A stretch of DNA of 41,412 nucleotides, taken from positions 1 to 41,412 of the forward strand of contig JADGQI010000034.1 of the NCBI GenBank assembly GCA_017881905.1. Reading direction: 5' to 3'. The translations under genes were made by a program, and so were the position numbers. The notes under the pieces were generated by a model. It did not search any database, was not told where the DNA came from, and saw nothing but the letters and a program-made list of their open reading frames with translations. The stretch is from Chloroflexota bacterium. GTDB taxonomy: Bacteria; Chloroflexota; Limnocylindria; Limnocylindrales; CSP1-4. The stretch's first letter is position 1. Every line of letters begins with the position of its first letter. Below, one piece after another: positions 1 to 41,412 of the stretch.

Positions 1-777
1 ATCCAGATGATCGGACGGGCCGCCCGCAACATCGGCGGGGAAGTGGTGATGTACGCCGACCGGGTCACCGAGTCGATGCAGGCGGCGATCGACGAGACGA
101 ACCGTCGTCGAGCGATCCAGACCCGCTACAACACCGAGCACGGGATCGAACCGACGACGATCGTCAAGGAGATCCACGACATCAACGAGCGACTGCGGGC
201 GGTGGCCGAGACCAGCGACGTCTACGTCGCGGGTGCACCGGCCGGCCGCTACGGACCGCGCGATCTCGGCGCCCAGAGTGTCGCCCAGATCGAGACGCTG
301 ATCGCCAGGATGGAAGCGGACATGCGCAATGCCGCGAAGAACCTCGAGTTCGAACGCGCGGCCGCACTGCGCGACGAGGTCCAGCAGATCCGGCTGCGGG
401 TCCTGGAGCAGGACGCCTCGGCGGATGTGGCGAGAGCGGCCGAGCTCGCCGGACGCACCGAGCCGCAGCCGGCTGGAGCGAGCGGCTCGCGGGCCACGTC
501 CACGCGCCGGCCCGGTCAGCGGGCGAAGGAGCCGGCCGCGCCCGCCCTGGAGGTCACCACGGTCACGGTCCTGCCGGCGCTCGCGGACGAGCCGTCCGAG
601 ACGCTCGAGGAGACGACCGCGGCCACCGCCTCCGACTGGCTGCCGGGGATCCGCGACGAGCACGACGATGATGGCGGCTGGCAGGCCCGCTGGCTCGATC
701 GCCCGACCTGGGACCGAACGGTCACCCCGAACGTCGTCAAGCGGACGGGGGGTCGTCCGCCGCGTCGACGACGATAG
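1..777 (+). CDS. uvrB: UvrABC system protein B, C-terminal part (5' truncated by window) with UVR domain and long tail
   Basis: Open in frame from base 1. IQMIGRAARN..GEVVMYADRVTESMQAAIDETNRRRAIQTRYNTEHGI is the UvrB helicase C-terminal signature; UVR motif QIETLIARMEADMRNAAKNLEFERAAALRDEV. Confidence 0.96.
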   Translation: MQMIGRAARNIGGEVVMYADRVTESMQAAIDETNRRRAIQTRYNTEHGIEPTTIVKEIHDINERLRAVAETSDVYVAGAPAGRYGPRDLGAQSVAQIETLIARMEADMRNAAKNLEFERAAALRDEVQQIRLRVLEQDASADVARAAELAGRTEPQPAGASGSRATSTRRPGQRAKEPAAPALEVTTVTVLPALADEPSETLEETTAATASDWLPGIRDEHDDDGGWQARWLDRPTWDRTVTPNVVKRTGGRPPRRRR

Positions 778-833
778 TCCGTCGCGCTGAACGCCTGTTC
801 GGTTTGTGACGGTTCCGTTACACTGCGCGTGAG

Positions 834-3899
<3,066 letters not shown>

Positions 3900-3900
3900 G

Positions 3901-4248
3901 GTGGCCGACGCGACGCGCGCCCATCGTCCGGCGCGGCACGAGATCCCGCTGATCGACGAGCGGGCATTGGTCGCCGCGCGGGCAGGCGACCGGCTCCTCG
4001 CCGTCGCCGCAGAGCGCGGGGATCGCGCCTCGACGCGCTGGGCGACCGAGCTCGATGGCATCCCGGATGCCCTCCGGGACGGCGACCTCGCCGATGTCCG
4101 GCGGGCTGCGGTCCGGGCCCGCTCGGCGTACGGACCGAAGGATTCGATCCGCGACGCCCTCCCCGCCGACGTCACCGAGCCGTTCCTCGACGCGGTGGAC
4201 CGGGTCCTCCGCGAGCTGGCACGCTATGAGCGCAACCGGACCGACTGA
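3901..4248 (+). CDS. Hypothetical protein (about 115 aa) directly downstream of uvrA
   Basis: GTG start 1 nt after the uvrA stop. ORF MADATRAHRPARHEIPLIDERALVAARAGDRLLAVAAERGDRASTRWATELDGIPDAL..ARYERNRTD; no family recognised. Confidence 0.6.
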   Translation: MADATRAHRPARHEIPLIDERALVAARAGDRLLAVAAERGDRASTRWATELDGIPDALRDGDLADVRRAAVRARSAYGPKDSIRDALPADVTEPFLDAVDRVLRELARYERNRTD

Positions 4249-4326
4249 CCGCCGGGATCCGGGAGCCGCCCCGCAGTCGGATCTGGCGTCGGCGCTGCCC
4301 CAGACATCCCGTGACCTGAGTTCGCG

Positions 4327-5997
4327 TCATCGGGGGTGCGTCGGCTCGACATCCACCCCGAGCTCGGCGGGATCAAACCCCTCGAGCAGGAACCGCGAGG
4401 GGGCGGCCGGGTCGTAGACGAGCGTCAGCGAGCGTCGCGCCCGGGTCCACGCGACGTAGGCGAGGCGCCGCTCCTCCTCGAGCGCCCGCTGCGGGTCGTC
4501 GGCGTCGTCGAGCGTTCGCTGGCTCGGGAAGCGACCGTCGTCCATGTCGACGATCGCGACATCGTCGAATTCGAGTCCCTTGGTCGAGTGGACGGTCGCG
4601 AGGACGAGCCGCGCGTCCTCCTGCCGCAGGCTCCCAAGCTCAGCTTGCCGCTCCCGCACGGCGGCGATGAACCGCCCCGCGTCCGGGTACGGCGCCGCCC
4701 ACGCCAGGACGGCGGCCAGCAGGTCGTCGAACGAGCCTCCGTCGTCCCCGGGCCCTGCCTCCGCGCCCTGAGAAGCGGCCGCACGGATCCGGGCCAATCG
4801 GACGAGCAATGGGACGGGCGCTCCGTCGCCGGCCAGATGGGCCAGGACGGACTCGAGCCGCGGGTCTTCCAGCGGCAGCACGAGCCGATCGGCTCGGAAC
4901 GGACGCCCGAGCTCGAGGGCGACCGCCGCGGCCGGGAGGAGCTCGCGGTTCGTCCGGGCGAGGATCGCCCGGATGGCCTCGCCGTCGCCCTCGGGCCCGT
5001 CCGGCCAGGTCGACAGGACGTGCCGCGCCCGGTCGTCGTCGTCCGCGGCGTCGGGCGCGAGGACCAGCCGACCGGGAGCGTCCGGTCGCGCCGTGACCGT
5101 CTTGTCGAACCGCTCGACGTTGTGCTCGACCAGGCGGACGGCGCGCTCGACGACCGGGGCAGGGCAGCGGAAGTTCGTGACCAGGTCGTGACGGCGCAGC
5201 CCGGGCAGTCGGTCCGCCAGCGCCAGGACCCGCCGGACGTCGGCGAGCCTCCAACCGTAGATCGACTGGTCGTCGTCGCCCACGAGGAAGATCCGGTTCG
5301 CCGGCGCGGCGATCAGGAGCGCCAGCTCGAGTTGCGAGCGGTCGACGTCCTGGACCTCGTCCACCAGCAACTCCTGACACGAGGAGCGCCAGCCGGCGAG
5401 GATCGCCGGCTCGTCCTCCAGCAACGACAGGGAGCGGGCGATGAGGTCGTCGAAGTCGAGCCCGCCCGTCGCCCGCACGGCGGCGTCATAGGCCACGAAG
5501 GCGTGCGCGCGCGGACCGGCCAGCGGGTCGGCCGCGATGATCGCCGGGTCGGCGCGCTGTTCGAGCTTGAGCGTCGCGAACGCCGTATCGAGCCGGCGTC
5601 GCTCGGCGAGGTCGGCCTCCGGCAGGATGGCCCGGATCGTGGCATCGCGGTCGACCAGCGGCTCGACCGATCGGCCGGCGCGCTCAAGGATCTCCCGCCC
5701 GAACGCGTGGAACGTGCGGACACGGACGGTCCCGGTCGGGACGTCCAGGGGCGCCAGGGCGGCCCCGACCCGTTCGACAAGCTCGTCCGCGGCTCGCTTG
5801 TTGAACGCGATCGCGGCGATCCGGTCCGCCGGGGTCCCGGTCGCGACGAGCCAGGCGATCCGGGCCACCAAGGTGGTCGTCTTGCCGCTCCCGGCCGGCG
5901 CCAGGCACAGGACCGGGCCGGGCGGGGCCGTCGCCGCCGCCCGTTGGTCGGGCGTCAACCGGTCGAGGCGGGTGCGGACGTCGGGATGGAAATCCAT
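4327..5997 (-). CDS. UvrD/PcrA-like superfamily 1 helicase (short, 556 aa)
   Basis: LTPDQRAAATAPPGPVLCLAPAGSGKTTTL (Walker A), DEVQDVD (Walker B), GDDDQSIYGWR, TVHSTKGLEFDDV, EEERRLAYVAWTRAR. Confidence 0.92.
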   Translation of the reverse strand: MDFHPDVRTRLDRLTPDQRAAATAPPGPVLCLAPAGSGKTTTLVARIAWLVATGTPADRIAAIAFNKRAADELVERVGAALAPLDVPTGTVRVRTFHAFGREILERAGRSVEPLVDRDATIRAILPEADLAERRRLDTAFATLKLEQRADPAIIAADPLAGPRAHAFVAYDAAVRATGGLDFDDLIARSLSLLEDEPAILAGWRSSCQELLVDEVQDVDRSQLELALLIAAPANRIFLVGDDDQSIYGWRLADVRRVLALADRLPGLRRHDLVTNFRCPAPVVERAVRLVEHNVERFDKTVTARPDAPGRLVLAPDAADDDDRARHVLSTWPDGPEGDGEAIRAILARTNRELLPAAAVALELGRPFRADRLVLPLEDPRLESVLAHLAGDGAPVPLLVRLARIRAAASQGAEAGPGDDGGSFDDLLAAVLAWAAPYPDAGRFIAAVRERQAELGSLRQEDARLVLATVHSTKGLEFDDVAIVDMDDGRFPSQRTLDDADDPQRALEEERRLAYVAWTRARRSLTLVYDPAAPSRFLLEGFDPAELGVDVEPTHPR

Positions 5998-6089
5998 CGT
6001 CGTCGATGGTCGCGGATCCCGCTCGACGCCGGATCATCGGCCACGGCCGGGTCCACGCCGACCTGCCGCGGTTGGCCTACGATCGCGAG

Positions 6090-7946
6090 GTGACCCCCGA
6101 GCTCCAGGCGACCCTCAAGAAGCTGCCCGACCGACCCGGCGTCTACCTGATGAAGGACGCCCGGGGCGTCGTCGTCTACGTCGGCAAGGCGCAGAGCCTG
6201 CGCAGCCGCGTCCGGAGCTACTGGCAGAAGCAGGCGGTCGGTGGCGAGATCCATCGGATCCGGAGCGTGATCGACCGGGTCGCCGACCTCGAATACACGA
6301 TGACGGACTCGGTCTCCGAGGCGCTGCTCCTCGAGGCGAACCTGATCAAGCGCTACGCGCCCCGGTTCAACGTCCGGCTCAAGGACGACAAGAGCTACCC
6401 CTACATCAAGATCACGCTCGCCGACGACTTCCCGAGGATCGAACGGACCCGCAAGCTGCCCAACGACGGCAGCCGGTACTTCGGTCCGTACGCGTCCGCG
6501 ACGAGCGTCGACGAGTCGATGAACCGGATCCGACGCCTCTTCCCGTTCCGGACCTGCACGATCGACATCCAGGACGGCAAGCGGGCGCTCCAGCGACCTT
6601 GCCTGCTGTACCACATCAAGCGGTGCCAGGGCCCGTGCATCGAGGCGATCTCGAAGGAGGCGTACCGCGCCGACATCGAGCAGGTGGAGCTGTTCCTCGA
6701 CGGGCGCCAGGAGACCTTGGTCAAGGCCCTCGAGGGTGAGATGGACGTCGCCGCGGAACGGACCGAGTACGAGCGCGCTGCCGTCCTGCGCGACAAGATC
6801 CGGGCGATCGAGCGGACGATGGAGAGCCAGAAGATGGCCGCGTTCGCACGGACGGAGCTCGATCTCATCGGGATCGCCCGGCAGGACAACCAGGCGGCCG
6901 TCCAGCTGTTCGTGATCCGGGACGGGAAGATGATCGGCCGCGACGTGTTTCTGCTCGACGCCGCGCGCGAGGCCTCGGACGACGAGGTCCTGGCCGGCTT
7001 CCTCGAGCAGTACTACAGTCGAGCGACCTCGATCCCCGTCCAGGTCCTCGTGCCCAGCCTCCCCGGCCCGGAGGACGCCGACCTCCTGACGGCCTTCCTC
7101 GCGGATCGCCGGGCGGGTCCGGTCCACCTGCGCGTCCCCCAACGTGGCGAGAAGCGCGCCCTCATGGCCCTGGCCGTGCGCAACGCGACCGAGGCGCTCG
7201 CCCGCGAGCAGGCGCGCTGGCTGGCCGACCAGGGCAAGACCCTCGGGGCGCTGCGCGAGCTGGCCGACGCCCTCGGGTTGGCCGACCCACCGCTCCGGAT
7301 CGAGTGCTACGACATCAGCAACTTCCAGGGCGACCAGTCCGTGGCGAGCATGGTCGTGTTCGAGGACGGCAAGCCCCGGACCGGGGACTACCGACGGTTC
7401 CGGATCAAGGACGTTCTGGGTCCGAACGACTTCGCCAGCCATCAGGAGGTGCTCCGCCGTCGCTTCCGACGGGCCAAGGCCGGCGACGAGGGCAGCGAGG
7501 AGGAGCTCCGCTGGCGCCTGCCCGACCTGGTCATCGTCGACGGCGGCAAGGGCCAGGTCAGTGCAGCCGCCGAGGTCCTGACCGAGATGGGGCTCGACGA
7601 CCTGCCGCTGGCGGGGCTCGCCAAGGAGCGCGAGGAGCTCTTCCTTCCGGGCCGGTCGGATCCGATCCTCCTGCCGGCCACCTCGCAGGCGCTCTACCTG
7701 GTCCAGCGGCTGCGCGACGAAGCCCACCGCTTCGCGATCACGTACCACCGCGACCTTCGGGCGAAGGCCTCGGTGCGGTCCGCTTTCGACGATCTCCCGG
7801 GAGTCGGTCCGAAGCGACGGCGGGCCCTGCTCCGCGTGTTCGGCTCGGCCAAGCGTGTCCGCGAAGCGCCGGTCGAACAGATCGCCGCGGTGCCGGGGAT
7901 CGGGCCCGCGCTCGCCGCTCGGATCAAGGCGACGATGGAGGCCTGA
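6090..7946 (+). CDS. uvrC: UvrABC system protein C
   Basis: GIY-YIG N-terminus (LPDRPGVYLMKDARGVVVYVGKAQSLRSRVRSYW), UVR motif, RNase H-like IECYDISNFQG, C-terminal HhH LPGVGPKRRRALLRVFGS. GTG start chosen by homology. Confidence 0.96.
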   Translation: MTPELQATLKKLPDRPGVYLMKDARGVVVYVGKAQSLRSRVRSYWQKQAVGGEIHRIRSVIDRVADLEYTMTDSVSEALLLEANLIKRYAPRFNVRLKDDKSYPYIKITLADDFPRIERTRKLPNDGSRYFGPYASATSVDESMNRIRRLFPFRTCTIDIQDGKRALQRPCLLYHIKRCQGPCIEAISKEAYRADIEQVELFLDGRQETLVKALEGEMDVAAERTEYERAAVLRDKIRAIERTMESQKMAAFARTELDLIGIARQDNQAAVQLFVIRDGKMIGRDVFLLDAAREASDDEVLAGFLEQYYSRATSIPVQVLVPSLPGPEDADLLTAFLADRRAGPVHLRVPQRGEKRALMALAVRNATEALAREQARWLADQGKTLGALRELADALGLADPPLRIECYDISNFQGDQSVASMVVFEDGKPRTGDYRRFRIKDVLGPNDFASHQEVLRRRFRRAKAGDEGSEEELRWRLPDLVIVDGGKGQVSAAAEVLTEMGLDDLPLAGLAKEREELFLPGRSDPILLPATSQALYLVQRLRDEAHRFAITYHRDLRAKASVRSAFDDLPGVGPKRRRALLRVFGSAKRVREAPVEQIAAVPGIGPALAARIKATMEA

Positions 7947-7977
7947 GGGAGCCGCTGCCGCCCCCTCCGCCGTCGAC

Positions 7978-7986
7978 TGGTATAGT
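7978..7986 (+). promoter_or_regulatory. Extended -10 promoter of secD (TGG-TATAGT), 8 nt before ATG
   Basis: ACTGGTATAGTCCGCCGCGATG; implies a leaderless transcript. Confidence 0.5.
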
Positions 7987-7994
7987 CCGCCGCG

Positions 7995-9386
7995 ATGCGT
8001 CGCTTCGTCCCCATCCTCATCGTGGTCATCGGCCTGCTCGCGCTCGCGATCGACTTCTGGCCCGGCCTCAAGCTGCCGGCCCTCGGCGACCCCTCGGCGG
8101 GGTCGCGCGTCGTCGAGACGAAGCTCGGGCTCGACCTCCAGGGCGGCCTCCGGGTCGAGTACCAGGCGCTCCCTGTCGGCGACAAGTCACCCGACGCCGG
8201 AGCGATGGCGACGATCCGCGACATCATCGAGCGCCGGGTCAACTCGACCGGCGTGTCGGAGCCGATCGTCGTGGTCCAGGGCACCGATCGGGTCGTCGTC
8301 GAGCTGCCGGGCGCCACCGACCGCGAGGCGATCGAGCGCCTCGTCGGCCAGACCGGCCAGCTGACGTTCGTCCCGCTGCCCGCCGACCGCTACGGGACCT
8401 CGACGACGGGCGGACCGAACGGCGTACTCGACGGGCAGCCGCTGCCGGACGATCCGAACCTGACGCCGTTGTTCACCGGCGAGCACCTGACCGCTGCGAA
8501 CCCCGGGAACGACCAGACGACGGGCGAGCCGGTCGTGGCGTTCACCCTCGACGAAACCGCGGCCAAGCTCTTCGCCGACTACACCAAGGCGCACGTCGGC
8601 GAGTTCTTCGCGATCGTCCTCGACAACAAGGTCATCTCGGCCCCGAGCATCCGCGAGCAGATCCCGAACGGTTCCGGTCAGATCACGATGGGCTCGGGCA
8701 AGGATGCGGTCGCGTCGATGAACGACCTGGTCGCCGTCCTCCGGTACGGCTCACTGCCCTTCCCGATCCATGCGGTCCAGGACTCGCAGATCAGCGCCAC
8801 GCTCGGCGCGGAGTTCCTGCATTCGAGCCTTGTCGCCGGGGCTATCGGGATCGGGCTGGTCTTCCTGTTCATGCTCATCTACTACCGGCTGCCGGGACTG
8901 GTGGCCGACCTGGCGCTGCTGTACTACGCGATCGTGGTGCTGGCGATCTTCCGGCTCATCCCGGTGACGCTGACCCTGGCCGGCATCGCCGGCTTCGTCC
9001 TGTCGGTGGGCATGGCGGTCGACGCCAACATCCTCATCTTCGAGCGGACCAAGGAAGAGCTCCGGCTGGGCAAGACCCTCAACTCGGCCGTCGAGGCCGG
9101 CTTCGCCCGGGCCTGGAATTCGATCCTCGACTCGAACGTCTCGAGCCTCATCACCGCCGGCATCCTGTACGCCTTCGGCTCCCCGACGATCAAGGGCTTC
9201 GCCCTCGTCCTGATCATCGGCGTGCTGACCTCGATGTTCACCGCGGTCACCGTGACGCGGACGATCCTCCGGGTCGTCGTCCGTCAGGACTTCGCGCGCA
9301 AGGCCAGGTTGTGGGGGGTCAGCGACGACGATTTCCTGGCGCGGACCCCGGGTCGCGGTCCGCGTCCGGTGCGCGCCCGTGTTTGA
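7995..9386 (+). CDS. secD: Protein translocase subunit SecD
   Basis: LGLDLQGGLRVEYQA motif, multi-TM C-terminus with VGMAVDANILIFERTKEEL. Confidence 0.96.
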   Translation: MRRFVPILIVVIGLLALAIDFWPGLKLPALGDPSAGSRVVETKLGLDLQGGLRVEYQALPVGDKSPDAGAMATIRDIIERRVNSTGVSEPIVVVQGTDRVVVELPGATDREAIERLVGQTGQLTFVPLPADRYGTSTTGGPNGVLDGQPLPDDPNLTPLFTGEHLTAANPGNDQTTGEPVVAFTLDETAAKLFADYTKAHVGEFFAIVLDNKVISAPSIREQIPNGSGQITMGSGKDAVASMNDLVAVLRYGSLPFPIHAVQDSQISATLGAEFLHSSLVAGAIGIGLVFLFMLIYYRLPGLVADLALLYYAIVVLAIFRLIPVTLTLAGIAGFVLSVGMAVDANILIFERTKEELRLGKTLNSAVEAGFARAWNSILDSNVSSLITAGILYAFGSPTIKGFALVLIIGVLTSMFTAVTVTRTILRVVVRQDFARKARLWGVSDDDFLARTPGRGPRPVRARV

Positions 9387-10602
9387 CGTCATCGGCAAAC
9401 GTCGCTGGTTCTTCCTGATCTCGGCGATCGCGACCATCCCCGGGTTCATCTTCATCCTTCTCGGTCCCATCACCAACGGGGCGGCGGGGCTGCAGTTCTC
9501 GATCGATTTCACCGGCGGCACGAACTGGGAGATCCAGTTCGCGGACCCGACGGTCACCGGCAGCCAGATCAAGAGCGCGCTCGTGGACCAGGGCGTGACC
9601 GATGCCTCGGTCATCGCGACCAGCGGTGGCTTCTATGAGATCCGCTCGCGACAGGTCGCCCTGCCGCCGCCGGCGGCGACCCCGTCGCCGTCGATCGCGC
9701 CGAGCGGCGTCGCGTCGCCGGGTGCCTCAGCCGGCACCGGCGCCTCGGCTTCCCCGGTGCCGAGAGCGTCGGCCGGCGCGGCTGCATCCGCCTCGCCCGG
9801 GGCGGGCGCATCAGCCTCGCCCGGCACCTCCGCCGCCCCGAATCCTTCAGCCTCGGGTAGTCCGGCGCCGTCCGCGTCGGCCTCTCCGTCGGCGTCCCCG
9901 GCGATCGGCGTGGGGAGCACCGAGCCACAGCTGCCGACGACCGGCGCCTTCGGGAAGATCGCGACGGGGCTGCAGAAGGAGCTCGGGCCCATCGCGGCCC
10001 AGCGGGCGCTCTCGACAGTCGGGCCCGTCATCAGCCAGGAGCTGACCCAGCAGGCCGCCCTGCTCATCGTCCTCGGCTCGATCGGGATCCTGATCTGGAT
10101 GACCATCCGGTTCCACGACGTCAGGTTCGGCGCGACCGCCCTCGTGGCGCTCGTGCATGACGTGCTCGTGCTCATCGGTACATTCGCGATCCTCGGGACG
10201 TTCTTCCGCGTCCAGATCGACGCCCTGTTCGTGACCGCGGTCCTGACCGTCATCGGCTTCAGCGTCCACGACACGATCGTCGTCTACGACCGGATCCGGG
10301 AGAACCGGGCCCGTCACATCGGCGAGCCGTTCGACCGGATCGTCAACCACTCGATCCTCCAGACGTTCGGACGGTCGATCAACACCAGCCTGACGGTCAT
10401 CATCACGCTGACCGCGCTGCTCCTGTTCGGCGGGGCAGCGACGACCTACTTCGTCCTGGCCCTTGTCATCGGCATCGTGTCCGGGACGTACTCGTCGATC
10501 TTCAACGCCTCGCCGCTGCTGGTCGTCTGGCACAACTGGGATGACCGCCGGCGCGGGCGGGTGGCGACCACCGGGCGACCGGCCCGCCGCTCCGCGTCCT
10601 GA
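9379..10602 (+). CDS. secF: Protein translocase subunit SecF with large Ala/Ser/Pro-rich insertion in the extracytoplasmic domain
   Basis: FSIDFTGGTNWEIQF, VIGFSVHDTIVVYDRIRENR. GTG start overlaps the secD 3' end by 8 nt. Confidence 0.95.
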   Translation: MFDVIGKRRWFFLISAIATIPGFIFILLGPITNGAAGLQFSIDFTGGTNWEIQFADPTVTGSQIKSALVDQGVTDASVIATSGGFYEIRSRQVALPPPAATPSPSIAPSGVASPGASAGTGASASPVPRASAGAAASASPGAGASASPGTSAAPNPSASGSPAPSASASPSASPAIGVGSTEPQLPTTGAFGKIATGLQKELGPIAAQRALSTVGPVISQELTQQAALLIVLGSIGILIWMTIRFHDVRFGATALVALVHDVLVLIGTFAILGTFFRVQIDALFVTAVLTVIGFSVHDTIVVYDRIRENRARHIGEPFDRIVNHSILQTFGRSINTSLTVIITLTALLLFGGAATTYFVLALVIGIVSGTYSSIFNASPLLVVWHNWDDRRRGRVATTGRPARRSAS

Positions 10603-10653
10603 TCCCGGCGTGCGGGTAAGGCTTGGTGCAGCGGGTCGTGGCATCCTGACACC

Positions 10654-12423
10654 GTGATCGAGCCCCGCTTCCGCTGGAACCTCCCGAAGCGCGCCCGACC
10701 GACCGATGAGCTGATCGCGGCCGCCCTCGAGGCGGGGATCTCGGAGCGCACCGCGCTCCTCCTCGAGTCGCGCGGGGTCAGCGGGACAGCGGAGCTCCAG
10801 GCCTTCCTCGCGCCGAGCGGTCAGGGGCTCCACGACCCCAAGCTCCTCCCCGACGCCGGGCTCCTCGTCGCGCGGCTGGAGCGCGCTCGTTCGGCGGGGG
10901 ACCGGGTGCTGGCGTTCGGAGACTTCGACGCGGACGGCCTGACCGGGCTGGCGATCATGGTCCGGGCGCTGAGGGCGTACGGCCTGGACGTCGAACCGTA
11001 CGTCCCGAGTCGGCTGGACGAGGGGCACGGCCTCAGCCTGAGAGCGGTCGACACCGCCGGATCGACCGGACGGACCCTGATCGTCACCGTCGACACCGGC
11101 TCGACGAGCGTCGACGAGATCGCCGAGGCGGGTCGGCGAGGGATCGACGTCATCGTCACCGACCATCACCGGCTGCCGCCCGAGCTGCCCGCGACCGTCG
11201 CCCTGGTGAACCCCCATCGGGACGACTCGGTCTACCCCGACCCGCGCCTGGCCGGGAGCGGCGTCGCCTTCAAGGTCGCGCAACTGATCCTCACCGACCT
11301 GCCCGCAGCCTCGACGATGCTCGACGACATGGCCGCGCTGGCGACGATCGGCACGGTGGCCGATGTCGCACCGATCGTTGGCGAGAACCGGGCGATCGCG
11401 AAGATCGGGCTCGACCGACTCCGCAGCACGCCGCCCGCGGGCATCGCGGCCCTCCTTGCCGGGGCGGGCGCCGGATCTGGCAGCATGGACCTGGAGACCG
11501 TCGCGTTCGTCATCGCTCCGCGGATCAATGCGGCGGGCCGGATGGGTGACGCGCTCGACGCTGCCCGGCTGCTGCTCACCGACGATCCCGCGGAGGCGAT
11601 CGACCTCGCGGCTCGGCTCCACGTGGCGAACGTCGCCCGGCGCGACCTCACCAAGACCGCCATGGCGGAGGCCCAGGCGGTCCTTGCTGCGGACCCAGGC
11701 GATCCCGCGGCCACGGTGGTGCGTGGGGTGTGGCCGGTCGGGGTCATCGGCCTCGTCGCCGGTCGGCTCGCGGAGGAACGCGGCCGTCCCGCCGTCGTCG
11801 GCACGGAGCTAGACGGCGTGATCAGGGCCTCCTGCCGGAGCGCCGGGGGCGTCGACCTGGGTGCGGCCCTCGCCCAGTGCGCGGACCTGTTCATCCGCCA
11901 CGGCGGTCACCCGGGCGCCGCCGGGTTCGAGCTCCCGGCCGAGCGCTGGGACGTCTTTCGCGAGCGCTTCCTTGCCATCGTCACGAACGCCTCGCCCCCG
12001 TCGTCCGATCCACGCCCCGAGTTGAAGGTGGATCTCGTCGTGCCCGGCTCGGAGGTGGACTACCCGTTCATCCGGGAGCTGCATCGGCTCGATCCGACCG
12101 GACCGGGCAATCCTGATCCGCTCGTCGCCGTCGAGGGCCTCACCGTGACCCGTGTCCGCGCCGCCACCGGCGGCCACTCCCAGCTGACCCTGCGCAAGCG
12201 ACTCGACGTCGTCGACGGGATCGCGTTCGGGCGTTCCGATCTTGCGGAGACCGTGCGCGAGGGTGACCGGCTGGACGTCGTCGCGCGGATCGTCACCCGC
12301 CAGTTCGGGGGCTACGAATCGATCCAGCTCGAGATCCGGGATGTCGCCTCGGCCGGCCACGTCGCCCAGCTCATGCCCGAGGACGCCGATCGTGAGCCGC
12401 TCATGACCGGCGCCACGCGATGA
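10654..12423 (+). CDS. recJ: Single-stranded-DNA exonuclease RecJ (DHH/DHHA1)
   Basis: FGDFDADGLTGLAIM, VTDHHRLP, DHHA1 region GGHPGAAGFEL. Confidence 0.93.
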   Translation: MIEPRFRWNLPKRARPTDELIAAALEAGISERTALLLESRGVSGTAELQAFLAPSGQGLHDPKLLPDAGLLVARLERARSAGDRVLAFGDFDADGLTGLAIMVRALRAYGLDVEPYVPSRLDEGHGLSLRAVDTAGSTGRTLIVTVDTGSTSVDEIAEAGRRGIDVIVTDHHRLPPELPATVALVNPHRDDSVYPDPRLAGSGVAFKVAQLILTDLPAASTMLDDMAALATIGTVADVAPIVGENRAIAKIGLDRLRSTPPAGIAALLAGAGAGSGSMDLETVAFVIAPRINAAGRMGDALDAARLLLTDDPAEAIDLAARLHVANVARRDLTKTAMAEAQAVLAADPGDPAATVVRGVWPVGVIGLVAGRLAEERGRPAVVGTELDGVIRASCRSAGGVDLGAALAQCADLFIRHGGHPGAAGFELPAERWDVFRERFLAIVTNASPPSSDPRPELKVDLVVPGSEVDYPFIRELHRLDPTGPGNPDPLVAVEGLTVTRVRAATGGHSQLTLRKRLDVVDGIAFGRSDLAETVREGDRLDVVARIVTRQFGGYESIQLEIRDVASAGHVAQLMPEDADREPLMTGATR

Positions 12424-13694
12424 CGCGTCGCGCGGGTCGCGCCCGCGGAGGTGCGGCGCGTCCCACGTCCGACCCGTACGGGATCGGCCCTGCGGGCTCG
12501 CTCGTGGCTCCGGCGATCGCGGCGGTCGGGTTGGTCGTCATCGCCCTGATCACCCTCGCCCTGTTCACCGGGTCGATCCCCCTGCCGAGTTCCGGCTCGA
12601 ACGGCGGTGGCGGCGGCGGGGGCGGCGGCGGGGGAGGTGGCACCGCCCTCGGTCCCGTGCGGACGCCGGCACCGTCGAATGTCGTCGTCGTCGATCCGCG
12701 GACGAACATCCCCGGGACCCTGGTCTTCGTGAAGCAAGGCAACCTCTGGACCCAGACCGGCAACAAGGCGGTCCAGATCACGACCAGCGGCACGGGTTCG
12801 ATGCCGAGCTGGTCACCGGACGGCCAGTGGATCTACTACATCGAGAACGTCCACGACACTGGGTACTTCCCGGGAGGAGGCAATGCCGCCACCCGCTACT
12901 CGATGGATTATCCGGTGCTCACGCGGATCCATCCCGACGGCAGCGGCGCGCAGAAGCTCCAGAGCGGGCGGTTCCGCAAGGGCCAGTACACCTGGTTCTA
13001 CTGGATCCGGCAGCCACGGGTCTCGCCAGACGGCAATACGGTCGCCCTGGTCTCAGATGGGCCCGACCCGACGAATAGCGACGTCGTCCTCCAGACCTAC
13101 AACGTCAAGAACGACTCGATGAAGCGACTGCCCGTCGGTGAGAACCCGCCTCTCGGTCACCAGGACCCGGCATGGCGCCCCGACGGGAAGACGCTCCTGT
13201 ACGTCAAGAACGGTCGGAACGGCACCGCCGGGGCGCCGACGATCTACCGCTACGACCCGGTGACGAAGAAGTCGAGCCCGCTCAGCGCGCCCGGGTATAT
13301 GCAGCCGTCCTGGTCACCGGACGGTCGCTGGATCGCCGTCACCAAGACGAGCTCGCTCGGGACCGACGTCGCGATCCTCGATGCGAAGACCGGCACGGAG
13401 GTCCTGCGGCTGACCGACGACGGCCGATCGTGGGCTCCGGTTTGGTCGCCGAAGGGCGACTCGATCGTGTACATGAACATCGACGGTCTGATCGTCGACC
13501 TCAAGATGATCGGACTGACCGGGGACGGCCCCACCTGGAAGACCAACCAGATGCCGGACGTGACCCAATACAGCGGCCTGGACGGCGGATCCGGGGCGAG
13601 CTGGTACATCCCGGCGGATCAACTTCCACCGCCTGCGGCGACACCGGCGGGCACCGCGCCCTCGGGGAGCCCCGCCGGCTCGACCGCTCCGTGA
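12420..13694 (+). CDS. Membrane-anchored TolB-like/PD40 beta-propeller protein with poly-Gly linker
   Basis: ATGA overlap with the recJ stop. One N-terminal TM helix, run of 13 Gly, then PD40 repeats (PSWSPDGQWIYYI, RVSPDGNTVAL, PAWRPDGKTLLYV, PSWSPDGRWIAVT, PVWSPKGDSIVYM). Confidence 0.85.
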   Translation: MTRRAGRARGGAARPTSDPYGIGPAGSLVAPAIAAVGLVVIALITLALFTGSIPLPSSGSNGGGGGGGGGGGGGTALGPVRTPAPSNVVVVDPRTNIPGTLVFVKQGNLWTQTGNKAVQITTSGTGSMPSWSPDGQWIYYIENVHDTGYFPGGGNAATRYSMDYPVLTRIHPDGSGAQKLQSGRFRKGQYTWFYWIRQPRVSPDGNTVALVSDGPDPTNSDVVLQTYNVKNDSMKRLPVGENPPLGHQDPAWRPDGKTLLYVKNGRNGTAGAPTIYRYDPVTKKSSPLSAPGYMQPSWSPDGRWIAVTKTSSLGTDVAILDAKTGTEVLRLTDDGRSWAPVWSPKGDSIVYMNIDGLIVDLKMIGLTGDGPTWKTNQMPDVTQYSGLDGGSGASWYIPADQLPPPAATPAGTAPSGSPAGSTAP

Positions 13695-14566
13695 CCCTCG
13701 GCTACCTCGAACGGCTCGCCGCGCGGACCGCCAGCACGGGGACCGTGCTGTGCCTCGGGCTCGATCCCGACCCACTGGCGCTGCCCGTGGGATTCGCACG
13801 AGACATCGTCGGGATCGAGGCGTTCTCCAGGTTGCTCATCGAGGCGAGCCTCCCATCGGCGGCCGCGATCAAGCCGAACCTCGCGTTCTTCGAGGCGTTC
13901 GGGCCGGAGGGTATGGCCGCCCTCGAGCGGATCCGGGCCCTGGTCCCGGCCGACGTCCCATTCGTGGCCGACGCCAAGCGCGGGGACATCGGCTCCACGG
14001 CGGCGCGCCAGGCCGCGGCGCTGTTCGATCGACTCGGCGCCGACGCCATCACGGTCAACCCGTACCTCGGCGGCGAGGCGATCGAACCCCTGCTCGAGCG
14101 TTCGGATCGGTTCGCCTACGTCCTGTGCCGGACGTCGAACCCGGGCGCGAGCGAGCTGCAGGACCTGATCGTCGAGGCCGACGAGGATGGTGCGCCGCGC
14201 GAGCGGCTGTATGAACGCGTCGCACGGAGGGTCGCGGGCTGGGGGCCGGGCGGCACCGTCGGCCTCGTCGTCGGGGCGACCGCGCCGGACGAGATGGCCC
14301 GGATCCGGGCGACGGCTCCCGGGTCGGCGTTCCTGGTCCCGGGGATCGGCGCCCAGGGCGGGGAGATCGACCCGGTGCTTCTCCACGGCCCGGCCAGCGC
14401 GTCTCCGGCCGGTGGCCGCGACGGAGGCGGGCTCCTGGTCAACGTGTCGCGGGGGATCGCGCGCGCCGCGATCGAGGCGCCCGCAGACGGGACGTCGCCC
14501 GACCTGGGCGAGGTCCTCGAGGCGGCCGCTCGCGGATGGGCCGAACGCCTCCCTATGCTAAGGTAG
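13691..14566 (+). CDS. pyrF: Orotidine 5'-phosphate decarboxylase (type 2)
   Basis: CLGLDPDP..AAIKPNLAFFEAFG..PFVADAKRGDIGSTA..ADAITVNPYLGGEA..VLCRTSNPGASELQ..FLVPGIGAQGGE. GTG start overlaps the upstream stop. Confidence 0.95.
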   Translation: MTLGYLERLAARTASTGTVLCLGLDPDPLALPVGFARDIVGIEAFSRLLIEASLPSAAAIKPNLAFFEAFGPEGMAALERIRALVPADVPFVADAKRGDIGSTAARQAAALFDRLGADAITVNPYLGGEAIEPLLERSDRFAYVLCRTSNPGASELQDLIVEADEDGAPRERLYERVARRVAGWGPGGTVGLVVGATAPDEMARIRATAPGSAFLVPGIGAQGGEIDPVLLHGPASASPAGGRDGGGLLVNVSRGIARAAIEAPADGTSPDLGEVLEAAARGWAERLPMLR

Positions 14567-14612
14567 GCCCCGCCGCTGGGCACAACTTGATCGCAAGGAG
14601 CAGCGCACACCG

Positions 14613-15161
14613 ATGCCCATGCCCGGACCGCTCGAGCTCGTCGTCATCCTCGTGATCGCGCTGCTCATCCTCGGCCCGGGTCGGCTTCCGGACGTCGGCG
14701 CAGCCCTCGGCAAGGGCATCCGCGAGTTCCGCAAGGCATCGTCGGACATCCAGGATTCAGTCACCGTCGAGACGACGCCACTGCCGGCCGACCCGGCCGC
14801 GCCGGCACCCCCGGCCGCGCCCGCGCAGCAGGTGGCCGCCCCGCCCGCTGCCGCCCCGACGCAGATCGCCCAAGCCGCCCCGGCCGCGGTCGCGGCCGTC
14901 GCCGCGCCGATCGTGGAAGCCGCGGCTCCGCCTGTCGCTCCGTCGGCTGTCCCCGTCGCGGTGGAGTCCGTCGCACCCGCGCCCGTTCCGGCCGCGCCCG
15001 AGTCGTTCGCGCTTCCGCCGGAGCCGACGGCGCCGCTGATGGCGGCCGCAGCGTCCGAGGTTCCCCCGGCCGCGGTCCCTCCCGCCGCGGTCCCCCCGCC
15101 CGGGAACCCGGTCTCGAACCCGGCGTCGGCCGAGCAGCCCGGCTCCGACGACGCGTCCTGA
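14613..15161 (+). CDS. tatA: Sec-independent translocase subunit TatA with long Ala/Pro-rich tail
   Basis: SD AAGGAG upstream. MPMPGPLELVVILVIALLILGPGRLPDVGAALGKGIREFRK. Confidence 0.92.
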   Translation: MPMPGPLELVVILVIALLILGPGRLPDVGAALGKGIREFRKASSDIQDSVTVETTPLPADPAAPAPPAAPAQQVAAPPAAAPTQIAQAAPAAVAAVAAPIVEAAAPPVAPSAVPVAVESVAPAPVPAAPESFALPPEPTAPLMAAAASEVPPAAVPPAAVPPPGNPVSNPASAEQPGSDDAS

Positions 15162-15194
15162 CCCGCGCCCGCGAGGCCGGACTCGGCGATCGCC

Positions 15195-16043
15195 ATGACC
15201 GAGAACCAGACCTCGGCTGAGGCCGCTCCGGTCGGTCCCAGCGCCGTGGCCATCGCGGCGCCGGTCCCCGTGCCGGCCGGGTCGGCAGCAGGGTCGACGC
15301 CTGCCCCCACGCCTGCCGCCGCGCCGGGGACGCCGGCCGATCCATCCACGATGAGCCTCGTCGACCACCTCGGCGAGCTGCGCGACCGGCTGTTCAAGAT
15401 CATCGCGGCCGTCGCGGTCGGGTCGGTCGTCGGCTACCTGCTGAGCGACCGGGTGATCGTCCTGCTCGAGGCACCGCTCGGGGGGCTCCAGAAGGGGCTG
15501 ATCGTGCTCGGCCCGGGCGATGCGTTCTTCATCGTGATGAAGATCTCGATCGTCATCGGGATCATCCTGGCGATGCCCGTGATCCTCTACCAGCTGTGGG
15601 CCTTCGTCGGACCGGGTCTCACCGCACAGGAGCGACGGACGATCCGGCCGTGGCTGCCGATGGCGATCCTCTTCTTCGCGCTCGGGGTCGTCATCGCCTA
15701 CGTGATCCTGCCGTACGCGGTCGGATTCCTCCTGGGCTTCACCAACGGGACGACGCTCATCGCGTCGCTGGCCGCAGGACCGTACTTCGACTTCGTGACG
15801 ACCCTGTTCCTCGCCTTCGGGCTGGTCATGGAGTTCCCGATCATCCTGTACGCGCTATCGCGGGTGAACATCCTCAGCTCCCAGCGGCTCCGCGCGGCGC
15901 GACGCTACGTGATCCTCGGGATCACGATCTTCGCGACGGTCGTCACGCCGGGCGGAGACTTGGTCAGCCCGTTCGTGCTGGGGGTGACGATGTACATCCT
16001 GTACGAGACCACCACCTGGTTCATCGCCCGGGGCGGCCGCTGA
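15195..16043 (+). CDS. tatC: Sec-independent translocase subunit TatC
   Basis: MSLVDHLGELRDRLFK..6-TM protein..VVTPGGDLVSPFVLGVTMYILYE. True start may be ATG at 15351 rather than 15195. Confidence 0.94.
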   Translation: MTENQTSAEAAPVGPSAVAIAAPVPVPAGSAAGSTPAPTPAAAPGTPADPSTMSLVDHLGELRDRLFKIIAAVAVGSVVGYLLSDRVIVLLEAPLGGLQKGLIVLGPGDAFFIVMKISIVIGIILAMPVILYQLWAFVGPGLTAQERRTIRPWLPMAILFFALGVVIAYVILPYAVGFLLGFTNGTTLIASLAAGPYFDFVTTLFLAFGLVMEFPIILYALSRVNILSSQRLRAARRYVILGITIFATVVTPGGDLVSPFVLGVTMYILYETTTWFIARGGR

Positions 16044-16100
16044 GCGCGGAGCTGGGCGGCGTCGGACCGGCGCTCGACCGGTCGCCGAGCCGACGCGGCG

Positions 16101-16106
16101 TAGACT
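16101..16106 (+). promoter_or_regulatory. -10 element TAGACT of rapZ, 7 nt before ATG
   Basis: GCGTAGACTGGACCCGATG. Confidence 0.45.
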
Positions 16107-16113
16107 GGACCCG

Positions 16114-17037
16114 ATGAGCGGTCCCGGTCCCCTCGACCCGTCCGATCCGGCGGCGGCGGCCCGGCCGCCCGCGAACCCGCACGTCGTCATCCTCAGCGGA
16201 CTGTCCGGCGCCGGCAAGACCGCCGCGACGAAGCTCTTCGAGGACCTCGGCTACACGTGCGTCGACAACCTGCCCGGGGAGCTGCTGCCCGAGCTCGCCG
16301 AGCTGGTGTCCGGCGACCGGGAGCGCTTCGACAAGACGGCGATCGTCCTCGACGTCCGGGCCGGTGACGCGGTCCTTGCCCTGGCGGCGATGCGCGGTGC
16401 GCTCGAGGGCCGCGGGATCAAGCCCCAGGTGTTCTTCCTCGAGGCGCGCGACGAGGTCCTCATCCGGCGCTTCTCCGAGACCCGTCATCGGCACCCGCTG
16501 GCTGATCAGCGCGGGATCGCCGCGTCGATCGCCGAGGAACGCCGCCGCCTGGAGCCGATCCGGGACGAAGCCGACGTCGTCCTCGATACGAGCGACCTCG
16601 CCTTGCGCGAGCTGCGCGAACGGGTCTTCACCCATCTGGCCGACTCGCCCGATCCGGATCGCCTCGCGATCCAGCTCATCAGCTTCGGCTTCAAGTACGG
16701 GCTGCCGCTCGAGTCCGACCTCGTGTTCGACGTCCGGTTCATGCAGAACCCGTACTACATCGAGGAGCTCCGGACCTCGTCGGGGCTCACCGAGGCGGTC
16801 CGAACCTTCGTCCTGGAGCAGCCGACCACGGTCCGGTTCATGGCCTACGTCGAGGAGTTCCTGACGTTCATCGTCCCCGCCTACGTCGGGGAAGGGAAGA
16901 CCCGGCTGGCCATCGGGATCGGCTGCACCGGTGGGTTCCACCGCTCGATCGCGATCGCCGAGGAGCTCGCCGCGTGGTTGCGGAACCAGGACCTCGGGAC
17001 CGTGGCCGTCTTCCATCGCGAGCTCGAGCGCGGGTGA
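16114..17037 (+). CDS. rapZ: RNase adapter RapZ / YvcJ family P-loop protein
   Basis: LSGLSGAGKTAATKLFEDLGYTCVDNLP..FVLDVRAGD..FLEARDEVLIRRFSETRHRHPL..IGIGCTGGFHRSIAIAEEL. Confidence 0.95.
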   Translation: MSGPGPLDPSDPAAAARPPANPHVVILSGLSGAGKTAATKLFEDLGYTCVDNLPGELLPELAELVSGDRERFDKTAIVLDVRAGDAVLALAAMRGALEGRGIKPQVFFLEARDEVLIRRFSETRHRHPLADQRGIAASIAEERRRLEPIRDEADVVLDTSDLALRELRERVFTHLADSPDPDRLAIQLISFGFKYGLPLESDLVFDVRFMQNPYYIEELRTSSGLTEAVRTFVLEQPTTVRFMAYVEEFLTFIVPAYVGEGKTRLAIGIGCTGGFHRSIAIAEELAAWLRNQDLGTVAVFHRELERG

Positions 17038-17041
17038 GCCG

Positions 17042-18415
17042 ATGAGCGAGCCGCGTCGCCGATGGACCGCCGCCCTGGGCCTGCGTCGCTGGCTGACGCC
17101 GGGGATCGGGATCAAGCGCTGGCTGATCGTCGTCTTCCTCGGCGAGCTCGGCCTCGCCTTCGGCCTGGCCTTCGTCCTTCGCCAGGTGTATCGGGATGTG
17201 GAGCTCGGCGAGCCCGCCCAGTCGATCGTGTCGGCCGTGACCCTCCAGTTCCTGCCCTATTGGCTGCGCGCGGTGATCCTCGCCTCGGTCGGGGTCGCGA
17301 TCTTCGCCTTCGCCGCCTGGAAGGTCGTCCGGGTCCTGACCGACCCGTATCGCTCGGACGATGAGGACCGCCCGCTGGTCGAGGTCATCTACCAGAAGCG
17401 CTTCCTCGCCCGCGGCCCGCGGATCGTCGCGCTCGGCGGCGGGACCGGCCTGTCGACGCTCCTGCGCGGGCTCAAGGAGCACACCAGCAACCTCACCGCG
17501 GTCGTGACCGTCGCCGACGACGGCGGCTCGTCGGGCAAGCTTCGCGAGCAGCTCGGCGTCCCGCCGGTCGGCGACATCCGCAACTGCATCGTCGCCCTGG
17601 CCGACGCCGAGCCGCTGATGGGCCGCCTGCTCCAGTACCGCTTCCCGGGCGACGAGGTCCCCGAGAGCCTGGGCGGTCACGCCATCGGCAATCTCCTTAT
17701 CGCCGCGATGACCGCCGTCCAGGACGGCGACTTCGAGGAAGGCGTCCGACAGATGAACCGGGTGCTCGCCGTCCGCGGGCAGGTCGTCCCCGCGTCGTCG
17801 ACGCCGCTCATCCTGCATGCCGCGCTGAGCGACGGGACCGAGGTCGTCGGCCAGTCGCGGATCGCCGCGACGAGCGGGATCGAACGGGTCTGGCTGATGC
17901 CGGAGCGGGTCGACGCATCGTCCGACGCGATCGCCGCGATCGCCGAGGCGGACGTCCTGGTCATCGGTCCCGGCAGCCTGTTCACGAGCGTCCTGCCGGC
18001 GCTCCTGCTGCCCGAGATCCGGGCGGCGGTGCTGGCCTCGGCGGCGCCGCGGATCTATGTCTGCAACGTCGCCACCCAACCCGGCGAGACGAGCGACTTC
18101 GACCTGGCCGATCATGTCGAGGCGCTCGAGCGGCACGTCTCGAGCGGGATCGTCGACATCGTCCTGGCCAACAACCGCACGGAGCCGCGGCGCGCCGAGG
18201 ACGCCCGCGCGGTCGAGGTCCACGACGGCGACGCGATCCGCCTGCGCTGGCCGCCGAACGTCGAGCGCCCGCCGCGCCTGGTCCTGGACGACCTGGTCGA
18301 TCCTGCCGACCCGCGCCATCACGATCCCGTCCGCCTGGCCGCCGCGATCATCCGGATCGCTGAGCGGGATGGCGCCGCCCGCCGGCGTGGCGGGAGCGTC
18401 GCCCGGACCGCGTGA
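17042..18415 (+). CDS. yvcK: Gluconeogenesis factor YvcK/CofD-like with N-terminal transmembrane segments
   Basis: IVALGGGTGLSTLLRGLKEHTSNLTAVVTVADDGGSSGKLREQ..VPPVGDIRNCIVALAD; two hydrophobic N-terminal helices. Confidence 0.94.
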   Translation: MSEPRRRWTAALGLRRWLTPGIGIKRWLIVVFLGELGLAFGLAFVLRQVYRDVELGEPAQSIVSAVTLQFLPYWLRAVILASVGVAIFAFAAWKVVRVLTDPYRSDDEDRPLVEVIYQKRFLARGPRIVALGGGTGLSTLLRGLKEHTSNLTAVVTVADDGGSSGKLREQLGVPPVGDIRNCIVALADAEPLMGRLLQYRFPGDEVPESLGGHAIGNLLIAAMTAVQDGDFEEGVRQMNRVLAVRGQVVPASSTPLILHAALSDGTEVVGQSRIAATSGIERVWLMPERVDASSDAIAAIAEADVLVIGPGSLFTSVLPALLLPEIRAAVLASAAPRIYVCNVATQPGETSDFDLADHVEALERHVSSGIVDIVLANNRTEPRRAEDARAVEVHDGDAIRLRWPPNVERPPRLVLDDLVDPADPRHHDPVRLAAAIIRIAERDGAARRRGGSVARTA

Positions 18416-18485
18416 TCGTCGCCCCGCGTGAACCTTGCCCCGCGCACCACGGGGATGGGTCGGCGATGAGCCGCGACCTGCGCGC

Positions 18486-19322
18486 ATGAGCGGCACGGAT
18501 CGCGATCTGGTCAGTGCCATCCGCGCCGAGCTCGCCTCGATCGTGCCAGGGCGAGCCTGCGATCGCGAGGCGGAGTCCGCCGGCCTGGGGACGGCCCTGG
18601 CCACCCGCGAGGCTGCGGTCGCGCGACTCGCGGTCCGCCTCGGACGCGAGCCGACCGAAGCCGGCCGGTTGCTCACGACGCCGCGCCGGACGAAGCACGT
18701 CCGGGTCGAGGAAGGGGCCGACGGCCCGCCGTTCGATTGGAACCACGCGGCCGACCATTGCCGCCTGGCCTGGCTGCGGGGCCGGTTCCTCGCCCGCGGC
18801 TCGCTCAGCCTCGCCTCGGGTCGTGCCCACCTCGAGTTCGTCGTGGCCCCGGACGAGGCGCCCGTCCTCGCCGGACGCCTCGACGCCCTCGGCATGCCCG
18901 CCTCGTGGCGCCTCCGCCGTGGGCGCGGTGTGGTGACCTGGAAGAGCGCCGATACGATCGGGACGTTCCTCCGCCGCATCGGTGCCGGCTCGGCGATCCT
19001 CGAGCTGGAGAGTCGGCAGGTGGCCCGTGCCCTCCGCGGCGACATCAACCGGGTCATCAATGCCGAGTCGGCCAATCTGCAGCGGGCGGTCGTCGCCTCT
19101 TCCCGGCAGCTCCGGGCGATCGACCTGCTCGAGGCCGATGGCCGGCTGGCCGACCAGCCGTACGTGGTCCGGATCGTCGCGGCAGCGCGTCGCGACACGC
19201 CCGAGGCGACCTTCGCCGAGCTCGCGGCCAGGCTCGAGATCCACCGGTCCACGGTCCAGCGCGCGCTCGAGCGGGTCGAGCGGCTGGCGCAGCGCCCGGT
19301 GGGCGCCGCGGCTCTGGCATGA
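18486..19322 (+). CDS. whiA: DNA-binding protein WhiA
   Basis: Third gene of the rapZ-yvcK-whiA block. LAGLIDADG-like RLAWLRGRFLARGSLSLASGRAHLEF; C-terminal RVINAESANLQRAV..QLRAIDLLEADGRL..HTH. Confidence 0.9.
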   Translation: MSGTDRDLVSAIRAELASIVPGRACDREAESAGLGTALATREAAVARLAVRLGREPTEAGRLLTTPRRTKHVRVEEGADGPPFDWNHAADHCRLAWLRGRFLARGSLSLASGRAHLEFVVAPDEAPVLAGRLDALGMPASWRLRRGRGVVTWKSADTIGTFLRRIGAGSAILELESRQVARALRGDINRVINAESANLQRAVVASSRQLRAIDLLEADGRLADQPYVVRIVAAARRDTPEATFAELAARLEIHRSTVQRALERVERLAQRPVGAAALA

Positions 19323-19329
19323 TTCGCCG

Positions 19330-20142
19330 ATGAGACCTGTCGTCGTCGCCGCCAACTGGAAGATGCACACCACCCCGGCCGACGCCGCCGAACTGGCGGC
19401 CACGATCGCCGGACGGACGCGGGTGGACGGGCCGGTCGAGCGGGTCATCTGCCCGCCGTTCGTCTGCCTGGCGGCCGTGCGCGACGCCCTGGCGGGGACG
19501 GGCGTGGCGGTCGGAGCCCAGAACGTCCACCACGAGCTGACCGGTGCGTACACCGGCGAGACGAGCGTCCCGATGCTCGTCGGGCTCGCGTCGTGGGTGA
19601 TCCTCGGGCACTCCGAGCGTCGCCGCGACGCCGGCGAGACCGATGCGCTGGTCGGGCGAAAGCTCCGCCGGGCGGTGGAGGGTGGCCTCCGCCCGATCGT
19701 CTGCGTCGGCGAGCAACTGACCGAACGCGAGGCCGGCCGCGCCGACGCCGTGGTCGGCGGCCAGATCCGGGGGATCCTCGAGGCCTTCGGCGACGGTACG
19801 CCCGCCGACCTGGCGGCCGACCTGACGTCGAGCGGGACGGTCATCGCCTACGAGCCTGTCTGGGCCATCGGGACCGGGCGCAACGCAACCGGGGCCGACG
19901 CATCCGCGATGGCCGACACGATCCGCCGTGCGATGGCGGACGGTGGACTCGGGTCCCGCGCCGAGGCGATCCCGGTCCTCTACGGTGGGAGCGTCACCGC
20001 GGCGAACATCGGCGAGTTCCTCGCCGAACCGGCCATCGACGGGGCGCTCGTGGGAGGGGCGTCGCTCAAGCCGGACGAGATGGCCGGCATCGTCGCCCGG
20101 GCCGGCCTCACGGCCGAGGCCCGAGCCGGCGAACGCGAGTGA
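19330..20142 (+). CDS. tpiA: Triosephosphate isomerase
   Basis: VVAANWKMHTT..VGAQNVHHELTGAYTGETSVPML..WVILGHSERR..YEPVWAIGTG..LYGGSVTAANIGE..GALVGGASL. Confidence 0.98.
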   Translation: MRPVVVAANWKMHTTPADAAELAATIAGRTRVDGPVERVICPPFVCLAAVRDALAGTGVAVGAQNVHHELTGAYTGETSVPMLVGLASWVILGHSERRRDAGETDALVGRKLRRAVEGGLRPIVCVGEQLTEREAGRADAVVGGQIRGILEAFGDGTPADLAADLTSSGTVIAYEPVWAIGTGRNATGADASAMADTIRRAMADGGLGSRAEAIPVLYGGSVTAANIGEFLAEPAIDGALVGGASLKPDEMAGIVARAGLTAEARAGERE

Positions 20143-21767
20143 CGGCCGGACGACCCGACCGGCCGCGACCGATCGTCCTGGTCGTGCTCGATGGGTTCGG
20201 GCTGGGCCGCGATCGGTCGTCGGACGCGATCGCGGCGGCATCGATGCCGACCTGGCACGATCTGCTCGGGCGCTGGCCGCACGCCATCCTGCGGGCATCG
20301 GAGGACGCGGTCGGGTTGCCGCCGGGCCAGATGGGCAACTCCGAGGTCGGGCATCTGAACCTGGGGACCGGGCAGCCCGTGCTCCAGGACCTGCCGCGGA
20401 TCGATGCGGCCCTCGCCGACGGGTCCTTCTTCGAACGGCCGGCGCTCATCGCGGCGTGCGATCGCGCGGCGCATCCGGGCGGGCGGCTCCACCTCGTGAG
20501 CCTGATCGGCCCCGGGGGGGTGCACGCCAACGACCGCCACCTGGTGGCCCTGGTCGAGCTCGCCGCCCGTCGCGGCGTTCCCGAGGTGCGGATCCACGCG
20601 CTGCTCGACGGTCGGGACACGCCACCGAGCTCGGCCGCGGGGTTCGTCGCCGACCTGGAGCGGCGCCTCGCGGCGGCCCACCCCGACGCCAGGATCGCGA
20701 CCGTCGGCGGGCGCTACTACGCGATGGATCGCGACAAGCGCTGGGAGCGGGTCGCGCTCGGGTACGCGGCGATCGTCCACGGAGTGGGGGAGCGCGCCAC
20801 ATCGGCCGTCGAAGCGATCTCGGCGGCGCTCGCCCGGGGTGAGACGGATGAGTTCGTCCGACCGACGGTCATCGACGGGGTCGATGGGCGGGTCCGCGAC
20901 GGTGATCCGATCGTCCATGCCAACTTCCGAGCCGATCGCGCACGCGAGCTGACCCACGCCCTGGCGGATGCGGGGTTCGGCGCGTTCGATCGATCCGGCC
21001 CCGACGGATCGCCGGCGCCGCGCGACCTGCTGGTCGTGACGATGACCGAGTACGAGGGCGACCTGCCGGTCGAGGTCGCGTTCCCGCCGGACGAGGTGCC
21101 CTCGCTGGCCGGCGCGATCTCGGCGGTGGGTTGGCGACAGCTCCATGTCGCGGAGACCGAGAAGTACGCCCACGTGACGTATTTCTTCAACGGTGGTCGA
21201 GAGGCGGCCTGGCCGGGCGAGGACCGGACCCTGGTCCCGAGCGCCAAGGTCGCGACCTACGACCTGCAGCCCGAGATGAGCGCGCCCGGCGTGACCGACG
21301 CGATCGTGGCCGCGATCGGTTCGGGCACCTACGACTTCATCGTGGCCAACTACGCCAATCCGGACATGGTTGGCCACACAGGGGATTGGGACGCCACGCT
21401 GCGCGCGCTGGCGACGATCGACACCTGCCTCGCGCGGGTCGTGGAGGCGATCGATGGCGTGGACCGCGACGACCCGGACGGGACCGGGTCCGTTCTGCTG
21501 GTCACCGCCGATCACGGCAACGCGGACGCGATGAGGGACGCGACCGGGGCCCCGGTCACCGCGCACTCGCTCAACCCGGTCCCGATCGTGGCCGTCGGCC
21601 GGGCGGTCGCCGGCCGACGCCTCCACGACGGGGTCCTGGCCGACGTCACCCCGACCATCCTCGAGCTCGCCGGGCTGCCGGCCTGGCCGGGCGTCGTGGG
21701 GCACTCGCTGCTCGAGCCTGTGCTACCATCCGACGGCCCTTCAAGACTGAGGTCTGCGCGTCCGTGA
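20139..21767 (+). CDS. gpmI: 2,3-bisphosphoglycerate-independent phosphoglycerate mutase
   Basis: VLDGFGLG..GLPPGQMGNSEVGHLNLG..LLDGRDTPP..GRYYAMDRDKRWER..YANPDMVGHTG..TADHGNAD. GTG start overlaps the tpiA stop. Confidence 0.97.
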   Translation: MTAGRPDRPRPIVLVVLDGFGLGRDRSSDAIAAASMPTWHDLLGRWPHAILRASEDAVGLPPGQMGNSEVGHLNLGTGQPVLQDLPRIDAALADGSFFERPALIAACDRAAHPGGRLHLVSLIGPGGVHANDRHLVALVELAARRGVPEVRIHALLDGRDTPPSSAAGFVADLERRLAAAHPDARIATVGGRYYAMDRDKRWERVALGYAAIVHGVGERATSAVEAISAALARGETDEFVRPTVIDGVDGRVRDGDPIVHANFRADRARELTHALADAGFGAFDRSGPDGSPAPRDLLVVTMTEYEGDLPVEVAFPPDEVPSLAGAISAVGWRQLHVAETEKYAHVTYFFNGGREAAWPGEDRTLVPSAKVATYDLQPEMSAPGVTDAIVAAIGSGTYDFIVANYANPDMVGHTGDWDATLRALATIDTCLARVVEAIDGVDRDDPDGTGSVLLVTADHGNADAMRDATGAPVTAHSLNPVPIVAVGRAVAGRRLHDGVLADVTPTILELAGLPAWPGVVGHSLLEPVLPSDGPSRLRSARP

Positions 21768-22000
21768 ATCCGCTCTTCGCCGTCGGCCAGATCGTCGTCG
21801 GCATCGCCCTGATGATCTCGATCCTGCTCCAGGCTCGGGGTACCGGCCTGTCCGGCGCCTTCGGCGGCGACAACGCGGTCTACCGGAGTCGGCGCGGCGT
21901 CGAACGACGTCTGTGGCAGTTCACGATCGTCCTGATGATCCTGTTCGTCACGTTCTCGCTGGCCTCATTCGCGCTGTACACCACGACACCGTCGACCTGA
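21764..22000 (+). CDS. secG: Preprotein translocase subunit SecG
   Basis: MNPLFAVGQIVVGIALMISILLQARGTGLSGAFGGDNAVYRSRRGVERRLWQFT; two TM helices. Confidence 0.92.
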   Translation: MNPLFAVGQIVVGIALMISILLQARGTGLSGAFGGDNAVYRSRRGVERRLWQFTIVLMILFVTFSLASFALYTTTPST

Positions 22001-22072
22001 CGAGCACGATCGCCCCGATGATGGGCGACCCGTCGGACGACGCGACGTGAGCGCTCGTCGGAGGCCAACAGA

Positions 22073-23980
22073 TTGACCAATCGCGACCGCGGGATCGTCG
22101 CTGTCCTCGGTGTCCTGCTCATCGCCCTGTCGGTCGCCGTGGCGCTGCCGGGGTCGTCGAGCGGCACCGCCCAGACCGTGCCGCTCCCGGGTGAGTCCGC
22201 CCCGCCGCCGTCCCTCGGGCCGACACCGGCCGCGGACGTCGTCTACCGGGAGGGGACGATCGGTCGCCCGAGCTCGATCAATCCGCTGACCGCCCGGACC
22301 CAGGCGGATCGCGACCTCGCCGCGCTCGTCTTCAGCGGCCTGGTCGCCCTCGGCCCGGATGGCACCTACCGGCCCGACCTGGCGTCCGGCTGGAGCGTCG
22401 ACGACAAGGGCAAGACGTGGACGTTCACGATCCGCGACGACGCCACCTGGCAGGACGGGGTACCGGTCACGTCGGCCGACGTCGTCTACACCGTCAACGT
22501 CCTCAAGGATCCCAGCTACACCGGGCCGCTCGGGGCGTCGTGGCGCGAGGTGAACGTGACCGCCATCGACGACAAGACCGTCCGGTTCGAGCTCACCACC
22601 CCGATCGGCGGGTTCCTCCAGGCGGCGACGGTCGGTCTCCTGCCGGTCCATCTCCTGGACCAGGCTCCGATCGAGACGCTGGCCGACGATCCGTTCAGCC
22701 TCCAGCCGGTCGGTTCGGGGCCGTTCGTCCTGACGTCGTGGAACGCCGGATCCGCCAGCCTCGTCCCGGCCAGTGCGGCCAACATCCCGGCGGCGGACCC
22801 GAGCGCCGGATCCGAAACGCCGACCGGTGGGGCTGGTGCCTCACCGGACGCGGCCACGTCCGAGCCGACGCCGACCGCGACGCCCGAGCCCACGCCGACC
22901 GCGACGCCGGCTCCGACGCCGACAGCCAAGGGCACCGCGAAGCCCGCCGGCTCGCCGAAGGCGACGCCCAGACCCACCCCGGTCCCGACGCCGACGCCGG
23001 TCCCGACGACGCGACCCGAGGCGCAGCTCCCGGGCATCGAGATGTCGTTCTTCCCGGACGCCGCGGCCCTCGCCGACGCGTACCGGGCCGGACTCCTCGA
23101 CGCCGCGTCGGGGCTCCCGCCGGACGTGGCCGCCCAGCTCGCGGCGATTCCGGGCAATCGCCTGCTCAGCTATCCACGGACGACCCTCACGGCGATCGCC
23201 CTGAACCTGCGACCCGGCAACGGCGAGCTTCGATCGCCGCTCGTGCGGCACGGGCTCCTCGCGGCGATCGACCGAGGGACGCTCATCGACGACGTGTTCG
23301 GTGGCGCGGCGACGCGGGCGGACTCGCTCATCCCGCCGTCGTCGTGGGCATTCGACGCCAAGACGAGTCGACCGGTCCGGTTCGACCCCAAGCGAGCGGC
23401 AGCCGATCTCAAGGCGGCCGGCTGGAAACGGCTGGCCGGCGGCTGGGCCGTCCCGGGATCGAAGAAGCCCTACCAGATGGCGCTGATCTCACCCGATCGA
23501 GCGACGAACCCGACCGCGATGGCCGCGGCCGAGGCGGTGGCCAAGGATTGGCAGCGCTTCGGGCTCCAGACGACGGTCACCGGTCTGCCGCCCACGGCCT
23601 TCGTCCAGGACCGGCTACGGGCCGGCAAGTTCCAGTCTGCGGCGATCGACGTCACGATCGGACTCGATCCCGATCTGTACCCGCTCCTGGCGTCCACCCA
23701 GGTCGCCAAGGGGGGCTCGAACTTCAGCGGTATCCAGGATGTGGCCCTCGATCGCGACCTGATCCACGCCCGCGCTCCTGGGTCAGAAACGGCCCGCAAG
23801 GCGGCGTACGCCAAGCTCCAGGCGCGGTTGGTCGCCAAGGATTACATCCTCCCGTTGGCCTTCCGCGACGAGCTCGTGGTGGTCTCCGACCGGGTCAAGG
23901 GACAGACGATCCGCGAGCTCGGGGACGCCAGTGACCGCTTCTGGGACGTGCTATCATGGCGCCTCGCTGACGGCGGTTGA
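22073..23980 (+). CDS. Peptide/solute ABC transporter substrate-binding protein (family 5) with internal Pro/Thr-rich insertion
   Basis: TTG start. N-terminal hydrophobic helix; REGTIGRPSSINPLTARTQADRDLAALVFSGLVALGPDGTYRPDLASGW..WQDGVPVTSADVVYT is typical SBP_bac_5. Confidence 0.88.
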   Translation: MTNRDRGIVAVLGVLLIALSVAVALPGSSSGTAQTVPLPGESAPPPSLGPTPAADVVYREGTIGRPSSINPLTARTQADRDLAALVFSGLVALGPDGTYRPDLASGWSVDDKGKTWTFTIRDDATWQDGVPVTSADVVYTVNVLKDPSYTGPLGASWREVNVTAIDDKTVRFELTTPIGGFLQAATVGLLPVHLLDQAPIETLADDPFSLQPVGSGPFVLTSWNAGSASLVPASAANIPAADPSAGSETPTGGAGASPDAATSEPTPTATPEPTPTATPAPTPTAKGTAKPAGSPKATPRPTPVPTPTPVPTTRPEAQLPGIEMSFFPDAAALADAYRAGLLDAASGLPPDVAAQLAAIPGNRLLSYPRTTLTAIALNLRPGNGELRSPLVRHGLLAAIDRGTLIDDVFGGAATRADSLIPPSSWAFDAKTSRPVRFDPKRAAADLKAAGWKRLAGGWAVPGSKKPYQMALISPDRATNPTAMAAAEAVAKDWQRFGLQTTVTGLPPTAFVQDRLRAGKFQSAAIDVTIGLDPDLYPLLASTQVAKGGSNFSGIQDVALDRDLIHARAPGSETARKAAYAKLQARLVAKDYILPLAFRDELVVVSDRVKGQTIRELGDASDRFWDVLSWRLADGG

Positions 23981-24008
23981 GCCCGCTCTTCCGTCGCCTG
24001 GGACTCTC

Positions 24009-24095
24009 GCCGAGGTGGCGGAATCGGTAGACGCGCTAGCTTCAGGAGCTAGTGTCCGCAAGGGCGTATGGGTTCAAATCCCTTCCTCGGTACCA
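24009..24095 (+). tRNA. tRNA-Leu (anticodon CAG)
   Basis: Acceptor GCCGAGG/CCTCGGT, anticodon arm CTAGC-TTCAGGA-GCTAG, long variable arm, T-loop GGTTCAAATCC, encoded CCA. Confidence 0.95.
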
Positions 24096-24126
24096 CCCCT
24101 CGACCGAGCCTCAGACAGCGTGCGAT

Positions 24127-24211
24127 GCCCAGGTGGCGGAATTGGTATACGCGTACGTTTGAGGGGCGTATGAGGCAACTCATCCGGGTTCAAGTCCCGG
24201 CCTGGGCACCA
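24127..24211 (+). tRNA. tRNA-Leu (anticodon GAG)
   Basis: Acceptor GCCCAGG/CCTGGGC, anticodon arm TACGT-TTGAGGG-GCGTA, long variable arm, T-loop GGTTCAAGTCC, encoded CCA. Confidence 0.95.
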
Positions 24212-24343
24212 CCCCCGCACTGATCCCGACGGCGGTCCGACCTCCGGACCGCCGTTCCGATTCGAGGATGGGCGTCGGTCGTGGCGGTCGACCGCCGTGA
24301 CCGCGGCGGTATCCTGCCCCTGCCCTCCATCGCCCACCGATTC

Positions 24344-24400
24344 GCGCCCGCTCCGGTAGAGATGCGCACCCGCTCCGATAGAAACGGTCATTGCTACCGG
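24344..24400 (+). repeat. Imperfect tandem repeat with an enclosing 7-bp inverted repeat in the tRNA-Leu/tRNA-Val intergenic region
   Basis: GCGCCCGCTCCGGTAGAGAT followed by GCGCACCCGCTCCGATAGAAAC; CCGGTAG (24353-24359) pairs with CTACCGG (24394-24400). Confidence 0.55.
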
Positions 24401-24601
24401 ACCGCCCACGCCCGTCCGGTCCGGGCCATCGCGTGCCCTTGAGCGCGCCCGCATTCATGGCCGTTGTATCTAGGGTCACAAGGGATCAACGGGAGCCGAT
24501 GCCGCCTGCCGGGGTCACACCCGGGCGGTTCCTAGCAATGGTGGTCCTACCCGGGCGGCGACGGCACCCGCCATGATCGCGGACGTATCCTGCCTCTGCC
24601 C

Positions 24602-24678
24602 GGGCGGTTAGCTCAGTCGGTCAGAGCGCCTCGCTTACACCGAGGATGTCGGGGGTTCGAGTCCCTCACCGCCCACCA
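24602..24678 (+). tRNA. tRNA-Val (anticodon TAC)
   Basis: Acceptor GGGCGGT/ACCGCCC, anticodon arm CCTCG-CTTACAC-CGAGG, T-loop GGTTCGAGTCC, encoded CCA. Confidence 0.95.
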
Positions 24679-24717
24679 GATCCTGGACATCAGATGGCTC
24701 CGGTCGGCACGCCGTGC

Positions 24718-25749
24718 TCAGTCGTCCCAACGGACCCGGACGCCCTGCCGGATGCCGGGCAGCGGCAGCGACGCGGCCTCCGCCTCAGCGGCCTCACGCT
24801 GCGCGGACGATAGGCGGCGCCACGGCGCGATCGTGAGATCGGTCTGGGCGCGTCTCCACGTCCCGACGATCTCGCCGTCCACCAGGACGGCGCCGGGCCA
24901 GACGCGGGGGGTCCACAGCGCACGACGGTGGTCCGAGTCAGGGACCAGGAGCTCGCGATCGGCTCCTTGGAGGAGGAAGTACGAGTCCCCGCTCGGGAGA
25001 AGCCGCGCGGCCGCTGCGAGTCCGGCGGGAACGCCGAACGTCGGCTCGTCGTCGCCCAGGATCCAGGCATCGCCGACGGGCGTCCGCACCGGCGTCAGGG
25101 ATCCGCCGAGCGCACCGAACGCCGCGTGGCCATCCGCCGGCCTGATCCCGGCCCACCGAGTGAATCCCGCAGGCGTCGCCGGACCGAAGACGTGCAGGTA
25201 TCGGCGGGCGAGCTCCAGGCGCGCCTCGACGGGGTCGACGTCCGGAGGCGGCACGGTCCAGACGTCGGGCTGGCGGGCCCCGTCCCAGCGGATCAGCACC
25301 GTGCCGGTGGGCGCGGCGTACCGGAGGCTATTCGGATGCACCCCGAGCCCGTGTCCCACCTCGCCATAGGTCATTCGCCGGCCGCCGAGGAAGGCGTGGA
25401 GCCGGTGCGCCAGATCCTCGGCGCGACGCCGACCCGCCGCGTCGCTGGGGAGCCGGCCGAGTGAGAAGAGCGCGAGGTCCCGCGCAGCGATGACGTAGGC
25501 GCTGTACCGCGGGCCCCACAGCTGCACGAACGACCGATCCTCCCACGCGTCCGGTCCGGTCCCGTGGACACGGGCATGGATCGAGTGAAGGGCCGCCCGC
25601 GGTGCGCTGTCCTGGAGGCCGGCCCAGGCTGCACGCCTGAGAGCGGTGGGGCCCGCCGGCAGTCGGTCGTCGAAGCCATTGACCGACCGTCGGTACGTGA
25701 CGATCTGTTCGCGCGTGAGCTCGACTCGGGCCGTCGTCACGTCAAGCAC
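24718..25749 (-). CDS. Winged-helix DNA-binding domain protein of the AlkZ/HTH_42 family (putative DNA glycosylase-like)
   Basis: GLQDSAPRAALHSIHARVHG..YVIAARDLALFSLGRLP..YGEVGHGLG..LARRYLHVFGPATPAGFTRWAGI..VLVDGEIVGTWRRA is the family layout. GTG start. Confidence 0.8.
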   Translation of the reverse strand: MLDVTTARVELTREQIVTYRRSVNGFDDRLPAGPTALRRAAWAGLQDSAPRAALHSIHARVHGTGPDAWEDRSFVQLWGPRYSAYVIAARDLALFSLGRLPSDAAGRRRAEDLAHRLHAFLGGRRMTYGEVGHGLGVHPNSLRYAAPTGTVLIRWDGARQPDVWTVPPPDVDPVEARLELARRYLHVFGPATPAGFTRWAGIRPADGHAAFGALGGSLTPVRTPVGDAWILGDDEPTFGVPAGLAAAARLLPSGDSYFLLQGADRELLVPDSDHRRALWTPRVWPGAVLVDGEIVGTWRRAQTDLTIAPWRRLSSAQREAAEAEAASLPLPGIRQGVRVRWDD

Positions 25750-25768
25750 GGGCAGCGGCCCCGGCAGA

Positions 25769-25873
25769 CTATCGACCGCGACGGACCATCGCGACGACGA
25801 GGACGATCGGCGCGATGAAGATCCCGACGATGAACACGATGATCAGCAGTTCGAGCGGACCGACGGTGGGCAT
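25769..25873 (-). CDS. 34-aa single-TM microprotein (TatA-N-terminus-like), upstream of the AlkZ-like gene
   Basis: Reverse strand ATG..TAG: MPTVGPLELLIIVFIVGIFIAPIVLVVAMVRRGR. AGGAG Shine-Dalgarno 9 nt upstream; stop 19 nt before the AlkZ-like GTG. Below the 60-aa cutoff of the ORF track. Confidence 0.65.
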   Translation of the reverse strand: MPTVGPLELLIIVFIVGIFIAPIVLVVAMVRRGR

Positions 25874-26002
25874 CTTGGGTCGACTCCTACAGGCCTGTGG
25901 TCACCGTACTCCACCTCGGCCCCGAGTCAATGGGCGAACGCCCGCTCGGTGGGGGACCGGCGCCCGCTCGTCGACCGGTCGCCATGCGGCCCGTGCGCCT
26001 CC

Positions 26003-26011
26003 TGCTAGACT
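26003..26011 (+). promoter_or_regulatory. Extended -10 promoter (TGC-TAGACT) of lemA-htpX
   Basis: CCTGCTAGACTCG, about 42 nt upstream of an SD-preceded ATG. Confidence 0.45.
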
Positions 26012-26053
26012 CGTGGGGCGGCGTGCTCTGTCGCGCGATCCCGGAGGAGGACC

Positions 26054-26617
26054 ATGACACCGCTCCTGATCATCGTCATCATCATCGTCGTCGCGATCGT
26101 CGGCTTCCTGATCGTCCTGTACAACGGGCTCGTCGGTAAGCGCAATCGGGTCGACGAGGCGCTCGCCCAGATCGAGGTCCAACTCAAGCGTCGCCATGAC
26201 CTCATCCCCAACCTGGTCAATGCGGTCAAGGGCTACATGGACTTCGAGCAGGACGTCCTGACCAAGGTCACCGAAGCCCGGGCCGGAGCGATCGCCGCCG
26301 GTGCCAAAGGGACCGCGGAGCAGGCCCAGGCGGAGAACGTCCTGACCGGCGCCCTGCGCTCGTTGTTCGCCGTCGTGGAGAACTATCCGCAGCTCAAGGC
26401 CAACGAGAACGTCCTCGCGCTCCAGGAGCAGCTGACCACGACCGAGAACCAGATCTCGTTCTCGCGCCAGCACTACAACGCCTCGGTCCTCGACTTCAAC
26501 ACCGCCATCCAGACGTTCCCGGCGGTCCTGATCGCCGGGATGATGGGCTTCCTCAAGCGGGACTTCTTCGACGCGGAGCCTGAAGCCGACCAGGTTCCGA
26601 GCGTCCAGCTCCGCTAG
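26054..26617 (+). CDS. lemA: LemA family protein
   Basis: N-terminal TM then YNGLVGKRNRVDEALAQIEVQLKRRHDLIPNLVNAVKGYMDFEQDVLTKVTEAR..YNASVLDFNTAIQTFPAVLIA. SD GGAGGAGG. Confidence 0.95.
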   Translation: MTPLLIIVIIIVVAIVGFLIVLYNGLVGKRNRVDEALAQIEVQLKRRHDLIPNLVNAVKGYMDFEQDVLTKVTEARAGAIAAGAKGTAEQAQAENVLTGALRSLFAVVENYPQLKANENVLALQEQLTTTENQISFSRQHYNASVLDFNTAIQTFPAVLIAGMMGFLKRDFFDAEPEADQVPSVQLR

Positions 26618-26651
26618 GGCGCGCATCCGGTCGAGGTAGACCGGAGGGCCA

Positions 26652-27647
26652 GTGGCTTCGACCTTCTACAGCCAGATCTCCGCCAACAAGCGGGACTCGT
26701 TTCTGCTCGGGCTCGGGCTGGTGGCGATCCTCGGGGTGCTCGGTCTGACGATCGGCTACGCCCTCACGGGATCGGTATCGGGGGCGATCGGCGCCACGGT
26801 GTTCGCGATCGTCATCGGTCTGGCCGCCTCGATGGTGTCCTACTACAAGGGCGATGCGATCGTCCTCGCGGCGTCGGGCGCTCGGGAGATCACCGAAACG
26901 GAGGCGCCCCAGCTCTTCAACGTCATCCGCGAGCTGACGATCGCGGCGGACATCCCGCCACCGAAGGTCTATGTCATCGACGACACGTCGATGAACGCGT
27001 TCGCGACCGGACGGGATCCCCAGCATGCGTCGATCGCGGTCACGACCGGCCTGCTGACGCGGATGGACCGGGAGGAGGTCCAGGGAGTGATCGGGCACGA
27101 GCTATCGCACGTGCGCAACTTCGACATCCGCTTCGCGCTGCTGGTGGGGGTGATGGTCGGGAGCATCGCGCTGCTGGCCGACTTCTTCCTCCGGTTCACC
27201 TTCTGGGGCGGTCGCGGACGTTCGAGCAGCAGCGACCGGGGTGGGGGAGGCCTGCAGGCCATCATCTTCGCCGTCGCGCTCGTCCTGGCCGTCCTGGCGC
27301 CGTTCTTCGCCAAGCTCGTCCAGCTCGCGGTCAGCCGGCAGCGCGAGTACCTGGCCGACGCCTCGGCGGTCGAGCTCACCCGGAACCCGATCGGCTTGGA
27401 GCGCGCATTGGCGACGATCGCCGGCGACACCGAGGTGCTCGAGGTGGCCAACCGGGCGACCCAGCACCTGTACTTCACGAACCCGATCATGAAGGCCTCC
27501 GACGGCGGGGGCGAACCGAGCGCCTGGTTCTCGACACATCCGCCGTTGCTCGACCGGATCAACCGCCTCCGCGAGCTGCGCGGCCAGCCGCCGGTCGGCT
27601 CGACGGCCGAGGAGCTCGCGGCGCCCCGGGGGGATGCGCTCGGTTGA
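26652..27647 (+). CDS. htpX: M48 family membrane metalloprotease HtpX
   Basis: HELSH zinc motif in VQGVIGHELSHVRNFDIR; REYLADASAVELTRNP; multiple TM. GTG start. Confidence 0.95.
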   Translation: MASTFYSQISANKRDSFLLGLGLVAILGVLGLTIGYALTGSVSGAIGATVFAIVIGLAASMVSYYKGDAIVLAASGAREITETEAPQLFNVIRELTIAADIPPPKVYVIDDTSMNAFATGRDPQHASIAVTTGLLTRMDREEVQGVIGHELSHVRNFDIRFALLVGVMVGSIALLADFFLRFTFWGGRGRSSSSDRGGGGLQAIIFAVALVLAVLAPFFAKLVQLAVSRQREYLADASAVELTRNPIGLERALATIAGDTEVLEVANRATQHLYFTNPIMKASDGGGEPSAWFSTHPPLLDRINRLRELRGQPPVGSTAEELAAPRGDALG

Positions 27648-27664
27648 AGGCCGTTCGGAGCCCG

Positions 27665-27673
27665 TGGTATCCT
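27665..27673 (+). promoter_or_regulatory. Extended -10 promoter (TGG-TATCCT) of the tRNA-Phe/Gly/Gln/Cys cluster
   Basis: CCGTGGTATCCTCCGG 40 nt upstream of tRNA-Phe. Confidence 0.5.
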
Positions 27674-27713
27674 CCGGCACGCCGACGGGCGGCCAGCCTG
27701 GTCAGGCCTTCGG

Positions 27714-27789
27714 GCCGAGATAGCTCAGTTGGTAGAGCACGCGACTGAAAATCGCGGTGTCGCCAGTTCGAATCTGGCTCTCGGCACCA
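27714..27789 (+). tRNA. tRNA-Phe (anticodon GAA)
   Basis: Acceptor GCCGAGA/TCTCGGC, anticodon arm CGCGA-CTGAAAA-TCGCG, T-loop, encoded CCA. Confidence 0.95.
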
Positions 27790-27805
27790 CATCGGTGGTG
27801 CACGG

Positions 27806-27881
27806 GCGGGAGTAGCTCAGTTGGCAGAGCGCAACCTTGCCAAGGTTGAGGTCGCGGGTTCGAACCCCGTCTCCCGCTCCA
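27806..27881 (+). tRNA. tRNA-Gly (anticodon GCC)
   Basis: Acceptor GCGGGAG/CTCCCGC, anticodon arm CAACC-TTGCCAA-GGTTG, encoded CCA. Confidence 0.95.
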
Positions 27882-27936
27882 AGATCTCGTCCGACGCACG
27901 GTCGGGCCGGCCGGCCTCCGCCGACGACTCGCCCGA

Positions 27937-28007
27937 TGCCCCTTCGTCCAGTGGTAGGACAGCGGACTTTGAATCCGCGAACCGAGGTTCGAATCCTCGA
28001 GGGGCAA
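27937..28007 (+). tRNA. tRNA-Gln (anticodon TTG), no encoded CCA
   Basis: Acceptor TGCCCCT/AGGGGCA, anticodon arm GCGGA-CTTTGAA-TCCGC, T-loop GGTTCGAATCC; followed by CGA rather than CCA. Confidence 0.93.
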
Positions 28008-28062
28008 CGACCACGTAGACTGGCCGCACGACCGCCGTACCCCTTGCGGCGGACCGTCCCGG

Positions 28063-28138
28063 GGCGACGTACCCAAGTGGTTAAGGGGGAGGTCTGCAAA
28101 ACCTCTATTCAGCGGTTCGAATCCGCTCGTCGCCTCCA
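28063..28138 (+). tRNA. tRNA-Cys (anticodon GCA)
   Basis: Acceptor GGCGACG/CGTCGCC, anticodon arm GAGGT-CTGCAAA-ACCTC, encoded CCA. Confidence 0.95.
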
Positions 28139-28204
28139 CGATCTCCCGAACGCGGTGATCCTCAGCCGTCCGCCTCACGCGGCTCCTCCTGAGCGGTCGG
28201 CGCA

Positions 28205-28234
28205 ACACCCACCCCGTCGGGTGGTGCCGCGGCG
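28205..28234 (+). terminator. Possible intrinsic-type hairpins downstream of tRNA-Cys (no clear T tract)
   Basis: CCACCC-CGTC-GGGTGG stem-loop followed by the GC-rich GTGCCGCGGCGCAC. Confidence 0.3.
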
Positions 28235-28354
28235 CACTTGGCGTGCTCATCGTCGGGACCATCAGGCTATGGGCAACCCACCGGTGGCTCGGTGACACTA
28301 CACGTGGATTTATCTCTCCAAAGGCGTTCATCTCCTCGACGAAAGGATCGTCCG

Positions 28355-28558
28355 ATGTTGCTCAGGGCCAACGTGTTCCTGTCGAGTCTCGCGTACCAGC
28401 TCAGGGCGTTTCGCATCGATTCCGGGCTCACCCGTGGTCAGGGCCTCGCCGAATACGCACTCATCCTCGCGCTCATCGCCATCGTCGCCATCATCGCCCT
28501 GCTCTTCCTCGGTGGCCAGGTCAGCAAGATCCTGAGCACCGTCGGCAAGTCCGTCTGA
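28355..28558 (+). CDS. Flp/Fap-type pilin-like small protein
   Basis: MLLRANVFLSSLAYQLRAFRIDSGLTRGQGLAEYALILALIAIVAIIALLFLGGQVSKILSTVGKSV: GQGLAEYALIL is the Flp prepilin cleavage/E-Y motif; upstream AAAGGA SD-like sequence. Confidence 0.88.
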   Translation: MLLRANVFLSSLAYQLRAFRIDSGLTRGQGLAEYALILALIAIVAIIALLFLGGQVSKILSTVGKSV

Positions 28559-28625
28559 GACGACGCCCGCCTGAAGATATCGGTCTCGCCCGACCGGGGC
28601 CCCGGCTCAGGGGAACCGGTGTGTT

Positions 28626-28643
28626 CTAGTGCGTCTGCACTAG
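28626..28643 (+). repeat. Perfect inverted repeat CTAGTGC-GTCT-GCACTAG between the Flp gene and tRNA-Leu(TAA)
   Basis: Read directly; 7-bp arms, 4-nt loop. Confidence 0.7.
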
Positions 28644-28706
28644 CGATGCTGCCTGCTCTGATCGTGGCCCTCAAGTCGGTCTGAGCCAGGCGCTACGCTT
28701 GCATCG

Positions 28707-28795
28707 GCCGAAGTGGCGGAACCGGCAGACGCGGCGGACTTAAACTCCGCTGACTCGCAAGGGTCGTGTGGGTTCGAACCCCACCTTCGGCACCA
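28707..28795 (+). tRNA. tRNA-Leu (anticodon TAA)
   Basis: Acceptor GCCGAAG/CTTCGGC, anticodon arm GCGGA-CTTAAAC-TCCGC, long variable arm, encoded CCA. Confidence 0.95.
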
Positions 28796-29002
28796 GGGAT
28801 CCGTCTCCACCGCACCTCACAGGGTGCGGCGGTTCCCCTTCGGGAGTGGTACGAACGTCCTGCTCGCCGCCCCGTACGTCCGTACCCTTCGCGCTCGTCG
28901 GACCTCACGCTCTACTACACGAGTGGCGTTCCGTCGGCGGTTGTCCCTCGATCGCGATGGCGCCCCAGGGGAGGCGGTCGTGGCCGCAGGGAGCGGGACA
29001 CG

Positions 29003-30541
29003 GTGGCGACGGTGGTGACGTCGATCACGCCGGGTGCGGTCGGCCGCGACGCTCTCGCCCGCGTCCTCGCGCTCCGGCCCGAACGAGACCGACTGTTCGA
29101 GGCCACGATCCTACGGACCCGAGCGTCGTACGGCCTCCCAGCGAACCCGACCGACCTGCTCAGCCGATGGACGAGCCGCCGAGTCGACCCCGACTCCGCA
29201 GGCGAGCTTCGCTACCCGTGGACCATCTCGCCGCGCTTCATCCGGGCGCATCCACCGCATGTCGGTTCGACGGACACGTGGCGAGCCTGGCGTCCCGCGG
29301 AGACCGAGCTCTGGATCCGCGATCCCGGCGCCTTCACCAGCCGGCTGATCCTGCCGCTTGTGATCACCGAGAACGTCGCGTGGCTCGCCGGATCGGTCGA
29401 CGACCTCCACGGGCGGGTCGCCACCGGGTTGCTCGAGACCGTCGCCCCGACGATCCGTCGAGATCTCGCCGGGTATGTCGCGGATCGCCATGCCTGGGGC
29501 GATACCTGGGCGCTGTGGTGCCTTGCCCGGCATCCGGAGACACTGCGTCGGTTCTACCCATTCGCTCTCGCCATCGCCGACGGGTATGCCGCAAGGGCGC
29601 TTGCTGCCGGTGGGGTCGGACTCGGTTCCCGCTATCCGTTCCACGATCGACCACTCGTCTCGGTCAGCGCTCAACTCGCTCGGGGCCTGATCGGCTTGGG
29701 GATGCGGCCGAAGCTCACCGCCGATCTCGTCCGCCACGTCACCCGTGCCGAGGACCCGGACGGAGGCTGGGGCGACGCAGGTGGACCCGTGGACCCGCTC
29801 ACCACCTTCGTCGTGCTCGAGCTCCTGAGCGCCCTGGTCCCGCCGTCGGCGTTCGATCCGCTGCCGGCTGCGAGAGCGCTCTCGCGCCTTCGGGATGACG
29901 ATGGTTGGTGGCGAGCCCACGGTCCGGAGACCGCCTGGTTGACCGCGGAGATCGGCCGAACGCTCGTACAGCTCGATCGACCGTTCTCGGAACGCTGGCG
30001 GTGGCCCCAGATCAGCGTCGAGCACCGCGATCGTCGAACCGGCCTGGCCGCCTACGCCTATGTCGACGACATCGGTCGCCTGTTCGCGGAGGTCCGCGGC
30101 CTGGCCGACGCGCCGGTCGAGGTCGCGTTCATCGACCTTGCCGGGTTCGGCGCCTGGAACACGACCTACGGGATGCGGATGGGCGATGACGTGCTCGGCG
30201 CATTCGGTGAGGGGCTTCGGACGGTGTCGGGCTGTCTGGCCGTCCGAGATGGCGGAGATGAGTTCGTTCTGATCGGCGCCCCGACCGGGAGCGGGCTCGT
30301 CCGGCGGCTCGAGACCTTCCGAGTGGAGTGGCTCGAGCGGTTCCGGTCGCGCTTCCAGGCGGTCGGCGGCGATGCCATCGCCCCTGTGCGCCCGCGCATC
30401 CTGGTCACCACGGTCGCCGCGCGCGATCTGGTCGCAGCCCGCGACGCCCTCGGGCTCGAGATCGGCCCATTCAAGGCGGCCAACCCGGATCCACCTGAAA
30501 CCGGGGTCATGGCTCGCGTGGATCTGCACCGTCGATCGTGA
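29003..30541 (+). CDS. Unusual two-domain protein: N-terminal alpha/alpha-toroid (terpenoid cyclase/prenyltransferase-repeat-like) region plus C-terminal GGDEF-type domain
   Basis: Repeat-like DPDGGWGDAGGPVDPLTTFVVLELLSAL and DDDGWWRAHGPETAWLTAEIGRTLVQL; C-terminal VEVAFIDLAGFGAWNTTYGMRMGDDVLGAFGEGLRTVSGCLAVRDGGDEFVLIG. Start set to GTG 29003 (GGAG upstream) because the longer ORF overlaps tRNA-Leu. Confidence 0.75.
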   Translation: MATVVTSITPGAVGRDALARVLALRPERDRLFEATILRTRASYGLPANPTDLLSRWTSRRVDPDSAGELRYPWTISPRFIRAHPPHVGSTDTWRAWRPAETELWIRDPGAFTSRLILPLVITENVAWLAGSVDDLHGRVATGLLETVAPTIRRDLAGYVADRHAWGDTWALWCLARHPETLRRFYPFALAIADGYAARALAAGGVGLGSRYPFHDRPLVSVSAQLARGLIGLGMRPKLTADLVRHVTRAEDPDGGWGDAGGPVDPLTTFVVLELLSALVPPSAFDPLPAARALSRLRDDDGWWRAHGPETAWLTAEIGRTLVQLDRPFSERWRWPQISVEHRDRRTGLAAYAYVDDIGRLFAEVRGLADAPVEVAFIDLAGFGAWNTTYGMRMGDDVLGAFGEGLRTVSGCLAVRDGGDEFVLIGAPTGSGLVRRLETFRVEWLERFRSRFQAVGGDAIAPVRPRILVTTVAARDLVAARDALGLEIGPFKAANPDPPETGVMARVDLHRRS

Positions 30542-30610
30542 CCGGATCGGGATCGACGCCTCCGTGCAGGTCGGAACGATCCGGACCGTCCCCGCGGACC
30601 TACGCGTCGG

Positions 30611-31834
30611 TCAGGTGCGCTTCAGGAGGCCGCCCAGGCCCCGCGACTTCTTCTCCTCGACCGGTGCGCCGGGCTGGGTCGGGGTGCTCCCGAAGGCCGC
30701 GTTCGAGAGCTTGAGCATGGCGGCGGCCACCGGCGTGCGGGCCGCCCCGATAACGACCGGGTCGCCCTCGTTGACGGCCTTGAGGTAGAGGAACGGGTCA
30801 TACGGGAGCGTCAGCGAGACCTTGGCCCCGAGCCCGCTCTCGACATCGCGCATCTTGAGCAGCTCCTTGGCGAACATGCTGTTGAGCACGAACGTGGTCT
30901 TGGACGCGATCGACCCGGCCTCGTTCACGAAGTCGAGGAACGAGTGGACCGCCTTGAGCGCCGAGATCTCCGGATAGACCGGCAGCAGGACCACCTCGGC
31001 TCCCTCGAGCGCCGCCAGCGATCGTTCGTCGAGGGCCGAACCTGCGTCGACGACCACCGCCTCGTAGGCCAGCAGCGCCGTCTCGAGGATCCGCTCGACG
31101 TGGCTCGCCGAGACGAGGTCCGCCAGCTCGGGTGAGCCCGGCGCGGCCAGCACGTCGAGACCGGATGCCTCGTGGCGCGTGGCATAGGTGCGGAGCAGCT
31201 CCGGCTCACGCTGCGACTGCTCGTCGCGGGCGAGGTCGGCGACCGTCTGGCGCGGGATCACGTTGAGGTGGGTGGCGACCTGGCCGAACTGGAGATCGAG
31301 GTCGACGATCAGGACGCGCCCGGGCCGCGACGCGGCATGGGCCACCGCCACGTTGACCGCGATCGTCGTCGTCCCGACCCCGCCCTTCGGACTGTACACG
31401 GCGACCATCCGCCGTGGCTGCTCGAACAACCCGCCGCCGATCGCCGAGATCGCTCCGCGCGATCGCTGGAACCGGACGAGGAGCGCCTCGACGCGGGCCT
31501 CGAGCTCGCGTCGGTCGAACGGCTTGGCCACGACGTCGTCCGCTCCGGCCTCGAGGAAGCGGATCCGCTCCTCGACGTCGTCGGCCTCGGACATGCACAG
31601 GACCGGGACCGCCGCCAGGCTCGGCGTCCCCCGGATCTCCCGGCAGACGTCCGCGGCGGTCGTCGTCGGACCGGTGACGTCGATGATGACCATCGTGTGA
31701 TCGGCGGCGACCCGGAGGGCCTCGCCGACGTCGGCCACCGTGTCGACGGCGTAGCCGACCCCGGACAGCACGGTCCGGATGGCCTCGCCGGCGATCGCGT
31801 CGGTCTCGAGCAGAAGGATGGAGCTGGCGGGCAC
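30611..31834 (-). CDS. CpaE-like protein: receiver domain + ParA/MinD-type ATPase
   Basis: REC features (ILLLETDA, VIIDVTGP, LCMSEADD, AKPFD) followed by VYSPKGGVGTTTIAVNVAVAHA deviant Walker A. GTG start. Confidence 0.9.
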   Translation of the reverse strand: MPASSILLLETDAIAGEAIRTVLSGVGYAVDTVADVGEALRVAADHTMVIIDVTGPTTTAADVCREIRGTPSLAAVPVLCMSEADDVEERIRFLEAGADDVVAKPFDRRELEARVEALLVRFQRSRGAISAIGGGLFEQPRRMVAVYSPKGGVGTTTIAVNVAVAHAASRPGRVLIVDLDLQFGQVATHLNVIPRQTVADLARDEQSQREPELLRTYATRHEASGLDVLAAPGSPELADLVSASHVERILETALLAYEAVVVDAGSALDERSLAALEGAEVVLLPVYPEISALKAVHSFLDFVNEAGSIASKTTFVLNSMFAKELLKMRDVESGLGAKVSLTLPYDPFLYLKAVNEGDPVVIGAARTPVAAAMLKLSNAAFGSTPTQPGAPVEEKKSRGLGGLLKRT

Positions 31835-31958
31835 GTCGTCTCCGAGTGGGCGGCGGATGTCGAACGGAGGTCAGGATACATCGCGCCCGGCGGCGTCCGG
31901 GTCGAGCGTCCCGCAGGAGGCCCGCCCGATGCACGATGCTGGTCGTCAGGAGTCTCCG

Positions 31959-31967
31959 TGGTAGACT
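31959..31967 (+). promoter_or_regulatory. Extended -10 promoter (TGG-TAGACT) of rpsF-ssb-rpsR
   Basis: TCCGTGGTAGACTGCCC about 100 nt upstream of rpsF. Confidence 0.5.
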
Positions 31968-32067
31968 GCCCGCTGGTTCCTTTCGGCTCCGCACTCGGAC
32001 CCGGCGGGCGCGTCGCGCCTCGACCGACCGTTCAGCGGGGCGTCCCCACAGGAAGGAGTGAGCGCGG

Positions 32068-32505
32068 ATGCGCCGCTACGAACTCATGCTCGTCCTCCGG
32101 CCGGACATCCCGGACGATCGCAGTCAGGCGATCATCGACCGGACCACCCGCCAGATCGCCGCGTCCGGCGGCCAGATCGTCAAGGTCGCCCCGTGGGGCC
32201 GCCGACGGCTGGCCTACCCGATCGACCGGCATCGCGAGGGTTCCTACCACATCATCATCTTCGAGGCCCCGCCCGAGGGGATCATCGAGCTCGAGCGCGG
32301 TCTGCTCATCACCGAGGAGCTGTTGCGCCACCTCGTGACGAGGGTCGAGCGTCCGGCCAAGTCGGCTCGACGCGATGGCGAGGACGACGTGGATCTCGAG
32401 CTCGACGAGACGGACCTTCCGTCGGCGGTCGACGAGGAGGACGAGGAGTCCGGCGAGCAGATCGACGAGTCCGAGAGCGAAGCCGCTCCGGCCGCGATCG
32501 ACTGA
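32068..32505 (+). CDS. rpsF: 30S ribosomal protein bS6 with acidic C-terminal tail
   Basis: MRRYELMLVLRPDIPD..WGRRRLAYPIDRHREGSYHIIIFEAPPEGI; SD GGAAGGAG. Confidence 0.95.
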   Translation: MRRYELMLVLRPDIPDDRSQAIIDRTTRQIAASGGQIVKVAPWGRRRLAYPIDRHREGSYHIIIFEAPPEGIIELERGLLITEELLRHLVTRVERPAKSARRDGEDDVDLELDETDLPSAVDEEDEESGEQIDESESEAAPAAID

Positions 32506-32536
32506 CGGCCAGCCACACGATCCGGAGGCGAGTGCC

Positions 32537-33001
32537 ATGTCGCTGAACAAGGCGATGATCATCGGCAATCTCGGGCGGGATCCCGAGATGCGCTACACCC
32601 CGAGCGGGCAGGCGGTCACCCAGTTCACGGTCGCCGTGAACCGGAACTTCAAGGGCCAGAACGGGGAGTGGCAGGAAGAGACCGAGTGGTTCCGGGTCGT
32701 CGTCTGGGGCCAGCAGGCCGAGCGCGCGGCCGAGTACCTGCGCAAGGGCAACAAGGTCTACATCGAGGGTCGCCTGCAGACCCGTCAGTGGGAAGACCAG
32801 ACCGGCGCCAAGCGGTACACCACCGAGCTCGTCGCCAACCAGGTGACGAACCTCGAGCGCCGCACGCGCGACGAGTCCGACGAGGGAGCCCCGGCGGGCG
32901 CCGCACGCCCGGCCCGCCCGACACCCGCCCCGGCCGGCGATGGCGGCGGGGCCACCGGCGAGAAGTTCGACGACGGCAACTTCGACGACCTGCCCTTCTG
33001 A
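32537..33001 (+). CDS. ssb: Single-stranded DNA-binding protein
   Basis: MSLNKAMIIGNLGRDPEMRYTPSGQAVTQFTVAVNR..C-terminal DDLPF tip. Confidence 0.97.
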   Translation: MSLNKAMIIGNLGRDPEMRYTPSGQAVTQFTVAVNRNFKGQNGEWQEETEWFRVVVWGQQAERAAEYLRKGNKVYIEGRLQTRQWEDQTGAKRYTTELVANQVTNLERRTRDESDEGAPAGAARPARPTPAPAGDGGGATGEKFDDGNFDDLPF

Positions 33002-33044
33002 CCGCGACCACCGACCCGACGACAGCACGGAGACCTGAACCACG

Positions 33045-33314
33045 ATGCCACCCGTCACCCGCGCCAAGAAGCGAGACGACTACTACCGCGATCGACGCCG
33101 ACGAAAGGTCTGCGCGTTCTGCGCCGACAAGACCGTCCAGATCGACTACAAGGAGGTCAACCGCCTCCGCCGCTACCTGTCGGAACGGGCCAAGATCGAG
33201 CCGCGCCGCAAGACCGGCACCTGCGCCGGCCATCAGCGAGAGCTGTCGGTCGCGTTGAAGCGCGCCCGACACGTCGCGCTCCTGCCGTACGCGCCCCAGC
33301 ACCTGCGGCCGTAG
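33045..33314 (+). CDS. rpsR: 30S ribosomal protein bS18 (Cys-containing form)
   Basis: [62 protein letters not shown]. Confidence 0.96.
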
Positions 33315-33345
33315 CGGTCGCGCGGGCGGTCAGCGCGGGTCGCCG

Positions 33346-34176
33346 ATGCCGGACGCGGGGATCGCCCTCCTGATGGTCGCCGGCGGCGCCGCGGCCGGGT
33401 TGTTCGGGTCGCTCCTCGGCCTCGGCGGCGGCGTCCTGATCGTCCCGATCCTGACCCTCGGGTTCGGTCTGCCGCTGCGCGAGGCCGTCGGGGTCAGCCT
33501 GGTCGCCGTGATCGTGACGAGCTCGGCGGCCGCAAGCGTCTATCTCGAGCGTCACGTGGCGAATCTGCGCCTCGGGATGAGCCTCGAGCTGTTCACCGCG
33601 ACCGGCGCCCTGATCGGTGGGACCGTGGCGTTCCTGTTGTCCGAGCAGGTCCTCGCGGCGCTGTTCACGGTCCTCCTCGTCTACACCGCCTTCACCATGG
33701 CTCGACGACATGAGCCGGCTCCGGGCGACGACCCGACCCCGGACGAGGGGCCACCGCCCGCGTCGGGGTTCACCACTGCGCCGGCTCACCCCGAGATCCC
33801 GCCGTATGCCATCCATCACCTCGGGTGGGGGATCGTCGGGAGCCTGTTCGCGGGGGTCGTGTCCGCACTGCTGGGGATCGGCGGCGGCCTGATCAAGGTC
33901 CCGCTGATGAACCTGGCTATGGGGGTGCCGCTGCGGGTCGCGACGGCCACCAGCAACCTGATGATCGGTATCACCGCCGCGGCGAGCGCGATCATCTACC
34001 TCGTTCGCGGCGGCATCGACCCCTACGTCGCCGGCCCGACCGCGGTCGGGGTGTTCCTCGGGGCGTCGCTCGGCTCGCGCACAGCGCACCGGATCGATGT
34101 CCGCCTGCTGCGCCTGATGTTCGTGGTCGTGCTCCTCGTCACCGCCTGGCAGATGGCCGGGCGCGCACTTCGATGA
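33346..34176 (+). CDS. Sulfite exporter TauE/SafE (TSUP) family permease
   Basis: Two-fold repeat GLFGSLLGLGGGVLIVPILTL and GVVSALLGIGGGLIKVPLMNL; about 8 TM. Confidence 0.92.
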   Translation: MPDAGIALLMVAGGAAAGLFGSLLGLGGGVLIVPILTLGFGLPLREAVGVSLVAVIVTSSAAASVYLERHVANLRLGMSLELFTATGALIGGTVAFLLSEQVLAALFTVLLVYTAFTMARRHEPAPGDDPTPDEGPPPASGFTTAPAHPEIPPYAIHHLGWGIVGSLFAGVVSALLGIGGGLIKVPLMNLAMGVPLRVATATSNLMIGITAAASAIIYLVRGGIDPYVAGPTAVGVFLGASLGSRTAHRIDVRLLRLMFVVVLLVTAWQMAGRALR

Positions 34177-34559
34177 CCGGGGCCCCGATGCCGTCGGCGA
34201 CCGGCCGGTCGGGCCGCGATCTCGAGCGGTCCGTCGCCCGTCTCCTGACCGGCGGGACGTATCTGAGCATCGGCCTGATGGCGGTCGGGGTCGTCCTGAT
34301 GCTGATCGACGGGGTCTCGCCGCTGGCGATCGCGCCGCCGTTCGATCCGTCCACCATCCTCGCCGACATCCTGGCGCTCAGACCCGTCGGGTTCCTGTGG
34401 CTCGGGCTCCTGGTCATCCTGGCGACCCCGCTCGTCCGGGTCGCGGCTTCAGGCATCGGCTTCGCCGCCGCCGGGGAGCGACGGATGGCGCTCGTGGCGG
34501 TCGCGATCCTCGCGGTGATCGCGGTCGGGGTGTTCCTGGGCGTCGTGGTCGAGCACTGA
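34173..34559 (+). CDS. DUF1634-type small membrane protein
   Basis: ATGA overlap with the TSUP stop. DLERSVARLLTGGTYLSIGLMAVGVVLMLIDG..ILALRPVGFLWLGLLVILATPLVRVAASGIGFAAAGERRMALVAVAILAVI. Confidence 0.8.
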   Translation: MTGAPMPSATGRSGRDLERSVARLLTGGTYLSIGLMAVGVVLMLIDGVSPLAIAPPFDPSTILADILALRPVGFLWLGLLVILATPLVRVAASGIGFAAAGERRMALVAVAILAVIAVGVFLGVVVEH

Positions 34560-34561
34560 TC

Positions 34562-35611
34562 GTGGAACTCGGCGTGCTCGTCGTCGCGTTCCTGATCATC
34601 CTGCTCGGCGCTGAGCTGTTCACCAACGGGATCGAATGGTTCGGCCACAAGCTCGGCCTGGCCGAGGGGGCCGTCGGGTCGGTCCTGGCGGCGGTCGGCA
34701 CGGCGTTGCCCGAGACGATGATCCCGCTCATCGCGATCCTGGCGGGTACCGGGGTGGCATCCGACGAGGTCGGCATCGGCGCGATCCTGGGTGCGCCGTT
34801 CATGCTCGCCACCCTGGCGATGTTCGTGACCGGGACCGCGATCCTCCTGACCGCCACACGACGGAGGACGGGCGTGACGCTCGACGTCAACGGCATCGTC
34901 CTGGTCCACGACATGAAGGTCTTCGCGGTCGCGTACGCCCTGGCGATCGGGGTCGCCTTTCTGCCCGCGGACCTGACCTGGCCGCGGGTCGGCGTGGCGA
35001 TCGTGCTCCTGTCGATCTACGCCTTTTACGTCCGGGAGCACTTCCAGGCGGAGGCCGGTGACGGCGACCCCGATCTCGCGCCGCTCCGGCTTCATCGGCT
35101 GGACGTGCGCGCTCCAGGTCACCCCGAGCCGCCCCGCCTGCGGATCGTGACCATCCAGGTGCTCGTCGCGCTCGCCTGCATCGTCGGCGGGGCGTACCTG
35201 TTCGTGGGTGCGGTCACCGACCTGTCCAAGTCGCTCGGGATCGACGAGGTGCTCCTGGCCCTGATCATCGCCCCGATCGCGACCGAGCTGCCCGAGAAGT
35301 TCAACAGCGTCATCTGGGTCCGCCAGGGCAAGGACACCCTGGCGATGGGGAACATCACCGGCGCGATGGTCTTCCAGAGCGTCATCCCCACGTCCGTCGC
35401 GCTGGTCTTCGCGTCGTCGAGCTGGGCCGTCACGAGCGATTCGATCCTGGCCTTCGCGTCCGCCGGGATCGCGTTCCTTTCGGCGGGCATCATCTTCCTG
35501 CCGCTCGTGCGGGGGCGGCCGCTCGGGGCCCGGACACTGCTCGTCGGCGGACCGCTCTACCTGCTGTACGTGGGCCTGGTCCTGCTCAAGCTCGCCGGCG
35601 TGACCTTCTGA
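34562..35611 (+). CDS. CaCA-family sodium/calcium exchanger-like membrane protein
   Basis: Two alpha-repeat motifs: GSVLAAVGTALPETMIPLIAIL..GAILGAPFM and LIIAPIATELPEKFNSVIW..GNITGAMVFQS. Confidence 0.88.
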   Translation: MELGVLVVAFLIILLGAELFTNGIEWFGHKLGLAEGAVGSVLAAVGTALPETMIPLIAILAGTGVASDEVGIGAILGAPFMLATLAMFVTGTAILLTATRRRTGVTLDVNGIVLVHDMKVFAVAYALAIGVAFLPADLTWPRVGVAIVLLSIYAFYVREHFQAEAGDGDPDLAPLRLHRLDVRAPGHPEPPRLRIVTIQVLVALACIVGGAYLFVGAVTDLSKSLGIDEVLLALIIAPIATELPEKFNSVIWVRQGKDTLAMGNITGAMVFQSVIPTSVALVFASSSWAVTSDSILAFASAGIAFLSAGIIFLPLVRGRPLGARTLLVGGPLYLLYVGLVLLKLAGVTF

Positions 35612-35652
35612 GCCCGGGGGACCTCGCCTCGCCCGGGAGCGATCCGGCCCGC

Positions 35653-35661
35653 TGGTATACT
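35653..35661 (+). promoter_or_regulatory. Extended -10 promoter (TGG-TATACT) of ilvE
   Basis: CGCTGGTATACTCGG about 65 nt upstream of ilvE. Confidence 0.5.
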
Positions 35662-35726
35662 CGGCCGACGCCTCGCAGCCGACCCGCGCCCGTTCGCGGG
35701 ACCAGCCGGAACCGGAGCCGCCGACC

Positions 35727-36719
35727 ATGCTGACCGAGAAGACCACGCCGGACCGCCTCGAATCCGCGCCCGCAGCGGTCAAGCCGGCCGTCCCGGTGGA
35801 TGACCTGATCTGCTATTTCGAGGGCGCCTACGTCCCGATGCGGGACGCCAAGGTCAGCATCATGACCCACGCGTTCATGTACGGGACGGCGGTGTTCGAA
35901 GGGATCCGCGCGTATTGGAACCCCGAGCAGCACACGCTCTACGGTCTCAAGATCCGGGAGCACGTCGAGCGGATCCGGCAGAACGCCGGGATGCTCCTGA
36001 TGGACGGCCTTCCATCGGTCGACGCGCTGGTCGAGCTGATCCTCGAGACCGTCCGCAAGAACGGCTTCGCCGAGGACGTCTACATCCGTCCGTCGTTCTA
36101 CAAGTCGTCCCGCCAGATCGGGGTCCGGCTCCATCACCTCGAGCACGAGCTCTACATCATCGCCCTGCCCTTCGGGAACTACATCGACACCGAGGCGGGC
36201 GTCCGGGTCATGTCGTCGTCCTGGCGCCGGAACATGGACGAGACGATCCCGGCCCGCGGCAAGATCGTCGGCGGGTACGTCAACATGGCCTTCCAGAAGT
36301 CCGAAGCCGAGCTGAACGGGTTCGACGAGGCCCTTGTGATGACCGCCGATGGGCACGCCTCCGAGGGCTCCGCCGCGAACCTGTTCGTCGTCCGCGACGG
36401 GGTCCTCCTCACGCCGCCGGTGACCGACGACATCCTCGAGGGCGTCACCCGCAAGGCCATCCTCGAGATCGCCGCCAACGAGGGATTCCCGATCGAGATC
36501 CGCTCGATCGACCGCTCGGAGCTGTACATCGCCGACGAGATGTTCCTCGTCGGCACCGGCGTCCAGGTCTCCCCGGTGATCGAGATCGATCATCGGGCGG
36601 TCGGGTCGGGTGAGGTCGGCCCGATCTCGCGAGTCATCCGGGAGCGCTACTTCGCGGCGGTCCGCGGACGGCTGCCGGAGTATCGCCACTGGCTGACCCC
36701 GATCGGCGAGGGTGGCTGA
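35727..36719 (+). CDS. ilvE: Branched-chain amino acid aminotransferase
   Basis: MTHAFMYGTAVFEGIRAYWN, YVNMAFQKSEAELNGFDEALVM, ASEGSAANLFVVRDG, EGVTRKAILEIA. Confidence 0.95.
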   Translation: MLTEKTTPDRLESAPAAVKPAVPVDDLICYFEGAYVPMRDAKVSIMTHAFMYGTAVFEGIRAYWNPEQHTLYGLKIREHVERIRQNAGMLLMDGLPSVDALVELILETVRKNGFAEDVYIRPSFYKSSRQIGVRLHHLEHELYIIALPFGNYIDTEAGVRVMSSSWRRNMDETIPARGKIVGGYVNMAFQKSEAELNGFDEALVMTADGHASEGSAANLFVVRDGVLLTPPVTDDILEGVTRKAILEIAANEGFPIEIRSIDRSELYIADEMFLVGTGVQVSPVIEIDHRAVGSGEVGPISRVIRERYFAAVRGRLPEYRHWLTPIGEGG

Positions 36720-38517
36720 GGATCGGGCGTCGACCCTGACCGCGGGTCCGCCGGCGCTCACGGCGCCATCTCCTCCGGACCTCGTCGACGAGGCGCCCGC
36801 ATCGAGCTCCGAGCGACCGGACTCATCCGCCTCGGCGGCGGTCGGACCGGTCTCCGATGCCGGCGACCCGACGCGTGCGCGGCTGATCCAACGCGCGCTC
36901 GAGATCGTCCCCGGCCTGGTCAGCTGGCTGCTCATCCTGAGCCCGCTCATCCTGTCGTTCCGGTTCCCCGAGATCGTCGCCTGGTTCGTCCTGACGTTCG
37001 ACTTCTACTGGCTGTACAAGGCGATCGTGCTGACCGGGAGTGTCTGTGTGACCTTCGGCCGGATGCGTCGGACGATGGCCGCGGACTGGCGGGCACGAGC
37101 CCTGGCGCTCGCCGACCCCGCCGGCCGGCTGGCCGACATCGAGCGGCTCGTCCCGCTCGTTCGAGCCAGGATCGACCAGCTCGAACGGGACGGATGGGCG
37201 CTCGCCGCCGTCGGCGGACGGAGGGAGCTCCTGCGCCTCGATACGGAGCGGCGGGACCTCGCCCGGCTCCTCGCCGCCCGGCCGGACCTGGCCGTTGATC
37301 CGCGCCGGCTGTTCCACGTGGCGTTGGTCCCGACCTACACGGAGCCGTTCGAGAAGCTGTACGAGACGGTCCGGGCGCTGGCGGAGACCGACTATCCGCG
37401 GGAACAGCTGATGGTCGCGATCATCACCCGTGAGACGGATCTGGGCGGCCGCCAGAACGTCGCTCGGCTGCGTGAGATCTTCGGTGACCGGTTCCTCCAC
37501 TTCTTCCACATCCTCGATCCGCTCGAGCCGGGCATCGTCGTTGGCAAGAGCTCGGCCATGGCCTATGGCGGGCGCTGGCTGTATCGCGAGCTGGTCGAGC
37601 GCGGGTTCGACCCGGCCACCGTGGTCGTGACCGACCTCGATTCGGACTACCGGGTCCACCCGCAGTACTTCGGCTATCTGACCTATACGTTCCTGACCGA
37701 CCCGGATCGGTTCCGCCGGCTGTACCAGCCGATCCCGATGTTCCACAACAACCTGTGGGACACGCCGCTGGCGGTCCGTCTCGTCGCCGTCGGCGCGACC
37801 CACGTCCAGATGTGGCGGTCGCTGACGCCGCGCAAGCTCGTGTCGTTCTCGTCGTACGCGGTCAGCCTCCGGACGGTCCAGGAGGTCGACTACTGGGCGA
37901 CCGATGCCATCCCCGAGGACAGCCGCTTCTACTGGAAGAGCTTCTTCCGGTTCAGCGGCGAGTTCGCGGCGGTCCCGCTGTTCATCCCGATGTACGGGGA
38001 CGCCGTTCGCGCCCGCTCGTACCCGCGCTCGCTGGTCGAGCAGTACACCCAGATCCGACGCTGGGCGTGGGGCATCACGGACATCCCGTACTACATCCGG
38101 AACGCGTTCGCCCACTCGGAGATCCCACGCGGACTCCGGGTCCGGCGTCTGATCGACCTGTGGATGGACCACATCAACTGGGCCATCGCCCCGTTCATCA
38201 TCATCTTCGGGTCGAACCTGCCGCTCCTGCTCAACCCGGCGTTCGCCCAGACGACGCTCGGTCAGAACCTGCCGCTCTACGCCGCCTGGCTGCTGACCGG
38301 GGCGTTCTGCTGCCTGCTGATCCTGGTCTTCGTCGAGGAGCAGATCGCTCCGCCGCGGCCGGCCGCCTGGGGCTGGATCCAGCGTGCGACGTCGTACCTG
38401 CAGTGGCTGGCGCTGCCGTTCGTCGGGCTCGTCTTCAGCACGTTGCCGGCGCTCGACGCGCAGACCCGGATGATGGCGGGCAAGTACCTCGAGTACCGGG
38501 TGACCGAGAAGGCCTGA
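36712..38517 (+). CDS. Family 2-like membrane glycosyltransferase
   Basis: VPTYTEPFEKLYETVRAL, TDLDSDYRV (DxD), PEDSRFYWKSFF, QYTQIRRWAWG (QxxRW-like), flanking TM helices. GTG start overlaps the ilvE 3' end by 8 nt. Confidence 0.88.
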   Translation: MAEDRASTLTAGPPALTAPSPPDLVDEAPASSSERPDSSASAAVGPVSDAGDPTRARLIQRALEIVPGLVSWLLILSPLILSFRFPEIVAWFVLTFDFYWLYKAIVLTGSVCVTFGRMRRTMAADWRARALALADPAGRLADIERLVPLVRARIDQLERDGWALAAVGGRRELLRLDTERRDLARLLAARPDLAVDPRRLFHVALVPTYTEPFEKLYETVRALAETDYPREQLMVAIITRETDLGGRQNVARLREIFGDRFLHFFHILDPLEPGIVVGKSSAMAYGGRWLYRELVERGFDPATVVVTDLDSDYRVHPQYFGYLTYTFLTDPDRFRRLYQPIPMFHNNLWDTPLAVRLVAVGATHVQMWRSLTPRKLVSFSSYAVSLRTVQEVDYWATDAIPEDSRFYWKSFFRFSGEFAAVPLFIPMYGDAVRARSYPRSLVEQYTQIRRWAWGITDIPYYIRNAFAHSEIPRGLRVRRLIDLWMDHINWAIAPFIIIFGSNLPLLLNPAFAQTTLGQNLPLYAAWLLTGAFCCLLILVFVEEQIAPPRPAAWGWIQRATSYLQWLALPFVGLVFSTLPALDAQTRMMAGKYLEYRVTEKA

Positions 38518-38536
38518 CGCTGTCGAGCGGCGCGGA

Positions 38537-40366
38537 TCAGGGTCCGGCCGGTGCCGCCAGGGGTGGGGTCTTGGTCCCGGTGGTCACGATGACGTCCACC
38601 GTCACCGACGGGTCGTCGACGAAGGTCGCCTGGACGTTGAAGACGTTCTCGAGCAAGGCGATGGTCGCCGGCAGGTCCGACTCGCGGCCGTTGTAGACGC
38701 GGATCCTGGTCTGGGTGGTCGTCCCGTCGGGGCGCTTGGTGGGCGCGCTCGCCGTCAGGCCAAGGTACTCGAGGTAGTTGGCGACCGAGGTCGCCTGGCC
38801 GACCTGGCCGGTGCCGTTGACCACCCAGATCACCCCGTCCTCGCCGGCCACCGCCTCACGCTGCTTCTCGATGGTGGGATCGAGCTTGAACGCGGTGGCG
38901 ACCGCCTGGCGGATCCGACTGACGTTCGGCTCGACGATGTCGCCGCGCTGGTCGACCGCGTTGCTCGCGTAGGTCGGTGGGGCGAACACGAACGACCGGA
39001 TCTTGGTCGAGTCGATCTGGCTCGACAGCCCGATCAGCTGGGGCAGCTTGCTCTGCGGGATGTCCGTCTTGAACGACGTCTTGAGGTCATTCAGCAGCTG
39101 GGTCAGGTTGCTCAGGATCGTCTGTGGGTCCGCCTGCTGGCGGAGCGACAGGATGACCCGCTGCTGGCGCTGCGCCCGGTCGAAGTCGCTCGAGGTGTGG
39201 CGCGAGCGGGCGTAGATCAGCGCCTGGGCGCCGTCCATGTGCTGGACCCCGGCCGGGATGTAGACCCGGATGCTGGCGCCGTTGATACCGCCCGGATAGT
39301 GGTCGTCGAGGACCGGGTTCTGGACGTTGATGGTGACCCCACCCAGGGTGTCGACGATGTTCTGGAACCCGTCGAAGTTGACCATCACGTAGTACTGGAT
39401 GTCCAGGCCGTACAGCTCGCCGAGCGTCGCCTTGAGCGCGTTGAAGCCGCGGGACTTGTCGTTCCCCGGGAAGGCATCCGAGCGGTAGCGCGAGTTCATC
39501 CAGAGGCTGTTGATCTTGCCCTGGTAGACGGATCCGAAGACCGAACGGGCTGGCCCGGCCGGGATCGGCACGTCGACCGTATCCCGCGGAAGGCTGTACA
39601 TCGCGACCTGCTTGGTCTTGGGATCGATCGACACGACGATCAGCGTGTCGGTGTTGAACGTGCCTTCCTTGGGCCGCTGGTCGGCGCCGATGAGCAGGAT
39701 GTTGAGCTTGTCCGTGCCGTTCCAGTCGGGCAGCGCGGCCGTCGGGACCGCGGTCCCGAGGGGTGGCGCCGTGGTCACGCCGGGGGTCGGGGCATCGCTC
39801 GGGATGTCGCTCCCGGGCGCCTCGCTCGCGGCGGCGTTCGCGCTCGACCCCGGGGTGTCGTTGGGGCTCGAGCTGTCGTCGCATGAGTAGTTCGGGTCGA
39901 AGACACAGGCCAACGCATCCTGGGCCGTCACGCCGTAGTAGGCCACCACACCATGCCCGCCCGCGATCACCAGGCAGACCGCCAGCAACCCGGCGACGGA
40001 CAGCGGGTTGAGCCGGAGCGACGGACGGCCGAAGCGGCCGCCGCCCGATGCGTCGACGGCGTTGAGGAAGGCGGCCACCCGGTAAGCGTCGACCGCGGCG
40101 ACGATCCGATAGACCAGGAAGAGCACGTTGCCGATGAGGATCAGCGGGAGATTGGCGATGAGCTCGCCGCCGAAGACCTGGATCCCCGAGCTGAGGGCGA
40201 TCCCACCGGTCAGGGCGATCATCAGGATCGGCAGCGCGGCGAATCCGAGCGCCCGGGTCCAGGCGCCGGCGTAGGCGTGCCCGAGACCGGGGAAGATCAG
40301 GGACAGGAAGGCGGCCGCGAACGCGGAGCGGTGTCGGGGTCTGGCTTCCTGCGGCGGCTGCTGCAT
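38537..40366 (-). CDS. LytR-CpsA-Psr (LCP) family protein with LytR_C domain and N-terminal TM2-like membrane module
   Basis: LNILLIGADQRPKEGTFNTDTLIVVSIDPKTKQVAMYSLPRDTVDVP..FDGFQNIVDTLGGVTINV..ALIYARSRHTSSDFDRAQRQQ; C-terminal VWVVNGTGQVGQATSVANYLEYLGL. Start moved to ATG 40366 (MQQPPQEARPRHRSAFAAAFLSLIFPGLGHAYAG). Confidence 0.93.
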   Translation of the reverse strand: MQQPPQEARPRHRSAFAAAFLSLIFPGLGHAYAGAWTRALGFAALPILMIALTGGIALSSGIQVFGGELIANLPLILIGNVLFLVYRIVAAVDAYRVAAFLNAVDASGGGRFGRPSLRLNPLSVAGLLAVCLVIAGGHGVVAYYGVTAQDALACVFDPNYSCDDSSSPNDTPGSSANAAASEAPGSDIPSDAPTPGVTTAPPLGTAVPTAALPDWNGTDKLNILLIGADQRPKEGTFNTDTLIVVSIDPKTKQVAMYSLPRDTVDVPIPAGPARSVFGSVYQGKINSLWMNSRYRSDAFPGNDKSRGFNALKATLGELYGLDIQYYVMVNFDGFQNIVDTLGGVTINVQNPVLDDHYPGGINGASIRVYIPAGVQHMDGAQALIYARSRHTSSDFDRAQRQQRVILSLRQQADPQTILSNLTQLLNDLKTSFKTDIPQSKLPQLIGLSSQIDSTKIRSFVFAPPTYASNAVDQRGDIVEPNVSRIRQAVATAFKLDPTIEKQREAVAGEDGVIWVVNGTGQVGQATSVANYLEYLGLTASAPTKRPDGTTTQTRIRVYNGRESDLPATIALLENVFNVQATFVDDPSVTVDVIVTTGTKTPPLAAPAGP

Positions 40367-40373
40367 CGCGGGT

Positions 40374-40379
40374 AGGATA
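40374..40379 (-). promoter_or_regulatory. -10 element TATCCT of the LCP gene, 7 nt before ATG
   Basis: Reverse strand AAAGTATCCTACCCGCGATG. Confidence 0.45.
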
Positions 40380-40490
40380 CTTTGAACCTCGTGGTGGCGT
40401 GCCGAGGGGTTCCGACGCCTCGCCCCGTCGACATGTGACGCCGACGGACCGCCCCGTCCCAGCCCGCCCCATCCGTCCAGTCGAGGTCCG

Positions 40491-41412
40491 ATGTTCCGAC
40501 CGGTCAGCCCCAAGCCCGACCTCGTGGCGATCGAGCACGAGGTCCTGGCCCGCTGGGCCGAACGCCGGACGTTCGCCCGCCTGCGCGCCCAGAACGCCGG
40601 CCACGAACGCTGGAGCTTCCTCGACGGGCCGATCACGGCGAACAACCCGATGGGCGTGCACCACGCCTGGGGTCGGACCTACAAGGACATCTACCAGCGC
40701 TTCCGGGCGATGCTCGGCCACGACCAGCGCTACCAGAACGGGTTCGACTGCCAGGGGCTGTGGGTCGAGGTCAACGTCGAGCGGGACCTCGGCTTCACGA
40801 GCAAGCGCGACATCGAGGCGTATGGGATCGCCGAGTTCGTGAGCTTGTGCAAGCAGCGGGTCCTGACGTTCGCCGCACGCCAGACCGAGCAGTCCGTCCG
40901 GCTCGGGATGTGGATGGACTGGAACGACCCGCAGGAGCTCCGTCGCCTGCGCGATCTGCTCGCCGACGACCCATCCCAGGTCACCACGATCGACGGTCCC
41001 GCCGGGCCGGTGACCGACTCGGTCGAGATGCTCGTCGGCCGGCTCGGGATGCCCGATCTCGGTGGCAGCTACTTCACCTTCAGCAACGAGAACAACGACC
41101 TCATCTGGGGATTCCTCGCGGAGTGCCACCGGCGCGGCTGGCTGTACAAGGGCCACGACACCATGCCCTGGTGCGCACGCTGCGGGACCGGGATCAGCCA
41201 GCACGAGATGACCGAGGGATACCAGGACCGGGAGGATCCCGGCCTGACCGTTCGATTCCCACTGGTCGACCGGCCCGGCGAGTCGCTCCTCGTCTGGACG
41301 ACGACGCCGTGGACCCTGACCTCCAATGTCGCCGCGGCCGTCGGCGACCATCTCCGCTACGTGCTGGTCCGCCAGGGCGACGATCGCTTCTGGCTGGCGA
41401 AGGGGACGCTCA
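40491..41412 (+). CDS. ileS: Isoleucyl-tRNA synthetase, N-terminal part (3' truncated by window)
   Basis: MFRPVSPKPDLVAIEHEVLARWAERRTFARL..FLDGPITANNPMGVHHAWGRTYKDIYQRF..GFDCQGLWVEV..GGSYFTFSNENNDLIWGFL..PWCARCGTGISQHE..LLVWTTTPWTLTSNVAAAV. No stop in window, so absent from the ORF track. Confidence 0.9.
   Translation, partial: MFRPVSPKPDLVAIEHEVLARWAERRTFARLRAQNAGHERWSFLDGPITANNPMGVHHAWGRTYKDIYQRFRAMLGHDQRYQNGFDCQGLWVEVNVERDLGFTSKRDIEAYGIAEFVSLCKQRVLTFAARQTEQSVRLGMWMDWNDPQELRRLRDLLADDPSQVTTIDGPAGPVTDSVEMLVGRLGMPDLGGSYFTFSNENNDLIWGFLAECHRRGWLYKGHDTMPWCARCGTGISQHEMTEGYQDREDPGLTVRFPLVDRPGESLLVWTTTPWTLTSNVAAAVGDHLRYVLVRQGDDRFWLAKGTL

Follow-up and report, generated by a model that had tools for sequence, protein, structure and literature searches.

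In the window, the whole 41,412-nucleotide stretch of DNA analysed here, a single ORF on the forward strand (29003-30541) encodes a protein of 512 residues plus a stop codon, in which an N-terminal (α/α) toroid is fused to a GGDEF domain (toroid-GGDEF). The ORF starts with GTG at 29003, its stop codon ends at 30541, and all the motifs quoted in the first-pass annotation are present. The GTG start is plausible, because a possible ribosome binding site, AGGGAGC, precedes it at 28988-28994 (+), and a longer in-frame extension to 28766 would reach into the tRNA-Leu gene at 28707-28795. In the window the gene is surrounded by tRNA genes, a pilin-like short ORF and, on the other strand, a receiver-AAA gene; the related copies are flanked differently. 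Eight tRNA genes lie within 5 kb (24009-28795), interspersed with protein genes; the short Flp-pilin-like ORF (28238-28555, +) has no Pfam hit, and the CpaE/TadZ-like receiver-AAA gene (30614-31834, -) is not conserved beside related copies. A search for riboswitches in the window found none, its RNA matches being tRNAs only.

The fusion protein is organised as a toroid of the terpenoid cyclase/prenyltransferase fold class (residues 1-331; 29003-29995, +), assigned by AlphaFold2, Foldseek and profile matches, followed by a short linker (residues 332-341; 29996-30025, +), delimited by the secondary structure of the model and by conservation, and the GGDEF domain (residues 342-505; 30026-30517, +), assigned by Pfam, profiles and Foldseek. 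The AlphaFold2 model of the full protein was computed on an alignment of 28 family members (A2), which predates two later myxococcal copies (L101 and L102). It has a pLDDT of 94.2 and a pTM of 0.93, compared to 93.5 and 0.93 for the N-domain alone; the full-length pTM implies a fixed arrangement of the toroid and GGDEF domains. In the model the linker contains neither a stalk helix nor a coiled coil, and R331, P335 and D343, in or around it, are each invariant. The first-pass annotation had proposed that the two domains are joined in one protein, and model, Foldseek and profiles bear out both of them, in agreement with the homologs.

Search of 61 related genomes revealed full-length homologs that are 49-53% identical, together with a second group at 39-40%; profile searches, run on the contigs of the genomes and on the family as a whole, widened the set. 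Altogether, about 30 proteins from Limnocylindria (Chloroflexota) and Myxococcota carry the toroid and the GGDEF domain in one frame, an architecture that both phyla retain at sequence identities of about 35-50%. Toroid-GGDEF is thus a rare but conserved bacterial family and the fusion is real; an assembly chimera as its origin is ruled out by the many independent homologs. The gene occurs in 16 of 177 Limnocylindria genomes and, as eight clear cases plus one fragment, among 290 genomes of the Myxococcota class, so that its distribution is patchy within both classes. In the tree, which resolves several clades, the myxococcal proteins group together and adjoin the clade of the window protein. 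The window's own genome has a paralogous second copy, 39% identical, on contig C49 (G000:C49; L031:5806-7548, -), and the genomes of genus g16 have two copies each. The copy in genome G022 is apparently frameshifted near residue 438, with its C-terminal remainder in another frame (L044 about 9192-9434 / L005 2733-2940), which appears to be a sequencing error or decay. An N-domain lacking the GGDEF domain was not seen among the 177 Limnocylindria genomes, the sole exception ending at a contig end. Spread to Gammaproteobacteria was considered and rejected: the contig labelled Steroidobacteraceae (L058) shares coordinates with a contig of a Limnocylindria genome (G174/G184), and its label is probably wrong. 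Viral contigs hold no relatives of the family, and a viral origin was therefore rejected; plasmids gave no match either, and PADLOC matched no phage-defence family.

Structural similarity search with the N-domain is dominated by (α/α) toroids and barrels, with a best E of 5.4e-3 and a best TM of 0.52 (8PAK), so the AlphaFold2 model and Foldseek both show a toroid at the N-terminus. Class II terpene cyclases come first, including ent-copalyl diphosphate synthase, squalene-hopene cyclase (TM 0.52), MstE and drimenyl diphosphate synthase; further matches are transcobalamin, RabGGTase β, TEP/complement domains and glycosidases. In the model the fold class is evident, though known structures lie at a large distance from it. 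At the profile level, the N-domain matches structures of the squalene-hopene cyclase type with E-values of 4.6e-4 and 2.2e-3, and the protein L106, the only other N-domain match in the phylum sample, with an HHalign probability of 96.3% (E 1.5e-9). L106 (1384-2913, -) is a squalene-hopene-cyclase-type protein from a distant Chloroflexota genome. The Pfam cut-offs for squalene-hopene cyclase and Prenyltrans were unreached, with best E-values of 0.098 and 0.033, respectively, among the 28 members, two of which match Prenyltrans weakly; the N-domain is therefore best placed as a divergent branch outside the named families. Among the carriers of toroid-GGDEF tested, 10 of 12 have no match to PF13243.

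The toroid keeps a distinct set of residues. R97 (29291-29293, +) and D167 (29501-29503, +), the latter in PWxDTFALW and near the N-terminus of helix 164-176 in the model, are invariant in all 28 aligned sequences. So are D258 and D264 of the QW-like repeat GGWGDAGGPVDPLTT (29762-29806, +), at the N-terminus of helix 265-278; this repeat aligns by HHalign to a QW repeat of L106. A second QW-like repeat, DDDGWWRAHGPETAWLT (29894-29944, +), contains G301, P308, E/D309 and W312 and precedes helix 310-323. W73, Y195, G254, G301, P308 and W312 are invariant or missing in one sequence, and many Trp residues are conserved. The QW-like repeats reported in the first-pass annotation hold in part: one or two are recognisable per protein, but strict motifs are few and none is strict in the window copy. 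Its statement that the class II cyclase motif DxDD is missing is upheld, for 27 of 28 members are without it and the remaining match, DGDD in L055, is a chance one. DDxxD is likewise not conserved in the toroid.

Active sites of toroid proteins often lie at helix starts, and in the AlphaFold2 model D264, S220, E/D309 and D167 are at or near such positions. The invariant charged residues may line the mouth of a cavity in the model; the Asp and Ser residues at helix starts may also be simple helix caps. These residues bear on a less probable alternative, in which the toroid has no ligand pocket and serves as a scaffold that binds a protein or a membrane and does no more than place or dimerise the cyclase. 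Such a role would suit a toroid with no known cyclase catalytic motif, whose fold matches include the complement TED and transcobalamin toroids, which act in binding, and whose gene neighbours vary; however, four charged residues invariant in 28 sequences of two phyla exceed what a bare scaffold needs.

The C-terminal domain belongs to the GGDEF family. Pfam GGDEF (PF00990) matches residues 342-426 with an E-value of 1.3e-6 and 28.8 bits, compared to a curated cut-off of 23.8, and is matched by 27 of the 28 family members, the remaining one being cut by a contig end. NCBIfam returned GGDEF-type models only for the window protein, phmmer against PDB sequences placed the diguanylate cyclase of Thermotoga maritima at the top (E 3e-7), and the family profile matches ordinary GGDEFs with HHalign 99.2% (E 2.2e-19) in an alignment that spans residues 340-428 only. 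Foldseek with the whole model retrieved the GGDEF domains of PleD, DgcR and SadC, with E-values down to 8.8e-7 (PleD) and a TM by target of 0.76 for the GGDEF domain of SadC.

Comparison with PleD, for which the roles of D327, N335, D344, E370 and K442 are described in PMC7288161 (that of E371 is not given there), showed that the residues contacting metal and guanine are retained. D378 (30134-30136, +) corresponds to the metal ligand D327, N386 (30158-30160, +) to the guanine contact N335 and D395, in the pair G394-D395 (30182-30187, +), to the guanine contact D344, each in 27 of 27 sequences. In the signature R415-D-G-G-D-E-F421 (30245-30265, +), R415, G417, G418, D419 and E420 are unchanged in 27/27 and F421 in 26/27, with D419 and E420 corresponding to PleD E370 and E371. 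K491 (30473-30475, +), conserved in 26/26, is the probable equivalent of the phosphate-binding K442; it was placed by the order of helices and strands in the model, not by the profile alignment, which stops at residue 428. Of the features that had been read from the window sequence, the first metal-type Asp, the conserved Asn and the GGDE of the GGDEF motif are therefore present throughout the family (27/27). In Hypr GGDEF enzymes, which make cGAMP, a Ser replaces the guanine-contacting Asp (PMC6456294). No Ser or Thr of this kind was found at that position, which is Asp in 27/27, and since D395 is kept, c-di-GMP is expected over cGAMP as the product.

Other parts of the GGDEF domain have changed. 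The first-pass annotation had pointed to the replaced second Asp and Lys of DxDxFK; both replacements stand, but loss of the second Asp is no argument against activity, because the diguanylate cyclase of T. maritima lacks it as well, reading DLAGFK at this site. The residue after DLAGF, at the position of the Lys, is Gly in 14 and Arg in 13 sequences; in PleD, the main chain of this Lys takes part in phosphate binding (PMC7288161). Moreover, the equivalent of PleD R446, a phosphate-binding residue like K442, is absent from the family, the C-terminal part has diverged too far for the profile alignment and the TGLxNR motif is changed. The divergent C-terminal part and the changes in the DxDxFK Lys and the TGLxNR motif would fit a degenerate GGDEF domain in a wholly non-catalytic binding protein; nevertheless, GGDE, D378, N386 and D395 have stayed the same throughout a tree whose paths exceed one change per site, and we regard that explanation as quite improbable.

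The absence of an RxxD I-site, noted earlier for the window protein, extends to the whole family: the motif five residues before GGDEF is found in 0 of 27 members, compared to 11 of 11 ordinary GGDEFs of related genomes taken as controls. The turn upstream of GGDEF that carries the I-site is two residues shorter than in ordinary GGDEFs. Product inhibition through a primary I-site would thus be absent. Together with the missing R446 equivalent, the lost I-site would also suit reversed roles, in which the toroid is the enzyme, using acid- or metal-assisted chemistry through its invariant Arg and Asp residues. The GGDEF domain would then have given up c-di-GMP synthesis and act as a regulator that binds GTP. 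The invariance of R97, D167, D258 and D264 and the many conserved Trp residues agree with such a toroid enzyme, but neither DxDD nor DDxxD is conserved in it, and the GGDEF domain keeps its metal and guanine side chains, including the acidic pair of GG[DE]E, which a mere GTP sensor could dispense with. We consider this arrangement improbable.

Clustering of the neighbours across 25 loci gave no candidate operon partner, as no gene accompanies toroid-GGDEF everywhere. One setting recurs (G000:C49, genus g14), with the gene for a luciferase-like monooxygenase (LLM) on one side of toroid-GGDEF and trxB on the other. This setting looks like gain or loss and not like a functional operon, because the row of LLM, trxB and ABC transporter genes is intact without toroid-GGDEF in many relatives (trxB loci L112-L141), even within one genus. 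Each of the 12 carrier genomes tested encodes EAL phosphodiesterases, which makes c-di-GMP turnover likely in these genomes. PilZ proteins are plentiful in the myxococcal carriers and recognisable in only one of the seven Limnocylindria carriers tested.

Altogether, the computed features of toroid-GGDEF are both folds, the conserved fusion, invariant GTP-site residues, and the lack of RxxD and DxDD. We propose, with a probability of roughly one half, that it acts as a free-standing and probably soluble diguanylate cyclase, with a toroid that lost the known cyclase chemistry as its input domain. Judged from its sequence, the GGDEF domain would bind GTP and make c-di-GMP, and the toroid would take up a small ligand or associate with a partner. 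Binding would alter the way in which a pair of GGDEF domains is held together by the toroid, or would make the toroid cover the active site, and c-di-GMP synthesis would run without product inhibition at a primary I-site. As the linker is short, conserved and devoid of a stalk helix, switching would proceed by the arrangement of the toroids and not by coiled-coil rotation. Against the cyclase reading stand the lost R446 equivalent, Gly or Arg for the DxDxFK Lys, the C-terminal divergence, a recognisable PilZ receptor in only 1/7 Limnocylindria carriers tested and the want of a conserved partner gene. A narrower version, in which the toroid has a pocket for an isoprenoid, another lipid or a sugar and thereby exerts direct control over c-di-GMP synthesis, is unlikely as a specific claim. 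The first-pass annotation had suggested a lipid/isoprenoid sensor or a scaffold as the role of the toroid, and the results speak neither for nor against this suggestion.

Input domains determine what c-di-GMP networks respond to, and a small number of folds (PAS, GAF, REC, MASE etc.) accounts for most of them. Toroid-GGDEF may represent a new kind of sensor feeding c-di-GMP signalling, and a toroid input combined with the lack of a stalk helix and of RxxD would extend both the chemistry sensed and the mechanism of activation. According to a 2022 review of c-di-GMP inputs (PMC8846402), a sensor domain for lipids was yet to be identified; the words toroid, prenyl, squalene and terpen are all absent from that review. 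In the literature search, in which co-occurrences were judged by title and abstract, no paper relevantly joined GGDEF with a toroid, prenyltransferase, squalene or terpene cyclase; the combination may already be listed in subscription papers or domain-architecture databases, which lay outside the search. If the lipid reading were true, a terpene-cyclase fold would have turned into a second-messenger sensor, possibly the first lipid-type input identified for a diguanylate cyclase. Toroid-GGDEF also provides a defined and probably soluble protein on which lipid sensing could be tested directly.

Compared to class II terpene and squalene-hopene cyclases (PF13243, PF13249; 8PAK, MstE, 5BP8), toroid-GGDEF shares the toroid fold, QW-like repeats and profile-level similarity, but it has no DxDD, a single toroid and no more than one or two recognisable QW repeats, and stays below the Pfam cut-offs. 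The β subunits of protein prenyltransferases (PF00432; RabGGTase β) have the toroid fold in common with it, whereas the match to their family model is not significant and no partner resembling their α subunit was seen. With the GGDEF diguanylate cyclases (PF00990), such as PleD, SadC and T. maritima tDGC (4URS), it shares the fold and the metal, guanine and GG(D/E)EF residues, and with tDGC also the DLAGF string. It differs from them in the missing RxxD I-site and stalk helix, the toroid as input domain, Gly or Arg for the DxDxFK Lys, R-D before GGDEF and the changed C-terminal motif. The Hypr GGDEF enzymes (GacA) have the GGDEF spelling in common with it; however, toroid-GGDEF keeps an Asp (D395) where they have Ser.
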